From: Candidatus Jettenia sp. AMX2
GTDB lineage: Bacteria > Planctomycetota > Brocadiia > Brocadiales > Brocadiaceae
Assembly: GCA_030583665.1 (NCBI GenBank)
Contig: CP129469.1
Span: forward strand, 3,215,043-3,279,042
Direction: 5' to 3'
DNA: 64,000 nucleotides
The notes beneath the pieces are model-generated. The model did no database searches, was not told the origin of the DNA, and saw only the letters and a program-made list of their open reading frames with translations. Positions 1 to 64,000 of the stretch are shown here, piece by piece; within the stretch, counting starts at the first letter, position 1; each line of letters begins with the position of its first letter. A program made the position numbers and the translations under genes.

Positions 1-949
1 CGTGTTTTGGTTCGGGGAGATCATCCCAATAGTGACGAAGCGCATCTACTACCCAATAAGGATCATTGGTGCCCAGCAGTAATAATTTTGGCATCGTGTA
101 GCGCTGCCGGTAGCTGTAAGGATCAACCCATTCCCGGAGGGTAACCATATCAGGCTCGTCCATGCGGTCAACAAGATTACGACTGGTATAGTCAATGATT
201 TTTTCACTCTGTTTACCATACATTTTTCTTGCCCAATCGGTCTGCTTTTTCATGTTAAGCATATCGATTACCATGGGAGCGATCGCTTTAACGCGCGGAT
301 CTACTGCCGCGGTAAGCCACGTTGTCCATCCGCGTTTTGATGCTCCGGATACAACAAAGCGTGTGATTTCCTGGTCAAATGTCTTCCGGATGACTGCCTG
401 TACTGCATCCATACCCCGAACGACACTTTTCACCATGGGGAATAACAAAGGCCAGGTTACATCTTTTGTGTCTAAATATTTTTCAAAGGTATATGCGATG
501 AGCGCGTCTTCATAAAGGTCATGAAATAGTGGCTGGTTCGGAACGTTCGTGATGACTGCGGCAACGGTTCCTGCTCTTCGGGCAAGAAAGGATAACGATT
601 CGATTTCCTTGCTTCCGTCTCCATCGCCTGTTACAAACAAAAATGCAATTTCAGGGTTGCGTATAAGAGCGGGGCGTACCACCTGTACATGGTGAGTCCA
701 AAACAGCCCGCGCCAGGTTTGGGAGACTATTTCCATATGGAGAATGGTGGCATCATGAAGGGTTTTTTGTTTTTGGCATTTCCATATGAAGCTGGCATCC
801 TTCTCTTTGATATAGTTTTCTAATAATTCTGCAAAAAGTGTATTGGTAAAAAGCATGAGAATGAAAAAGAAAACCCAGGAAAAGACAAAGCCAAATTTTA
901 CCTGTCGAACCGTAGTGTTTTTGATAAAAAGGAAAGCATTAAGGGGCAT
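1..949 (-). CDS. PqaA-like PhoPQ-activated pathogenicity-related protein, 3' end outside window
   Basis: The minus frame is open from ATG at 949 to the window edge, so 316 residues are visible and the C-terminus is missing. A hydrophobic segment at about residues 20-40 suggests an N-terminal signal or anchor. The body carries FVTGDGDGSKE, an NVPNQPLFHD stretch and SGASKRGWT, the GxSKRGW nucleophile-elbow region of the PhoPQ-activated pathogenicity-related family (alpha/beta-hydrolase fold, PF10142). The family is exported; its substrate is not established. An alternative ATG at 939 is out of frame. The assignment rests on these motifs; the physiological role is unknown. Confidence 0.8.
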   Translation of the reverse strand, partial: MPLNAFLFIKNTTVRQVKFGFVFSWVFFFILMLFTNTLFAELLENYIKEKDASFIWKCQKQKTLHDATILHMEIVSQTWRGLFWTHHVQVVRPALIRNPEIAFLFVTGDGDGSKEIESLSFLARRAGTVAAVITNVPNQPLFHDLYEDALIAYTFEKYLDTKDVTWPLLFPMVKSVVRGMDAVQAVIRKTFDQEITRFVVSGASKRGWTTWLTAAVDPRVKAIAPMVIDMLNMKKQTDWARKMYGKQSEKIIDYTSRNLVDRMDEPDMVTLREWVDPYSYRQRYTMPKLLLLGTNDPYWVVDALRHYWDDLPEPKH

Positions 950-1028
950 TTTTACGAAAGATACAAGAAATACAAAATGTATTATTGCCTGTGTTATGCC
1001 GTGTAAGGCAGCACAGGTTTCCCGTTAC

Positions 1029-1979
1029 CTAAAAAACAGGTCTGGGAAATAAACGCACTTGCTGGACAATTTCCGGTACCGCTTCTTCCCATTCAACAGC
1101 CATAATGTGGATGCCTGCCAGGCCCTTAATTTCTCTCACCTGCTCTATAACCTCAAGGCATATCTTAATACCTTCTTCCTTACCCTTCTTTGCGGCCGAT
1201 GCTGCCGTCATGCGGTTCATAATATCATCGGGTACCTCCATACCGGGTACATGGTATTTCATGTGCCTGGCCATACCGGCCGATTTAAGCGGAGCAACAC
1301 CAGCCAGGATAAAAACCTTTTCATGAAGGCCCATATCGGTAACCAGTTTCATCCAGTCCCGGAATTTTTTTACATTGTAAATAATCTGAGTCTGAACAAA
1401 ATCCGCACCGGCAGCAACCTTCTTGGCAAGTCTTATGGCACGGAATTGAAAAGGATCAGCAAATGGGTTTTCGGCTGCGCCAATAAAAAATCTTGGCTCC
1501 GATACTTTCAATTCCTGGCCAGATTGAAATTTTTTTTCATCCCGAAGGGTTTTTACCATGTGGATGAGTTGTATCGAATCGATATCAAAGACCCCTTTTG
1601 CCATTGGGTGGTCCCCGAATTTCTGGTGATCACCGGTTAAACAGAGAAGATTTTTTAAATCCAGGGCAGCGGCTCCCAGGAGGTCACTCTGGATGGCAAT
1701 GCGATTCCTGTCACGGCACGTCATCTGGATGATTGGTTCTAATCCGGCATCCATAAGAATCCTGCCGGAAGCTATACTGGACATGCGCACTACGGCCGTC
1801 TGACAGTCGGTAATATTAAAGGCATCTCCATAACCTTTCAGTATGACGGCTTTTTTTTCTATTGCAGAACGGTCGGCGCCACGTGGCGGACCAAGTTCTG
1901 CCGTAACAGCAAACTGTCCGCTTCGTAATAGTTTTTCTAAATTACTTCCGGATTTTACATTTATAGTGTTTTCAGGCAT
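1029..1979 (-). CDS. metF: 5,10-methylenetetrahydrofolate reductase
   Basis: This 316-residue TIM-barrel flavoprotein is of usual MetF length. It reduces methylene-THF to methyl-THF in the cytoplasm. Visible family features include the N-terminal TAELGPPRG segment, the NITDCQ stretch, MTCRDRN and LCLTGDHQKFGDHP, and the ADFVQTQIIYN strand near residue 195. It lies 168 bp downstream of a MetV-like gene and, further upstream, a large flavin/iron-sulfur oxidoreductase, all on the minus strand. This layout resembles the MetF/MetV modules of acetyl-CoA-pathway organisms rather than a methionine-biosynthesis gene alone. A 94-bp MITE lies between metF and metV, which may weaken strict co-transcription. 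Confidence 0.92.
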   Translation of the reverse strand: MPENTINVKSGSNLEKLLRSGQFAVTAELGPPRGADRSAIEKKAVILKGYGDAFNITDCQTAVVRMSSIASGRILMDAGLEPIIQMTCRDRNRIAIQSDLLGAAALDLKNLLCLTGDHQKFGDHPMAKGVFDIDSIQLIHMVKTLRDEKKFQSGQELKVSEPRFFIGAAENPFADPFQFRAIRLAKKVAAGADFVQTQIIYNVKKFRDWMKLVTDMGLHEKVFILAGVAPLKSAGMARHMKYHVPGMEVPDDIMNRMTAASAAKKGKEEGIKICLEVIEQVREIKGLAGIHIMAVEWEEAVPEIVQQVRLFPRPVF

Positions 1980-2008
1980 AGTTGATACTTATTTTTTCCT
2001 ATTAGGAA

Positions 2009-2102
2009 ATATAGCCAAACAAGTCATGTTTTCGGTGCTTAATCCGATAAAGACCAGAAATTTAACCGGTATTTTTCGAAAAGCAGAAGATTTTGGCTAT
2101 AT
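2009..2102. repeat. 94-bp MITE-like element, copy 1 (TIR ATATAGCCAAA)
   Basis: The element begins ATATAGCCAAA and ends with the exact reverse complement TTTGGCTATAT. A second 94-bp copy in opposite orientation lies at 35100-35193 with the same ends and a largely matching interior (shared words TCGGTGCTTAATCC, AAAGACCAGA, TTTTCGAAAA). No protein is encoded. Equal length, inverted termini and dispersal between metV and metF here point to a small non-autonomous mobile element. Confidence 0.75.
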
Positions 2103-2147
2103 ATTCTACAAACATAGTTTATATCCTCCCATAAAAGAGGACCATTT

Positions 2148-2825
2148 TTATTGTTTTTTCATAACCAGATGTTCAAGCACCATCTTCCTTGGATGGTTTT
2201 CAGCGCCGGTGGTCCAGTCCTTGGGTGGCACAATGGTTTCCATGGTTGCCAGGAGTTCCTGGGTATCCAACTGTTCATATATCTGGTTCCACACACAAGG
2301 GGTTTCCTGTGAGACCTCGCAGGTTCCGTTTTGTGAACCGCCGCAAGGTCCGTTCAGGAGGCTTTTTGCACACCGGCTTACCGGGCATAATCCTCCGGTA
2401 GTTCCCAGAATACAATTCCCACAGCCGGAACACCGCTCCCAAAAAATTCCCTGTTCAACAGGTCCACCCATGAAGGTCGTATTCAGGCCGGGAAAAATTC
2501 TTATCTTAGGGAATCTTTCGGCCATATACTGAACCCCTATGCCACAGGCAATGGAAAGAACGGCGTCGCAGTCATTCACAACATCTCTGATGGCATCAAT
2601 AAATTCCCATTCGCACTGCCGGAGTGTCGAATCCTCTTTAACCTCTATCTCCCTGCCCTCCGATTGGGCGGAGAGGCGGAGTTGTGCTGCAAGTTCTGCA
2701 ACCTGTTTTTCTCCGCCTGTGTGACATATCGTTACACATGAGCCACAACCGAGCACACAAATCTTTCTAAACCCGGCAAGCATCTGTTTTATTTCCTGAA
2801 ACGGTTTTGATGCTGCTACGATCAT
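2148..2825 (-). CDS. metV: MetV-like zinc/iron-sulfur partner of MetF
   Basis: The protein has 225 residues and is cysteine-rich: VLGCGSCVTICHTGG near residue 28, SIACGIGVQ near 100, and a CSGCGNCILG..GGLCPVSRC..GPCGG cluster at about 138-175. This is the MetV / methylene-THF reductase C-terminal family (PF12225 type), which partners MetF in the Wood-Ljungdahl pathway. It probably delivers electrons to MetF. It sits immediately upstream of metF on the same strand and downstream of a flavin/ferredoxin/MvhD-like fusion protein that could be its electron donor. Family assignment is firm; the complex is inferred from context. Confidence 0.85.
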   Translation of the reverse strand: MIVAASKPFQEIKQMLAGFRKICVLGCGSCVTICHTGGEKQVAELAAQLRLSAQSEGREIEVKEDSTLRQCEWEFIDAIRDVVNDCDAVLSIACGIGVQYMAERFPKIRIFPGLNTTFMGGPVEQGIFWERCSGCGNCILGTTGGLCPVSRCAKSLLNGPCGGSQNGTCEVSQETPCVWNQIYEQLDTQELLATMETIVPPKDWTTGAENHPRKMVLEHLVMKKQ

Positions 2826-2902
2826 AATAATTCACCACGAAATTTTTATAAATGCCGCGTGGAGACGCAAGATTTTGCGTCTCCACGTTTATATATATGT
2901 TA

Positions 2903-3062
2903 AGGAATTTCAAACTGTTAGTTCCTCCCCCCTGTCTGCGTGTCGCACAGCACAGGCAGGGAGGTTAAGGTGGGGGTGAAAGGAACAATCTGTGATCACC
3001 CTCCCTTAATCCCTCCCGTCAAGGGAGGGAAAATGTGTTTTTTAGTCGCCGTAAGGCCTAAT
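2903..3062. repeat. Interspersed about 160-bp repeat, copy 1
   Basis: This shares long identical stretches with repeats at 22359-22507 and 54671-54899, for example GATCACCCTCCCTTAATCC and CCCTCCCGTCAAGGGAGGG. It contains a palindrome CCTGTCTGCGTG..CACAGGCAG at 2931-2959. It runs into the 3' end of the neighbouring oxidoreductase gene: that gene's TAG stop (3058-3060) lies in the repeat-terminal GGCCTAATTC word. No coding capacity is evident. Confidence 0.75.
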
Positions 3063-5130
3063 TCATTTTCAGTTCCTCTATCATTTTAACAGCAAGTTCT
3101 GTAAATTCCTCTCCATTCTGCGAAGTAATAAAATGGGTCTGGAATTGTCTGTCAACTGCACCTGCAGCAGTGAGAAGCCGGGTGGTAAATGTTGCCCGTT
3201 TTTCAATCCATTCCTGTTCTTTGCAAAAGTGGCAGGCATCGTCCCTGCAAGCTGTTACCAGTACACCCTGTGCACCTAATTCAAAGGCCCTCAAATAGAG
3301 AGAAGGTTCTGCCTTTCCCAGCCCCAATATACCCACCCTCCTGATATGGAAAGAGATTACATCGGAGGTGGAGTCTTTCCCCTTTTCATCATATGCGCTG
3401 TATTGACAATAAAAATTGATAATGAGGGGTTTTACGCCCCTGACAGATGCATCCCGAAAAACAGCTTTGAGGGTATCCTTGCCCATGTCTTCCAGAGAGG
3501 TTTTAAAAGTGATTGCCCTGGCAGGGCATTCCACGATACATAATCCACATGACTGGCAGTCTCCGCCAATAGAAGCCGTGGTATTTCCCTTTTCAATCTT
3601 TGGTACCTGAAACGGACATATTCTTACACAGGTAAGGCATCCCACACACGATGTGTCATCTACGATAGCGCCGGCGCCGCAGTTCATGCATCGTTGCGCT
3701 TCCTTCACCGCTGCGCTTAGAGAAAATCCAAACTCTACTTCATCAAAACCACGTAACCTTTTCTCCAGGGACATGGCGGGCATTTCCTGCCTTTGTTCCT
3801 TCTTGATCAGGGTAATCCTTGACAAATCAAGGTCGGGAACCGCAGGCGTATTATCCTCTTTTTCATCCTTTACAGCAGTATTTTTCAACGCATTATGGAT
3901 AGCGATTGCCGCTTTTTTTCCGTGTGCGATACTCTCCGTCATGGTTCCGCGGCCCAGAACAACGTCTCCTCCCGCATATACAGCATTTACCGAGGTACGA
4001 AAAGTCTGTGGGTCAACGACAATTGTGCCACCACGGGTAATCTGAATACCCTCCTGTCCTTTCAGGAACGAAAGGTTTGACATCTGTCCGATAGCGAGAA
4101 TAATCGTATCCGCCTCTATAATGGATTCTGACCCTTCATAGAAAGCCGGGTTAAACCGTTTTTGTTCATCAAAAACATATTTTACCCTGAGGGTTTCCAG
4201 CCCTGTTACTTTTCCTTCCTTTCCAAGGATACGTTTCGGACCGGCAGAGTTATAGAGTATTACCCCTTCATGAAGGACCTCTTCTATCTCAAAATCCGTC
4301 GTTGGCATTTCCTTGCGGGATTCGAGGCAAACAACGGATACCTTATCAGGCTTCAGGCGCAAGGCCGTACGCGCACAATCCATTGCCACAGCACCTCCAC
4401 CAATCACCAGCACATTTTTTCCGATGCTGGCATGTCCCTTGGTATTTACTTCCTGCAAAAAAGATATGCCTTTAAGGACACCATCAAGGGTTGCTCCCTC
4501 AATATTGAGAGAACGGCTTTCCAGCAATCCTACTGCAATAAAGATAGCTGCATAACCATCCTTTTTCAGGCTATCAAAGGTAATATCTTTGCCAAAGGTA
4601 GTATTATATTCGATTTTAACTCCCAATTGCCGAATAAAATCAACCTCTTTATCGATAGCTTCCCTGGCGAGACGGTAGGTTGGCACACCCATGCGGAGCA
4701 TGCCGCCCGGTGTGGGATTAGACTCAAAAACCGTGCAGGAGTATCCGAGAAGGGCAAGATCATTTGCAGCAGCAAGCCCTGCCGGACCAGCACCGATGAT
4801 CGCAATCCTTTCCGGATAATTTTCGGCAGTTGTCTTTTTTGTCTCTTCAGAAAAATTGTCCCCCAGAAAACGTTTGAGCCATGCGACTGCGACAGGCGAG
4901 TCAGTGCTGTTGCGACGGCATTTCGTTTCACAGGGATGGGTACAAATACGGCCACAAACAGAGGGGAGCGGGTTTCTTGACCTTACTAAACGGAAGGCTT
5001 CCCGAAATCGTCCTCTGGCAATAAGCTGAACATAATCACGTGCGTCCTGCCGGATCGGGCACGCAAGGATACAGGGGGCTTCTTCGTATGTTGTTTTATC
5101 AGGTTTTTTACAGGCTTCGTCTGTTACCAT
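3058..5130 (-). CDS. NfnB/GltD-like FAD-NAD(P) oxidoreductase fused to 2x[4Fe-4S] ferredoxin and MvhD-like domain
   Basis: This is a 690-residue fusion. Residues about 15-100 carry the GltD-type N-terminal iron-sulfur domain (CILACPIRQD, CGRICTHPCETKC). IIGAGPAGLAAA near 110 binds FAD and VIGGGAVAMDCA near 245 binds NAD(P). C-terminal cysteines (CMNCGAG, CVGCLTCVRICP, CQSCGLCIVECP) form ferredoxin-type clusters at about 480-545. The last 120 residues (NFYCQYSAYD, GVLVTACRDDACHF) match the MvhD/FlpD hydrogenase-delta family that links Hdr-like complexes. The gene lies just upstream of metV-metF. I infer that it moves electrons between NAD(P)H, ferredoxin and the MetFV module, possibly by flavin-based bifurcation. 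The direction of electron flow cannot be read from the sequence. Confidence 0.85.
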   Translation of the reverse strand: MVTDEACKKPDKTTYEEAPCILACPIRQDARDYVQLIARGRFREAFRLVRSRNPLPSVCGRICTHPCETKCRRNSTDSPVAVAWLKRFLGDNFSEETKKTTAENYPERIAIIGAGPAGLAAANDLALLGYSCTVFESNPTPGGMLRMGVPTYRLAREAIDKEVDFIRQLGVKIEYNTTFGKDITFDSLKKDGYAAIFIAVGLLESRSLNIEGATLDGVLKGISFLQEVNTKGHASIGKNVLVIGGGAVAMDCARTALRLKPDKVSVVCLESRKEMPTTDFEIEEVLHEGVILYNSAGPKRILGKEGKVTGLETLRVKYVFDEQKRFNPAFYEGSESIIEADTIILAIGQMSNLSFLKGQEGIQITRGGTIVVDPQTFRTSVNAVYAGGDVVLGRGTMTESIAHGKKAAIAIHNALKNTAVKDEKEDNTPAVPDLDLSRITLIKKEQRQEMPAMSLEKRLRGFDEVEFGFSLSAAVKEAQRCMNCGAGAIVDDTSCVGCLTCVRICPFQVPKIEKGNTTASIGGDCQSCGLCIVECPARAITFKTSLEDMGKDTLKAVFRDASVRGVKPLIINFYCQYSAYDEKGKDSTSDVISFHIRRVGILGLGKAEPSLYLRAFELGAQGVLVTACRDDACHFCKEQEWIEKRATFTTRLLTAAGAVDRQFQTHFITSQNGEEFTELAVKMIEELKMN

Positions 5131-5269
5131 ACTAATTTCTCAGTAATAAATAGATTTTCATGTTTTGGTTATTACCGGAAAGACATACGTTTCCAACGGT
5201 CTGTTATTCCGGGGTATTTCTGAATCTATGGTTTTTGATCTTCCCGTTCACTGTGGTTTCTCTTGCAGG

Positions 5270-5683
5270 CTATTCCCCCATGGCTTTAATCGTCAGCCTT
5301 TTGCTGCGCTGGCCGTCAAATTCTGCATAAAATATCTGCTGCCAGGTCCCCAAATCTAATTTTCCATGCGTAACGGGAACGATTACCTGATGCCCGATAA
5401 GAAGGTTTCGGAGGTGTGCATCTCCATTAACCTCTCCTGTTCTGTGATGGTAATAATCGTGACCTTCCGGAATCAGTTTAAGAAGCCATTCTTCGATATC
5501 ACGGTGAAGCCCAGGCTCTGCATCATTAATAAAAACACCTGATGTTATATGCAAGGCAGAAACCAGAACCATACCTTCACAAATATTGCACTTTTCAACC
5601 ACTGCGACAACATTTCTTGTGATATTAATAAATTCGCGTCGCTTTTTCGTGTGAAAGGTTATATATTCTGTCAGAAATTTCAT
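5270..5683 (-). CDS. yjbQ: YjbQ / UPF0047 family protein
   Basis: The product has 137 residues from the ATG at 5683 ([10 protein letters not shown]). A longer frame to 5725 exists, but the conserved family start is at MKFL. Family motifs are [15 protein letters not shown] and the [26 protein letters not shown] core with its conserved His/Asp, followed by [19 protein letters not shown]0047 proteins form trimers; E. coli YjbQ has weak thiamine-phosphate synthase activity, but the real role is unsettled. It lies between nadB and the oxidoreductase gene on the same strand, with no evident functional link. Confidence 0.85.
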
Positions 5684-5794
5684 CAGAGGATTATTTCTTT
5701 CCGGTAAAATACAACAGGCAAACACAGTGTCTAAGATGAATATAATGTTTTTAATGTAATGGTTAATGCAAAGGTTGTCAAGAAAAATGACTGG

Positions 5795-7402
5795 CTATCG
5801 TTTGAAAACAATGTGTTTTTTCCACCGCGTATCATCTGTTTTTGGGTAATCTAACCGGTGGTGTACACCACGGGATTCTTTTCGTTTGCGGGCTGAGGAT
5901 ACAATAAGCCAGGAAACCAGCAGCATGTTCTGTAATTCCCACCCGACGGAATGAGAGAACTCTTTGTCCATTACGTAACTGCACCACATCTCGATCATCT
6001 CTTCTGCTTCAAGAAGGTGTCTTTCATCCCGTTCGATTCCGGCATCCCTCCACATGAGACTTTTAAGAGCATTTCCGATATCATTCAGATTTAGCCAGCT
6101 AATCTTCGATAAGCCCAGTGTCTCATCAACGGCATACGGCAGGAATTTATGTTTTGTTCTTTGAATTGCCCCCGCAGCATCCGTTCCTGCTCTGTGACCG
6201 GTTACCAGCCCCTCCAGCAATGAATTGCTACCGAGCCGGTTTGCTCCATGCATTTCCGTACAGGCGGATTCCCCGCAGGCATAGAGATGCTTGATGGTGG
6301 TTCTGCAAAAACGATTGACCTTAACGCCACCAATCATGTAATGGGCGCTGGGACGGACAGGGATGAGGTCCCTGGCAATATCGATTCCGAACGTGGCACA
6401 AATTTCCCTGATTTTGGGGAACCGGGAATAGAGTTTTTCTTTTGGTATATGACGGACATCTATATATACATTGGTATGGTCGGTTTTTACCATCTCCTGC
6501 AAGATACTCTGGCTCACAATATCCCTGGGTGCAAGTTCTGCCTGGGGGTGATACTTAGGCATAAACCGCTCGCCCTTTTTATTTCGTAAAATTCCGCCCT
6601 CTCCGCGCACCGTTTCGGTAATAAGAAACCGTACTGCCCCTGCAATATAAAGCGTTGTAGGATGAAACTGCACGAATTCCATGTCCTGAACAGCGGCGCC
6701 TGCCCGGTAGGCTGCTGCTATGCCATCCCCTGTAGCAACACCCGGATTTGTTGTTTCTCGGTAAACCTGCCCACAACCACCTGTCGCCAGAATCGTGCGT
6801 TGCGACCAAATCAGCATTTTCCCCTTCTTTGCATGCCATGCAACCGCACCGTGGCAGGTAGTTTCCTTCGTTATAAGATCTATGATATAGGTATGTTCAA
6901 ATAATTTGATATTACTATTTTCCTTCACAATGCGTATCAGGGTTTGTTCTATTTCGTTGCCGGTAGAATCACCCTGGGCGCGCAGAATCCTGGGGAAACT
7001 GTGGCCGCCTTCCTGGGTAAAAACCAGTTGATTGTCTTCCTTATCAAATGATGCGCCGTACCTTATCAGGTCTTTTATCCGGCCAGGACCTTCATTGATA
7101 ATTGCTTTTACTGACATGGTGCTGCACAAACCCTGACCGGCATCCACGGTATCTTTTATGTGTTTTGCAACAGAGTCCTTTTCTGATAATACACCGGCAA
7201 TGCCTCCCTGAGCATACGAGGTGTTGTTTTCGTCTATCTTGTCTTTTGTAACAACAAGTACTGAATTATATTTTGCTGCCTGAATGGCTGCACTAAGGCC
7301 TGCTATTCCGCTTCCGATTATTAATATATCCGTAAAGATATGAGATGAGGTGTGGCTATCGAAAGAAACGAGATACCGCTTCGGTGCTATTTGTTTTTTC
7401 AT
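5795..7402 (-). CDS. nadB: L-aspartate oxidase
   Basis: At 535 residues this is of NadB length. The ADP-binding motif IIGSGIAGLSAAIQAA is near residue 29. The SYAQGGIAGVL and LATGGCGQVYRETTNPG motifs, the HPTTLY/TETVRGEGG substrate region and the HMIGGV-equivalent AHYMIGGVKV..CGESACTEMHGANRLGSNSLLEGLV region identify the succinate-dehydrogenase-like flavoprotein family. It oxidises aspartate to iminoaspartate, the first step of quinolinate/NAD biosynthesis; other acceptors such as fumarate serve when oxygen is absent. No nadA or nadC is adjacent. Confidence 0.95.
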   Translation of the reverse strand: MKKQIAPKRYLVSFDSHTSSHIFTDILIIGSGIAGLSAAIQAAKYNSVLVVTKDKIDENNTSYAQGGIAGVLSEKDSVAKHIKDTVDAGQGLCSTMSVKAIINEGPGRIKDLIRYGASFDKEDNQLVFTQEGGHSFPRILRAQGDSTGNEIEQTLIRIVKENSNIKLFEHTYIIDLITKETTCHGAVAWHAKKGKMLIWSQRTILATGGCGQVYRETTNPGVATGDGIAAAYRAGAAVQDMEFVQFHPTTLYIAGAVRFLITETVRGEGGILRNKKGERFMPKYHPQAELAPRDIVSQSILQEMVKTDHTNVYIDVRHIPKEKLYSRFPKIREICATFGIDIARDLIPVRPSAHYMIGGVKVNRFCRTTIKHLYACGESACTEMHGANRLGSNSLLEGLVTGHRAGTDAAGAIQRTKHKFLPYAVDETLGLSKISWLNLNDIGNALKSLMWRDAGIERDERHLLEAEEMIEMWCSYVMDKEFSHSVGWELQNMLLVSWLIVSSARKRKESRGVHHRLDYPKTDDTRWKKHIVFKR

Positions 7403-7562
7403 AGGACAAGATTGTATCGGTAAGGAACAGATTTGTCAAAAAACTAAATTATTCCGAAGGATATTGTGTAAGATTTCCGTTTAAAGATACAGAAAAATAG
7501 TGTAAAATTCACTTTCAGTGCTTTATAATGTTGTGATAATAACCTTTCAGGGGGAAAATTCC

Positions 7563-8498
7563 ATGCGGACGGTAATTACCGGAGGAGCAGGATTTCTTGG
7601 TTCACACCTGTGCGATTATTTAATAGAAAAGGGACACGAAGTTATCTGCATTGATAATTTACTAACAGGTAGTGAAGAAAATATTTGCCATTTAATGGGA
7701 AACAGCCATTTCCGCTTTATAAAATATAACGTAAGCGATTTTATCTATGTTGATGGGCATATCGATAATGTATTACATTTTGCATCACCGGCAAGCCCTT
7801 TAGATTACCTTGAATTGCCAATACAAACCTTGAAAGTAGGATCACTTGGGACATTAAACAGTTTGGGGCTGGCCAAGGCAAAGAAGGCGCGGTTTCTTCT
7901 GGCATCTACTTCTGAGGTGTACGGGGACCCTCAGGTTCATCCGCAACGGGAGGATTATTGGGGTCATGTAAATCCTGTAGGGCCCCGGGGTGTTTATGAT
8001 GAAGCAAAACGATTTGCAGAGGCAATGACCATGGCTTATCACCGATATCATAAGGTAGATACCAGGATTGCAAGGATATTTAATACGTATGGACCGCGGA
8101 TGCGCATAAGAGATGGGCGCGCACTGCCGAACTTCATGTGTATGGCGTTGAAAGGTGAAGATATAACGGTATATGGTAATGGATTACAAACGAGAAGTTT
8201 TTGCTATGTTTCCGATCTTATCGAAGGGATCTGCCGGCTGCTTGTTTCACAGGAACATGAGCCGGTGAATATTGGAAATCCGGAAGAGATCACCGTCTTG
8301 CAGCTGGCAGAAGAGATCCGGGAACTTGCAGGCAGCAAGAGCAAGATCGTATTTCATCCGCTTCCTGTAGATGATCCGAAAATCAGACAACCTGACATTT
8401 CCAAAGCAAAGAAGATCCTGGGGTGGGAACCCCGGGTTCCCCGCCGGGAAGGGCTGAAACAAGCACTTGACTATTTTAAAGAGGTGTTACAGAAATGA
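7563..8498 (+). CDS. UDP-glucuronate decarboxylase-type NAD-dependent epimerase
   Basis: The product has 311 residues from ATG 7563, which is preceded by a CAGGGGG ribosome-binding site; the frame extends upstream to 7518 without such support. An N-terminal [11 protein letters not shown] Rossmann motif, the STSEVYGDP serine and YDEAKRFAE (YxxxK) give the extended-SDR catalytic set, and [10 protein letters not shown] is typical of UDP-xylose synthases. It converts UDP-glucuronate to UDP-xylose for glycan or LPS synthesis. It overlaps the next gene by ATGA. Confidence 0.88.
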
Positions 8499-9100
8499 GT
8501 ACTACCATGAAAAAAGTAGTGGGCATCTTCGGTAGTCCGCGTCCCGATGGAAATTCTGACACCGTGCTTAACTACGCACTGCGGGGGGCTGCAGCAAGCG
8601 GCGCTTCTATAGAAAAAATTTACGTGCGTGACATAAAAATTGCCCCCTGTAATTCCTGTGGTGGATGTTTTGAAAAGGGGGTTTGCGTTATTCGTGATGA
8701 TATGCAAAAGGTGTATTCTGAACTTACGAATACAGACGGTATTCTGGTATCCTCTCCTCTCTATTTTATGGGAGTAACTGCCCAGTTAAAGGCGCTCATT
8801 GATCGATGCCAGAGTTTTTGGGCACAAAAATATATTCTCCGCTTGCCAATCAGAAAAGAAGGAAAAATTGCACAAGGCTTATTCCTGGCAACTGCGGCAC
8901 GGAGTGACGAAAAGGATTTGTTTACAGGAGCAGTCAAAACTATAAAAGCGTTCTTTCATGTAGTAGATACCCGGTATAAGGGGGATTTGTTGTGCCCGGG
9001 ATTAGAGGGAAAGGGAGAGGTAAACAAAAAGGAAGCCTTGCTGCAACAGGCATACAATGCAGGCAGGCAATTATGTACAGCCGGCACAGATGTACTGTAA
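8495..9100 (+). CDS. NADPH-dependent FMN reductase / iron-sulfur flavoprotein
   Basis: The product is 201 residues; the start at 8495 overlaps the previous stop (ATGA), implying translational coupling. The [11 protein letters not shown] phosphate loop is the FMN site of flavodoxin-fold reductases. [13 protein letters not shown] at about 55-67 gives closely spaced cysteines like those of the archaeal/anaerobic iron-sulfur flavoproteins (Isf), and VSSPLYFMG is the family strand. It probably reduces quinones, disulfides or other small electron acceptors. Its pairing with a sugar-nucleotide enzyme looks operonic but has no obvious biochemical logic. Confidence 0.8.
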
Positions 9101-9290
9101 TCACTTGCACGCATAGCAAATGAATACGAAAAACATTCAAGTATCATTTTCGGGAGCGCTGAAAAAGTGGCTATCAAAAGAAACCTGATTTGTCACACAT
9201 TCGTTTTATTGGAAGGAAAGAATTCTCTCCGGCGGTTTGGCCCATAGTGTTTTTTACTCAAGGGCTCAAAGAGGAGATTGGGGGACATTT

Positions 9291-10823
9291 ATGTCAGAAA
9301 AAGAAATTACCATAAAAACAAACGGAAGGCAGCACCAGTGTCCTGGGGAATCATACACTATCAGTGATTCGGTATGCAGAGGCAGACAAAGGGTGAGCTA
9401 CCCCAAGTGTAATATATGTCTGAACAAGGTAGAACCTGCCGGCACAAGCAAACAGGAAACAGAAGCAAGATTATCCATGGGCATTTTTAAGAGCTATGAC
9501 ATTCGGGGGAAGTACCCTGCGGAGATCAACGAGCTGACAGCGAGAAAAATCGGCGCCTCGATAGCTCAATTTATGAAACAGGAAAACCCGCAATCAAAAA
9601 ATATCGTAGTGGGCAGGGATATGAGAATTTCTTCAAAGCCACTTGCCAATGCCTTGATTGAAGGTATCTGTACCTCCGGACTTAATGTCATTAATATCGG
9701 GGTTGTTTCTACAGAAATGACCTATTTTGCGGTCGGCTATTACAAATATGACGGAGGCGTCATGGTTACGGCATCTCATAATCCTGCTGAATACAATGGA
9801 TTTAAAATTTGCAGAGAACAGGCCATCCCCGTGAGTTTTGAAACGGGCATAGACCGTATTGCAAAACTGACAAACCAGTACCAGCCGCCACGCGGAGAGC
9901 CGTTGGGGAAGGTTACTATGAGTGACATTTTTAAGGATTATAAAAAACATATCCTCAAATTTGTTCAGAATATCAGACACTTTCGTATCGTTGCCGATGC
10001 CGGGAATGGTATGGCCGGGAAGGTTATCCCCCTTATTTGCGAAGGCCTTCCTCTGGAAATTGTTCCTCTGTATTTCGAGCCGGACGGGAATTTCCCAAAC
10101 CATGAACCGAACCCTCTCGACACAAAAAACCTCGTTGATTTACAGAATAAGGTGCGTGAGACCAGGGCGCATCTGGGGGTTGCGTTTGATGGAGATGCCG
10201 ACAGGTGTGTTTTTGTTGACGAAATGGGAAGGATAATCGGGTGTGATATTATTACAGCATTGATAGCCAGGCATATTTTAGAAAAAGAAAAAGGAGCGGC
10301 AATCTTATATGATCTTCGTTCAAGCCGGGTTGTGCCGGAAGAAATAAAGGCTTCTGGTGGCACACCACATCGTGAACGTGTCGGTCACGCCTATATGAAA
10401 GCCGCACTCAGGGCAAAAAAAGCCGTTTTTGGAGGAGAATTGTCAGGGCATTACTACTTTCGTGATAATTACCATTCGGACTCGGGGATGATTGCCTTTC
10501 TGACAGTTTTAGAGATTTTGAGTATAAAACGTGCCCCTTTTTCAAATATTATTGCACCATTGAAACGTTATTATTCTACGGGAGAGATGAATTTTGAAGT
10601 AAAGGACAAGGATGGGAAAATTAACGAGATAGCCAAAAAATTTTCAGACGGAAAGCCGGATTATCTGGATGGAATTACCGTAGAATATGATACCTGGTGG
10701 TTTAATGTCAGAAAATCAAACACCGAGCCATTACTGAGATTAATCATAGAGGGGAAAACAAAAGAAGCCCTGGAAAAAGGAAAAAAGTTATTAATCGGTT
10801 TTATTGAGAATAAAACCTCATGA
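9291..10823 (+). CDS. Phosphomannomutase/phosphoglucomutase with Cys-rich N-terminal extension
   Basis: The product has 510 residues from ATG 9291, after a GAGGAG ribosome-binding sequence. The enzyme core starts at MGIFKSYDIRG (ATG 9477, residue 63). It carries the phosphoserine loop TASHNPAEYNG, the metal loop DGDADR, the sugar loop GGELSGHYYFRD and the phosphate loop RKSNTEPLLRL, so it is complete. It interconverts hexose-1- and hexose-6-phosphates for glycan precursors. The first 62 residues are unusual: a C..C..CNIC arrangement that could bind a metal, absent from ordinary AlgC/ManB proteins. Translation from 9477 would give a canonical protein. It overlaps the downstream gene by ATGA. 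Confidence 0.88.
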   Translation: MSEKEITIKTNGRQHQCPGESYTISDSVCRGRQRVSYPKCNICLNKVEPAGTSKQETEARLSMGIFKSYDIRGKYPAEINELTARKIGASIAQFMKQENPQSKNIVVGRDMRISSKPLANALIEGICTSGLNVINIGVVSTEMTYFAVGYYKYDGGVMVTASHNPAEYNGFKICREQAIPVSFETGIDRIAKLTNQYQPPRGEPLGKVTMSDIFKDYKKHILKFVQNIRHFRIVADAGNGMAGKVIPLICEGLPLEIVPLYFEPDGNFPNHEPNPLDTKNLVDLQNKVRETRAHLGVAFDGDADRCVFVDEMGRIIGCDIITALIARHILEKEKGAAILYDLRSSRVVPEEIKASGGTPHRERVGHAYMKAALRAKKAVFGGELSGHYYFRDNYHSDSGMIAFLTVLEILSIKRAPFSNIIAPLKRYYSTGEMNFEVKDKDGKINEIAKKFSDGKPDYLDGITVEYDTWWFNVRKSNTEPLLRLIIEGKTKEALEKGKKLLIGFIENKTS

Positions 10824-11713
10824 TTTTTCTTCATACTATCAAAAAATATATATCTGCCGGTCAGGTACTGGCAGTAATAATTTCCTTTATCTCTTTGAAC
10901 TACGGGAATCAAAGACTTTGGGGTGAAATACCTGAAAATAAAAAGGTTTCCAATATCAAATGGGAAAACGGACAACTATCGGTGAGGCTGGTAAATTCCC
11001 CGGTGAAGGAGGTATTAAAAGAAATTATGGAGCGGTGTAAAGCAAGGATTTGGATTAATGATTCCATTGATGACATGCTTGTTACTGCAGAGTTTCAGAA
11101 TGTACCTGTCAGGGAAGCGGTTCGTATAATTCTGAAAGATATAAATTACGCCTTTGTGTATGCGCCGGGGGAGATAAGAGAAGGAAAAATATCCATGATG
11201 ACCGATAAGGATTTTCCTGTGAATTACAGTGACTTCCGGGACACACATCGTGATTCATCAGAAGCGACTCCAAAAAGACAAAAACCCCCTCGTGTCAGGG
11301 AAGAGAATACGGAAGACAAAAAAGAGTCGCTTGAATCTCTTATAAAAGATGCCCTGGAAAGCGAAAGCGCCGAAAAGAGGGAAAAAGCTGTTATTGCCCT
11401 GGCCAGGACAAGGGATGAACATGCAATAGAGGCCATAGCAAAAGTATTAATGAATGATACAAGCGAAGAGGTACGATTAAGCTCTATCGACGCCCTTTTT
11501 GCGATTGGCGATGCGAATGTCATTCAACCTCTTTCAGCAGGACTCAAAGACCGGAAACCGTCTGTCCGCGCGAGCGCGCTGGAAGCCCTGGCTGATATCG
11601 GGGGAGAAGCAGCCATTGAGTTGGTAAAAAGCGCAATAAATGACGAAGACGAATCTGTTAGGGTATTAGTGAGAGAGTTACTTGAAGAATTAGGTAATGA
11701 GAATGAGCAGTAA
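10820..11713 (+). CDS. Exported protein with secretin/TonB N-terminal-like domain and HEAT repeats
   Basis: This 297-residue protein overlaps the mutase gene by ATGA. A basic start and hydrophobic run (about residues 8-28) suggest a signal peptide or anchor. Residues about 48-115 (VKEVLKEIMERC..., VPVREAVRIILKDINYAFVY) have the short STN-domain pattern found at secretin N-termini. A charged linker follows. Three about 31-residue HEAT-like units (EKAVIALARTRDEHAIEAI, VRLSSIDALFAIGDA, VRASALEALADIGGEAAI) fill residues about 170-297. It is probably a periplasmic scaffold; the partner is unknown. Confidence 0.7.
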   Translation: MIFLHTIKKYISAGQVLAVIISFISLNYGNQRLWGEIPENKKVSNIKWENGQLSVRLVNSPVKEVLKEIMERCKARIWINDSIDDMLVTAEFQNVPVREAVRIILKDINYAFVYAPGEIREGKISMMTDKDFPVNYSDFRDTHRDSSEATPKRQKPPRVREENTEDKKESLESLIKDALESESAEKREKAVIALARTRDEHAIEAIAKVLMNDTSEEVRLSSIDALFAIGDANVIQPLSAGLKDRKPSVRASALEALADIGGEAAIELVKSAINDEDESVRVLVRELLEELGNENEQ

Positions 11714-11751
11714 TATTCCTTACATGAACTAATCATAAAGAATGGAGCCTT

Positions 11752-12213
11752 GACGATTATCAGATCTTTGTAATGAATACGGTCTTCATCCTTTTGTGTT
11801 TTATCGTTGGCAGAAGATATTATTTGAAAATGGGGCATCAGCTTTTGAGTTACTAAATGGTACCGGAGAGAGAAACAAGGAGGAGAAGGTAAAGAAATTA
11901 GAAGAGAAGTTGGCACACAAAGATGAGGTCATTGCTGAGATCATGTTTGATTATGTGAAGTTAAAAAAAATCTTGGGGAGGTTTGAAAGCAGAGTGGGTT
12001 CCGCTTGATCTGCGTGATGAGACGGAAGGCTACCAGCGGTTGACCTATATGATGATGGATCAGAATCTGGTAGCAGTCAGCCCCAGTACTACGTGTCGGG
12101 TGCTTCGGGAGGCAGGACTGCTAAACAGTTGGAACACAGAAAGCCATCGAAGAAGGGAACAGGCTTCTGTCAGCCGTTAAAGCCTCACGAGCATTGGCAT
12201 ATTGACATTTCCT
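11752..12213 (+). pseudogene. Decayed IS3-like transposase (OrfA plus start of OrfB)
   Basis: Three plus-strand frames together resemble an IS3-family transposase. An OrfA-like piece (EYGLHPFVFYRWQKILF, then a Lys/Glu-rich coiled coil) runs to about 11970. An OrfB-like piece (VSPSTTCRVLREAGLL) follows from 11983, and a third frame holds LKPHEHWHIDISY, containing the first Asp of the DDE core. The frames shift twice and the remaining catalytic domain is gone, cut off where the IS1634-like remnant begins at about 12214. No intact product is possible. Confidence 0.7.
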
Positions 12214-12639
12214 ACCGGCTTCCCACATCTGATCCAGTGCCGCCCCTAACCGGTTATCATGGAATGACTCGGCCTTAATCTGTTTCTGGAAAACAATCTC
12301 GGTATCATAGTCTCCCAATACTTCTGAGACTTTGTACAGAGCATGCTGACCGGTCAGGATTGACAAGACTATTGCCTGGAGACATTCTCCGGTACTTACA
12401 CAATTGAGTTTATGAGAATCAACCAGTTCATCGATAATCTGACCAATTTCCAGGTATTGCATACAAGCTGATACGAAAGGAAGGTGGTCAAGTCTCTTGG
12501 TAGTTAGAATTTCAAAAGAATCACTCCCCGGCATACCTTTTCCTTTCTTTTCTGAAGGTTTTTACCGGGTAGATTAATCTATCTTCCTAAAAAATCAATT
12601 AAATTTTATCTTCTCTCTGAAAAACCTCTTGAATGTCAG
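12214..12639 (-). mobile_element. Truncated IS1634-like element, 5' end only
   Basis: This matches the left end of the full elements at 38619-40462 and 46880-48723, from the terminal CTGACATTCAAGAGG (reverse complement ends at 12639) through about the first 105 transposase codons (MPGSDSFEILTTKRLDH...). It then stops abruptly inside IS3-like sequence. Several substitutions relative to the two identical full copies (MPGSD versus MQGSE, for example) mark it as an older insertion that lost its 3' part with its right flank. Confidence 0.85.
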
Positions 12640-12782
12640 TTGAAATATTGAGTATAGTTCTATACTACAATTCTTATTTTACTAATTTGTCAATGATAAA
12701 AAACCATCACACCTGACAAACGGGAATATAATGGAAACAGCTTAACAATCAGACCCCCCGGATTTTAGTTGTGTAATATTTG

Positions 12783-13397
12783 TCAGCTAAATCTTACGTA
12801 CTTCTTCTCTTCAAGATACTGTAATATAACCCTCGCGGAACCTTCAACCGACGTTTCTGAGGTATCGATCGTTAACTCAGGGTTTAACGGTTCTTCATAC
12901 GGCGCCGATATACCGGTAAATTCCTTCACAACGCCCTCGCGTGCCTTCTTGTAAAGCCCTTTTGTATCACGTTGTTCACAAACCTCCAGGGGACATTTAA
13001 TATAGACCTCGATAAATTCTCCGTCTTTGAGCAGGCTTCTGACATTATCCCTGTCTTGCCGGTACGGTGATATAAACGCCGTTATTGTTATCATATTTGC
13101 ATCAGTAAACAGTTTTGCAACCTCGCCAATCCGGCGAATGTTCTCGGAACGGTCTTCCGGGGAAAACCCGAGGTTTTTATTCAGACCGTGACGTATATTA
13201 TCGCCATCAAGTATATATGCCATACACTTATTCTCAAGGAGGGCGTGTTCAAGCTCAACAGCGATCGTTGATTTTCCTGCGCCTGAGAGGCCTGTCAACC
13301 ATAAGGTTACTCCTTTTTGTTTCATCAACTCTATTCTCTGCTCTTTTCCAATCTTACCATGATGCCACGTGATGTTGGTAGCCTTCTGCTCTGTCAT
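12783..13397 (-). CDS. cysC: Adenylylsulfate kinase
   Basis: This 204-residue APS kinase has the P-loop [11 protein letters not shown] near residue 35, [20 protein letters not shown], and FISPYRQDR with the [26 protein letters not shown] family signature. It phosphorylates APS to PAPS for sulfation or assimilation. No cysD or cysN lies nearby and it stands between IS debris and a GTPase cluster. In this setting it may serve sulfation of surface polymers, but that is inference. Confidence 0.93.
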
Positions 13398-13494
13398 ATC
13401 ATCTCCATAGTTAAATGTTCATGAATTTCAAACTATACAAAAATGCAAATTATTTTCTTTTATTCAATAAAAACTTTTTGCAACACACTACCGC

Positions 13495-14427
13495 CTATTT
13501 TCCCCTGAACCGCTGTTTCAGTTTTTTCCCTATCTCAAAGAGCGAAACAACACGCGGCAAGAATTGATGAAACAGGTGGGAAGAGTTGTTTTCTCCCGGG
13601 GGTTTTTTCTTGTCATGCAACCGTTTTGCGTTATTATGATTATGCAGATGATTTCGTTTCTTTTTTGGATCAAAACGGTCTATATCGTATACCGACTCAC
13701 GGACTACACCTTCCCTGACATGAGAGGGCAAAGGATTGATCTGCGCTGTTCTTGTACCCGTGTTTTTTACCGTTGAACGGCCCTCTGCTTTCGCAATGAT
13801 CCTGAAATTAAAAGTACTGACCATTTCAGGAGTAGCACCAAAGGCAAAATCCATACAATCATGATAGGTTGACGAAATCAGGCGGGTTAACTCTTTTAAT
13901 CCTTCTTTATCATACGATATGAATGCCGACCTGTTTCCGGTTATGTTTTCAGGTATGGATTTTTGTGTTTTTGCCAGTTCGGCAAGCGATTCAGTCAATT
14001 GGTCAATTTTCAGAGAATACTCTCCCGATGCATGGCGTACCAAGTTATCTGCACTCCTGAAATCCAGTTTACTCCAGGGATTTAACAGATAATTTCCGGT
14101 AAAGTTATTCAGTATCCAGGGGAGTATGAGCCAAAAATGCCTTTTGTATTTATTCGATGCACTCATTCCCTGCAAAAAGTAAATATCACGTCCTTCCTTG
14201 TCTTTATAATCTGAAAGTCCACAGCTTACAAGAAATATTGCCTCCGGATGGTTAAAACAATAGAAGGGCGGAACAGGTGACTTGTTAAAGGCGCCTTTGT
14301 GTTTTTCGTAAAAATTATAAAGCTGGTTTAGTGCCTTAAGACTCTCCCGGGAAATTTTTGGTGGAATAATCATCCACCGGTAATCTTTCGTAAGTGAACG
14401 GGAGTAAAGAAGTTCATGGTAGATCAT
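13495..14427 (-). CDS. Uncharacterised partner protein of the adjacent GTPase
   Basis: I do not recognise a named family for this 310-residue protein. It starts at ATG 14427, overlapping the stop of the upstream GTPase gene by ATGA, so the two are translationally coupled. The first about 210 residues look globular with a hydrophobic FWLILPWILNNF stretch near 100. The last 100 residues are basic and low-complexity, including a His/Asn-rich RNHLHNHNNAKRLHDKK segment, and end in RFRGK. The tail could bind nucleic acid or membrane phosphate groups. The linkage suggests it is an effector or adaptor of the GTPase. Confidence 0.6.
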   Translation of the reverse strand: MIYHELLYSRSLTKDYRWMIIPPKISRESLKALNQLYNFYEKHKGAFNKSPVPPFYCFNHPEAIFLVSCGLSDYKDKEGRDIYFLQGMSASNKYKRHFWLILPWILNNFTGNYLLNPWSKLDFRSADNLVRHASGEYSLKIDQLTESLAELAKTQKSIPENITGNRSAFISYDKEGLKELTRLISSTYHDCMDFAFGATPEMVSTFNFRIIAKAEGRSTVKNTGTRTAQINPLPSHVREGVVRESVYDIDRFDPKKKRNHLHNHNNAKRLHDKKKPPGENNSSHLFHQFLPRVVSLFEIGKKLKQRFRGK

Positions 14428-15497
14428 TTGACGGGCCTTACTCTTTCCAATGCCTTATTGAGTAATGGCTCTATGTATGGTTCAAATTGACTTAAGACCT
14501 CATAATCCTTGTTTTTTTCTTCTATAATTGCCCTCGCAATGCTTTCGGCATCCTGCTGTCGCGTGATCAACGACCATATTTTGTTCACTAATCCTGCTTT
14601 TTTCAATATCTCCGAGAGTTCCTGTTCCCTCTGTCTTATACTCATGGATGCTTCTGCCTTCATGTGTTTTAATATTTGTGCCAGACAGTAGAACAACACG
14701 TGTTCAGCATTCAGAGGCACAGGAAACCCTACAATTTTATCTTCTGTTCTGAAAGGGTACATAATATCCCCGGTGGAAGTAATCGTCCTTTGGGCATTGC
14801 CCTCTCCTACCGCAGAAACAGGAACAATGCTTCCTTCCCATGATGGATTATCCCTGCACAGGGAGACCATCTGATTAAATACTTCCATACCGCGCTCGAT
14901 TAATGGCGAATAATTATCTTTTTTCCATTGCGGATCTACGGTATCTGCCTTTGTCATCATTATTACAAACGTCAGGTTTCTGCCAGGGTAAATCCGGCTG
15001 TAGGTTGCAAATATTTCATGGATCCTGCGGGCCCCGGACCGGTGTCTTGCCTCCTTAATATTAGGATAATATGTCAGGACAAAGGCATCGACAACAAGGA
15101 TCACGGCATTACTGAGTTCAATATGGGAAGCCAGTTCGATTATTTCACTTCTCATCGTTTCTGAAACGCCATTGGAATCAACGGCATCTGTAATTTCTGT
15201 GAGAATGCCACCTCTGTAGTCGATCCAGTCGAAATATGTTACGGGTTTTGAGTTGTGGTAAACCGTGAAAGGCCATACCGTTGTTTGTTGTGTACCGTCT
15301 GGCCATTTAAATTTTTCGGCAAGCGAAAATCTGCTAAAATCACCAACACTAAGTATTGCCTGATCAAATTGCTGCATCGACCGCGGGGCAATGTAAAAAC
15401 CCGAATCATTCTGACCGCCATCGCCCAATGCCTCGTAAAGAGAAGACATGTATGCCGTTTTCCCGGATCCTGATATCCCTACCATAGTGACTTTCAT
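14424..15497 (-). CDS. TRAFAC-type GTPase of a conflict-like GTPase cluster
   Basis: This 357-residue protein opens with VGISGSGKTAYMSSLYEAL, a Walker A motif directly at the N-terminus. FDWIDYRGG near residue 100 is a Walker-B-like strand. ILVVDAFVL, followed by FVIMMTKADTVD (TKAD base-recognition motif) near 190, completes a GTPase fold. The arrangement resembles the stand-alone DO-GTPase-like proteins described in GTPase-centred conflict systems. The C-terminal about 90 residues (KAEASMSIRQREQELSEILKKAG) look helical. It overlaps the downstream partner by ATGA and follows a small two-helix membrane protein. Confidence 0.7.
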   Translation of the reverse strand: MKVTMVGISGSGKTAYMSSLYEALGDGGQNDSGFYIAPRSMQQFDQAILSVGDFSRFSLAEKFKWPDGTQQTTVWPFTVYHNSKPVTYFDWIDYRGGILTEITDAVDSNGVSETMRSEIIELASHIELSNAVILVVDAFVLTYYPNIKEARHRSGARRIHEIFATYSRIYPGRNLTFVIMMTKADTVDPQWKKDNYSPLIERGMEVFNQMVSLCRDNPSWEGSIVPVSAVGEGNAQRTITSTGDIMYPFRTEDKIVGFPVPLNAEHVLFYCLAQILKHMKAEASMSIRQREQELSEILKKAGLVNKIWSLITRQQDAESIARAIIEEKNKDYEVLSQFEPYIEPLLNKALERVRPVK

Positions 15498-15558
15498 ACT
15501 TTATTACCTCACATAATACCTTGTAGTTACAAAATAATTTGAAATTCCGGAATAAATT

Positions 15559-15834
15559 TTACACAAATTTGTTCCTTTGACGTATTATCTCAACAACAAT
15601 GCCACCAATGCCACCTAAAAACGGCATGATAGCAGCTAGTTTTAGAAAACCGGTAAGAATCCACAGAAGCGCAAAAAAGAAAATGCCTAATACTGCCCCC
15701 ACGGAAAAAGAAACGATAAATTGCACAGGCTGCAATTGATTTTGATCAGGCGTTTTTTGTTCTGCCGGCTGAAGCTTGCCCTGGTTAAGAACCCTCCTGC
15801 TCAACTCCTTATGTTTTTCGATCATATTTGACAT
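15559..15834 (-). CDS. Small two-helix membrane protein linked to GTPase
   Basis: A 91-residue protein with a soluble N-terminal about 42 residues (basic, Gln/Pro-rich), then two hydrophobic segments at about 43-62 (FIVSFSVGAVLGIFFFALLW) and 65-82 (FLKLAAIMPFLGGIGGIVVE), ending in a basic tail. It is 61 bp upstream of the GTPase gene on the same strand and probably heads its operon. No family is recognised; a membrane anchor or pore for the GTPase pair is a guess. Confidence 0.6.
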   Translation of the reverse strand: MSNMIEKHKELSRRVLNQGKLQPAEQKTPDQNQLQPVQFIVSFSVGAVLGIFFFALLWILTGFLKLAAIMPFLGGIGGIVVEIIRQRNKFV

Positions 15835-16038
15835 GCGTTTTCCCTCACGTTAATAATTGTGCAGAAATGTGCCCGGATAGTTATTCCCTTTGTTTTTAAA
15901 AATTTCAAGAGCTATTAATGTTACTAAAACCGGTACTTTTTTCGCAACATTTTCCTTTGATTTATTCAAGAAAAAGATGCTTTTTTTCTTATCCTTTTGC
16001 ACTTTACAAAAAAAGATAGGTGTCTTACAATAAAGGCA

Positions 16039-16884
16039 ATGAAAACACCTGCCTTTTATATTCTGTATCTAGCCCTGGCAACGCTGGTAATTGGTTGTGC
16101 AACGTACCGTTCCCCAATCATGCAAAGATCGATATGGGAAGACAAAACGCTTATTCTGGAAAAAATTCAGGGAGAGATACAAACACTCTCACTGCAGGAA
16201 ATATGGGAAACCATTATTTCCAGTAATGCAGACCTGCGAACATTTCGTTCGCAGCTGGATATAACGCTTAATACACCGGGAATAAAGGGCCCGCTCCATT
16301 GCAGGGGATCACTCGTATACCAAAAGCCAAATAATTTGCGGATAATCGGTTCCAAGTTCCTCACAACGCTCTTTGATATATCCTCTCATGACGACGAATT
16401 CCGGTTACATGTGCCACCGGAAGGGAAACTTTATAAGGGCACGCTTGATACCTACCATAAAATCGAGACGCTGGGCATGCATATATTTCCGGCAGACATA
16501 GTAAGTTTGTTCAATTATAAAGAGGTTTTGACAGGTGAAAAAGTTGCCTTGGAAACATGGCCTACCTATTGGTTAGTTCACCTTCTGGAAATGGACACAC
16601 GATTCGTAAATCTTAAAGGAAAACTTTCACTTGACAGGGTAAATGCGGATGTATTCCGGTGCGATCTGTTTAATACGGATGGTTCTATCCGATTGCAGGC
16701 CCTTTTTACTGACTATACGACAGTGGAGGATTGCAGGGTGCCGCAAAGGATCGATGTGCGCTGGCCATCATATGAAACAACCCTTGGCATAACCTTTTCC
16801 CTGATAGGGGTAAATATACCACTTGACCCAAAAGTATTTACCCCCTCCATTCCCGGAGGAGTACAAATACATCATTTACATTAA
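16039..16884 (+). CDS. LolA/LolB-like outer-membrane lipoprotein
   Basis: The product has 281 residues from ATG 16039 (MKTPAFYILYLALATLVIGC); an upstream in-frame codon at 15997 would only add residues before the signal. The lipobox LVIGC gives an acylated Cys at residue 20. The body (LRTFRSQLDITLNTPG.., GSLVYQKPNNLRIIG, DDEFRLHVPPEGKLYKG) has the alternating beta pattern of LolA/LolB-like and DUF4292-type lipoproteins. It is likely attached to the outer membrane and may handle lipoproteins or other lipids. Its end overlaps the convergent rpiB by 4 bp. Confidence 0.7.
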   Translation: MKTPAFYILYLALATLVIGCATYRSPIMQRSIWEDKTLILEKIQGEIQTLSLQEIWETIISSNADLRTFRSQLDITLNTPGIKGPLHCRGSLVYQKPNNLRIIGSKFLTTLFDISSHDDEFRLHVPPEGKLYKGTLDTYHKIETLGMHIFPADIVSLFNYKEVLTGEKVALETWPTYWLVHLLEMDTRFVNLKGKLSLDRVNADVFRCDLFNTDGSIRLQALFTDYTTVEDCRVPQRIDVRWPSYETTLGITFSLIGVNIPLDPKVFTPSIPGGVQIHHLH

Positions 16885-17333
16885 AGCCCTTTTCCGTTTT
16901 CAACATCCGTAATCTTTCCGACACGGCGGGCGTGCCTCCCGCCTTCAAAAGGTGTTTCCAGCCATAACTTAATTTTTTGCTCCAGCAGTTCTTCGTTTAC
17001 AATGTCGGCGCCGATGCAGAGCACATTGGAATCATTGTGCCTTCGGCTCATTTCTACTGTGTAAAGATTATGGCAGACAGCAGCACGGACACCTTTTACC
17101 TTATTCGCTACAAGAGACATACCAATCCCGGTACCGCAAATCAAAATCCCCCTGTCACAGACACCCGACCCTACGGACTGTGCTGCCTTAATTCCAAAAT
17201 CAGGATAATCCACCGACTCATCACCATTCGAAGGACCAAAATCTACAATAGTATGCCCCATACTGCTTAACAGGGAAGCTATACGATTCTTAAATTCAAA
17301 ACCCCTGTGGTCTGATGCTAATGCTATTCTCAT
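16881..17333 (-). CDS. rpiB: Ribose-5-phosphate isomerase B
   Basis: This 150-residue protein has the RpiB hallmarks: ALASDHRGFEFK at the start, VDYPDFG, GILICGTGIGMSLVANKVKGVRAA with the catalytic Cys region, and HNDSNVLCIGADI. It interconverts ribose- and ribulose-5-phosphate in the pentose phosphate pathway. It is convergent with the lipoprotein gene, and a threonylcarbamoyl-AMP synthase gene lies 78 bp upstream on the same strand. Confidence 0.95.
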   Translation of the reverse strand: MRIALASDHRGFEFKNRIASLLSSMGHTIVDFGPSNGDESVDYPDFGIKAAQSVGSGVCDRGILICGTGIGMSLVANKVKGVRAAVCHNLYTVEMSRRHNDSNVLCIGADIVNEELLEQKIKLWLETPFEGGRHARRVGKITDVENGKGL

Positions 17334-17411
17334 GTAATATCTTGTTTACTCTCTAAAAAAATTTTTAAGTATACTGAAGAAACGCCGCCATATCATAAGA
17401 TGGCATCTCAA

Positions 17412-18044
17412 CTAAATATTACCCTTTATCAGACTGTTTTCAAGACAACTTCTTATGCATGCCTCAGAGATAATGCCGTGACGAACAATCTCAAGGGTTT
17501 CATCCTGTACCTTTATAACGGTAGAAGGAGAGCGAAGCCGGGTAGAGCCACCATCCAGTATCGTGTGAATTTTTCCTCCGAGATCCATCAATACCTGCTG
17601 CGCATCTGTAGCGGGAGGGTATCCGGAAATATTTGCGCTTGTTGTAAGAACAGGCACTTTTGCAGTACGGATTAAATCTATGGTAACTGCATTATCGGGA
17701 AACCGTATGCCAATACTGGAACCATCCTTTAGCGGGAAAATAATCGTTAATGGCCCCGGCCAGAAAATATCCATCAACTGGCGTGCTAATTTAGAAACAG
17801 AATCAACATATTTCTTCAAATCATTACGGTTTGTAATCATGAGGGTAAGTTTTTTTTCTTCAGGTCTTCCCTTTACCTCATAAATACGTTCAACAACTTT
17901 CACATTATCCCTGTGTGCTCCCAATCCGTATACCGTTTCTGTTGGAAACGCTACCAACTCACCGGCTCTCAATGCCTCAGCCGCAGACTCTATATAACTC
18001 CAGTAGTGCTCCTGATCCCTCATGTTGAGAATTACCGTTTTCAT
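17412..18044 (-). CDS. tsaC: L-threonylcarbamoyladenylate synthase (TsaC/YwlC)
   Basis: This 210-residue YrdC-domain protein lacks the C-terminal Sua5 domain. LVAFPTETVYGLGAH near residue 32, RPEEKKLTLMI, FWPGPLTIIFP and TTSANISGYPPATD near 140 are the nucleotide- and substrate-binding motifs. It makes threonylcarbamoyl-AMP for t6A37 modification of ANN-decoding tRNAs. It lies upstream of rpiB on the same strand; this pairing is common in bacteria. Confidence 0.93.
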   Translation of the reverse strand: MKTVILNMRDQEHYWSYIESAAEALRAGELVAFPTETVYGLGAHRDNVKVVERIYEVKGRPEEKKLTLMITNRNDLKKYVDSVSKLARQLMDIFWPGPLTIIFPLKDGSSIGIRFPDNAVTIDLIRTAKVPVLTTSANISGYPPATDAQQVLMDLGGKIHTILDGGSTRLRSPSTVIKVQDETLEIVRHGIISEACIRSCLENSLIKGNI

Positions 18045-18193
18045 GTTGATTTCTCTTAAAGCCCTATTTGCATTTATGCAGAGATCGAATCTTCATACGA
18101 TCGTTTCCATAAACCGCACTGTTGCAATTTTCTGTTAGTAAAATTATACCATAGTCTAAACGGTAAAAAAAATTTTTCAACATCTTTTATACC

Positions 18194-18222
18194 TTGACAA
18201 TAAAATACTTACTTGTTACATT
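18194..18222 (+). promoter_or_regulatory. Candidate sigma70-type promoter with near-leaderless start
   Basis: TTGACA (18194-18199), a 17-bp spacer and TACATT (18217-18222) precede ATG 18230 by only 7 bases. No Shine-Dalgarno sequence fits in the short T-rich gap. If the promoter is real, the transcript would start at or within a base or two of the start codon. Confidence 0.45.
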
Positions 18223-18229
18223 TTTTTGT

Positions 18230-20062
18230 ATGAAAGTAAAATTATTCTCATTACCTTGTGTGATCGTGATTTCCGGTATTTTCTCGGCCTTCGTTTCTTC
18301 CGGCCATGCTCCACTTGCTGCTATGGAAAAAACCATGAATGTTGATGAGATAACCGCCGGCATGAAAGGATATGGAAAAACCGTTTTCAGCGGTGACCGG
18401 ATTAGCCTGTTTAATGTTGAGGTACTGGGCATCCTGAAGAACTGGGAAGCAAAAAGCAATATGATCCTCATAAAGGTATCGGGCGGGCCTTTGGAAAAAA
18501 CCGGCGTCATCGCAGGCATGAGCGGCAGCCCCATTTATATTAACAACCGTTTGATCGGCGCGCTTGCCTACGGATGGACGTTTACAAAAGAGGCTATCGC
18601 CGGCGTTGTTCCGATTCACGAAATGAGAAATACGCTGCTCAATCCGGAAGATAAGGGATATATTCCACCTACTTCATTTGAATGGGAATTACCGGCGCCT
18701 TTTGACGGTAATAACGAAAAAAGCCTTCAGGAGGCCTCTGTAATACAGGACGGGCATACTGCCATGCGCCCCTATGATCTAAGCCAGATGAACGACATAA
18801 AGCTTACACCGATTCAATCCCCTCTGGTAGTAACAGGGATTAATAACAGGGTATTGCAGGAAATGCAGCCGTTTTTTACTAATCATGGGCTGTATCCTGT
18901 ACAGGGTGGAAGCTACGGTTTTCAGACAAACAGGTCAGCAAACACGAAACTGGTTCCGGGCGCTTCTGTCGCTGCGATATTAATCAAGGGAGATCTCAAT
19001 GCTGCCGTTGTTGGAACAGTAACATGCGCAGAGGGAGAGAACATCCTTGCCTTCGGACATCCGTTTTTGCATACAGGAATTGCAGACCTTCCCATGGCAA
19101 CCGCTTATGTCTATACGATCCTTTCGAGTCAATCAAATTCAGTAAAAATGGCTTCGCCCGTAAATATTGTTGGCAGAATAAATCAGGACAGAAGGGCTGG
19201 CATTGCCGGAGTTGTTGGTGAACACTCCCACATGATACCCTGCCATATTGAGGTAGAAGGGTCACAAAAGACAGCCTATGATTTTGAGATTGTCAACGAC
19301 AAGGCCTTAATACCAAACCTTGTACTCATGGCTGCACAAAGCGCGGTATTGTCTACAGAAAGAAAACAAGGGGAAAAATCGGTCCAGATAAAACTCACTG
19401 CTCATCTTCGGGAATATGAAAGGCCTGTCGTAGCAGAAAATGTCTTTTATGAGCTAGGCCAGTCCTGGATACCTCTCCTCTATATGGTACAGCCCTTGCA
19501 AATGATGACCAATAATCCGTTCCAAAAGGTACAGCTGGACAAAATTGATCTTAAAATCAGGGTATTGGATGTCCGTAAAACAGCGCACATTGAGGCAATC
19601 AGGGTAGATAAAAAACACGTTAAACCCGGGGATAACCTTCAGGTAAGTATATGTCTGAAACCTTTTACCGAGGAATATGTTTATCAAACAGTGACCGCGC
19701 AAATACCCGAAGATACCCTTCCCGGAAGCATATTGAATATTACGGCATGCGATGCTATGTATAGTCAGGCTTTAAACATGGGACGTTCTGCCGGAAAATA
19801 TTTACCTGCCAATCTTGATCAGCTTGTACATTATATCGAAACTATGGAGCAAAACAACAACCTTGTGGTACGTATCTCATTGCCAAAAAGAGGGTTAACC
19901 TATAAAGGCGAAGGGTTTCCCTCGCTTCCTCCCTCCATGCTTTCCATTATGAATTTTTCTAACCAAAGTGGAGTTGGTCCCCTGCTTGATGAGTTAATAT
20001 TACGGGTACCAACACCCTTTATACTGACCGGGAATCAGAGTGTTCCGATATCGGTAAAATAA
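18230..20062 (+). CDS. SpoIVB-like S55 peptidase domain protein, exported
   Basis: The product has 610 residues from ATG 18230; the open frame extends to a TTG at 18194 that is more likely the -35 hexamer. A signal peptide covers about residues 1-32. The S55 (SpoIVB) peptidase domain follows: MKGYGKTVFSG, then VIAGMSGSPIYINNRLIGALAYGW with the catalytic-serine GMSGSP at 96-101, and ILAFGHPF near 285. The C-terminal half is a beta-rich region. S55 proteases act in signalling cascades outside the cytoplasmic membrane. It is 11 bp upstream of a secreted beta-propeller protein, so the two probably work together in the periplasm. Confidence 0.82.
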   Translation: MKVKLFSLPCVIVISGIFSAFVSSGHAPLAAMEKTMNVDEITAGMKGYGKTVFSGDRISLFNVEVLGILKNWEAKSNMILIKVSGGPLEKTGVIAGMSGSPIYINNRLIGALAYGWTFTKEAIAGVVPIHEMRNTLLNPEDKGYIPPTSFEWELPAPFDGNNEKSLQEASVIQDGHTAMRPYDLSQMNDIKLTPIQSPLVVTGINNRVLQEMQPFFTNHGLYPVQGGSYGFQTNRSANTKLVPGASVAAILIKGDLNAAVVGTVTCAEGENILAFGHPFLHTGIADLPMATAYVYTILSSQSNSVKMASPVNIVGRINQDRRAGIAGVVGEHSHMIPCHIEVEGSQKTAYDFEIVNDKALIPNLVLMAAQSAVLSTERKQGEKSVQIKLTAHLREYERPVVAENVFYELGQSWIPLLYMVQPLQMMTNNPFQKVQLDKIDLKIRVLDVRKTAHIEAIRVDKKHVKPGDNLQVSICLKPFTEEYVYQTVTAQIPEDTLPGSILNITACDAMYSQALNMGRSAGKYLPANLDQLVHYIETMEQNNNLVVRISLPKRGLTYKGEGFPSLPPSMLSIMNFSNQSGVGPLLDELILRVPTPFILTGNQSVPISVK

Positions 20063-20073
20063 GGATAAAAAGA

Positions 20074-22290
20074 ATGGCCACAAGAAGTCTTTTTTTGTTA
20101 AAGATAATTACCTTTTCTTCTGTTTTTTTATTCTCTTCACATACCTATGGCACAACCACTGCAACATGGATACAAACAGGAGAATCTGAGTCCAGGAAGG
20201 GTTATGCACAAAATATCACCATCCATAATGCCGGAGAGATAAAACTTTCACCACAAACAGAGACAATAACAGGCATTAACAGCGCATTTGTATGGTCAAT
20301 GACATCTGACGGACAAAACCGGATATTCGTGGGTACAGGCGACCCGGGAACGGTTTATCTTATCAAAAACGGTACAGAAGTCATAGAGTACTTTAAATCG
20401 CCGGAACTCTATATCCAGAGTCTTGCCGTGGATTCAAACGGCAACCTCTATGTGGGAACCTCCCCCCGCGGGATTATTTATAAAATAAACCGCCATGGAG
20501 AGGCAACCCTGTTTTGCAATCTGCCAGCCCCGTATATCTGGAAGATGGCAATAGACAGCAACTCAAATATTTTTGCAGCTACCGGAAACGAGGGAATATT
20601 ATACAGGATTTCACCTGATGGAACTCCGTCAATTTTTTTCGATACTCCGGAAACACATCTTTTGGATGTCCTGATTGACCAGCATAACAACGTGTATGTT
20701 GGAACAGAACCAAACGGCCTGGTATACAAGATTACTCCGTCGGGACAAGCAGAGGTAATGTATGATGCCAGCGAAGGCGAAATTCATTGCCTTGCCATAG
20801 ATGCCATGGGCAGCATTTATGCCGGCACGGCATCGGGTTCACAATCACAAATGCCAGCTACGGCAACCACCCAGATTCCCTTGCAAACAGGATCAACTGT
20901 CCCTCCTTCAAGAGAAGGAGTAACATGGGATATGAACATCCCTGAAGCAGTTTCCATGACACAATCTATGTCTGCCACTTTGCAAAGGCCTGTTGTAAGA
21001 AGCATTGCGGTGCCTCAGAAAACCGCCAATGTTCCGAATATACCGAATTTTGTTTATAAAATTACCCAAAATGGTTTTGTTAAAAAGGTATTTGAAATCG
21101 ATCAGGCTTTTATTATCGGTATGTCTTTCGATCAGGACTATAATCTTTATGTAGTTACCGCTAATAACGCCGGGGTACATAAAATCTACAATAATGAGAC
21201 CTCAAATTGTCTGGTCGATATGACAGAAGAAGTTCAAATCCTTTGCTGTCTCAGTACAAATAATAATGAAATGTATATTGGCACCGGCAATATGGGAAAG
21301 GTTTACAGGATATCACCCCGCTACGTAAGCGAAGGCATATTTACATCCAACGTGCTTGACACAACTGCTGTTTCAAACTGGGGAAATATTTCCTGGACAG
21401 GCAAACAGCCCGAAGGTACAAAGATATCCCTTGCCACCCGTTCAGGAAACTGTGAAAAACCCGATGTTACCTGGGAGGACTGGTCGGACCCATATATCTC
21501 ATCCGGAGAAAGAATAACGAGCCGTTTTGCGCGATTTATACAGTACCGTGCTGTTTTGCAGACAGAGCATGCCGGTATTACCCCTTCACTGGACGCTGTA
21601 TCAATATCCTATTTACCCCAAAACCAGCCACCTGTTATTGTGGGTTTTACCATAGACAAGGATTCTGCTCTGTCACAAAAAAACTCTAAGACAGAATCAA
21701 AAACGCAGGTTTCCGCCGGACAAAAGCCGCATCATCAGATAGCGCAAAAAACGATTCAATGGGAGGTGGAAGACCCTAATAGCGATACCGTACAATTAAC
21801 CCTTTCTTATAAAGGCACAGATGAAAAGGCATGGAAGATCCTAGATAAGACCGCACAAAAAAAGGGGACTTATACATGGGATACCCTGCGTTTACCTGAC
21901 GGAGAATATCATATCAGGCTCGTAGCGAGTGATGAACCTGATAATCCGCCCGAAACCGCCCTTAGCGTAGAAGAAATAACCCAGCCTGTAGTAATTGATA
22001 ATTCAAGACCTGTTATTCAATCTGTAAAACTGAGAGATAATCATGATGGCAGGTATGTTATTACCGGAACGGCAAAGGATACATGCAGTAAGATTATAAA
22101 GGTGCAGTATACAATCGACGGGCAGGAATGGATCTCGGCTTCCCCTCTGGATGGCCTCTTCGATAGTGAGGAGGAGGCCTTTCAAATCATCACGAAACCG
22201 TTCGCCCCTGATAATTACACCCTTATCGTGAATGCAATTGATAGTGAAGGGAATATCGGGGCAGAAAAAGTAATGGTAGGGAAAGAATAA
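20074..22290 (+). CDS. Secreted beta-propeller (SMP-30/NHL-like) protein
   Basis: This 738-residue protein has a signal peptide to about residue 27. From about 75 to 430, repeated units with the pattern IFVGTGDPGTVYLI, LYVGTSPRGIIYKI, IFAATGNEGILYRI, VYVGTEPNGLVYKI and MYIGTGNMGKVYRI form a beta-propeller of about 45-residue blades. Residues about 250-310 insert a Pro/Thr-rich spacer in the propeller. The C-terminal 200 residues have Ig/fibronectin-like strands (WEVEDPNSDTVQLTLSYKG). It probably acts as a binding or scaffold protein for the S55 protease encoded 11 bp upstream. No enzyme signature is visible. Confidence 0.78.
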   Translation: MATRSLFLLKIITFSSVFLFSSHTYGTTTATWIQTGESESRKGYAQNITIHNAGEIKLSPQTETITGINSAFVWSMTSDGQNRIFVGTGDPGTVYLIKNGTEVIEYFKSPELYIQSLAVDSNGNLYVGTSPRGIIYKINRHGEATLFCNLPAPYIWKMAIDSNSNIFAATGNEGILYRISPDGTPSIFFDTPETHLLDVLIDQHNNVYVGTEPNGLVYKITPSGQAEVMYDASEGEIHCLAIDAMGSIYAGTASGSQSQMPATATTQIPLQTGSTVPPSREGVTWDMNIPEAVSMTQSMSATLQRPVVRSIAVPQKTANVPNIPNFVYKITQNGFVKKVFEIDQAFIIGMSFDQDYNLYVVTANNAGVHKIYNNETSNCLVDMTEEVQILCCLSTNNNEMYIGTGNMGKVYRISPRYVSEGIFTSNVLDTTAVSNWGNISWTGKQPEGTKISLATRSGNCEKPDVTWEDWSDPYISSGERITSRFARFIQYRAVLQTEHAGITPSLDAVSISYLPQNQPPVIVGFTIDKDSALSQKNSKTESKTQVSAGQKPHHQIAQKTIQWEVEDPNSDTVQLTLSYKGTDEKAWKILDKTAQKKGTYTWDTLRLPDGEYHIRLVASDEPDNPPETALSVEEITQPVVIDNSRPVIQSVKLRDNHDGRYVITGTAKDTCSKIIKVQYTIDGQEWISASPLDGLFDSEEEAFQIITKPFAPDNYTLIVNAIDSEGNIGAEKVMVGKE

Positions 22291-22358
22291 ATTTTGTTAT
22301 AGAGAAATTTTTATTTTATTTAAACGCCGTTATACGATAGAATAGGATAAAAATAAAT

Positions 22359-22507
22359 TAGGCCTTCGGCGACTAAAAAACACATTTTCCCTCCCTTGAC
22401 GGGAGGGATTAAGGGAGGGTGATCACAGATTGTTCCTTTCACCCCCACCTAACCTCCCCCATCGAGGGGGAGGAACTAACAGTCTGAAATTCCTAAACAT
22501 TTAAATT
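22359..22507. repeat. Interspersed about 160-bp repeat, copy 2 (inverted relative to copy 1)
   Basis: Runs from AGGCCTTCGGCGACTAAAAA to CTGAAATTCCTAAAC. It shares CCCTCCCTTGACGGGAGGG and the GATCACAGATTGTTCC stretch with the copies at 2903-3062 and 54671-54899. The CCTGTCTGCGTG palindrome is absent and replaced by CCCCATCGAGGGGG. Confidence 0.75.
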
Positions 22508-22610
22508 AGGCCTTTGGCGACTTTGTTTATATCTCTGCGTAGGGGCGAATAGAAATTAACACGGTCAGGGTTTAGAACCCTTACAGTGTTCTGATTTCAA
22601 CAAACATTTA

Positions 22611-22822
22611 GTCAAGCCTTCGGCAATGAAACATTCCCCTCCCTTGATGGGAGGGGCTAAGGGAGGGTGACAGAATCAGGAACAGTTTTTTCCCTTCAAC
22701 CCCCACCTAACCTCCCTGCCTGTGCTGTGCCTGACTGCGAGCGGACTCGCTCAGGCAGGCGACAGCACGCAGACAGGCCCCATCAAGGGTGAGGGATACC
22801 TGATCTGAAATTCCTAAACATA
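22611..22822. repeat. Interspersed repeat, copy 3 with expanded palindromic insert
   Basis: Same family as the neighbouring copy (CCTCCCTTGATGGGAGGGG, CACCCCCACCTAACCTCC-like stretch, CTGAAATTCCTAAACAT end). The palindromic insert is longer here (about 22716-22776), with CCTGCCTGTGCTGTGCCTGA and GACAGCACGCAGACAGG arms around a second small palindrome GCGAGCGGACTCGC. Confidence 0.7.
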
Positions 22823-22936
22823 GAATGAGCTTCTTCGGCTTCGCCTCAGAATGACACAAAGCGAAGTAATGACTCTCTTGTCATACTGAACGGAATGGAG
22901 CAGCTTACTATTAGATAATGTAAATTCAGTAATCAG

Positions 22937-23014
22937 CGGGGCGTGGCTCAGCTTGGCTAGAGCGCGACGTTCGGGACGTCGAGGTCGCTGGTTCGAATCC
23001 AGTCGCCCCGACCA
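22937..23014 (+). tRNA. tRNA-Pro (anticodon CGG)
   Basis: The cloverleaf is complete. Acceptor arm CGGGGCG pairs with CGCCCCG; the D-arm is GCTC..GAGC. The anticodon stem CGACG/CGTCG holds loop TTCGGGA (anticodon CGG, reads CCG). The T-arm GCTGG-TTCGAAT-CCAGT is followed by discriminator A and an encoded CCA end. Confidence 0.97.
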
Positions 23015-23049
23015 AATATTCCCTCGTAGCGTGGGAAAATGTATCTCCT

Positions 23050-23077
23050 GCAGTGACAAGACATGCCTTGTCACTGC
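23050..23077 (+). terminator. Intrinsic terminator downstream of tRNA-Pro
   Basis: A perfect 11-bp stem GCAGTGACAAG / CTTGTCACTGC with a six-base loop (ACATGC) is followed by AATTTTAT. It lies 36 bp after the tRNA and 5 bp beyond the end of the convergent SDR gene. Confidence 0.7.
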
Positions 23078-23081
23078 AATT

Positions 23082-24005
23082 TTATGAACGGAAGTGGCGT
23101 TTCAGCTCAGAAGCATAGGTGGTGCCTATCGTGTCCGCATGATGCGTGAGCCAGTCACTTAAGCGCATTTGGCCTGTCGGCGGATTTTTTGAGACAAGCA
23201 GGTTTGACATTAACCCGTAAACTTCATCCCTGGTTAATACCACATCATCAACAAGATAACTCACCAGTTTTGAAAAGAACAGTACTAACACCGGACTGAG
23301 ATGAATAATCTTTGATTTACTGCAGATTTTGGTTGCAATGAGATGAGCCATTTCGTAAAAGGTAAACACCTCATGACCAACCGCATCTGTAATTACATTT
23401 TCATCATATTGACCGGCCTTTACGGATATATCAGCCACGTCTTCTACAAAAACAGGCTGTAATTTGTAATCACCGGTTCCGGCAATGAAAAATACCGGAA
23501 ATCGTCGGAGAAGCCAGGCAATATTATTAATAAGGATGTCCTCGTATCCAAAAAGTACCGTTGGCCGGATTATCGCATATGACAATCCTGATTGCCTTAT
23601 GATAGTTTCAACGATTCCCTTTCCCCTGAAATAAGGGAAAGGGGATTCCTCAGATGCATTCGTGATGCTGATATGTACTACCCTGCGAATGCCGGCTTTT
23701 TCCGCTGCTTTTATGAGGATTTCTGTATTTGCAACAGCAGTGTCAAAGGTAACCCTGCTGTAAGGGAAGCGGATCCAATACGTATTGTAAAGGATTGCGG
23801 CGCCTTGTAAACTTTTGATCAATTCATCCTGTTTATCAAAATTGAAAGGTGCAACGCGTATCTGTTCACCAAAAGGGTTCGGGCGGTTGGGATGCCCGGT
23901 AATGGTCTTTACCTTTTTCCCTAAAGAGAGAAGTTTTCTGGTTATATATTTGCCGGTATAACCGAATGCACCTGTAACAATATTTAATTCATCAGAACCT
24001 TCCAT
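23082..24005 (-). CDS. NmrA/SDR-type NAD(P)-binding protein
   Basis: The product is 307 residues from ATG 24005 (MEGSDELNIVTGAFGYTGKYI); an in-frame TTG at 24041 overlaps the upstream gene and is less likely. The VTGAFGYTGKYI Rossmann motif at the N-terminus and the VVHISITNASEES strand, PYFRGKGIVETIIRQSGLSYAIIRPTVLFG and the following IAWLLRRFPVF segment are typical of atypical extended SDRs such as NDUFA9-like or quinone/ubiquinone-associated NAD(P)-binding proteins. Substrate unknown. It follows an interrupted membrane-protein gene by 16 bp. Confidence 0.75.
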   Translation of the reverse strand: MEGSDELNIVTGAFGYTGKYITRKLLSLGKKVKTITGHPNRPNPFGEQIRVAPFNFDKQDELIKSLQGAAILYNTYWIRFPYSRVTFDTAVANTEILIKAAEKAGIRRVVHISITNASEESPFPYFRGKGIVETIIRQSGLSYAIIRPTVLFGYEDILINNIAWLLRRFPVFFIAGTGDYKLQPVFVEDVADISVKAGQYDENVITDAVGHEVFTFYEMAHLIATKICSKSKIIHLSPVLVLFFSKLVSYLVDDVVLTRDEVYGLMSNLLVSKNPPTGQMRLSDWLTHHADTIGTTYASELKRHFRS

Positions 24006-24021
24006 ATGGCACCATAAATCT

Positions 24022-24723
24022 TTAAGAACCGCCGCCTTCAACGAACGGCGCTTTGAGCAATTGTATACCTGTTAATACAACAAAGGCCAAAAAGAGGACA
24101 AATGCGATGCCACGGCTCATTCCGAGGGGACTCCAAAAAAGCCGTCCGATTATTCCAAAAAGATAGAGTGCGCCTACCGTGACACCAAGCCATCCCAGCC
24201 ATTCAGGAAATATCGCCGAATCTGTACGTATCATCCCGAGGCCTGACAGGCCTACCCAGCCAATAAATCAGGTAGCGCCAAATACACAATACATGCCCCT
24301 GCCGTAAGCCTCCTCAATCCTGTATATCACATCGGCCGCCGCCCTCTGCATCTCATTTCCGGTGGCAAAAATCCTGACTAAAACCTCTGAAACTGCAATA
24401 ACCCTCAAAGGCCCGAGGATTCCCAGAATAAGGGCTACCGTACCTGCCATAAAGGCTATAGAAGCAAGCGCTGCTTCGTCCTTCCAGAGCCCCTTTAAAA
24501 CCGCAAGGAATATCGGGATAAAAGCAAGGGGAATGATGGTAATAGCCCACCAGACAACAGACCACTCGACAGATTTCCTGTCTATCAGCAACAATATTTG
24601 ACTGGCTTGTCCGCTCCTGAGGGTACTTCCGAAACGGAAACACAAGTATGTATAAAAAAAGAGTGTAATCGCTGCATATACGAGAGAAGAGATCCCCCCG
24701 ATTGCATAAATATTCAGTCTCAT
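24022..24723 (-). pseudogene. Polytopic membrane protein (DUF4386-like) interrupted by an in-frame TGA
   Basis: The frame starts at ATG 24723 (GGAGG 12 bases upstream), encodes 151 residues, meets TGA at 24268-24270 and continues open for 81 more codons to 24022. The whole reads as one membrane protein of about 6 helices (segments near 11-30, 56-76, 88-108, 152-168, 178-195, 205-222), roughly like DUF4386 proteins. The stop falls in a hydrophobic stretch (CVFGAT-stop-FIGWVG). A TGG-to-TGA nonsense change is the simplest reading. A hairpin (AGGCC-TGTCA-GGCCT) lies 14 bases downstream, at SECIS-like spacing, so selenocysteine cannot be dismissed. A restart at ATG 24234 is possible. Confidence 0.6.
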
Positions 24724-25083
24724 CGTTATTCACATCCTCCGGTTATAAGAAATATATCTCTTACAACCTAACCCGAACGAGTTGAAAGAGAAATGCAGGG
24801 CAAGGCTTTCACTTGCATTTCTATAGAAAACAGACCGAAAGGCATGCCATAATGGAAATTCCTTACATGTAGGGCAGGCACTGCCTGCCAGATAAAATAC
24901 TTTTTAAAAGCGCCGCCTTTCCTTTTATATTATAACCACTTTCAGAAATATCAAATGTTTTTTAAAGAGCAAGCATCACCTGTCATCATGATTACAGAAT
25001 TTCTTCTTGATCACCCCGCCTTTCATGCTTATCTTATATGCTGATACAATACTTTGTTCACAAAAAAACATAAGGAAAAAGAA
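24724..25083. other. Intergenic interval with a GTAGGGCAGGC palindrome
   Basis: 360 bp between divergent frames. The only structure seen is GTAGGGCAGGCACTGCCTGCC at about 24870-24890, a palindromic word family also present near 41251 and 53790. Promoters for both flanking genes presumably lie here, but none stands out. Confidence 0.5.
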
Positions 25084-25488
25084 ATGATTATTACTTTGAA
25101 AATAGAATGCATTTTTGGACGATATCTCGAAGAGGAATGCATAAGGGTCATCGAGATACCTACGGACGCAACGCTTTGTGACCTTCATCTGGCGATACAG
25201 CATGCAATAGATTTTGACGATGACCACCTCTTCGAGTTTTATGCGGGGAAGCACATTAAGGACAAAAGAAACACGTTTTACGAAAATGATGATTTGACAT
25301 TGGATGAGGTATATCCATTGCAAAAAGGGCTAAAGCTCTATTACCTGTTCGATTTTGGTGATTCATGGACATTTAAAATTACAAAGAGCAGGAAACGTCC
25401 TGTGCCGCCTGTGGCGGGGATAAAATATCCGAGGGTAGTACAAGCAGGTCGGTAAGAATCCGGAACAGTACCCGGTCTATGACGAATA
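25084..25488 (+). pseudogene. Plasmid pRiA4b ORF-3-like protein, C-terminal frameshift
   Basis: The start ATG 25084 has an AAGGAAAAAG leader. Features of the pRiA4b ORF-3 family (PF07929) are visible: IEIPTDATLCDLHLAIQHAIDFDDDHLFEF and YYLFDFGDSWTFKI. After PRVVQAG the frame stops at about 25455. One base over, the expected continuation VGKNPEQYPVYDE runs to a stop at about 25488, so a single inserted base near 25445 broke the end. At about 133 residues total it is also shorter than typical members, so the gene is probably dead. Function of the family is unknown. Confidence 0.65.
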
Positions 25489-25882
25489 AATCTTGTGGCA
25501 AGCTGCACCTGCCAGCGTATATTCCGGTTGTGCTCCGTATCGTTGCCAGTTAACAATCGGGGAGCATTTTGAGGGAAATGAGGAGAAATAATTCATAATT
25601 TCAAATGAAATCATTACCACCTTCAACTGCCAGCGCTCTGTGATTCATTCCAGCTCGCACTGACCAAAGGTTACCAACTTTTTAAAAATAAGGGATGGAT
25701 GCGAAGGATCAATTTTAAGTAATCTGTTCCACCGGTCATTGCGAGGGATTCGTAACGGCGTGAAAAACCCCGAAGCAATCCACCCTGCCACAACCGTCAT
25801 TGCAAAGGCGAAGCCTGAAGCAATCCCTCCCCCATAACCATGAAATCTGTCTGCGAATATGGCGCAATAAAAACAAAAGTAC
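25489..25882. other. Non-coding interval with CATTGCGAGG / GAAGCAATCC repeats
   Basis: I see no gene. Between 25737 and 25830 there are CATTGCGAGGGATTCG and two GAAGCAATCC words, plus CGTCATTGCAAAGGCGAAGCC. This is the same palindromic repeat type as at 34949-35069. Confidence 0.55.
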
Positions 25883-26063
25883 AACGTCACTTATCTTTTA
25901 CTCAAGGCAATTACAATACAAACTATTTATTGGCATACCAGGGTCTTTCCAGATTTTTACATCCACTTTAGGCATCCGGTGTCCAAGTTGCTAATGAATA
26001 ACGTCGGTATTGATATTGAATAACACAATAATCTTATTGTCATGATTTGTATTCAATAAGGAA
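25883..26063 (-). pseudogene. Internally deleted fragment of a spore-photoproduct-lyase-like gene
   Basis: The stretch TATCTTTTACTCAAGGCAAT...TTTTACATCC and the later CATCCGGTGTCCAAGTTGC...ATTCAATAAGGAA match two blocks of the intact gene at 35297-36439 (around 35291-35366 and 35728-35820) at high identity. The intervening about 360 bp of the parent are missing. Both blocks keep their order and orientation, so this is a duplicated and deleted relic. Confidence 0.75.
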
Positions 26064-26088
26064 TTAACAATAAAATTTTAACGTTACA

Positions 26089-26625
26089 TCAAACATCCTT
26101 CAGAATTTTCTTAAAAAGTTCGGTCTTATGGGTTTGCCTCATTGCGGTATTTTCAAATATCTCTCCTGTGGGCACATAGCCACACTTTGTCCAGAAGGCG
26201 TAAGCCTTCTTGTTGATCAGCTCCACTCCGAGAGTTATTTCTCTGACCGCATAACATTCGTAAGCCCATTTTTCAACAAGTTGAACAGCCTTTTTCCCAT
26301 AACCCTGAGATTGAAATTGTTCTGATAAAAGTAAAAGGCCAAAACACCCTTTGCCGTACACAGGATAACTGACTAAAAAATCAGCAACCCCTATCATCAT
26401 ATTTGAAATTTTTAGAAAAATTCCCATGAAAAATTTGTTTTCTTTGTTAAAATCTTGGGGAATCCCCTCTATTTCGCCCTCTATGTATGCCAGAGGAATT
26501 TCTTCTGTGCCTGTAAGAAGTTTAAAAAATTTAGGATTTTCCTGATAAATTCTGGCTACCTCATGAATATTTTTACTGGTAAGCCTCACTAAAAACATAT
26601 CGTTGTCTTTCTCCAATATTTTCAT
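26089..26625 (-). CDS. GNAT-family N-acetyltransferase, last gene of putative peptide-modification operon
   Basis: This 178-residue GNAT protein has acetyl-CoA-binding motif A visible as LLLSEQFQSQGYGKKAVQLVEKWA (Q/RxxGxG/A type), followed by the ITLGVELINKKAYAFWTKCGY strand-helix. Its ATG overlaps the stop of the upstream B12-radical SAM gene (ATGA at 26622-26625), so it is translationally coupled. It may acetylate the modified peptide or an amine intermediate, for instance to confer self-protection; this is inference from context. Confidence 0.8.
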   Translation of the reverse strand: MKILEKDNDMFLVRLTSKNIHEVARIYQENPKFFKLLTGTEEIPLAYIEGEIEGIPQDFNKENKFFMGIFLKISNMMIGVADFLVSYPVYGKGCFGLLLLSEQFQSQGYGKKAVQLVEKWAYECYAVREITLGVELINKKAYAFWTKCGYVPTGEIFENTAMRQTHKTELFKKILKDV

Positions 26626-28550
26626 ATGCTCTCCATTACCTGCAATATTTCATCTTTTACCATATCTCTAAACATGTTTCTAAATAAGTTTTTATTTTCC
26701 TCACTGAGGATGGTAAATTCACAACCAGTAAGGTTCCTGATAGCGTCTTTAAACCGGGTTGGGGTCACAAAACTTTCAAGAAGAAACTTCATCTGGGGGT
26801 TAATTACCTTCGTGAACGTGCCGTTCGCATTCCTTGTTATCAATAAATTCGCCATCTCTTCCTTAATATCACTCAGGCTTGATTCCGCGTTCTCTATCAG
26901 AGGTCTGATATCGAACCGGAAGGTTACAAAACGCTGACTTTGCGAGAGAATGCAGGACATATCTTCTGAAATATGTTGTGTTGACAAAGACCTTGGTGGC
27001 TGCATCCTTCTTACCTCCTCGAACGCGTAAAGATAATTTTTAAAGTCATCGATTACCATCTTCTCATGAGCGGTAAGCGAATCTCTTATTTCATCAATAA
27101 GACCTGCCAGGACACCATCCCATATGTGCCTGTTTCGTATGACATAAGCCATGAACGAGGAATCTATAGTAGCATCCCACCATTTATACCTTAAGACTAT
27201 TCTTTGCCACTCCCCGACGGATTCGAGAAGTTTTGCAAATCGTTCTATAACCTCGGAGGGACGCATGTTAATATTGTTATACAGGCAGCGGATTAAACTA
27301 TTGTAAGGGGATAAGAGTATCTGGGCAAGACCAAACGTATTATATCTTTGGAATTGTTGTAAATTAAAAGATGTGTTGTTAATCATGTCATAAGGCGGAT
27401 CCGGGTCGAAGACGTAGTTCTCCTTGCTGGCCTGTTTAAAAAGAGCCGTACCAGGCAGGACTTTTGTGTGAAAAATGCAGGGTGTCGCACCTAAAGACGT
27501 TACGTAATCATACGCTTCGTATACATCGGAAAGTGTATCTCCCGGAAGCCCTCCCATAATATGGATCAGAACCCTAATGCCTCTTTTAACAGAATACTCA
27601 ACATTTTCTCTAAACTTATTCATATTATTTACACGGCCGATGCCCTTAAGGGTTTTCTCCCGTATTGACTGCATTCCTGTTTCGATGTCTATCATATTAG
27701 CCTTAAGAGCTAGTTCGACCATTTCCGGGTCGAACAACTCCATACGCACCTCAGCCCCAAATCTTACCCTTGTCTCTTGACAATTATTTCTGGCAATGAA
27801 CTCAAGAATATTCCGCGCTCTTTCCCGATCGAAATTAAAGGTTGTATCGTAGAATTTAACATTCTTATATCCAGCCTTAAGAATAAACTCCAACTCTTCA
27901 AATATCCTTTCCCGGGAAAAACTCCTGATCTCTTTAAAACCACGCCCCTCGTTGCAATAATCACAAGAATAAGGGCAACCCCTGAAGGTTTCGATATGCA
28001 GGGCATGATATTTTGAACAATCTATAACCCCTGTCAGATAGGGCGAAGGAATAGAATTCATGTCGAGAAGCTGCCTTTCGGGATTTACTCTTACCTCTCC
28101 TTGGTGGCGCACCACAGTGCCGGGTATTTCAAAACAACATCCATCTTTAAGCACGACCTCCAATATTTCCGCAAAGGTCTGTTCTCCTTCGCCACATACA
28201 ATGATATCAACGAAAGGACTCGTCTTCATGACATCCTCCGCAATCGGGGTAATTTCCACCCCGCCGAGAACTATCTTTATATCCGGACTTATCTGCTTTA
28301 TGTACCTGCCAGCCTTTGTAACCGTCCTTAAACTTCCATGCATGACGTTGAATCCTACGATATAGGGCTTTTCCCGGAGAACATGTTCTGCTATGTATTC
28401 TGGCATTGTCAGAATGTCGTAATCTTGAATAACTATTTCAATCTCACCAGCAAGATGTGACAAAGACAGTACATAGGCCTTCAGATATGCAAGACCCATG
28501 GGAACATTCCCGCCGATGTTAAGACCTACAAGGATAATTTTGAGCTTCAT
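26622..28550 (-). CDS. B12-binding-domain radical SAM protein (643-codon frame)
   Basis: The start is ATG 28550 (MKLKIILVGLNIGG), 13 bp after the upstream stop; the open frame extends to 28700 inside the neighbour. Residues about 1-140 form a cobalamin-binding-like domain (VGFNVMHGSL, KIVLGGVEITP, VCGEGEQTFAEIL). The radical SAM cluster FRGCPYSCDYC (CX3CX2C) is near 185, followed by KNVKFYDTTFNFDRERA and HIMGGLPGDT. A long C-terminal DUF4080-like helical region completes it. Such enzymes catalyse methylations or difficult C-C/C-S chemistry. It lies in a five-gene run behind a repeat peptide gene, and the peptide is its likely substrate. Confidence 0.82.
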   Translation of the reverse strand: MKLKIILVGLNIGGNVPMGLAYLKAYVLSLSHLAGEIEIVIQDYDILTMPEYIAEHVLREKPYIVGFNVMHGSLRTVTKAGRYIKQISPDIKIVLGGVEITPIAEDVMKTSPFVDIIVCGEGEQTFAEILEVVLKDGCCFEIPGTVVRHQGEVRVNPERQLLDMNSIPSPYLTGVIDCSKYHALHIETFRGCPYSCDYCNEGRGFKEIRSFSRERIFEELEFILKAGYKNVKFYDTTFNFDRERARNILEFIARNNCQETRVRFGAEVRMELFDPEMVELALKANMIDIETGMQSIREKTLKGIGRVNNMNKFRENVEYSVKRGIRVLIHIMGGLPGDTLSDVYEAYDYVTSLGATPCIFHTKVLPGTALFKQASKENYVFDPDPPYDMINNTSFNLQQFQRYNTFGLAQILLSPYNSLIRCLYNNINMRPSEVIERFAKLLESVGEWQRIVLRYKWWDATIDSSFMAYVIRNRHIWDGVLAGLIDEIRDSLTAHEKMVIDDFKNYLYAFEEVRRMQPPRSLSTQHISEDMSCILSQSQRFVTFRFDIRPLIENAESSLSDIKEEMANLLITRNANGTFTKVINPQMKFLLESFVTPTRFKDAIRNLTGCEFTILSEENKNLFRNMFRDMVKDEILQVMESI

Positions 28551-28563
28551 ATGTTTTATCTGG

Positions 28564-30975
28564 CTAAAACCTCGAAAGAAAAAGAACCTCTTCCCTATAC
28601 AACATCCGCAGAAAATTTGATAAATGCTCCCATTGAAAATATTTACCGTATATCTGCTGGAGACTGGCCAGAAGCAATCGTATTCGTATTTCATTGCCAA
28701 TCATTGTCCAGATCAGTGCTCCGGTATGGTTTAATGCCACCACTTTCTCACGGGCCCTGTCTAAAAGGACATGCCTGTCACCTGAAATTCCGTGAAAGCT
28801 TATATCTTCGAAGGGAAGCAGAGAGGCCTCTATGATTTTGTCTTCCTTAAAATCAACCAATATTTCTTCACAATCCATGGTAATAACGCCAAGCTGTACG
28901 AGCCTGATAAGGTTTTTGTATAAGGAACGGTCTTCCTTTGCCAGACTTACATACCAATCGTTTGGACGCCCATCGCCTATTTTCTCAAGCAGCATTTTTT
29001 GCTTTTGCGTCAAACAAAAGACCCTGCCTTTTCTAAGATTGTATACGAACGCCGCATTATTCCGGGCATGATCAAAGGTTGTAAAATCATAGGCTACGTC
29101 CTTTATTTTGATCCATGGGGCAACCTTGATGATGTCTGCCTTATTGTCAAAGTTTGCGTCCCATATGCAAAAAGTTTTATCTTTTCTTCCGGAATGCAAT
29201 GACATTTCCTTGTAATTGGACCACCTGACAAAGGACTCTTCTTCTTTCTGAGGTGGGACGGGGATCATCCTGTTACAAAAAAAAATGCTCAATTTCTCTG
29301 CAAGTTCCGTGAATACATTTATCCCAGTGTATTTATCGAGCAACTGCTGCACATCTTCAGAGCTAAGACCTGAGGATACCTCGTATTTAAGATCCAGAGC
29401 CAGGTCATTGTTTTCGTCAGATGGTATGATCTTGACGCCGAATCTCTCAGGGTCCTTGTGGATAGGCGTTTCGCTTTCCATGCCAAAAGTGCTTAGTCCC
29501 TTCGTGCAGTAAGGGTTTTGATATTCGCTTTCGGCCATAGAAATAATTTCGTCCAAAAACGACAATGTCCGCATCGCCTCATCTGTAGTTTCCATAGGAA
29601 ATCCTAATATACAAAAAAGATGAAAGGATATCCCCTTTGAGAGACAACGCTTTAGTAACGGAATAATATCTTTTTCATTCACCCCTTTATTAATCAAATC
29701 CAGGATGCGCTGATTATAGGACTCCAGGCCGAATTGCAGCAACCTTGCGCCTGACTGCCACGCTTTTCCCAGGACTTCATCGTCAAAGCCCGGAATCAGC
29801 CTTGCCTCTCCGTACCATTTGATATCCAGGCCTTTTTCTATGATTGCCCCGGACATCTTCCTTACAAGCCCCGGAGAGAGAGATTCATCAACGAAGGTGA
29901 AGTATGAAGTACTATGCCTGTTTTGTAAGAATTCGATTTCTTCCACAATCCTTTGTGCCGAACGCGCTCTGAATTTTCCGCTTGCATCGGCAATCGTACA
30001 AAAGGTGCATTTGTTCCAGGGACAACTTCTGGACATATATGACGGTAAGACTAACTTTGGTAGAAAGTAACGGTTCAACGGAAATCCGGAAAAATCCGGA
30101 AATGGAGAGTTGTTTATATCCACGTTCCGGTTGTCTGTATAGCAAATATTTCCGTTTTCAGTATAACAGAGGTTACTGACTCTCTTTAGGTTGCCGCCGT
30201 CCTTTAGGGACTCAACTAACTCTACAATAGCATTTTCACCTTCCATCAAAATGATATAGTCAATAAAACCCTGGAAAGGGTGGGGTTCTTTCCATCTCTT
30301 CGCAATCCTGGTGAAAAAGTTTCCGCCAAAAACAATTTTAACGGAATCATCAAATGCTCTTTTGGTTTCTATAGCAAATGTAAGTGCCGCCATGAGTTGC
30401 CCCCTGTCTGCCACAGAAAGACCGACCAGGCCGTAACCATTCTTTTTAATTAGCGGTTTAACTATCTCCCCATAATATTCCGCAAATATATTGTTTTCAT
30501 TTGAATCTTTAACAAAATTCAGCAGTTCCCTTGAATTTGAAAATGAGAGTCCTTTAAAGGAGACCCCGTTAAAGTTGATTTTTAGTCCTTTAAAGCTTGA
30601 AGATACAAGGTTTACAGACGCACCTATTATATTACGGCTCCATTCGTAACATGCTGATTCTTGCAATGCTTCCATTGAGCGGTAGCGCTCTTTTGCTACG
30701 GTAATGGAATTGATAAGCTCTGGTCCCATAAATACTGCCATCTCGCGCATAGCGTTTTCCAGGGTCCCTTTTTCGGGTTTTCTGAGGATGCTTTCAGCCC
30801 TGCCCAGAGCGCGATGGAGATATTCCGGGGAGAGAATTCTGTCAAAAAAGTCGATGTTACAGTCCATTATATCAACTTCATTGCCGGACTTTCTCAGATT
30901 TGCAGCCAGAAGGGGGAGTGCTAAATAAGGAGCGTGAACATTCCACACCGGTGGAAAAAGAAGAAGGGTTTTCAT
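28564..30975 (-). CDS. B12-type radical SAM protein with PqqD-like C-terminal domain
   Basis: This 803-residue protein has an N-terminal LFPPVWNVHAPYLALPLLAANLRKSGNEV, the pattern of B12-binding radical SAM enzymes. GGNFFTRI and LMEGENAIVELVESL follow near 220-250. The cluster motif SRSCPWNKCTFC (CX4CX2C) is near 325 with FVDESLSPGLVRKM after it; HLFCILGFPMET is also characteristic. The last about 80 residues (SLLPFEDISFHG..., HVLLDRAREKVVALNHTGALIWTMI) look like a PqqD/RRE peptide-binding domain. This directly ties it to ribosomal peptide modification. It ends 8 bp downstream of the SPASM protein gene in the same operon. Confidence 0.82.
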   Translation of the reverse strand: MKTLLLFPPVWNVHAPYLALPLLAANLRKSGNEVDIMDCNIDFFDRILSPEYLHRALGRAESILRKPEKGTLENAMREMAVFMGPELINSITVAKERYRSMEALQESACYEWSRNIIGASVNLVSSSFKGLKINFNGVSFKGLSFSNSRELLNFVKDSNENNIFAEYYGEIVKPLIKKNGYGLVGLSVADRGQLMAALTFAIETKRAFDDSVKIVFGGNFFTRIAKRWKEPHPFQGFIDYIILMEGENAIVELVESLKDGGNLKRVSNLCYTENGNICYTDNRNVDINNSPFPDFSGFPLNRYFLPKLVLPSYMSRSCPWNKCTFCTIADASGKFRARSAQRIVEEIEFLQNRHSTSYFTFVDESLSPGLVRKMSGAIIEKGLDIKWYGEARLIPGFDDEVLGKAWQSGARLLQFGLESYNQRILDLINKGVNEKDIIPLLKRCLSKGISFHLFCILGFPMETTDEAMRTLSFLDEIISMAESEYQNPYCTKGLSTFGMESETPIHKDPERFGVKIIPSDENNDLALDLKYEVSSGLSSEDVQQLLDKYTGINVFTELAEKLSIFFCNRMIPVPPQKEEESFVRWSNYKEMSLHSGRKDKTFCIWDANFDNKADIIKVAPWIKIKDVAYDFTTFDHARNNAAFVYNLRKGRVFCLTQKQKMLLEKIGDGRPNDWYVSLAKEDRSLYKNLIRLVQLGVITMDCEEILVDFKEDKIIEASLLPFEDISFHGISGDRHVLLDRAREKVVALNHTGALIWTMIGNEIRIRLLLASLQQIYGKYFQWEHLSNFLRMLYREEVLFLSRF

Positions 30976-30983
30976 ATCGGCCT

Positions 30984-32258
30984 CTAATTTCGGTCAATGA
31001 GGTATAAATCTACGAATCCAATCCTTTGAAGCCGCTCAATAAAAAAAAGTGCAGCGTTTTTTTCCTCCATGGATTTACCTTTAAGAATAGAACTGAGCTT
31101 TGGCTCAGAAGACAACTCGTTCCACAACCGGAGACAGGTACCATCTATTGTTTCAGACTTTACCTGTGGGGATACGGAGGAATAAATTTGATGTATGCCT
31201 CTATCTTCCCTAACCTTTAAAAAAGGTAACTTTCTGATATGCGGATCGCTGGAAAGAAGGGTACTGCAGAGGGCACTTATACCACTCTCCTGCATGCCCT
31301 CATACTTGTCCTTGCTGTAGCCGAGACACCCACCCTGGCAACGGTTATTAAGGTAATAACGGCAGTCCCTGCATTCTTCAAAAAGAATATGATTGGCTTT
31401 ATAAACGCTCATCTTTGCAAAGAAAAACCTTTCCATTTCCTGCATATTTCTAAAAAAGGAAAGAGGCACCCGTTCCTGCTCCCGCTGTACCGGACATGCC
31501 TTTACGGTTAGATCAGGATTGACCTCTAAGGTCAATCCACAATATCCCCAGTTTACTACACTTAAAGACTCCCGTGATAAAAAACCCATATCTTCATCGC
31601 TAAAGATACAATAAGGCAAAGGACAATCTACATATGTTTTGATCCCTCTGGCGTTGAGCATTCTAAGAGACGACACCACTTTTCTGCCAATGTTTTTGAG
31701 TTCTTCTTTGACAATATGATGGGCTCTCTCGACGACAGGAAAAGCTAATGCCCAGCGAAGAGATTTTATTCCATACTTTTCTGTGTAATCAAGGAGAAAC
31801 GACATATCGAAATCTGGCGTGGAAACAACATAGCTGAGATCGAACTGTACGCCATTTAGAAACAGGTTCTGCAGGTTGTCGTGGAGCCGTTTTAACCTGG
31901 AACTGGTCTCATAGCGGGATTCCAGCACGTTTACAGATATGACGAATTTATTGGAATATTTTATGATAGGTTCTATGGCGGAAGGTTTGAACTCGCCATT
32001 GGTAAAAAGAATTACCTGGTGTATGAATGGATTCTCGCCCACGATTCTTACTATCTCGGCAAAACTGCGATGTAACGTTGGTTCACCCCCAACCATGTGC
32101 AATTTGTGTTCTCCGGATGTAACGATGAAATCTATGACGTGTAAAAAATTTTCCAGAGAAATCTCGGCTCCTCCGGAATTTTTTGCATTTTCCATGATTT
32201 TACTTTGATAACAGAAGGGGCATCTGCGGTTACAGACATTCGTTATGGCTATATTCAT
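30984..32258 (-). CDS. Radical SAM/SPASM peptide-modifying enzyme with PqqD-like tail
   Basis: The product has 424 residues from ATG 32258, which overlaps the upstream stop (ATGA). The frame extends nine codons further, but the coupled start gives MNIAITNVCNRRCPFCYQ with the CX3CX2C cluster at Cys9/13/16. KLHMVGGEPTLHRSF is the GGEP motif. C-terminal cysteines (GYCGLTLEVNPDLTVKACP, FEECRDCRYYLNNRCQGGCLGY) form SPASM auxiliary-cluster ligands at about 240-330. The final about 80 residues (EDRGIHQIYSSV..GTCLRLWNEL) resemble PqqD-like RRE domains. SPASM enzymes crosslink or epimerise RiPP precursors. Confidence 0.85.
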   Translation of the reverse strand: MNIAITNVCNRRCPFCYQSKIMENAKNSGGAEISLENFLHVIDFIVTSGEHKLHMVGGEPTLHRSFAEIVRIVGENPFIHQVILFTNGEFKPSAIEPIIKYSNKFVISVNVLESRYETSSRLKRLHDNLQNLFLNGVQFDLSYVVSTPDFDMSFLLDYTEKYGIKSLRWALAFPVVERAHHIVKEELKNIGRKVVSSLRMLNARGIKTYVDCPLPYCIFSDEDMGFLSRESLSVVNWGYCGLTLEVNPDLTVKACPVQREQERVPLSFFRNMQEMERFFFAKMSVYKANHILFEECRDCRYYLNNRCQGGCLGYSKDKYEGMQESGISALCSTLLSSDPHIRKLPFLKVREDRGIHQIYSSVSPQVKSETIDGTCLRLWNELSSEPKLSSILKGKSMEEKNAALFFIERLQRIGFVDLYLIDRN

Positions 32259-33511
32259 AAATTTCTCCACGTCTCCGACATCCACTCACGTAATGATGTT
32301 TGCATATTTGAAGATAAATCCCCGGAAGGTTCAAGGATAAGAAAACCACTTCGTTGCAGCATGTCTGCTATTACAAGAAAATCGTTCAAATATTTTTCTC
32401 CACAAAGGCGACAAACTTTATCAATTGCGTCGGAAAGCTTCCCGTGTTCTGAACAGAATTCCCATAAAAGAAAGGCAGTCCGGTTTAACTGCTGGGACGA
32501 TAGTGTTCGGTCTTCTTTAATAGACAGGATGCAGCAATCTTCCTTCTTTTTCACGCTTACATCGGAGTGGATTCTACAGGAAAGAAAGGACATAAGGTTT
32601 GGAAAAGAACTTATTGGATAATATCCGAATCTTTCTTCCTCATAGAGGGTTGGGCTATAAAAGTAGTTGGCGCTGCAGTAGCCTCTTTTCTTCAAATCGC
32701 AATTTTCACAAGCGCTAAATGCTGTGAATCTACGGGCAAGTTCATGTCTTCTAACCTTGTAAAAATTATTAATCTGTACGAATGTCATATTATTTTCTAC
32801 CGGAACAACTAGCGAACGCATTGGGCCATGCCACGGAAAGACTGCACCAGCCGTGTTGATAGCCAATATAATAGTGTCTCTTCTATAATCGTAATTGGGC
32901 AGGCATTCGCGCGCAAGCATACCAAGTTCGGATTCGGAGAAAAGACAAAAAGGGAGGGGACTTGTTATTTCGATTCGTAAATTTCGGTTTGCAAGCATTG
33001 AAACAAACTGTACCATCTTTTGTGCCTGAGGTCTTAATGCCTCTATGGAAAGGCTGCTTTGCAGGTTTTCCGTATTTGAAATAAACAACTTTATATGTGA
33101 GATATCCTGGTTATTGATCCAATCAAATAACGCCGTTGGATCAAAAGTTCTCTGAAGATCCAGGAATAGTGTTATACTGAACCTGTCGGAGGGCAATTTG
33201 TTTTCTTTCGGGTGAACGCAAGGCTCCATATGGGGGACCTCATGAGCAGATACATGACTGTCAACAAAAAGAGGGGTGGTAGTGTGTGACGGAATTAGTT
33301 CCGAACAGTTCGGCATGCAATAAAGGGTAATTTCTTCGAAGAACATGGAAGCGCGTTCGATTATGGAAGGAATGGTACATGTAATGGTGTTTCTTATATC
33401 CAAATGAAGGGACTTTAAGCCCTGGGCAGATAACTTTTGGAAATGGGTATCGATTTCGCCCTTTGAAAGCCTGGTAGATGGATTCTTTTCAATCTCATAA
33501 ATTAATTTCAT
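32255..33511 (-). CDS. Degenerate SPASM/PqqD-like paralogue lacking the radical SAM motif
   Basis: This 418-residue protein is clearly related to the next gene's product. SPLPFCLFSESELGMLAREC matches CPLPYCIFSDEDMGFLSRES, and FSACENCDLKKRGYCSANY matches its SPASM cysteines. The N-terminal CX3CX2C motif is missing, so no SAM cleavage is expected. The C-terminal region (DVSVKKKEDCCILSIKEDRTLSSQQLNRTAFLLWEFC) keeps the PqqD-like pattern. It may bind the precursor and present it to the active enzyme, with which it is translationally coupled. It starts 330 bp downstream of the peptide gene. Confidence 0.7.
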   Translation of the reverse strand: MKLIYEIEKNPSTRLSKGEIDTHFQKLSAQGLKSLHLDIRNTITCTIPSIIERASMFFEEITLYCMPNCSELIPSHTTTPLFVDSHVSAHEVPHMEPCVHPKENKLPSDRFSITLFLDLQRTFDPTALFDWINNQDISHIKLFISNTENLQSSLSIEALRPQAQKMVQFVSMLANRNLRIEITSPLPFCLFSESELGMLARECLPNYDYRRDTIILAINTAGAVFPWHGPMRSLVVPVENNMTFVQINNFYKVRRHELARRFTAFSACENCDLKKRGYCSANYFYSPTLYEEERFGYYPISSFPNLMSFLSCRIHSDVSVKKKEDCCILSIKEDRTLSSQQLNRTAFLLWEFCSEHGKLSDAIDKVCRLCGEKYLNDFLVIADMLQRSGFLILEPSGDLSSNMQTSLREWMSETWRNL

Positions 33512-33841
33512 GTAAGAAAATTATCAGCGCCGAATGCAATTTCATAGCATTTTTACATTTGGGTAAGATAAAATAAAGTTTTCACGGTCTAAACACATTT
33601 TAAGACGATTTCCTCTGGAAAAACAACTTCCTCTGCCGGAGGTGGACTTTCATTTAGAAAACCCTTTATTACTGCAACAACGCTGGCAATGCCGCCGTGT
33701 CGCATTATATGTTTTTACTTTTCAAAAACGTCCAACTTTCGACTTTTAAGCCGGGGGTTGATAAAAGTCGCTTGGAACACAGGCGGCTTTGCTGGCAAAG
33801 TTAAATGTGATACAGTAGTGATTTTAATTATATCTATTTAT
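33512..33841. other. Gap between repeat-peptide gene and modification genes
   Basis: 330 bp with no gene. It contains GCAATGCCGCCGTG and CTTTTCAAAAACG / CGACTTTTAAGC words but no clear terminator, so read-through transcription from the peptide gene into the modifying genes is possible. Confidence 0.4.
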
Positions 33842-34186
33842 CTATTCCATGCCCGTATACTTCTTGACCAGGTTATCCAGTGTGCCAGCAATACCTTGAG
33901 CAAATGGCTTTGAATAATCCACTTCAGAGGCTGCTTTATACTTCTTGGCAACATCTTCAATGGTTCCAGCTATATTTTTTGCCTCAGGAACGCTGATTTC
34001 CCCCATTGCATGGTACTTCTTAGCCAGATCTTGCAGAGTGCCTGCTATATTTTTTGCTGTAGGTCTCTGAAAATCCAGATCGGCAGCAGCTTTATATTTC
34101 TTGGCTAAATCATCAATAGCTCCGGCTATGGTTTCAGCTTTCGGTAAAGATATACCTTTTTCCTGTCTGTCACTTTTTTCCGCCAT
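33842..34186 (-). CDS. Tandem-repeat peptide, putative multi-core RiPP precursor
   Basis: The product has 114 residues from ATG 34186, with an ideal AAGGAG seven bases upstream; a TTG at 34192 is not needed. After a short charged leader (residues 1-13), four repeats follow, each with IAG(T/A)(I/L)xD/N(L/V)xKKY. IAG occurs at residues 20, 47, 72 and 99, and the KKY tyrosines at 31, 58, 83 and 110, spacings of 27, 25 and 27. Pro or acidic linkers separate units. It has no Cys and no signal peptide. It heads a co-directional run of two SPASM-type proteins, two B12-radical SAM proteins and an acetyltransferase. The invariant KKY tyrosines are the obvious candidate modification sites. It could instead be an amphipathic helical repeat protein, but the context favours a modified-peptide substrate. 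Confidence 0.7.
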   Translation of the reverse strand: MAEKSDRQEKGISLPKAETIAGAIDDLAKKYKAAADLDFQRPTAKNIAGTLQDLAKKYHAMGEISVPEAKNIAGTIEDVAKKYKAASEVDYSKPFAQGIAGTLDNLVKKYTGME

Positions 34187-34614
34187 TGTCAATCTCCTTA
34201 TATTTGCGATTTACGGGTTAACATATCATTTCACTTTCTTGTCAAAAATAGAGAAATAAGAAGAATCAAAGAACGAATTCCCTAGTATTATCAAAAAGGT
34301 TCTCTTGCCGGATCTACTGTAATTCATTATTTATTAGCAAGTGCATAATTATATCTTATACCTGATAAGATTAAATTTTTATTGGAATCTAACTTAAAAA
34401 AATTCGTATTACTACTATAGACTTCACTATTGGCTTTACGAAACGTAGTGGAGAAAATGTACACGAATGAAGGTAACAAACAAAATAAATGCCAAAGGGA
34501 AGAAATACTACAAAAATACACAAAATGGATCTTATACTACAAGCAAATATCAGCTTACAATATATTTCTCTCATAACGTCCATTAGCATTCGTTCTCTAA
34601 TATTAAGACAAAAG
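34187..34614. other. AT-rich upstream region of the peptide operon
   Basis: No convincing gene. A TTGACA hexamer on the minus strand (34245-34240) lies about 55 bp upstream of the peptide start without a good -10. The operon promoter is likely in this stretch. Confidence 0.4.
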
Positions 34615-34683
34615 TGTCCTATAGGACATTTTTGTCCTGAGATACTTTTGTCTCATGAGACAATTTTAAACACAAAATATCTC
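34615..34683. promoter_or_regulatory. Array of TGTC-N6-GACA palindromes and larger dyad
   Basis: TGTCCTATAGGACA (34615-34628) and TGTCTCATGAGACA (34649-34662) are perfect 14-bp palindromes with the same TGTC-N6-GACA frame, centres 34 bp apart, with a TGTCCTGA half-site between them at 34633. A larger dyad spans 34639-34683: GAGATA-(C)-TTTTGT at one end and ACAAAA-TATCTC at the other, around TCTCATGAGA. This looks like an operator cluster for a dimeric regulator. The nearest genes are the peptide operon (430 bp away) and the spl-like gene, both leftward or convergent, so the regulated gene is unclear. Confidence 0.5.
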
Positions 34684-34948
34684 AGAACAGAGAATCATTC
34701 TTTCTCTGAGCAATGTAGAATACCAAAAAATCTTTGGGCTGAACCTGTGGAGCGATCGAAAGAAGATTTGCCGGACAGGAATCACGCTTACCGGCAAGAA
34801 ATCAACTCCAGGAAATTGCGGACAGGGCGGTAGAATAGATACGGCGTACGAGAAGGATTCGATCAAAGGTAGAAGATACAGAATTGAACGAAGTACTGAA
34901 ATGAGTTAGCGAATAGCTTGCCTAACAACTACTGTATCGTTCGTTATT

Positions 34949-35069
34949 GTCATTGCGAGCGACAGCGAAGCAATCTTAAGGCTTTATAGCACAAGAGTTT
35001 GCTTCGTAGTTCCACTCCTCGCAATGACAAGTATACGGTCATTGCGAGCATAAGCGAAGCAATCTCTTA
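34949..35069. repeat. CATTGCGAG..CGAAGCAATC palindromic repeat cluster
   Basis: Contains GTCATTGCGAGCGACAGCGAAGCAATC, then an inverted CTCGCAATGAC, then a second GTCATTGCGAGCATAAGCG with GAAGCAATCTC, i.e. direct and inverted copies within 120 bp. Related words occur at 25737-25830. A dispersed intergenic repeat with no coding capacity. Confidence 0.7.
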
Positions 35070-35099
35070 TGGCCGGAATAGTTTTCTCATCGATTGAAG

Positions 35100-35193
35100 A
35101 TATAGCCAAAAGCTTTTGCTTTTCGAAAAATACCGTCTAAATCTCTGGTCTTTATTGGATTAAGCACCGAAAACCTGACTTGTTTGGCTATAT
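35100..35193. repeat. 94-bp MITE-like element, copy 2 (inverted)
   Basis: Same length and TIRs (ATATAGCCAAA / TTTGGCTATAT) as the copy at 2009-2102, in opposite orientation, with scattered interior substitutions. It sits in the gene-free interval beside the spl-like gene. Confidence 0.75.
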
Positions 35194-35296
35194 GTTCGGT
35201 TTGATACTTTGAGTACTATAGATCGGGTTGAACGTCCCAATATACCTGGATTCCGAAGATTATTCTTTTGTCGAAAAAATTAACGTCTCTTATCTT

Positions 35297-36439
35297 TTAC
35301 TCAAGGCAATTACAATCCAGACTGTTTACCGGTATACCAAGGTCTTTCCAGATTTTTACATCCTCTTTGCAGAGAGCCATTTTTACCTTACCATCGTATT
35401 TTCTGATTGCATTGATTATAGTACGAAACAGAGAAATGCGGTTTTCCTCCGGATAACGAAGTTTTGTTCCGTCACGTATTAGTCCGGAGGTAACTTTTAA
35501 AAGAGAGGACTCAGGAAAGCGTGAGCTTATATGCGCGGCGAGTCCTCTGGAAGGGCGGTATTCACCTATGGTTATCCGTACAGGCTTAACATAACTGAAA
35601 ATTTTTTGAACAAGCTCAAGGTAATCCTTTTCCCATGTGGAATACCAGACAACAGGGTCTATCCTTAAACGTATCTCATAACCGAGATCCTGTAACTTCT
35701 TTGCAGCAATCAATCGTGCTTCCGGCGATGGCGTCCGGTGTTCAAGTTGCTGATGAATAACGTCGGTATTGATACTGAATGATACAATAATCTTATTGTC
35801 ATGATTTGCATTCAATAAAGAATGAATGGCATCGCTCTTTGTAAGAAAGAGGAGCCTTGTTTTCTGTGTTTTACTTGCAACAAAAGGGATAAGTTCTTCA
35901 GCAAACCCCGTGATATCTTCTATCGCCAGAGGATCGCAGAGTTCTCCGAGATTCAGAATTCTGAGGGTATCGGGTATATTTGCCCTGTCAAAATTCACAA
36001 TCTCCTGAAACAACTTCTCATAATTCACAAAGTGAGTCGATACAGGCATGGTCCGGAATGTGAGATAGAGGTAGCAGTATTCACACCAGAAATTACAGTT
36101 ATTGTAGGCGGTAAGTTTATAAAACCTTGCACACCTGCCGATGGGATGTTGAAATTGTTCGATAAAAGGGCTGGTACGGTTTTTTAACAGAAGCACACCC
36201 CTTTCACGTTTAAGTTTCTCCATTCCCTTTTCACCATTCATTGAAGGAGCTTTGTCAAGCCGCTTCAATGGTAAATGTGCCCTTTTCGCTATCTTTTCAG
36301 CCCTGGAAATATCACACTTACCGCGAATAGCCCAAATTTCAGAGACAAGTGGCTTTCTATTTTGGGTATACATTTTATGAGAATCGGAAATCTGCAATAA
36401 ACAATTATCCACCGAATGGCCCAGTCCTCTGACCACCAT
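35297..36439 (-). CDS. Spore photoproduct lyase-like radical SAM protein
   Basis: The product has 380 residues from ATG 36439, preceded by AAGAGGGGG; the frame extends to TTG 36463 but this start fits better. The cluster NNCNFWCEYCYLYLTF (CX3CX2C) is near residue 135. LNLGELCDPLAIED, LLFLTKSDAIHSLL, VSFSINTDVIHQQLEHRTPSPEARLIAA and LRIDPVVWYSTWEKDY are characteristic of the SplB superfamily. SplB repairs UV-induced thymine dimers. The N-terminal about 110 residues are less conserved. A decayed duplicate lies at 25883-26063. It is adjacent to, but probably not part of, the defence island. Confidence 0.8.
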   Translation of the reverse strand: MVVRGLGHSVDNCLLQISDSHKMYTQNRKPLVSEIWAIRGKCDISRAEKIAKRAHLPLKRLDKAPSMNGEKGMEKLKRERGVLLLKNRTSPFIEQFQHPIGRCARFYKLTAYNNCNFWCEYCYLYLTFRTMPVSTHFVNYEKLFQEIVNFDRANIPDTLRILNLGELCDPLAIEDITGFAEELIPFVASKTQKTRLLFLTKSDAIHSLLNANHDNKIIVSFSINTDVIHQQLEHRTPSPEARLIAAKKLQDLGYEIRLRIDPVVWYSTWEKDYLELVQKIFSYVKPVRITIGEYRPSRGLAAHISSRFPESSLLKVTSGLIRDGTKLRYPEENRISLFRTIINAIRKYDGKVKMALCKEDVKIWKDLGIPVNSLDCNCLE

Positions 36440-36489
36440 GTAATACCCCCTCTTGCAAGACAAAGTAAATATTCTGTCCAGTTTTATCT

Positions 36490-36881
36490 TTAAGTTACTA
36501 TGTTAAAATATCCTATTGAAGGATTGTCCAAAGTTCCAATTAGCATTGCTCTGTCGAGCAACATGTTTGATTCTTCGCAACATGTCTCTGGCAATAAAGC
36601 ACAGTTATGACAAGCTGCAAGATTGCATGAGTTCGGTCCCTGTCCGTGGCTGTCAATACAGATAGGGTCGCTTGAGCACCATCTTGCATTTTCAATTGCA
36701 TTATAAACAATTGTTTCGAGATTACCTGGTTTTCCTTGTCGTACAAGTCCGCCTAATGAACCTTCTGAATCACCAGATGCAGTGTAAATTAAAACTCCAT
36801 TCATGTTGTCGTTTGGAAATTCAAGGTTGCAATAAATTCTTTCTCTCAAAGCAGAACTTCCGTAACCACATTCGCGGAATG
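36490..36881 (-). pseudogene. drmB: DrmB (DUF1998) C-terminal fragment, cut by IS3-family element
   Basis: Codons from the IS boundary at 36881 to TAA 36490 give about 129 residues. ECGYGSSALRERI, VLIYTASGDSEGSLGGLVRQG, NARWCSSDPICIDSHGQGP, CNLAACHNCALLPETCCEES and LLDRAMLIG are the hallmark C-terminal motifs of DUF1998 proteins of the DISARM DrmB type. The frame runs on artificially into the IS end, without a start of its own. The upstream about 450+ residues of DrmB are absent from the window. It is the leftmost remnant of the DISARM-like operon after the inverted segment is restored. Druantia helicases also carry DUF1998, so that alternative is not fully excluded. Confidence 0.75.
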
Positions 36882-36922
36882 TGTCAATGAAAATTAGACA
36901 TTTTTTTAAAGAATTTAGACTC

Positions 36923-37918
36923 TCACGATAGTGTATTTTCCCGTTTTGGTTGATTAATCCATGCAGCCTGTGGTAAACGTGGAGGTTCAGGTACTTTTCC
37001 CTTGAACCGTTCCGGATGTTTTTCAAAAGCGGTCTTTAACACACGGCTTCGTTCTTTCACAATATGATCTGTACGTCCATAATGAACAGATTCGGGAGTA
37101 AAGAGTCCGATGCCCGAATGATAGTGTTCCGTATTGTACCAGAGAAAGAAATTCTTACAGAATATTCTGGAAGATTCAATAGAGGTAAAAAATCCAGGGA
37201 ATTCAGGATGATACTTAAGGGTTTTAAACTGTGATTCAGAATAGGGATTATCATTACTGACGTAAGGCCTGGAGTGGCTTTTTGTAATCCCCAGGTCAGA
37301 GAGCAGAAAGGCAACTGGTTTAGAAGTCATACTTGATCCCCGGTCAGCATGAATAATCAGTTGTCCAGGTTGAATACCCTGTTTGTTGGCAGTCTCACGT
37401 ATCAACCTTTCAGCCAGAGCCGCTTGTTCCCTGTGTGCAACCATCCAGCCGACCACATAGCGACTGAAGATGTCAAGGATCACATAGAGATAAAAATAAC
37501 TCCATTTTGTTGGCCCTTTCAGTTTTGTGATATCCCAGGACCATACCTGATTGGGAGCAGTTGCCAGGAGTTCAGGTTTCTGATATACGGGGTGACGTAA
37601 CAGGTTTCTTCGTTCCCTTACCTCGTGGTGTTTTTCCAGGAGACGATACAGAGTTCTTACAGAACACAGATAGACCCCTTCATCCAGGAGGGTTGTATAT
37701 ACTTGCCGGGGAGACTTATCACAAAAACGCTCAGAGTGTAAGGTATCAAGTATGATGTGTTCCTCCGTGGGAGACAATGCCAGAGGTGGTTTTACCGTGA
37801 TACGCCTTTGCTGAATATTTTTCTGGTAGTAGTAATAACTTGCCCGTGGGATGCCCAACGTTTCACAGGCATTTTTCATACGAATCTCTTTGGCAAGTGA
37901 TTCAACGGCAAGCATCAT
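36923..37918 (-). CDS. IS3-family transposase OrfB (DDE integrase)
   Basis: The product is 331 residues, with an HTH_21-like segment (LALSPTEEHIILDTLHSERFCDKSPRQVYTTLL) and an rve integrase core. The DDE triad is visible as WSWDITKL, IIHADRGSSM and NDNPYSESQFKTLKY. Its ATG overlaps the OrfA stop (ATGA at 37915-37918); IS3 elements often make an OrfAB fusion by frameshifting here. Confidence 0.93.
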   Translation of the reverse strand: MMLAVESLAKEIRMKNACETLGIPRASYYYYQKNIQQRRITVKPPLALSPTEEHIILDTLHSERFCDKSPRQVYTTLLDEGVYLCSVRTLYRLLEKHHEVRERRNLLRHPVYQKPELLATAPNQVWSWDITKLKGPTKWSYFYLYVILDIFSRYVVGWMVAHREQAALAERLIRETANKQGIQPGQLIIHADRGSSMTSKPVAFLLSDLGITKSHSRPYVSNDNPYSESQFKTLKYHPEFPGFFTSIESSRIFCKNFFLWYNTEHYHSGIGLFTPESVHYGRTDHIVKERSRVLKTAFEKHPERFKGKVPEPPRLPQAAWINQPKRENTLS

Positions 37919-38403
37919 CTGTTTTCTCCTATCAGAGTGGAATGGATATTCAACATTTCTGAGATTTTTTTTTGAATCTCGATAATGGTTTCAGCCTGTT
38001 TGAGCCTTTGCTGAAGAGAATTAATTTCGCATTCAAGTTCTTTGATACGTCGTGCTGCCGGATCAGATTTTTTCTCCTTTGGTCCGCGTCGTTTTGGAGA
38101 AAGCGCCTCCAAGGTGCCACGTTCCAGTTGACGGCGCCAGGTAGTGAGATTAGACGAATAAAGACCTTCCCTTCTCAAGAGTGCTCCAATCTGCCCGAGA
38201 TTTGTGCAGGCATCGGCCTCCCGAAGGATGCGAATCTTATACTGTGCAGTAAACTTACGTCTTGCTGCTTTTTCTGACACCTCTGGGTCGGGGACACAAT
38301 TGCCAGCAGGAGCGTTGGTGGAACCTCCGTTCGCCCTACGGGCTCTCTCCGGTTCCACCAACGCTTGTAAAGTATTTTCTTTGCTTTTCTCATTATTTTT
38401 CAT
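37915..38403 (-). CDS. IS3-family OrfA (HTH DNA-binding)
   Basis: The product is 162 residues. RKFTAQYKIRILREADAC..LGQIGALLRREGLYSSNLTTWRRQ is the helix-turn-helix of IS3 OrfA. A C-terminal leucine-zipper-like coiled coil (RRIKELECEINSLQQRLKQAETIIEIQKKISEML) follows. The N-terminal about 45 residues are low-complexity and specific to this element. Confidence 0.9.
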   Translation of the reverse strand: MKNNEKSKENTLQALVEPERARRANGGSTNAPAGNCVPDPEVSEKAARRKFTAQYKIRILREADACTNLGQIGALLRREGLYSSNLTTWRRQLERGTLEALSPKRRGPKEKKSDPAARRIKELECEINSLQQRLKQAETIIEIQKKISEMLNIHSTLIGENR

Positions 38404-38466
38404 AGTTGTTTTCCTCCTCGCCCTACACTAAACTATTACAAGGAAAATGTCCAACTATTATAGACA

Positions 38467-38618
38467 CAGAGGGCTTGTCATTTGACTGATTGCTTTTCTA
38501 ACTGTTGAAATATTTTCATTGAGCAATTCTGAATTGGTGAGCAACGCAATACTGATTAAATCCTTATCATCATCTGGCCCGATTATGTTATCATCTTGCA
38601 ACCATGTCCTGATTGTAA
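38467..38618 (-). pseudogene. drmE: Distal fragment of DrmE-like gene left of the IS1634-like copy
   Basis: Read on the minus strand from 38618, the sequence encodes TWLQDDNIIGPDDDKDLISI and then ALLTNSELLNENISTVRKAI before running into the IS3 end. It is exactly in frame with the end of the plus-strand fragment at 46879 (...CKRHEVT) if the IS and one TTGTAA duplication are removed and the 40463-46879 segment is flipped. It has no start or stop of its own. Confidence 0.75.
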
Positions 38619-40462
38619 CTGACATTCAAGAGGTTTTTCAGAGAAAAGATAAAATTTAATTGATTTTTTAGGAAGATAGATTAATCTACCCGGTAAAAAC
38701 CTTCAGAAAAGAAAGGAAAAGGTATGCAGGGGAGTGAATCTTTTGAAATTCTAACTACCAAGAGACTTGATCACCTTCCTTTGGTATCAGCTTGTATGCG
38801 ATACCTGGAAATTGGTCAGATTATCGACGAACTGGTTGATTCTCACAAACTCAATTGTGTAAGTACCGGAGAATGTCTCCAGGCAATGGTCTTGTCAATC
38901 CTGACCGGTCAGCATGCTCTGTACAAAGTCTCAGAAGTATTGGGTGACTATGATACCGAGATTGTTTTCCAGAAACAGATTAAGGCCGAGTCATTCCATG
39001 ATAACCGGTTAGGGGCGGCACTGGATCAGATGTGGGAAGCCGGTTTGGGAATGTTGTATTCAAAGCTCATAGCAAAAGCTATCATGAAATACTCGCTAGG
39101 ACTGGAGAAGCTGCATTTTGATACTACCAGTATTAGCCTGTACGGTGCTTATGAGCAAGAAGAAGATGGGGATGACATTCCGAGAATTACGTATGGACAT
39201 AGTAAGGATAAGAGAACAGACCTCAAGCAAGTACTATTTGGAATGACGGTTAGTGGAGATGGGGGAGTTCCTCTTACAGGAAGGATTACCTCGGGGAACA
39301 CCTCTGACAGCACGGAGAACCGGTTTAACCTGGAAACATTGCGAGAGATAGTGCCGGATATTTCCCGGAGCATCCTTGTTTCGGATAGTAAATTTTTTTC
39401 TGCCCCAACCGTAGAGATGGCCTTTGAGCAGGGGATTTCTTTTATCAGTTTGATGCCAAAAACGGTAGGGATGTATGAGGAGATACTCAAGGAGGATAAG
39501 CCATCAGAGATTCTTTTGACTACCCCAGGTAGGAGAAAAGGAGAATATGAAGAGTACCGGGGGTTTTCTCTGATAGCACCTTATGTCTATAAGACAGACA
39601 ACGCAGAGCAAAGACACAGGCAGATGAGGTTTGTGGTAGTGGAATCAACCGCCCTTCAGAAACAGAAAGAAAGGGTATGGAAGGCAAAGAAAGAAAAGGA
39701 ATATCAGGGGCTTACGAAACTTTCTCAGGGGATACAGAAAAGGGAATTTGCTTGTGAGGAGGATGCGCTGAGGGAAATTGATAAACTCAGAAAACAGATC
39801 AAGGTAGACTATCATAGGTTGGGCTTTGAGAGGGAGAAGAGAACGGTTATTGAAAAAAGACAGCACAGAGGCCGACCAAGAGCAGGAGAACAACTTCCCC
39901 AGAGGGAGAGTTGGACAGTAAATCTCTCTTTTCAGGAAGACGCTGAGCACCTCTCTCAGAGTAAGCAAAGACTGAACAAATTCATTCTGGTAACGAATAT
40001 TTTGGATTCTTCCCGGATGACTGATGCAGAGATTCTGAAGGCATACAAGGGACAGTCTTCAGTGGAGACAAACTTTAAATGGGCTAAGAATCCTGCAGCA
40101 GTAGCTCCTATCTTCCTGAAGGATCCAAAGAGAATTGCGGTCTTAGGATTTGTTTATCTGGTAGCCCTTATGGTATATACGCTGATGCAACGGCAGATAA
40201 GACAGTCACTGAAAAGGGATCAGAAGAGCATACCGGGTAATAAGGGACTAACTGATAATCCAACAGGGAGAGTACTGTTTCAAAATATGAGAGGAATAGC
40301 TGTGGTTGTTGTCTCTCTTGGTGAGTCTGTCTTTAAGCAGGTTACCAATTTTACGCAACTGCATGAGGATATTCTGAATTATTTCGCCTTTGATACTGCA
40401 ATCTATCAATCATTAAAAACGATTTCTTCTGCTTAAGAAGAAAAAAACCTCTTGAATGTCAG
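38619..40462 (+). mobile_element. IS1634-like element, copy A (plus orientation)
   Basis: This 1,844-bp element has termini CTGACATTCAAGAGGTTTTT and its complement AAAAACCTCTTGAATGTCAG. The encoded transposase is identical to that of copy B (46880-48723). Its flanking hexamers do not match each other (TTGTAA left, TTTTAT right), but each matches a flank of copy B. The target duplications were therefore exchanged between copies. Confidence 0.93.
38724..40436 (+). CDS. IS1634-family transposase (copy A)
   Basis: This 570-residue IS4-superfamily DDE transposase starts at ATG 38724 after GAAAGGAAAAGG. Conserved pieces are LHFDTTSISLYG (first Asp), LVSDSKFFSAP (second Asp region) and LKAYKGQSSVETNFKWAK with the YREK-like Glu context, then FVYLVALMVYTLMQRQ. 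The frame is intact and identical in copy B, so the element was probably active recently. Confidence 0.93.
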   Translation: MQGSESFEILTTKRLDHLPLVSACMRYLEIGQIIDELVDSHKLNCVSTGECLQAMVLSILTGQHALYKVSEVLGDYDTEIVFQKQIKAESFHDNRLGAALDQMWEAGLGMLYSKLIAKAIMKYSLGLEKLHFDTTSISLYGAYEQEEDGDDIPRITYGHSKDKRTDLKQVLFGMTVSGDGGVPLTGRITSGNTSDSTENRFNLETLREIVPDISRSILVSDSKFFSAPTVEMAFEQGISFISLMPKTVGMYEEILKEDKPSEILLTTPGRRKGEYEEYRGFSLIAPYVYKTDNAEQRHRQMRFVVVESTALQKQKERVWKAKKEKEYQGLTKLSQGIQKREFACEEDALREIDKLRKQIKVDYHRLGFEREKRTVIEKRQHRGRPRAGEQLPQRESWTVNLSFQEDAEHLSQSKQRLNKFILVTNILDSSRMTDAEILKAYKGQSSVETNFKWAKNPAAVAPIFLKDPKRIAVLGFVYLVALMVYTLMQRQIRQSLKRDQKSIPGNKGLTDNPTGRVLFQNMRGIAVVVVSLGESVFKQVTNFTQLHEDILNYFAFDTAIYQSLKTISSA

Positions 40463-40588
40463 TTTTATCAAACCTATCCGCAAATCAGGCAGTCATTGAC
40501 TGCCCAATTGTAACAAATTGGTTACCATCCAGGCACGGTGTTTGGGAACAAGATTGACATATGACGACATGGGCAATAAAATAGCCGA

Positions 40589-40870
40589 ATGATCAAAAGC
40601 TTCAGGGACAAAGAAACCGAAAAAATATTCAAACGCCAAACGAGCCAAAAGTTTCCTATTGATATTCAGAGGACGGCAAAAAAGAAGCTCAATATTTTGG
40701 ATGCTGCGCTTTCCTTAAATGCCTTGAAGGTGCCACCGGGCAATCATCTGAAGGCATTAAAGGATGACAGGGCTGGCCAGCACAGTATAAGAATAAATGA
40801 CCAATGGCGCATCTGCTTTTTGTGGTCCGATGGCAACGCCTTTGAAGTAGAAATAACCGACTATCATTAA
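40589..40870 (+). CDS. higB: HigB-type toxin (RelE/ParE fold)
   Basis: The product is 93 residues. FRDKETEKIF near the start, IDIQRTAKKKLNILDAALSL and LKALKDDRAGQHSIRINDQWRICFLW..AFEVEITDYH match the HigB plasmid-maintenance killer family, ribosome-dependent mRNA endonucleases. The toxin-first order with higA 15 bp downstream is standard for HigBA. Confidence 0.93.
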   Translation: MIKSFRDKETEKIFKRQTSQKFPIDIQRTAKKKLNILDAALSLNALKVPPGNHLKALKDDRAGQHSIRINDQWRICFLWSDGNAFEVEITDYH

Positions 40871-40885
40871 CACTGGAGGTAAAAA

Positions 40886-41191
40886 ATGAAAAAAATGAAA
40901 CCAATCCATCCTGGTGAAATTCTCCTTGAGGAGTTTTTGGAGCCGATGGGAATAAGCCAAAACTTGCTGGCGCGGGAAACCGGAATGTCACCCCGGCGCA
41001 TTAATGAGATTGTCTTAGGCAAAAGGTCTATAACCGGCGACACCGCCATCCGCCTTGGCAGGTTGTTCGGCATTGAGCCTGAATTTTGGATGAATTTGCA
41101 ATCCCGTTACGATTTGGAAGTGGCCGAAGACCGATTCCAATCAAAAGTTACCATAGCTGTTGGAAGATATAAGGATTTAGTTAAGAAATAA
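40886..41191 (+). CDS. higA: HigA-type antitoxin (XRE HTH)
   Basis: The product is 101 residues, with a clear GGAGG ribosome-binding site. IHPGEILLEEFLEPMGISQNLLARETGMSPRRINEIVLGKRSITGDTAIRLGRLFG is the HigA helix-turn-helix, and FWMNLQSRYDLEVAE follows. It neutralises HigB and normally represses the operon. Confidence 0.94.
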   Translation: MKKMKPIHPGEILLEEFLEPMGISQNLLARETGMSPRRINEIVLGKRSITGDTAIRLGRLFGIEPEFWMNLQSRYDLEVAEDRFQSKVTIAVGRYKDLVKK

Positions 41192-41409
41192 AGTACACAT
41201 CAGATTTTTTTATAGACCTTAGGAATGAATTAAAGCAATATTAGCCGTGTAGGGTAGGCACTGCCTACCAAATGAAATACATGTAAACACATATATCCGT
41301 GACTATTTGGGAATCAGGAAGTGCTTGGAAAGTATGATTTTGTGAATTTGAATTTTTATAACACCTTAGATTTTCAAAATACTAAAGTGTTAAGAAGACT
41401 TTGTAAGAA
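41192..41409. other. Short intergenic interval with GTAGGGTAGGC palindrome
   Basis: Contains GTAGGGTAGGCACTGCCTACC at about 41250, a member of the GTAGGGCAGGC repeat family seen near 24870 and 53790. No gene. Confidence 0.5.
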
Positions 41410-41592
41410 ATGAATACAGACATCAAACAAAAAATAAAGGAAGCCATCCGGCAATTCAACCACGGCAACCTTTCCGAAAATGCATTAAACCTGTTTCAAA
41501 TCCTTGGCTACAATACCGAACGCCGGGCCCCTTTGGTAAAAGACTGGAAATACGTTGACCTGCTTTTTCAGCTTTCAAAGGTTCAACTTTAT
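41410..41592 (+). pseudogene. N-terminal fragment of an Eco57I-type restriction-modification enzyme
   Basis: About 61 codons from ATG 41410 (IKEAIRQFNHGNLSENALNL, FQILGYNTERRAPL) look like the start of large type II/IIG fused methylase-nucleases. The frame then enters duplicated sequence (41593 on) and ends at 41643. The rest of the enzyme is absent. A C-terminal scrap of a similar enzyme is at 52902-53180. Confidence 0.55.
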
Positions 41593-41911
41593 AACTTGAC
41601 AATAATAAATCATGTGTGTAAAGTACCTGTAATTACTTTGTAAAAATGCCAGCATTCTTATAAACTTGTTAACAAGGTTTAAGCGAAATGCTTAACATCA
41701 TAGTTTTCATCGAAAACCTACAGTCTTTATCTCACATAAATAGTATTTTTCAAAGTAAAAATGAAACATCAAGCCAAATATAAAATTTCAGGCCACGAAA
41801 CATTTCCATTACGCTACACCTGGCTGCCCAAAGATGAAATAAACGCTTTAGATGCTTATCGTAAAGCAAAAGAGGAGGTGACATACAGTGTTAAAAATAG
41901 TTGATGAAGAA
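41593..41911 (+). repeat. About 315-bp duplicated segment, copy 1 (DUF4007 start plus antitoxin start)
   Basis: Matches 53446-53755 on the opposite strand through ACTTGACAATAA, TAAACTTGTTAACAAGGT, the ATG-led CCAAATATAAAATTTCAGG stretch, GAGGAGGTGA and AAAATAGTTGATGAA. Before the inversion both copies were in the same orientation. The central part differs by indels. Confidence 0.75.
41761..41904 (+). pseudogene. DUF4007-like gene, N-terminal stub
   Basis: ATG 41761 opens a 47-codon frame containing KISGHETFPLRYTWLPK, the GHETFxLRxxWL signature at the start of DUF4007 proteins, which occur in defence islands with PAPS-reductase/Dnd-type genes. The family is normally about 300 residues, so only the beginning remains. 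The stub at 53590-53520 is its duplicate. Confidence 0.6.
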
Positions 41912-42397
41912 AGCAAAGGCGGTCTTGAAAAAGAAGTAAGATATGAACAGCGTATTGAATGTAAAAATCATAAATTATAGTTATAGTTACAGAACATGAA
42001 TTTTGAATCTCCAATGTGATGAGGCACATCACAATGTGCATAAGAAGGCAGGAAGAAAAGAAAGAATAAATGTTTCGGTTCATGGTAATAAGGTTTATTA
42101 AGAGCAATCATGAAGATTGCACAAATAGAGGAAGATGAATTGTAACGAGTTGCGTGAATAATGAGATGCTTTTAAAGTGACAAATTCATCAAACATGGAA
42201 ACTGAAACTCATGGCAGTTGTTCACAACAGGAAAACCACCTGTCTGCGTGCCCCGCACAGGCAGAGAAGTCATAATATGTCCATGATAAAAAGCAAGGAC
42301 ACAAAACCGGAGGGCATGTCAGGAAATTATAAATAAAGTTTTTAAAATGTTTACTTAAATTTAACTACACGAAAAAGCATGAAAGAGGGAAGGGAAG
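41912..42397. other. Decayed interval upstream of the DUF433 gene
   Basis: A GTG-started frame at 41890-41979 repeats the first residues of the UPF0175-like antitoxin (LKIVDE) and then diverges. The remainder holds only a vsr relic (42211-42331) and a few short frames with no recognisable family. Confidence 0.5.
42211..42331 (+). pseudogene. Relic of a vsr gene start with inserted palindromic repeat
   Basis: ATG 42211 begins a stretch parallel to the start of the intact vsr at 43017: CACAACAGGAAAACCA versus CACAGCAGGAAGACCA, then AATATGTCCATGAT..AAGGACACAAAACC. A 26-bp palindromic unit CCTGTCTGCGTG..GCACAGGCAG (42239-42264) interrupts it, the same palindrome as in the interspersed 160-bp repeats. 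Confidence 0.65.
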
Positions 42398-42643
42398 ATG
42401 AATACCAAACAGTTATTAGACAGAATCACCATTAATCCTGAAGTGATGGTTGGTAAGCCAACCATCAGAGGTTTAAGAATTACTGTTGAGCAAATTTTGA
42501 AGGCATTGGCTGGAGGGATTACAACTCAGGAACTTCTTGAAGATTACCCTGAATTAGAACCCGAAGATATTCAAGCCGTTTTACTCTATGCGGCTGAGTT
42601 AGTGGGTGAAGAACAGGTATTTGAAGTTGGTACAGGTGCTTAA
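42398..42643 (+). CDS. DUF433 antitoxin-like protein
   Basis: The product is 81 residues. ITINPEVMVGKPTIRGLRITVEQILKALAGG and DYPELEPEDIQAVLLYAAEL match the DUF433 helix-turn-helix family, antitoxins of DUF5615 PIN-like toxins. The partner starts two bases after its stop. Confidence 0.9.
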   Translation: MNTKQLLDRITINPEVMVGKPTIRGLRITVEQILKALAGGITTQELLEDYPELEPEDIQAVLLYAAELVGEEQVFEVGTGA

Positions 42644-42645
42644 CA

Positions 42646-43008
42646 GTGGAGCAAATAAAGTTAAAATTTTTAGTCGATGTTGGGGTAGGCAAAAAAGTAG
42701 AAAAATGGCTCTTAAATCATGGATATGATACAACAAGCGTAAGAGATATAGACCCTCGCCTCTCTGACAAAGAAATATTGAAAATTGCCGTTTCAGAGAA
42801 ACGAATGGTTATTACTATGGATAAGGATTTTGTGGAATTAATCTATAATTCAGGATTATTGCATGGAGGAGTTTTACTGCTAAGACTTGAAGATGCAAAG
42901 TCTGATGAAAGAGTAAAAATCGTAGAAAATATTTTAAGAAAACATGCCAACAAGTTGCCAAATAAATTCTGCGTTTATAAAGATGGAAGATTGAGAATCA
43001 GAAAATAA
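42646..43008 (+). CDS. DUF5615 PIN-like toxin
   Basis: The product is 120 residues with a GTG start directly after the DUF433 stop. KLKFLVDVGVGKKVEKWLLNHGYD, DKEILKIAVSEKRMVITMDKDF and GVLLLRLEDAKSDERVKIVENIL are the DUF5615 (Mut7-C/VapC-like) pattern with acidic residues (Asp near 10, Asp near 58) expected for a PIN nuclease. Confidence 0.88.
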   Translation: MEQIKLKFLVDVGVGKKVEKWLLNHGYDTTSVRDIDPRLSDKEILKIAVSEKRMVITMDKDFVELIYNSGLLHGGVLLLRLEDAKSDERVKIVENILRKHANKLPNKFCVYKDGRLRIRK

Positions 43009-43016
43009 GAAAACTC

Positions 43017-43433
43017 ATGGTAGACGTGCACAGCAGGAAGACCAGAAGCTATAACATGTCAATGATCAGGGGCAAGGACACAAAACCCGAAATGATTGTC
43101 AGAAAGTTCCTTTTTGGAAATGGTTTCAGATATAAACTCCATGATAGAACATTACCCGGCAAGCCTGACCTTGTTTTCCCGAAATATAAAACAGTTGTAT
43201 TTATCCACGGTTGTTTCTGGCACGGCCACGAGGGCTGTAAATATTTTGTAGTACCAAAAATACGGACAAAATGGTGGCTGAATAAAATTAACCGGAATAA
43301 GCAGCTTGATGCTGAAAACTCTGGGAAATTAAGAAAACTGGGATGGAAAATCTTAACCGTATTTGAGTGCAAATTGAAGCCCAGTAACATGGAAAAAACC
43401 CTGAGTCAGTTAGCAACGAGATTAAAAAAATGA
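43017..43433 (+). CDS. vsr: Very short patch repair endonuclease
   Basis: The product is 138 residues. SYNMSMIRGKDTKPEMIVRKFLFGNGFRYKLHD, LPGKPDLVFPKYKTVVFIHGCFWHGHEGCKYF and PKIRTKWWLNKINRN are the Vsr core with catalytic Asp, His and the zinc-site residues. Vsr nicks at T:G mismatches created by deamination of 5-methylcytosine, classically in CCWGG contexts. Its stop overlaps the methyltransferase start (ATGA), a direct functional partnership. Confidence 0.95.
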   Translation: MVDVHSRKTRSYNMSMIRGKDTKPEMIVRKFLFGNGFRYKLHDRTLPGKPDLVFPKYKTVVFIHGCFWHGHEGCKYFVVPKIRTKWWLNKINRNKQLDAENSGKLRKLGWKILTVFECKLKPSNMEKTLSQLATRLKK

Positions 43434-44680
43434 GATTCATTGATTTATTTGCAGGAGCAGGTGGTTTCGCAGAAGGTTTTAAAAGGGCTGGTTTCGAACC
43501 CGTTGCACTTGTTGAGTCTGAACCCGCAGCATGTTTTACTTTAAAAACAAGGCTTTCCTATCATTATCTCAAAGAGAATAACAAGTTGGATATTTATATT
43601 AGATACCTTAAAGGAGAAATAAACAGAAAACAACTTTATTCGAATGTTCCTTCATTTATTTTGGAATCTGTAATTAATCTGTCCATTAGTAATGAAAATA
43701 ACTCTAAGATTTTCCGGATAATAGAAAAATTTGTTGGGAAGAAAGATATAGATGTGATAGTAGGAGGCCCTCCCTGTCAGGCATATTCTTTAGTAGGACG
43801 GGCAAGAGACAGAAACGGAATGCGGGATGATCCAAGAAATCATCTGTACGTCCAGTATGGAAGATTCCTAAAGAAATATAGTCCAAAGTTATTTATTTTT
43901 GAGAATGTAACCGGGTTACTTTCGGCAGAAAAAGGAAAATATTTCGAAAATATTAAGTCAGATTTCAGAAGTTTGGGATATATAGTTGAACCATTTAATG
44001 TAAATGCAAAGAATTTTGGTGTGCTTCAGAACAGAAAAAGGGTAATTATTATAGGATGGAAAAAAGATTTGAGTCTATCGCTTAAACAACTTAAAGATCA
44101 GCAAGGGGTGGAATACGAAGTCTGGAAAATTTTTGAAGACTTACCTAAATTAAGCGCGGGAGAAGGCAAAGATAAATATTATGAATATGCTAACGAGATC
44201 AATGATTATCTGTGCTTTGCAAAAATAAGAAATGGTCTTGATGTCCTGACGCAACATGTTACAAGACCACACACAGAGCAGGATAAAGAAATTTATCGTA
44301 TTGCTATTAAAAAATGGAAAAGACGCAAAGAAAGGCTTGGTTATAACGATCTTCCGGAAAGGCTTAAAACCCACAAAAACAGGAATGCTTTCCTCGACAG
44401 ATTTAAGGTTGTAGCCGATGACATGCCGCATTCACAAACAGTTGTTGCACATATTGCCAAAGACGGGCACTATTATATTCACCCTGACATAGAACAGAAT
44501 CGTTCAATATCAGTTCGGGAAGCTGCCAGGCTTCAGTCATTTCCTGATGATTATTATTTTGAGGGAGTAAAAGAGGGGAAAAACAGAACAACTGCATTTA
44601 AACAAATTGGGAATGCCCTGCCGCCCCTTATGGTAGAAAAAATTGCAGCAACAATAAAACGTCTTTTACTTAATTGCTAA
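43430..44680 (+). CDS. DNA (cytosine-5) methyltransferase, DrmMII candidate
   Basis: This 416-residue intact C5 MTase starts with motif I FIDLFAGAGGFAEGFKRAGF. Motif IV GGPPCQAYSLVGRARD holds the catalytic PCQ Cys. ENVTGLL (motif VI), QNRKRVIIIGW (VIII), and SVREAARLQSFPDDY and QIGNALPP (IX-X) follow. The target-recognition domain lies at about 260-330. Context (vsr overlap, drmE-like gene 26 bp downstream, DrmB fragment after restoring the inversion) suggests it is the host-modification enzyme of a class 2 DISARM-like system. Confidence 0.9.
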   Translation: MRFIDLFAGAGGFAEGFKRAGFEPVALVESEPAACFTLKTRLSYHYLKENNKLDIYIRYLKGEINRKQLYSNVPSFILESVINLSISNENNSKIFRIIEKFVGKKDIDVIVGGPPCQAYSLVGRARDRNGMRDDPRNHLYVQYGRFLKKYSPKLFIFENVTGLLSAEKGKYFENIKSDFRSLGYIVEPFNVNAKNFGVLQNRKRVIIIGWKKDLSLSLKQLKDQQGVEYEVWKIFEDLPKLSAGEGKDKYYEYANEINDYLCFAKIRNGLDVLTQHVTRPHTEQDKEIYRIAIKKWKRRKERLGYNDLPERLKTHKNRNAFLDRFKVVADDMPHSQTVVAHIAKDGHYYIHPDIEQNRSISVREAARLQSFPDDYYFEGVKEGKNRTTAFKQIGNALPPLMVEKIAATIKRLLLNC

Positions 44681-44706
44681 TCATCCTTTTTTTGGACTGA
44701 GCAACA

Positions 44707-46879
44707 GTGGGTCAAGAATTAATTCAGAAACTTAGATATTCTTATACTGGAAAGCATGAGACCTACCCGTTGCCATTACCTCTGAAAGATTCACTTCAAC
44801 TCATCACTGAATTTTTTAAGCACAGCACAACAAACAAACTTTGCCTTGTATTCCCTTCAAAGGAATATGCAGCACAATGGCTTTCCGTTCCCTTAGCTTT
44901 AGATTTAATTAAGTCTGATTACATGCAATATTCCAATGATATTTATAATGCTTATAAAAAATACAAAAAAGGGGATCGGTTGATTCTCAACAATGATGCG
45001 ATTGTTGAGTGGTCTAGAGCGGAATCCGGTTTCATTTATTTTAAACATAAACCAAACAAGAATAATGAGGAAGAAATCGGTGTTCTTCTAAAAAATATTT
45101 ATAAACTGCAACCTGCACCAAAGGGTCGATATTCCCTATCTTCCTATGATAGGGTGAGAAAAGCGATATCTTCGAGTTCAGGCTCACCGATTGATAGTCT
45201 TTTGGAAATAAAGACATATGGCAATAAACTATTTCAAAAGAAGTGCCTCTGTCTGACAAGTAAATTTAAATCTTTTGATGATTCAATTGCTAATGTTTTA
45301 TTAAATGATGCTAAGATTTCTGATTATTTCAAAGATGGCAGAATAGATGAAAATGGAAATATAGAGGAGAAATGTCCGCTTCTCATCTCAAATAATTTTT
45401 CCAGTCTTATTCTCTATTTGGCTCAAACTAATCAGGTTTCAACTATTCTTATTGATGGCTTCGATGCCATAACTTCGAGAAGCAATTTTTCAGATATAGA
45501 CAGAAGGTTCAATATTCCAACTATTCTTATTACCGATCTTTCGGAAATTGAAACTTTTGAAGATATAAAAAACTTTGGATTTGAGTTTTTCAATTTCACG
45601 AAAGAGAATATTACAATTAAAGAGTCCGGCAATCAATCACCGTTTTATATCTTTGAAAAGAAACTCAGTAACTATGTTTCGTTCAAATTTGAAAGAGAAA
45701 TTTGCAGCAATACAGAACTTGAATCTGTTTCACAAATACTTCACTCACTTCCCAAAGATGATTCAGACGAGAATTTGAATGTTCTCAAAGTTTCGTTAAT
45801 TCAGCTTTCTAATTTGCTTTCAAGAATTTGTCATGTTCTAAATGAACCAGAGATTTCTTATTACACTCAGAAGTTAAACAATATTGAAACGCATTTTTCA
45901 ATTTGCAAATTATGGTTAGGAGATTCAAACAAACCGATTCAAGAATGTATTTCCCTTCTCAAATCTGTTATTGAAAAGTTTTCATCAACGCCATCTGAGA
46001 AGTGTGCAAGGCTGAAAGAGTTAATGGATACAAACCACTATGATTTCATCATTTGCCCAACCGAAGATGAATCTAAAGCACTAAATAACTTTCTTAATAC
46101 ATCTGTATATACATATAGGCCGCAAGTGATATCCGTTTCTAATGTAAGCGGCAATTTACTTTCAAATAGACCAATAAAAGCGATTCTAACGGGTTGGCCA
46201 AAATCTAACAATATCAATAGAATTCTTTCCTCGTTTCTTTTCTCAAAACTCACGGTTTTGTTTTACCAATTTGAGAACAAGTATTACAATTCCTTGCAAA
46301 GAAGGAACAGGAAATACACTGAGAATATAAGATCAACGATAAACAGCAAAGGCATTCGTTCAGAAGCTGGATCAAAAAAGCCAAAAGGATTTGATGATTT
46401 TTATTCAGTGGATGAAGTTGGAGAAACAACTCCAGAAAGTTCATTTGACATTGTTGAGTTTGAACTGAAACTTGACAATAACCGATATTCAAGATACGCA
46501 GCAAAAGGAGATATTGCTGAGAGTTGTAAAGCAAAGCGAATTGAATTTGAAAACAATACTTTTATATATGCAACAGAGTCACATAAGTTCATTGTGATAA
46601 ATGAATTGATTGATTCAGCCAAACAAAACCCGAGGATTCACATAAAATAATTTGAAACACTTCAAACAGGCGATGTAATTGCATTCATCAATACAGATAG
46701 AGATGTTTTGGTTGAATTAGTCCAGAGGAATACAAAACCGGATGAATTAGAGGCAGTTAAAAAATGGACTGACTTGTGGAAAAATCTTTTGAGCGAATAC
46801 TATACTTCAATTGGCAATAACTTCAAAAGATTAGTTGAGGATTTGAGAAAATATGAATGCAAAAGACATGAAGTTACAA
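44707..46879 (+). pseudogene. drmE: DrmE-like DISARM protein, in-frame TAA and cut by IS
   Basis: GTG 44707 opens 647 codons to TAA 46648-46650; the same frame then continues (FETLQTGDVIAFINTDRD..) through 46879, where IS copy B interrupts it. The protein begins RYSYTGKHETYPLPLPLKDS and has LCLVFPSKEYAAQWLSVPLAL and ILIDGFDAI strands, with no classical enzyme motif. I assign it as DrmE-like from its position after a C5 methyltransferase and, once restored, before a DrmB fragment, plus size. The continuation at 38618-38467 is in frame. AAA-TAA may be a true nonsense mutation. A Druantia-type identity is the main alternative. Confidence 0.55.
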
Positions 46880-48723
46880 CTGACATTCAAGAGGTTTTTT
46901 TCTTCTTAAGCAGAAGAAATCGTTTTTAATGATTGATAGATTGCAGTATCAAAGGCGAAATAATTCAGAATATCCTCATGCAGTTGCGTAAAATTGGTAA
47001 CCTGCTTAAAGACAGACTCACCAAGAGAGACAACAACCACAGCTATTCCTCTCATATTTTGAAACAGTACTCTCCCTGTTGGATTATCAGTTAGTCCCTT
47101 ATTACCCGGTATGCTCTTCTGATCCCTTTTCAGTGACTGTCTTATCTGCCGTTGCATCAGCGTATATACCATAAGGGCTACCAGATAAACAAATCCTAAG
47201 ACCGCAATTCTCTTTGGATCCTTCAGGAAGATAGGAGCTACTGCTGCAGGATTCTTAGCCCATTTAAAGTTTGTCTCCACTGAAGACTGTCCCTTGTATG
47301 CCTTCAGAATCTCTGCATCAGTCATCCGGGAAGAATCCAAAATATTCGTTACCAGAATGAATTTGTTCAGTCTTTGCTTACTCTGAGAGAGGTGCTCAGC
47401 GTCTTCCTGAAAAGAGAGATTTACTGTCCAACTCTCCCTCTGGGGAAGTTGTTCTCCTGCTCTTGGTCGGCCTCTGTGCTGTCTTTTTTCAATAACCGTT
47501 CTCTTCTCCCTCTCAAAGCCCAACCTATGATAGTCTACCTTGATCTGTTTTCTGAGTTTATCAATTTCCCTCAGCGCATCCTCCTCACAAGCAAATTCCC
47601 TTTTCTGTATCCCCTGAGAAAGTTTCGTAAGCCCCTGATATTCCTTTTCTTTCTTTGCCTTCCATACCCTTTCTTTCTGTTTCTGAAGGGCGGTTGATTC
47701 CACTACCACAAACCTCATCTGCCTGTGTCTTTGCTCTGCGTTGTCTGTCTTATAGACATAAGGTGCTATCAGAGAAAACCCCCGGTACTCTTCATATTCT
47801 CCTTTTCTCCTACCTGGGGTAGTCAAAAGAATCTCTGATGGCTTATCCTCCTTGAGTATCTCCTCATACATCCCTACCGTTTTTGGCATCAAACTGATAA
47901 AAGAAATCCCCTGCTCAAAGGCCATCTCTACGGTTGGGGCAGAAAAAAATTTACTATCCGAAACAAGGATGCTCCGGGAAATATCCGGCACTATCTCTCG
48001 CAATGTTTCCAGGTTAAACCGGTTCTCCGTGCTGTCAGAGGTGTTCCCCGAGGTAATCCTTCCTGTAAGAGGAACTCCCCCATCTCCACTAACCGTCATT
48101 CCAAATAGTACTTGCTTGAGGTCTGTTCTCTTATCCTTACTATGTCCATACGTAATTCTCGGAATGTCATCCCCATCTTCTTCTTGCTCATAAGCACCGT
48201 ACAGGCTAATACTGGTAGTATCAAAATGCAGCTTCTCCAGTCCTAGCGAGTATTTCATGATAGCTTTTGCTATGAGCTTTGAATACAACATTCCCAAACC
48301 GGCTTCCCACATCTGATCCAGTGCCGCCCCTAACCGGTTATCATGGAATGACTCGGCCTTAATCTGTTTCTGGAAAACAATCTCGGTATCATAGTCACCC
48401 AATACTTCTGAGACTTTGTACAGAGCATGCTGACCGGTCAGGATTGACAAGACCATTGCCTGGAGACATTCTCCGGTACTTACACAATTGAGTTTGTGAG
48501 AATCAACCAGTTCGTCGATAATCTGACCAATTTCCAGGTATCGCATACAAGCTGATACCAAAGGAAGGTGATCAAGTCTCTTGGTAGTTAGAATTTCAAA
48601 AGATTCACTCCCCTGCATACCTTTTCCTTTCTTTTCTGAAGGTTTTTACCGGGTAGATTAATCTATCTTCCTAAAAAATCAATTAAATTTTATCTTTTCT
48701 CTGAAAAACCTCTTGAATGTCAG
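46880..48723 (-). mobile_element. IS1634-like element, copy B (minus orientation)
   Basis: 1,844 bp, same termini as copy A, inverted relative to it. Flanks are TTACAA (left) and ATAAAA (right), which pair with copy A's flanks rather than with each other. It separates the drmE-like fragment from the PLD-SNF2 helicase pseudogene. Confidence 0.93.
46906..48618 (-). CDS. IS1634-family transposase (copy B)
   Basis: 570 residues, residue-for-residue identical to the product of copy A, with the same start context. Perfect identity over this length indicates very recent duplication or ongoing gene conversion, and makes the pair an efficient substrate for homologous recombination. Confidence 0.93.
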   Translation of the reverse strand: MQGSESFEILTTKRLDHLPLVSACMRYLEIGQIIDELVDSHKLNCVSTGECLQAMVLSILTGQHALYKVSEVLGDYDTEIVFQKQIKAESFHDNRLGAALDQMWEAGLGMLYSKLIAKAIMKYSLGLEKLHFDTTSISLYGAYEQEEDGDDIPRITYGHSKDKRTDLKQVLFGMTVSGDGGVPLTGRITSGNTSDSTENRFNLETLREIVPDISRSILVSDSKFFSAPTVEMAFEQGISFISLMPKTVGMYEEILKEDKPSEILLTTPGRRKGEYEEYRGFSLIAPYVYKTDNAEQRHRQMRFVVVESTALQKQKERVWKAKKEKEYQGLTKLSQGIQKREFACEEDALREIDKLRKQIKVDYHRLGFEREKRTVIEKRQHRGRPRAGEQLPQRESWTVNLSFQEDAEHLSQSKQRLNKFILVTNILDSSRMTDAEILKAYKGQSSVETNFKWAKNPAAVAPIFLKDPKRIAVLGFVYLVALMVYTLMQRQIRQSLKRDQKSIPGNKGLTDNPTGRVLFQNMRGIAVVVVSLGESVFKQVTNFTQLHEDILNYFAFDTAIYQSLKTISSA

Positions 48724-48810
48724 ATAAAACTGCCTGGATAGCTTTAAGTTAACGTATAGAAATTTCAATCGCACGTGTTAAAAGATACCGTAGGCCTACT
48801 TTATGACTAA

Positions 48811-51800
48811 CTACGTTACTAACTCAAAATTGTCCAAATCATGCACCTGTTTCGACTGTGGAATCAATAGCGCTCCGCGGTCTGAAGTGAGTTTTTGGTT
48901 GCTGCGTTTTTTGAATACATGGCATATTGTATCCACGGCTTTTTTGAGTAATTCCGTATATTTACTCATCTCCTCACCGTCCCTGGTTTCTGTATTGAAT
49001 AATTCACAAAGCTTCTCATAAGGTTCTTTGCGCCCCTGACACATCAGACGGTAGATTTCCAATATCTGCTTGGCATTGGTGTAGTTGAAACGGACCGTTC
49101 CATCTTCCCGAATATAAACCAAAAAGTATGGCTGCAATGGGTTTACTTCTTCGTTACCATCTGTGTCGCCTTTTTGCTTCAGACAATATATTGTCCCTGG
49201 TTTGATAATTTCTTTTTCCGCAGCACTAAAGCGGCTTTTATCTGAATATTGTGTGTGGACGCCTGATGTTGAAGGCACAACGGAATATAAACCTAAGGGG
49301 GCTTCTTCCAGTTTTTTACGGTTGTTTTCCAAAAATTTGAGTAATTCTATCCGGAAATCATCTAAGGTAAAGTCGGTTAGTGAGATACTCTCGTGCATTT
49401 CTTCTAAATCAAGCACTTCATTCTTTAGTTTTTTCAGTTGCCGGTTGCGGTATCTCAGATCATCGGTGATAAGTTCTTCAATCTGCTCGGTATTCAGGAT
49501 ATTATCATCCCCTGTCGCGGTAACATCTGCGAGGGCCATGCGGGCTTCTACCCGTTCTTTCAGGTTGATGTAATTATCGAGGTCTTTGGTAGGCCAGAAG
49601 TTTACCAGTTGGATTTTGTCGTTTTTACTTCCCAGCCGGTCAATACGGCCAAGACGCTGAATGATGCGAACAGGATTCCAGTGAATGCGTAATTAACCAG
49701 AAAATCGCAATCCTGTAAATTCTGCCCTTCGCTGATGCAGTCGGTAGCTATTAAGATATCAATCTCGCCTTCCTGCGGCATTGATTTTATTAATTTTCTG
49801 CATTTTGAAATAGGAGAGAAATTGGCGAGGATGTTTGAGAAATCATTTTTGCCAAAGGTGGTTTGTGTGCTGCTGCCTGTCACTAATGCAATATTCAGCA
49901 TGAAATCTTTTTTAACCCAATCCACCAGGCAATCATAAAGGTATTGAGCCGTATCTGCAAATGCTGTGAAAACAAGTATTTTTTTGTTTCCATTGTTAAG
50001 TGGCTGTCTGACCTTTTCTTCAATCAGTTTTTTAATGCCTTTGAGTTTTGTATCCCGGCTGGGGTCTATATCTTTTGCCCGCAGGTATAAATCATATAAG
50101 GCGTCTTTGTCTGTTTTCAGATCGTTTAGCCAATCTTCGAGTTGCAAATCCGCTAAATCGAATTTTAATTTTCTTCCTACCTGCCATTGTTGAAGATCAT
50201 CGGTATTTTCTTCTAATTCGTCTTCATCGGGTTCCAGCGTCTCCAAAGATTCGTCCTGCGATTTGGCATTTGATTTCAAAAATTCACGGATTTTGTTTTC
50301 AAGCTTTTCAATTTTCTGAATCGTTCTGTCCATTGAAATCTCAAATGATTCAATGGAACTTTCCAGACGTTTCAGGAAGTTTACTTTCATCATCCCGATA
50401 AGGAAGTGCTCACGGTCGCTCTGCTTAAAGGCAAGGACTTCAGTCCCGGCTAACGCCTCTTATTTTTGTTTCTTTTCTTCCTTCACATAAGCTGAGGGAT
50501 TAAATACTGAAAGTTTGTATTGCAGGATTTTTTTGTTCAGTGCATCATAAGTAAAAAAGCGGTCTTTTGTGTCAATATTAGGGTAAATAGAATGTGGTTT
50601 TAATCGTTCCGGGAATTGTCCTATGGCGTTAATATGGTAAAAGCCCTTTATATGCTTTCTACTCCGTGCAATAGTGAGTTCGTCCAGTAATTTGAAGAAG
50701 GAGGAATCAAGGCGTTCCATTAATTGTTTGACTGTTCTCTCCGGATTCTTTTTATGGTCGGCCCAAAGGGTAAACTGTGTTTGGGCATTTTTGAGTGTAA
50801 GGGCGATGTCTTTTATTTGTGTACTCTCAAAGAGCGCATCATTTTTGCCTTCCGTGATAAGGGAGATTTGATTTCTTAAATCACGAAGGTTATTGTTAAC
50901 CGGTGTGGCAGAAAGCATGAGTACCCTGGTTTTTACTCCCGATTTGATGATTTTTTCCATCAGCCATTTGGCGCGGTTCATTTTTATGGTGCCGTCATCT
51001 TTGGTCTTTTCCATCGGATTACCGCGAAAATTATGAGACTCATCGATAACTACCAAATCATAGGCACCCCAGTTAAAGTTTTCGAGGTCTATGCCGTTTG
51101 CATCGGATTTGCCTGTTATTCTGCCGAGGTCTGTATGGTACAGGACGGCATAGGTAAACCGGTCCCTCGTAAATGGATTCAGCACGTTGTTTTGGCTTGC
51201 CTGATAGATTATCCAGTTAGCCGAGAGTTTTTTCGGGCAGAGCACCAGTACCCGGTAATTCAGTAGTTCAAAATAATGGATTACCGCTAACGCCTCAAAT
51301 GTTTTACCCAGGCCAATGCTGTCCGCTATAATACAGCCATTGTGTTTCAGGATTTTGTTGATAGCTCCTTTTACTCCGTCTTTCTGGAAGTCGTACAGCA
51401 TATTCCAGATTTCACTTTCAAAAAATCCGGTACGTTCGTTCAGTAAGCCGCCGGGCTTTTGTTCATCAAGATATTTCTCAAAGATATGGAACAAGGTCTT
51501 GAAGTAGATAAACTCAGGTTCATTTTCAACGTAAAGTTGTTCGAGATATTTAAGCACCCCGGCTTTAACATCTTCAACTAATCCTGTGGTGTCATTCCAT
51601 AAGACATTGAACCAGTTCCTTAAATCGTCTAAATCTCTCCTGTCCTGAATGATCATATTCAATTCAATATTCGGACTTCCGCCCATCCCGAGTCCATTAA
51701 CCGTAAAATTGGAACTTCCCACAACTGCTTCTTTAATCCCGTTTGGATTTTCCATCAGGTAAAGCTTGCCGTGCAGGAAGTTGGGTTTAACCATTGATTT

Positions 51801-52133
51801 GATATCTACCTTTTCTTTAATCCAGTCAGAACATTCTCTGGAAATGGATTTTTGCCTTAAGCGGCTTTCAATGGGAATAACCAGTTTATCGTCTTCAATT
51901 CTGAAGTCACGTTTATTGGTTTTTGCAGGGTCAAGGGATTTAATAAAGGTTGGTTCGCCAAAGAGAAAATTGAGGTGATCTATTTGATCAAGTTGGTTTT
52001 TTAATTGTTTATAGGCGTAAATAGTAAAATATGCCGAGACTATTGATACAGCATCCCCTTGTCTCACATTATTAATAAGGAATTGACCAAGTGAGCCGTT
52101 TTTGTGATTGTCACAGATTGACGTAATATTCAT
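48811..52133 (-). pseudogene. PLD nuclease-SNF2 helicase fusion, broken by a stop and a frameshift
   Basis: About 1,107 codons from ATG 52133. Residues 1-180 form a phospholipase-D-like domain (FLHGKLYLMENPNG is an HxK motif, VGSSNFTVNGLG its tail). Walker A is IADSIGLGKTFEALAVI, DEAH-box VVIDESHNFRG, motif III LMLSATPVNNN. A TAA at 50460-50462 (KKQK-stop-EALAG) interrupts, then the helicase C domain continues (ILVFTAFADTAQYLYDC, ATDCISEGQNLQDCDFLVNY). A one-base deletion near 49690 shifts the frame in motif VI; the correct continuation HWNPVRIIQRLGRIDRLGS reads through to 48811. Such PLD-SNF2 proteins occur in defence islands. Two lesions make it non-functional unless they are sequencing errors. 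Confidence 0.85.
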
Positions 52134-52247
52134 CTGCTCTATTCCCTTTATCCTCTCCAACTATGGGAAGTGATTGTATCTAAATTATAGATGTTTTGCT
52201 ATTATAATAATTCTGATTTATTTTGTAGCCACCCAGGTAGTTTTACA

Positions 52248-52625
52248 TCAACAGGATAATAACGAAACGTACCCGATATCTTGAGCATTATTTAATTCTC
52301 TTATGATTTTACAAATGAGAGGTTTCACAGTTGGGATTATGTCTTTTATGGTTCGCCAGATAAGGCTATATTTAACTCCAAAGTAAAAGTGGATAAGTCT
52401 ATCCCTCATTCCAGCCATTTCTTTCCATGGTATTTCAGGATACTTACTCCTGATTGTCTCTGGCACATTTTTTGTGGCTTCACCAATTATCTCAAATTTT
52501 CTTATCACAGCACTTGATACCATATCATTTTTCTGGAAATTATCAAAGTCTATGCCTTTAACAAATCTCTCAATAGCCTCCATTGCCTCGAGTATATCTT
52601 TTAGATAGAGGGTATAATCTCTCAT
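52248..52625 (-). CDS. hepT: HepT-like toxin (DUF86, HEPN RNase)
   Basis: The product is 125 residues, all-helical, with RDRLIHFYFGVKY, the RX4-6HxY HEPN RNase motif, near residue 78, and DFDNFQKNDMVSSAVIRKFEIIGEATKNV. It overlaps mntA by ATGA. HepT is inactivated by polyadenylylation of its motif tyrosine by MntA. Confidence 0.92.
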   Translation of the reverse strand: MRDYTLYLKDILEAMEAIERFVKGIDFDNFQKNDMVSSAVIRKFEIIGEATKNVPETIRSKYPEIPWKEMAGMRDRLIHFYFGVKYSLIWRTIKDIIPTVKPLICKIIRELNNAQDIGYVSLLSC

Positions 52626-52936
52626 AAGTAAGCTGCCTCTTTTAAAATACTGTCTTTAATTTCTTTTCTAATAGCGCTTTCAGGAACAACATCAACATGA
52701 CAATTTAACTTTTCTTCCAGGAATAAAGAGATGCCTGTTAAATCTAAAAGATTAGCTCCTTCATCAAATTCAACCAATACATCAATGTCACTTCCATTTT
52801 TTTGCTCACCTCTTACATAAGAGCCAAAAATACCTTTAACTTCACATTTATACCGTTGTCGTATTTCTATTTTTAAATCAGATAGTATGCGAAGAATTTC
52901 GCTAACCTCCTTCACGTTTTTCTGGTACATTTCCAT
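52622..52936 (-). CDS. mntA: MntA-like nucleotidyltransferase antitoxin
   Basis: The product is 104 residues. GIFGSYVRGEQKNGSDIDVLVEF near residue 36 is the GSX10DxD minimal nucleotidyltransferase motif, and LNCHVDVVPE the third acidic strand. It AMPylates HepT. It starts in the end of a decayed restriction-modification fragment. Confidence 0.92.
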   Translation of the reverse strand: MEMYQKNVKEVSEILRILSDLKIEIRQRYKCEVKGIFGSYVRGEQKNGSDIDVLVEFDEGANLLDLTGISLFLEEKLNCHVDVVPESAIRKEIKDSILKEAAYL

Positions 52937-53180
52937 TATTTACCTCCATGTTTCGAAATGTGTTACGCGTGATTTTATCTTTTTTTCCCAAATATTTAAT
53001 CTCCTCTGGTGTAAAGCCATAGAGTTTATAAACCATATCATCGATTTCCCGCTCAAGGACAGAAGTGTTGATATCGCGGAGTCTTTTTTCTTCGCAGTTA
53101 GGATTTGACAACGAGGGTAATAAAGGGCTGCCGGGCTTTTAAATCAATATCTTTTACCGGTAGTTTATCAATGTGATACT
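52902..53180 (-). pseudogene. C-terminal fragment of a type II/IIG restriction-modification enzyme
   Basis: Two frames together resemble Eco57I-family C-termini: HIDKLPVKDIDLKARQPF up to a stop near 53105, then VLEREIDDMVYKLYGFTPEEIKYL in another frame. The latter is the classical closing helix of these enzymes. No catalytic part remains. It is separated from the N-terminal scrap at 41410. Confidence 0.6.
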
Positions 53181-53228
53181 TAATAATTGTCTTCTAATTC
53201 TTTCATAATATTTTCTGAGCCATTTTCT

Positions 53229-53465
53229 TTATTTACGGTTTCTTTGCGATTCGTTCCTTTCAACCTCTATATCTTTTTCCTCTAAGTATGAAAATTCAAA
53301 ACCGAGTATTTCCATAATTTCAAGTAAGGCTTCTTCTAATTCCATAATTTCTGCAGCCTTTCTCAAACTTATCAGACGTACACTTAAGGCGCCCAAAACC
53401 AGGAGAAATTTCTCCTTTGTTTTTTCGTCATGAAAAAATGGTATTTCATCAACTATTTTCAACAT
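53229..53465 (-). CDS. UPF0175-like antitoxin protein
   Basis: The product is 78 residues from ATG 53465 after GGAGGTGA. SLRKAAEIMELEEALLEIMEILGFEFSYLEEKDIEVE resembles the UPF0175 helix-turn-helix of PIN-type toxin partners. No PIN toxin follows; the next frame is the R-M fragment, so this is probably an orphan. Confidence 0.5.
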   Translation of the reverse strand: MLKIVDEIPFFHDEKTKEKFLLVLGALSVRLISLRKAAEIMELEEALLEIMEILGFEFSYLEEKDIEVERNESQRNRK

Positions 53466-53755
53466 TAAGTATCACCTCCTCTTTTGCCCTATGATAGGTA
53501 TCCAACGTACTTATTTTGGCAACCAGGCGTAGCGTAATGGAAATGTTTCGTGACCTGAAATTTTATATTTGGCCTGATGTTTCATTTTTTACTTTGAAAA
53601 ACACCATTTTAATATGATAAAGACTACGATTAACCATTTCACATAGACCTTGTTAACAAGTTTATAAGAATACTGGCATTTTTACAAAGTAACTTCAGGT
53701 ACTTTACACACATGATTTGTTATTGTCAAGTTATAAAATTGCTTCGGAAAAGACC
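53446..53755 (-). repeat. About 315-bp duplicated segment, copy 2
   Basis: On the minus strand this repeats 41593-41911: the ACTTGACAATAACAAATCATG start, TAAACTTGTTAACAAGGT, a DUF4007 stub (GHETFPLRYAWLPK then stop) and the antitoxin start. Here the antitoxin gene is complete, while in copy 1 it is truncated. Confidence 0.75.
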
Positions 53756-54530
53756 ATCGCAATGACCGGTGGAACAGGCAATTGGCAGGCGATGCCTGCC
53801 CTACATAAAAACGTGTTTTAACACCACAGCGTGGCCTTTGGCCGCAACCAAATTCGAAATTTGAATTTCGAAATACGAAACAATTTCAAATGCGTTCTTT
53901 GCACCTTTTCGATGAACTATTACGATTTATTTTTTGTTTTCTAATCCCGAAGGGGTGACATAGAAAACCCACGATTATCTTACAATCATGCCACCCCTTC
54001 GGGGTTGTTGGCTTTTGTTTGTTCATTTACTATAATCATGTCAGCCCTTCGGGCTTGGTGCAGCCTTTGGCGCAACCAAATTCGAAATACGAATATCGAA
54101 ATACGAAACAATTTCAAATGACAAAAAACTCAATGCCCAAAACTTTACGTAATCCTTATCTGGTCATTGCCTTACGGTTATGTATTTTGAAAAACACGAA
54201 GAAAAAACAAGATGTTGATGGATAGTAGTATGAAGGACACGAAGAAAAAATTAGAAACCGAATCTATAAAATCTGGAAGTATTGCTTGGCGCCCTGTTAG
54301 TAGAAAGATTTTTTGAAAAGAAAGAAAAATTCATTCAATTGATGTGTATAAAGAGTTACCTGTATCGTTCAGAAATGTGTAATCTTTATATTACCCGATT
54401 TTAGGTGACGGTACTAAAAAGTTTTAGGATTATATGATCGAGCTAAAAGAGAAAAAACCGGACCTGTTCTATGACCTCTTAACCGACTACGAATTATCAG
54501 CGCTAAGAAGAAAAACCCGATAATGAAACG
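53756..54530. other. Repeat-rich, gene-free interval
   Basis: Holds GGCAGGCGATGCCTGCCCTAC near 53787, a pair of CGAAATACGAAACAATTTCAAATG repeats (near 53871 and 54093) and two GGTGACAT-type palindromes (see 53943-54006). Short frames (for example 54434-54523) lack support. Confidence 0.6.
53943..54006. repeat. Palindromic CCCGAAGGGGTGACAT element
   Basis: AATCCCGAAGGGGTGACAT (53943-53961) faces ATGCCACCCCTTCGGGGTT (53988-54006) around a 26-base centre. A partial relative ATCATGTCAGCCCTTCGGGC lies at 54035-54054. This type of hairpin repeat is dispersed in many genomes. Confidence 0.65.
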
Positions 54531-54668
54531 GTAGGGGCGAAGCATTTGCTCTATACATAACGACATAAATAATGCCTAAAATCATTGACATTATGCGGCA
54601 TTATTTAAGTCGCTGTATAGCAGGAATAAATATAATCTTATACAATCGGGCAAATGCTTCGCCCCTAC
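54531..54668. repeat. 138-bp inverted-repeat element with GTAGGGGCGAAGCATTTGC ends
   Basis: Perfect 19-bp terminal inverted repeats. An inner inverted repeat (CATAAATAATGCC facing GGCATTATTTAAG) makes almost the whole element a long hairpin. No target duplication is obvious (flanks GAAACG and ACTGCA). The same 19-bp word forms the arms nested in the MITE at 56401. Confidence 0.75.
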
Positions 54669-54670
54669 AC

Positions 54671-54899
54671 TGCATGTCTGTCACCCGCCCCCAGCCCCTC
54701 CCATCAAGGGAGGGGAATGTTTCATTGCCGTAGGCCTAATTCAATGTATAGGAATTTTCCTCCCCCCTGTCTGCGTGCTGTCGCACAGCACAGGCAGGGA
54801 GGTTAGGTGGGGGTGAAGGAACAATCTATGATCACCCTCCCTTAATCCCTCCCGTCAAGGGAGGGAAAATGTGTTTTTTAGTCGCCGTAGGCCTAATTC
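54671..54899. repeat. Interspersed about 160-bp repeat, copy 4 (tandem partial plus full)
   Basis: A partial unit (CCCTCCCATCAAGGGAGGGG..GCCGTAGGCCTAATTCA) is followed by a full unit that matches 2903-3062, including the palindrome CCTGTCTGCGTGCTGTCG..CAGGCAG (54766-54797) and the end TTTTTTAGTCGCCGTAGGCC. Confidence 0.75.
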
Positions 54900-55051
54900 A
54901 AGGAAAGCCGGATCTGCAACGAACCAGTATAATACCGCCTTTGTCTTGATTCTTGTCATCTGTTATGCCTGACCCACAGGGAAGCTTCTGCAATTCAGGA
55001 TAGAGGTCCTTTACTACTGAAGGGGGGTCTTTTTCTTTCCCTGTATCATAA

Positions 55052-55684
55052 TTACTTGCTGTCACCCCACAGTTCCTGAAGACGTTTATCCCGGCCGCAC
55101 GCGTAACGATATAATCTATACCGGTAAGGATTTTTTTTATAAAAGTCCTGGTGATATTCTTCTGCGGCATAGAATGTCGCTGCAGGGGTAATTTCCGTAT
55201 AGATTGTATCGAATTTTCCTGAATCGATCAGTGCCTGCTTTGAGCGTTCGGCCAGCTTTTTTTGCTCTTCGTTGTGGTAGAAAATCCCCGTGCGATACTG
55301 ATTGCCTTTATCGCAAAACTGCCTGTCCTTAACTGTTGGATCGATGTTATGCCAGAAGGCATCGAGCAATTCAGCATAACTGATTTTATTGGGATCATAA
55401 ACAACCTGAACCGCCTCGGCGTGTCCGGTGTTACCTGCTGAAACCTCTTCGTACGTTGGATTTTCTTTATTGCCGCCGGTATAACCTGAGGTGGTTGATA
55501 GAACTCCGTTCAGTTCATCAAAGGGAGGCTCCATGCACCAAAAACAGCCGCCTGCAAATGTTGCCGTGGCAAGCTGTGAACTGTTTCCTTTGCCTGCATC
55601 CCCATAGAGATAACTGAATGACCCTAAGGCAATAAGACAACTTATGAGCGTTAAGTACAGGAACTTATATTTTTTATTTTTCAT
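55052..55684 (-). CDS. msrA: Peptide methionine sulfoxide reductase A, exported
   Basis: This 210-residue protein has a signal peptide over residues 1-29 (LYLTLISCLIALGSFSYLYG), so it acts outside the cytoplasm. ATFAGGCFWCMEPPFDE carries the catalytic Cys, followed by TTSGYTGG, YEEVSAGNTGHAEAVQV and DPTVKDRQFCDKGNQYRTGIFYH. It reduces Met-S-sulfoxide in proteins. It lies beside a secreted protein that is 36 percent Met, a natural substrate. Confidence 0.95.
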   Translation of the reverse strand: MKNKKYKFLYLTLISCLIALGSFSYLYGDAGKGNSSQLATATFAGGCFWCMEPPFDELNGVLSTTSGYTGGNKENPTYEEVSAGNTGHAEAVQVVYDPNKISYAELLDAFWHNIDPTVKDRQFCDKGNQYRTGIFYHNEEQKKLAERSKQALIDSGKFDTIYTEITPAATFYAAEEYHQDFYKKNPYRYRLYRYACGRDKRLQELWGDSK

Positions 55685-55754
55685 GGCTTTAAACCTGCTT
55701 ATAAGATTGTAAAGAGTTACGGAAGAGGATCGGTAGTATCAAATGAATAATTTT

Positions 55755-56147
55755 TTACTTATCCATCATCTCCTTATACATCATTTCCATCATTTTTTGA
55801 TACATATCCATCATGGCTTTCTGGTGTTCCATTTGCATGGCCATCATTTTTTCCATCATTTCCTTCATCTTCTTTTTGTCTTCCGGGTCCATTTTTTCCA
55901 TCATTCCATGCATCATTGGCATCATCGGCATCATACCACCCATCATTCCATGCATCATTGGCATCATACCACCCATCATTGGTGTCATTGGCATCATACC
56001 ACCCATCATTGGTGTCATCCCGTGCAACATGCAACACATCTTCATTTCCTTTTTCATTGGTTCTTTTTCTTTTATTTGCGCCATTGTATTCAATGAACAA
56101 ACGAATATGATAATCATACAAATTACCAATCCTTTTACCATTTTCAT
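55755..56147 (-). CDS. Secreted methionine-rich protein
   Basis: The product has 130 residues from ATG 56147, preceded by GGAGGGG. A signal peptide (residues 1-23, cleavage after NTMA) is followed by a body with 47 Met in total. The centre is built of repeated MMGGMMPM and MMHGMM units (about 44-82), and the C-terminal third is a charged Met-rich helix (KKKMKEMMEKMMAMQMEHQKAMMDMYQKMMEM in part). A CC pair and three His add soft-metal ligands. Likely roles are periplasmic copper binding or a methionine oxidant sink recycled by the msrA product 71 bp downstream. No named family recognised. Confidence 0.8.
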   Translation of the reverse strand: MKMVKGLVICMIIIFVCSLNTMAQIKEKEPMKKEMKMCCMLHGMTPMMGGMMPMTPMMGGMMPMMHGMMGGMMPMMPMMHGMMEKMDPEDKKKMKEMMEKMMAMQMEHQKAMMDMYQKMMEMMYKEMMDK

Positions 56148-56235
56148 GTTTTTCCCCTCCATAAAAAGTACCTGATATGTTATGCACAACATGGTATTCC
56201 GATCCTCTTCCAAAATAATCAGAATACATAAAATA

Positions 56236-56296
56236 AAAAAGCCTTACTGCAAAGATATTCAAATAAACACATCTTCGGCAGTAAGGCTGTCTTTTT
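56236..56296. terminator. Bidirectional terminator hairpin
   Basis: GCCTTACTGC (56241-56250) pairs with GCAGTAAGGC (56278-56287), extended by AAGAT/ATCTT. An A-run precedes and GTCTTTTT follows, so it could stop transcription in both directions. It lies about 90 bp upstream of the Met-rich gene. Confidence 0.6.
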
Positions 56297-56869
56297 ACGA
56301 GATGATTCAAACGTTTTACCTGTTAAATCACTCCGAAAGATCCTTTGCTTTGCGTCCCCTGATTACTCAAGGTTTGCCTGTATCGGAATGTTTTCTATTT
56401 GTAACAATTTAGTTTTTTGAAAAAGTAGGGGCGAAGCATTTGCTATAGATTGGTATAATGCGTTTATATCCAAACCGGCAAAATGCTTCGCCCCTACACT
56501 GTGCGGTAAACATCGCTATTATTAGCATTTTGCAAAAAACTAAATTGTTACTTCTATTTTATCTTTCGATATGATGAGTGGATCGTTCTCTATTGTTTGA
56601 GTTTGAATTCTTTTTGTGTTTTACAATCTGTAGGAATATGAATTTCTGAAGCAGGTAAAAGAAAAATAAATGCTAAGGTGTTTATACTTCTATTTAGAGG
56701 TATTTGTCAAGGAAATTATCATACCCCAACGCCGTTCATCTAAGACAAAAATACCTTTTTTGAGTGAGACCGGATTCCCCGGAAAACATAAGGAAACGGA
56801 TCCCGGGCTAATGGGGCAGATATTGGCGGATTATCCGGAATATCGTAAAAATTCGGATATCGATTTGTT
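56297..56869. other. Gene-free interval around the 151-bp MITE
   Basis: 573 bp between the terminator and the FNT channel gene. Apart from the MITE (56401-56551), a plus-strand frame at 56670-56900 exists but lacks a ribosome-binding site and any recognisable family. Confidence 0.5.
56401..56551. mobile_element. Intact 151-bp MITE with 19-bp TIRs and 8-bp target duplication
   Basis: Ends are GTAACAATTTAGTTTTTTG (56401-56419) and the exact complement CAAAAAACTAAATTGTTAC (56533-56551). The octamer TTCTATTT flanks both sides (56393-56400 and 56552-56559). Inside is a second inverted repeat with GTAGGGGCGAAGCATTTGC at 56425 and its imperfect complement ending at 56497. No coding sequence, so it must be mobilised in trans. 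Confidence 0.85.
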
Positions 56870-57817
56870 TTATGCTTTTTCCGTATGCAATCGAAAATAA
56901 ATAAACCAGAATACGGCAGCTATTAATATCGTCCCACCTACAATATTTCCCAAGGTAACCGGCAAGAGGTTATATATAAAAAAGCCTTTCCAGGTAATAT
57001 TGGATATATCCAGTGCGTTGCCTGCCATTTTTCCGGCTGTATCAATAACACCCTGATTTTCCCGTAACGCTATCCCCATCGGGATATAATACATATTTGA
57101 GACACATTGTTCAAAACCACTGGCAACAAACCCACCGATAGGGAACACAATTGAAAGAATTTTGTCCGCTGTACTCCTTCCGCTAAAGGATAACCAAACA
57201 GCAAGGCATATCAACGCATTGCAAAGGACTCCACGAACAAACGCCTCAACAAAAGACAGATTCACCTTCCTGTGAGCGATAAGCAGCGCTTGTGCACCGA
57301 CCATATTATTGAAAAATTCCCACTGATGCGTTGCATACATCAGGCACACAATAAAAAGACTCCCTAATAAATTTCCAAGGTATATGAAAAGCCAGTTTGC
57401 AAGAAGCTCATAGAGAGTGACTTTTTTGTCAGCAAAACCGATAATACCGATACAGTTGCCGGTAAAGACTTCCGCACCTCCAATAACTACCAATATGAAC
57501 CCGAGAGTATATACCGTTCCTTCAATAAGAGAGGTAAGCCCATCGTGCAGGCTTGAGTCACTTATTACTAATGTGGAAAATTGTGCCCCAAGACCCAAAA
57601 AAATCCCGGCTAAAACGCCCAGCAAAAATGTTCTTAAAGGGTTTAAGCCTACCTTCTGGATCGTTATGTTGCTAATTGCTGATGCAATTTTATATGGCTC
57701 ATAAGTATCTATCCTGATTAGCCGGACAGGGTATTGAACATCATCTTCTTTCACATTACTGTTTGCAAGGTAAAGATTATAAATCCTGGAGAATTTTGAA
57801 AGATTACAATCCGGCAA
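56870..57817 (-). CDS. Formate/nitrite transporter family channel (FocA/NirC)
   Basis: The frame gives 315 residues, but the first codon is TTG 57817; no in-frame ATG precedes the first membrane segment and GTG 57754 is an alternative. Six hydrophobic helices and the repeated FNT motifs FLLGVLAGIFLGLGAQF, GGAEVFTGNCIGIIGF, VEAFVRGVLCNALICLAVWLSF and VASGFEQCVSNMYYIPMG mark a pentameric anion channel for formate, nitrite or hydrosulfide. In an anammox-type organism nitrite would be the obvious cargo; this is inference. Confidence 0.88.
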   Translation of the reverse strand: MPDCNLSKFSRIYNLYLANSNVKEDDVQYPVRLIRIDTYEPYKIASAISNITIQKVGLNPLRTFLLGVLAGIFLGLGAQFSTLVISDSSLHDGLTSLIEGTVYTLGFILVVIGGAEVFTGNCIGIIGFADKKVTLYELLANWLFIYLGNLLGSLFIVCLMYATHQWEFFNNMVGAQALLIAHRKVNLSFVEAFVRGVLCNALICLAVWLSFSGRSTADKILSIVFPIGGFVASGFEQCVSNMYYIPMGIALRENQGVIDTAGKMAGNALDISNITWKGFFIYNLLPVTLGNIVGGTILIAAVFWFIYFRLHTEKA

Positions 57818-57932
57818 GCACTGCTATTTTACAGTCTTTTCAATTTACTCTCAGGCTGAGGTTTTCCGGCATCGTCACATCTCTCCATAGCTAACGGGCC
57901 TCCTGCTGATTAATAATTACTTTTTAAAAATA

Positions 57933-58847
57933 TTAACCTTTTCCGTGTTTGATAAATGTACCATTATGGTACTCTTCAAAAGCAATCCGTAGTTCGTCTT
58001 TCGTATTCATCACAATAGGACCGTACCAGGCGACCGGTTCTCCAATGGGTTTACCAGACACAAGCAGGAATCTGACTGCATCATCTTCTGTCAGGACCAC
58101 TATCTGATCACCATCATCAAAAAGAACAAGGGTCTCATTGCTTACAAAGGGATCTCTTTGAATATCGAAATAGTTAACGCCTTCAATCTCGTAAGAAAAC
58201 GGTTGCTTTTCCTTGCAAAAGTATCCTTTGCCTTCAATGACATATGCAAAAACGGTATGTCCACATTTTGCCGGATGTATGAATTCCGAATTGGCAGGAA
58301 CTGTTACATCAAGATATTCCGGATCGGTAATGATGTCCCGAACAGGGCCCTGCCTGCCAGCTACTTTACCGCATATGACCCTGACCTTTATGCCATTGTC
58401 AAACACTATTTCAGGGATTTGGTGGCTTTTCACATCCTGATAACGGGGATCCATCATCTTACATGATTTGGGGAGATTGGCCCAGAGTTGAAATCCAAAC
58501 ATCACGCCATTTGCGTCACCTTTGGGCATTTCCTGGTGGATAATCCCACTTCCGGCGGTCATCCATTGTATATCACCGGAGGATATAGTGCCTTTGTTTC
58601 CCATGCTATCACCATGTTCTACATCTCCACGAAGAACATAAGTAATTGTCTCAATTCCACGGTGTGGATGCCATGGGAAACCCTTGATATAATCCTTCGG
58701 CTTGTCTGAGCGGAAATCATCCAGAAGTAAAAACGGGTCAAACACAGGAACCTGACTATTCCCAAATACCCGCTTGAGGTGAACACCTGCTCCTTCTATT
58801 GTAGGCTTGCTTTTTAATACCTTACGGATCTTTCTTGTTTCAATCAT
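57933..58847 (-). CDS. Pirin-family bicupin protein
   Basis: The product is 304 residues. The N-terminal cupin carries the metal-binding motif FPWHPHRGIETITYVLRGDVEHGDS and GSGIIHQEMP, giving the usual His/His/His/Glu ligand set; LWANLPKSCKMMDPRYQDV is the pirin signature. The C-terminal cupin ends at VAWYGPIVMNTKDEL. Some pirins have quercetinase activity; others act as redox sensors. It lies 21 bp downstream of the rhodanese gene on the same strand. Confidence 0.9.
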   Translation of the reverse strand: MIETRKIRKVLKSKPTIEGAGVHLKRVFGNSQVPVFDPFLLLDDFRSDKPKDYIKGFPWHPHRGIETITYVLRGDVEHGDSMGNKGTISSGDIQWMTAGSGIIHQEMPKGDANGVMFGFQLWANLPKSCKMMDPRYQDVKSHQIPEIVFDNGIKVRVICGKVAGRQGPVRDIITDPEYLDVTVPANSEFIHPAKCGHTVFAYVIEGKGYFCKEKQPFSYEIEGVNYFDIQRDPFVSNETLVLFDDGDQIVVLTEDDAVRFLLVSGKPIGEPVAWYGPIVMNTKDELRIAFEEYHNGTFIKHGKG

Positions 58848-58868
58848 CCTCTTCTCCTAGATATCAGT

Positions 58869-59189
58869 TTATGGTTCAACAGGATAGCCCGCCTTTTTCC
58901 ATGCGTTCACACCGCCCCCAAGGGCCTTCGCATTCTTGTATCCTTTCTGTATGAACTCTGCTGCCTGACCGGCAGCGCTTGCTTCTTTTGGTCAGCCACA
59001 ATAAAAGACGATCTCCTGCTCCTTTTGTAAAGATGATAACATCGATTTGAATTCTCTCAGTGAAATTGCTCCCTCCAGTTTCATTTGCCTGAACATTGCA
59101 TCGTCGTCATATGCGCAGACAAGGAACGCTGTACCGGATTTCAACTTTTCATGAACTTCCTGTGGAGTGATGCGTGCGGTTTCTGTCAT
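58869..59189 (-). CDS. Rhodanese-domain protein, probable selenoprotein (TGA = Sec66)
   Basis: ATG 59189 opens a frame with TGA at 58992-58994 and continues open to TAA 58869, 106 residues in all. The TGA sits exactly at the rhodanese active-site loop: EIVFYCG-U-PKEASAAGQAAEF, where cysteine homologues have YC.CP. After it come the conserved GYKNAKALGGGVNAWKKAGYP. A perfect 6-bp hairpin with a GGTCA loop starts 15 bases after the TGA, as in bacterial SECIS elements. Sec at a catalytic thiol is the expected pattern. A nonsense mutation would have to hit the catalytic codon and mimic a SECIS by chance. Sulfurtransferase or thiol-redox activity is likely. Confidence 0.8.
58960..58976 (-). promoter_or_regulatory. 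SECIS-like hairpin downstream of the in-frame TGA
   Basis: On the minus strand GCTGCC (58976-58971), loop GGTCA (58970-58966), GGCAGC (58965-58960): a perfect 6-bp stem. The loop begins 21 bases after TGA and opens with GGU, matching known bacterial SECIS rules (guanine in the first two loop positions, apical loop about 16-37 bases from UGA). Confidence 0.7.
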
Positions 59190-59239
59190 AAAGCACCTCC
59201 AGAATAAAAATAAAACAAAGACACAAAGAAACTATGAAA

Positions 59240-60577
59240 CTACAGTTTTACCTTAAGATCACTTTTGCATTTCAGATGACCTTCGTGTGGAACAGTTTCA
59301 TGTATCTGAACATCATTATCCATAGCGCAAAGTTTACGAAGAAGCCTTCTATCAACGCATAACCTGAAGAAGACCCGCTTTTCATCAAATTGACTGCTTA
59401 TAATGTTAGCATGCTCATAAAGATAGGAAATCAGTTTTCCGCTACCTGAACTGCACGACAATTCAATATCAACAAACTCCAGTTCAATTATCTCCCTTAT
59501 CCTGCGTTTCAGGTCTGGTATGCCGTAAGATGTTTTTGCAGCAATCAATACAGAATCATCATATTGGTTTTTCAGTAAAGGTATGACAGATTCGTCCTTC
59601 AGGGCATCCATTTTGTTAAATACCATGATTACTGGTTTCTGATCACAACCAAGTTCCTTCAGCACGGTGTTTACTGCATCGATATGCTTTTGTACTTCCG
59701 GTGCACTAATATCCACGACATGGAGTAGCAAATCAGCATTTCTGGCTTCTTCAAGCGTTGCCTTAAAAGAGGCAATAAGATGATGTGGTAATTTCTGAAT
59801 AAAGCCCACGGTATCGCTGACCAGAATCCTTTCTCCGTTTTCCAGGATGCACAAACCGGTCTTTGTATCAAGGGTGGCGAATAGTTTATCTTCAACGAGT
59901 GTGCCGGCATCTGTTAATACATTCATCAGGGTAGATTTTCCAGCATTGGTATAGCCCACAATAGATACGGTAAAAAACTCTTTCCGTGAAATAACCAGCC
60001 GTTCCTGCCGTTTCTCAATTTCATTCAGCTTTTTTTTCAGATGCTGGATTTTTTTTGATATGATACGTTTGTCAACCTCAAGTTGTTTTTCACCAGGACC
60101 CCTTGTTCCGATACCCCCTTCGATCCTGGAAAGATGTGTCCACATCCGCTTTAATCTTGGTCTTGTATATTCCAGCTGAGCCAGCTCAACCTGGAGCTTT
60201 GCCTGAAACGTCTTTGCACGGGTAGCAAAGATGTCCAGTATCAATTCGCTTCTGTCTATTACTTTTTTTCCCGTAATTTTTTCCAGATTTCTTACCTGCG
60301 CCGGGGTTAGGTTATCATCACAAATAAGTACATCTGCATTCAATTCGTCAGCGATTTTTGATAGTTCCAAGGCCTTACCTTTACCAAGATAATATACGGG
60401 GTCAATGCTTACCCTGTTTTGAAATAATGTATGAACAACACTCGCCCCTGCTGTTTCTGTTAATCGCTGGAGTTCTTCCAGCGGTATTTCGCTCCTATGA
60501 CAACTTCCCGGTGTAATCACACAAAAAGGAATGGCACGTTCAGTCCTTACGGTAAATGCAGTATCTTTCAATTTCAA
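59240..60577 (-). CDS. hflX: HflX-type ribosome-associated GTPase
   Basis: The product is 445 residues from TTG 60577, with AGGAGA 12 bases upstream. The N-terminal domain (ADVLICDDNLTPAQVRNLEKI, VIDRSELILDIFATRA, LQVELAQLEYTRPRLK, GGIGTRGPGEKQLEVD) is the HflX signature. G motifs are VGYTNAGKSTLMN (G1), TLDTKTG (G3 region), SDTVGFIQKLPH and VFNKMDAL (G4). It splits or rescues stalled ribosomes under stress. A C-terminal S6-like extension is short. Confidence 0.94.
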   Translation of the reverse strand: MKLKDTAFTVRTERAIPFCVITPGSCHRSEIPLEELQRLTETAGASVVHTLFQNRVSIDPVYYLGKGKALELSKIADELNADVLICDDNLTPAQVRNLEKITGKKVIDRSELILDIFATRAKTFQAKLQVELAQLEYTRPRLKRMWTHLSRIEGGIGTRGPGEKQLEVDKRIISKKIQHLKKKLNEIEKRQERLVISRKEFFTVSIVGYTNAGKSTLMNVLTDAGTLVEDKLFATLDTKTGLCILENGERILVSDTVGFIQKLPHHLIASFKATLEEARNADLLLHVVDISAPEVQKHIDAVNTVLKELGCDQKPVIMVFNKMDALKDESVIPLLKNQYDDSVLIAAKTSYGIPDLKRRIREIIELEFVDIELSCSSGSGKLISYLYEHANIISSQFDEKRVFFRLCVDRRLLRKLCAMDNDVQIHETVPHEGHLKCKSDLKVKL

Positions 60578-60641
60578 TTATCTGTTTATCTCCTATTGTA
60601 ATATTCTTACAGTAAAATTTTCTGTTACAAGAAAACACGAA

Positions 60642-61361
60642 CTATTCTAAAATAATCCTCGCATCCAGGGTTTTAACACCACTTGAATAAATACGTACCG
60701 GATTCAGATCAATTTCATTAATTTGTTCAATTTTTATCATTATATCAGAAACATGTCTTACCGTCTGAACCAGTGAGTAAATATCCAAAGTTTCTTTACC
60801 TCTGAATCCTTGTAATATTTTAGCACCTCTTACATCCTGTATCATATCAAAAACCTCGTGTTCCCCGACGGGGGCAATCCTGAATGATATGTCCTTCAAA
60901 ACTTCGACGAAGATCCCACCCAATCCAAACATTACAACCGGTCCAAATTGTAAATCTCTAATCCCACCGATTATAATTTCCAGTGAAGGCGCTGCCATTT
61001 CAGCAATAAGAACTCCACAAATTTCTGCGTTTGGATTTGTTTGTCTTGCATTTTCAATAATTTCTTCATATACAATTTCCACCTCCCTGCTACCGTTGAC
61101 AGATAATTTCACGCCTCCCACTTCTGTCTTGTGAATAATATCGGGTGAAACAATCTTCATAACAACAGGATACCCTATTTGCTCTGCCATTTGAATAGCA
61201 TCAGGAGCGGAGGATGCAAGTGCGTATCTGACACATGGAATACCAAAAGCTTTAATAACCTTCATTGCCTCAGGCTCAAGCAGATGTTTACGTCTCTGCT
61301 GAAGTGAATTATCAATAATTTTACGTACCAGATTTATATCCTGTGCTTCTGAAGTATTCAT
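60642..61361 (-). CDS. ATP-grasp subunit of ADP-forming acyl-CoA synthetase
   Basis: The product has 239 residues from ATG 61361 (MNTSEAQDINLVRKII); a GTG at 61397 is an alternative. LEPEAMKVIKAFGIPCVRYALASS, QIGYPVVMKIVSPDIIHKTEVGGVKLSV and VMFGLGGIFVEVLKDISFRIAPVGEHEVFDMI are the ATP-grasp_5 (AcdB) hallmarks. It is the beta part of acetyl-CoA synthetase (ADP-forming), which makes ATP from acyl-CoA. The alpha subunit, carrying the catalytic His, is not adjacent. Confidence 0.88.
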   Translation of the reverse strand: MNTSEAQDINLVRKIIDNSLQQRRKHLLEPEAMKVIKAFGIPCVRYALASSAPDAIQMAEQIGYPVVMKIVSPDIIHKTEVGGVKLSVNGSREVEIVYEEIIENARQTNPNAEICGVLIAEMAAPSLEIIIGGIRDLQFGPVVMFGLGGIFVEVLKDISFRIAPVGEHEVFDMIQDVRGAKILQGFRGKETLDIYSLVQTVRHVSDIMIKIEQINEIDLNPVRIYSSGVKTLDARIILE

Positions 61362-61863
61362 GAAACTAAGTAACGTATTTTTAATAAAGAATTTCACGTA
61401 ATCATAAAATAAAGTATTTTTTCTTGTTATTTATTATAACAGTAAAGCCGGATTGTTCAAACGTTATATGGACGTATAAAAAGAAGATGTCGATAAGATG
61501 CCATATACTGTGCAGAATGATAGTAACAATCGCTAAAGGGAAAAATGGAATGATGATTACCTGGATAGTTATGCACAGGGGTTTTACAGGAACTTAAATG
61601 TCATAAATAATTCACATAATGAAGATTATGTTGTTTAATAAAAGTTATATACAGTGTATAATAAGTTTACGATATCTTTAAAGAAATTATATATAGTAAA
61701 TCAATTGTATAGGAATTTTCGTGTTATAGAATTAATTTTCCTATCTCGCATGAAATTTAATATTTACATTTCTTACTTGCTTACGTAAGACAGCATGTGT
61801 ACCAATTGTTGTTTCCTTCATGTATGGTAAATAACTTTTTAACTATCTGGATGATAATAACAT
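61362..61863. other. AT-rich divergent promoter region
   Basis: About 500 bp between divergent genes, strongly AT-rich, without a supported frame or repeat. Promoters in both directions are presumably here. Confidence 0.4.
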
Positions 61864-62517
61864 ATGGCCAATTATAAAAAATGTCTTCTCTGCGCAGTGA
61901 TTTTTTTGTATATAATTCCTTATACCCTTGTGTTAAATACTACAGTATTGGCAAAAGAACAGGACAGGTTGTTTTGGAATGAGAGATATAATGTGGAAAC
62001 GTATGTTTATCAGAAGGAACCGGCTGATTTTTTAAGAGAGCATGTGGATATTTTACCAAAGGGAAAGGCTCTTGATATTGCAATGGGTGAGGGCCGTAAT
62101 GCTGTGTTCCTTGCAAAGAATGGGTTTGAGGTTGAAGGATGTGATATCTCAGAAGTAGCTATCAGTAAAGCATACAAGCTGGCTGAGGAAAACGGTGTAA
62201 CAATACATGCGTTCACGGCAGACTTGGAGACTTATAAATTACCGGAAAATACGTATGATGTAATAATCTGTTTTTATTATTTGCAACGTGACCTTATACC
62301 TCAGATTAAGAATGCCTTAAAACCAGGCGGAGTAGTAGTCTATGAGACATATACCTTAGAAAATCTGGAACATGGTTTTGGAGGACCGAAAAACAGGGAA
62401 TATCTTCTTGGCCAAAACGAATTATTAAGATTTTTTATAGACTTTCAGGTTATCTTTTATCGTGAGATTATTATAAATAACAAAAAAGTGGTAGCCAGTA
62501 TTATTGCAAGGAAATAG
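61864..62517 (+). CDS. SAM-dependent methyltransferase with N-terminal signal/anchor
   Basis: The product is 217 residues. An N-terminal hydrophobic segment (CLLCAVIFLYIIPYTLVLNTTVLA) suggests export or membrane anchoring, unusual for this class. The methyltransferase core has DRLFWNERYNVETYVYQKEPADFL, GKALDIAMGEGRNAVFLA (motif I), VEGCDISEVAISKA and NTYDVIICFYYLQRDLIPQI, as in the TehB/thiopurine-type class I family. It is followed 4 bp later by the uvrD/pcrA gene. Substrate unknown. Confidence 0.82.
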   Translation: MANYKKCLLCAVIFLYIIPYTLVLNTTVLAKEQDRLFWNERYNVETYVYQKEPADFLREHVDILPKGKALDIAMGEGRNAVFLAKNGFEVEGCDISEVAISKAYKLAEENGVTIHAFTADLETYKLPENTYDVIICFYYLQRDLIPQIKNALKPGGVVVYETYTLENLEHGFGGPKNREYLLGQNELLRFFIDFQVIFYREIIINNKKVVASIIARK

Positions 62518-62521
62518 AAGA

Positions 62522-64000
62522 ATGGTCATTTTGAAAGATGTTACAGAGAGTCAGTATGAAGCAATAACCCACATTGAAGGACCGCTTCTCGTAGTAGCGG
62601 GGGCGGGCAGTGGTAAAACGCGTGTTATTACACGACGGATTGGTTATCTTATATCCAGTGGTATACATCCATATAATGTCCTCGCTATCACATTTACCAA
62701 TAAAGCAGCAAATGAGATGCATGAGCGTATAAAGCAATTTTCGTCTGAGGAAAGACTATGGGTTTCTACTTTTCACAAAACATGTTCCCGCATACTAAGG
62801 TATAATATAGATTCCTTAGGGTACTCCAAAGATTTTTGTATCTATGATACATCTGATCAGATAAGCATAATAAAATCTGCTATGGCTGACCTTCAGTTGG
62901 ACATCTCACAGTGGAAGCCGAGATCAGTCGCCGGAACAATCAGTAATGCCAAGAATAAACTCGTTGATCCGGAAACCTTTGCATCTACAACATCTGGCTA
63001 TTATAATCGTATGGTTGCACAGATATATAAAAAATACCAGTCGATTCTTAAAGTGAATAATGCACTTGATTTTGATGATTTACTGATAAAAACGATCGAG
63101 TTATTCAGAAAATACCCTGATATTCTGGAATCGTATCAGGACAGATTCAGGTATATTCTTGTTGATGAGTACCAGGATACAAATTACGCCCAGTATGTGA
63201 TAATCAATATGATTGCAAGTAAACACAGGAACATATGTGTTACAGGAGATCCGGATCAGTCTATTTACGGCTGGCGAGGGGCGGATATCAGAAATATTAT
63301 GGACTTTGAAAAGGATTACCCTGATGCCAGGGTTGTGTTGTTGGAACAGAACTATCGCTCTACAAAATATATTCTTCAGGCTGCTTCCGGTGTGATTCAA
63401 AAGAATAGGTACCGGAGGAAAAAAAACCTCTGGACAGAAAACGGGGAAGGTGAAAAGATCAAGGTAATTTCCTGTGAAAACGAGTATGGGGAAGCAGAGG
63501 AAATAGTGAAATCTGTAAAAGAGATGAAAAGCAGGGATATAAAATACTCAGATATAGCATTATTCTACCGCACGAATGCGCAATCCCGCATACTTGAAAT
63601 TTCTCTGAGAAATCATGCGATTCCTTATATCATCGTTGGAGGTGTTTCATTCTATCAGAGAAAAGAGATCAAGGATATACTTTCCTATCTCAGGTTGTGT
63701 ATAAATCCGCACGATGGCGCAGCGATGGAGCGTATTATCAATGTTCCTCTCAGGGGCATCGGTGAAACAACGGTGAAAAAACTGAAAGACCGGGCCAATG
63801 CAAAAAATATCAGCCTCTTCGATGCTATGTGTCAGATAGATACGATACCGGAAATTAAACGCCAGGCGGCAGCATCTATCAGGAAACTTACAGAGATTAT
63901 TACGGGACTACAGAGGGTCCAGGGGTCGCCGGTAGAAAACATTATACGAAGAGTAATAGAAGAAACAGGCTACAGAAATTTTCTGAAGGAGTCGGGTGAC
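62522..64000 (+). CDS. pcrA: UvrD/PcrA-type DNA helicase, 3' end outside window
   Basis: The frame is open from ATG 62522 to the edge, 493 residues, missing roughly the last third. Motifs: Q-motif region TESQYEAI, Walker A VVAGAGSGKTRV, ITFTNKAANEM (Ia), WVSTFHKTCSRIL, DFDDLLIKTIELF, VDEYQDTNYAQY (II), TGDPDQSIYGWRGAD (III), LEQNYRSTKYIL (IV) and RTNAQSRILE. This superfamily 1A 3'-5' helicase acts in repair and replication restart. Other UvrD-like names (uvrD) fit equally. Confidence 0.93.
   Translation, partial: MVILKDVTESQYEAITHIEGPLLVVAGAGSGKTRVITRRIGYLISSGIHPYNVLAITFTNKAANEMHERIKQFSSEERLWVSTFHKTCSRILRYNIDSLGYSKDFCIYDTSDQISIIKSAMADLQLDISQWKPRSVAGTISNAKNKLVDPETFASTTSGYYNRMVAQIYKKYQSILKVNNALDFDDLLIKTIELFRKYPDILESYQDRFRYILVDEYQDTNYAQYVIINMIASKHRNICVTGDPDQSIYGWRGADIRNIMDFEKDYPDARVVLLEQNYRSTKYILQAASGVIQKNRYRRKKNLWTENGEGEKIKVISCENEYGEAEEIVKSVKEMKSRDIKYSDIALFYRTNAQSRILEISLRNHAIPYIIVGGVSFYQRKEIKDILSYLRLCINPHDGAAMERIINVPLRGIGETTVKKLKDRANAKNISLFDAMCQIDTIPEIKRQAAASIRKLTEIITGLQRVQGSPVENIIRRVIEETGYRNFLKESGD

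Follow-up and report, generated by a model that had tools for sequence, protein, structure and literature searches.

The minus strand of a 64,000-nucleotide stretch of Candidatus Jettenia sp. AMX2 DNA (the window) very probably encodes, at 58869..59189, a single-domain rhodanese that contains selenocysteine. The gene comprises 106 codons running from an ATG at 59189 to a TAA at 58869-58871, with one UGA read through. This TGA (codon 66, 58992..58994, minus strand) is the sole internal one, is kept in orthologues and lies inside the rhodanese loop as the original prediction held; that prediction also gave the correct coordinates and left the strand unstated, and their translation on the plus strand yields no open frame. 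From the sequence we infer, with near certainty, that Sec is inserted at UGA66 in the cell. The read-through product is MTETARITPQEV...IVFYCG-U-PKEAS...GGGVNAWKKAGYPVEP, and a GGAGG lies a few nt 5′ of the ATG. It matches the Pfam rhodanese domain PF00581 over residues 8-100 (E 1.1e-8, 35.9 bits versus a gathering cut-off of 22.2) and is predicted to have the rhodanese fold. Gene calling with table 11 lists a single ORF at the locus, the 65-aa frame at 58992-59189, which is the truncated annotation that had been foreseen. Automatic gene finding would cut the gene to 65 residues.

Folds, covariation and frozen third codon positions point to a SECIS hairpin, GCUGCC-GGUCA-GGCAGC, at 58960..58976 (minus strand). 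The 15-nt spacer between the TGA and the stem (CCAAAAGAAGCAAGC), the perfect 6-bp stem and the 5-nt GGUCA loop are all as first described, and the stem-loop is seen in both the MFE and the centroid folds. The fold energy of the 75-nt hairpin region is unremarkable (z -1.45), and this weak thermodynamic score was set aside as proof of a SECIS; covariation and synonymous constraint were used instead. Of the 2412 TGAs in the window, 9 have a comparable stem-loop 10-19 nt past them, defined as a perfect 6-bp stem whose 4-7-nt loop has GG near its start, and taken by itself the hairpin therefore carries little weight. The stem tested for covariation was drawn from the window sequence itself; across 17 sequences it has 96% paired cells, versus 18-59% in slid controls, and three of its pairs have changed on both sides (in 5, 2 and 3 sequences). 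None of 500 shuffles, which ignore relatedness, reaches the covariation score of this set. A second set of 18 sequences gives a stem that is 95% paired with both-sided changes at two pairs, and again no shuffle reaches the score. Third bases at codons +6, +7, +8 and +10 past the TGA, all within the stem and loop, show zero variation among the 9-11 sequences compared, whereas 24 four-fold sites elsewhere average 1.17 bits of entropy. Just past the UGA there thus appears to be a conserved SECIS hairpin with a G in its apical loop, as in bacterial selenoproteins.

The case for more than chance comes from conservation of the TGA, the covarying stem, the frozen third bases and the protein downstream, and not from the hairpin by itself. 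All 11 intact anammox orthologues (the window gene and 10 others at 59-79% identity) share the same TGA codon. It is kept outside the anammox bacteria in MAGs of the Desulfohalobiaceae (L023, 53%) and Synergistales (L024, 47%), and also in other Planctomycetota (L107, L111). Pairwise dN/dS 3′ of the TGA is mostly 0.1-0.4, indicating purifying selection, and the in-frame UGA would therefore be followed by conserved coding sequence in the manner of a bacterial selenoprotein. Cys stands at the Sec position in the homologues L041, L112, L113, L121 and L117, as the original prediction expected, with one exception, a Ser in the long-branch relative L119. A Cys codon might instead have become TGA by nonsense mutation or sequencing error, leaving a pseudogene with a useless 65-residue fragment. 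Such decay does occur in the family: remnants of the gene in G022, G024 and G030 (L038, L039 and L040, respectively) retain the TGA and the stem, with an extra TAA in L039 and L040 and the N-terminal part missing from L038 and L040. A TGA at the first Cys of another relative, L042, in a genome where no selB was found, is likewise in keeping with decay. For the window gene, however, the recurrence of the TGA both among 11 intact orthologues and outside the phylum, the selection past it, the conserved covarying hairpin and a complete Sec machinery make a pseudogene extremely improbable.

The host genome is a single contig of 3.46 Mb, and the presence of hydrazine synthase alpha genes marks its owner as an anammox planctomycete. 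Hydrazine synthase alpha is matched at two places with the same score (G000:C1:383159-383473 and 1143185-1143499), which indicates that this gene is duplicated. The absence of selA, selB, selC and selD from a complete genome would count against reading the UGA as selenocysteine, and the original prediction had proposed a search for them. All are present: selA (493.9 bits), selB (390.6 bits versus a cut-off of 242), a tRNA-Sec with anticodon UCA (67.1 bits) and selD (348.3 bits). The selD gene (L018 1501-2427; G000:C1:170779-171705, minus strand) is itself the TGA-containing Sec form, with the motif CAG-U-AGK, and its own in-frame TGA serves as a control for Sec decoding within the genome.

Among 33 family genomes the intact TGA gene occurs only alongside selB (11 of 11), and selB is found in 11 of the 22 others (one-sided Fisher p 0.0036, a test that ignores phylogeny). 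These 11 selB-positive genomes are devoid of an intact copy, some of the assemblies being incomplete. The Sec-rhodanese is dispensable, since some members of the family lack it or hold a broken copy. L041 in G010 has a CxC loop (TGT...TGC) and no SECIS-like stem, and selB was not found in that genome. G022, also with no selB match, carries the N-terminally truncated L038 with TGA and stem still in place, a state of decay that suggests loss of the rhodanese gene along with loss of Sec decoding. A pattern scan of genome contigs gave only two good relatives, whole-genome searches being far richer. No relative of the window rhodanese was found in the viral contigs searched, and plasmid records hold distant rhodaneses only (21 records, the matches listed being at 32-35% identity).

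The Sec residue probably lies beside the rhodanese cysteine and not in its place. Alignments made with phmmer to 6mxv and YnjE (3ipo) put the conserved rhodanese Cys at C64 (TGT codon at 58998..59000, minus strand), not at residue 66, and C64 is invariant in alignment A2. The AlphaFold2 model (pLDDT 89.7) has a strand at 59-63 with C64 directly after it and the next helix starting at 70, which is the canonical rhodanese layout. The PDB matches listed for the model are rhodanese-domain proteins (GlpE, TM 0.78). In the predicted structure, then, it is C64 that takes the place of the catalytic Cys immediately following the central strand. The active loop reads Y-C64-G-U66-P-K-E, a CxU motif with Sec at Cys+2, so the original claim of a TGA in place of the catalytic cysteine is probably mistaken, the conserved position being occupied by C64. 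Sec66 probably adds a second reactive group beside the retained Cys. It is still conceivable that Sec66 serves as the nucleophile in place of the rhodanese Cys, as first proposed. Sec is a stronger nucleophile than Cys, other listed rhodanese-like selenoproteins carry their Sec in UxxS or UxxG motifs, and the modelled loop is short enough for either residue to act. The invariance and alignment of C64 directly after the strand, together with relatives in which both positions are changed, nevertheless render a nucleophilic Sec66 quite unlikely.

A further cysteine, Cys25 (codon at 59115..59117, minus strand), belongs to an LVCAY motif that is invariant in 14 of the 14 rows of A2. In the AlphaFold2 model it closes strand 21-25, and it sits where other rhodaneses have the Asp of a DxR motif (VIDVRN in L057, VIDIRS in L117). 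C25 may be a third active-site partner, its nearness to the loop being judged from the predicted secondary structure.

At UGA66, SelB on the hairpin 15 nt downstream would deliver Sec-tRNA(UCA) to the ribosome, and translation would continue as far as the TAA at codon 107, yielding a protein of 106 aa whose loop is Y-C64-G-U66-P. C64 would then act as the ordinary rhodanese nucleophile and accept sulfane sulfur in persulfide form. U66, which lies two residues away, would most likely attack this persulfide (or an oxidised C64); sulfide would be freed or the sulfur handed on, and the resulting Cys-Sec selenenylsulfide would be reset by a thioredoxin-type reductant. C25, which is invariant and ends a neighbouring strand, may participate. 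Persulfide reduction or transfer at C64/U66, with a role in redox or sulfur stress, is put forward tentatively, its likelihood falling a little below even. Chief among the rivals is a broader function, in which the rhodanese fold serves a thiol/selenol oxidoreductase or a peroxide/nitrosative-stress enzyme and sulfane sulfur is not the substrate. CxU and UxU resemble the redox pairs of known selenoproteins, CAY stands in place of DxR, and the neighbours in several relatives include pirin, WrbA-like, thioredoxin-like/TPR and HtrA-like proteins. Such an enzyme is somewhat unlikely, however, given the intact rhodanese Cys position and the solved folds listed as matches, which are those of rhodanese-domain proteins.

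The UGA could also act as a selenium switch, with a 65-residue product having its own role when selenium is poor and the full protein being made when it is rich. Termination competes with insertion at Sec codons, with 30-40% recoding in vivo as reported in PMC4513850. The 65-residue part, however, would stop inside the active-site loop and lack the C-terminal helices of the model, and nothing points to a separate role for the short form, which makes a switch very improbable.

Relatives of the window gene carry other forms of the loop besides CxU. Four genes from other Planctomycetota, L114 (G321), L115 (G198), L116 (G083) and L118 (G078:C96:59497-59805), have TGA at both positions, reading FY-U-x-U-P. 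A SECIS-like stem follows the second TGA, being a perfect 6-bp stem in L114 and L115 and weaker in L116. selB is present in G321, G083 and G078 and was not found in G198, an assembly that is 85% complete. These relatives have an apparent double-selenocysteine active site, with Sec at the catalytic-Cys position and at Cys+2. The string 'UxU' is absent from the text of PMC13188914. The occurrence of UxU, CxU and CxC at the same two positions suggests redox chemistry at both. On balance we favour, by a modest degree of confidence, an unnamed rhodanese subfamily defined by an invariant LVCAY-type motif and a two-position Cys/Sec loop, running from CxC through CxU to UxU, in which the UxU forms (L114, L115, L116, L118) would carry Sec at the nucleophile and at Cys+2 under one SECIS. 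If so, the series is a natural test of why enzymes adopt one or two selenocysteines, and its presence in one small clade offers a testable case for the contribution of Sec to sulfane-sulfur chemistry. A candidate Sec/Cys swap (UxC), L042 (G031:C1:1628003-1628314), would be a CxC rhodanese but for a TGA at its first Cys. It was rejected because no SECIS-like stem is visible by eye and no selB was found in G031, and its TGA is most likely a nonsense mutation or an assembly error.

Rhodanese selenoproteins with a CxU loop are already catalogued, as COG0607 form 2 (PMC9312934) and as 'Rhodanese-like domain-containing protein form 3', NF041203 rhodanese_LYCAU (PMC13188914); the two are apparently the same, since they share an example accession. 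The original prediction of a selenocysteine rhodanese is strongly supported as to Sec; the kind was already listed, which its author did not know, and the window gene extends it. NF041203 proteins share with the window protein a single rhodanese domain and a TGA-encoded Sec in a Cys-x-Sec active loop (YCxU, here FYCGU). This is the nearest family, yet the window protein scores 70.9 bits and fails the curated cut-off of 115. All 14 clade members (A2) fall under that cut-off and were judged by E-values (best 6.9e-20), and none of 392 genomes from the phylum reaches it. DxR is kept in the LYCAU-like rows L057 and L068, whereas the window clade has LVCAY instead. In the tree, drawn with midpoint rooting and with L117 as a long branch, a 100/98 branch parts the LVCAY rows from the LYCAU-like rows and a DedA fusion. 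L057 and L068, although they have the TGA, were rejected as clade members on DxR and tree. By score, motif and tree, the window protein is placed as a CxU-kind rhodanese selenoprotein that is sister to NF041203 and not a member of it.

GlpE has a DxR motif and is not known to carry a second chalcogen at Cys+2, where the window protein has Sec. The fold and the catalytic Cys position of this single-domain thiosulfate sulfurtransferase (NF001195; PDB 1gmx) are the same, and the window protein scores 31.4 bits against its cut-off of 102. DedA-rhodanese fusions with YCACPNE (WP_258285231.1, Burkholderia pyrrocinia) carry C-x-C at these two positions and then P-N-E-x-S-A, but differ in an annotated DedA membrane domain, in Cys for Sec and in keeping DxR (VIDIRS). 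Rhodanese-like selenoprotein forms 1, 2 and 4 (PF00581, UxxS or UxxG; PMC13188914) also have a Sec-containing rhodanese domain; their listed motif is without a Cys two residues before Sec, whereas the window protein keeps C64. No report of anammox selenoproteins was found in the open literature searched, and the deep-Sep paper mentions no rhodanese. The window gene adds a selenoprotein well supported by sequence to the anammox bacteria.

The rhodanese gene is followed, after a 21-nt gap, by a pirin-family gene on the same strand (57933..58847, minus strand; Pfam PF02678/PF05726), and the two are likely co-transcribed. Upstream, across a 50-nt gap, lies a gene for an HflX-like GTPase (59240..60577, minus strand; Pfam GTP-bdg_N/M, MMR_HSR1). 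HflX was not found among the neighbours of rhodanese orthologues, so this linkage is not conserved. In several relatives a pirin gene is also present, some 1-2.5 kb 3′ of the rhodanese, and a 150-aa thioredoxin-like/TPR protein is encoded 3′ of it in seven of the relatives looked at. Named from reading their sequences, a pyruvate:ferredoxin oxidoreductase-like protein is found upstream in three relatives, and a WrbA-like flavodoxin-type protein and an HtrA-like protease are also found nearby. Because the neighbourhood is not fixed, context gives no substrate.

The window rhodanese is about 80% identical to its orthologue in G011, which is from another genus, and 65% identical to that of the congener G001. 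The HflX protein of the window shows the opposite order, with 76% identity to G001 and 72% to G011. This contrast could mean either that the rhodanese, perhaps together with pirin, was acquired laterally or that two old lineages exist. Further along the minus strand, a Met/Gly-rich low-complexity ORF (MMGGMMPMTPMMGG...) at 55755-56213 lies next to the gene for methionine sulfoxide reductase A (55052-55684, minus strand) and possibly encodes a metal-binding protein or a substrate of Met oxidation.
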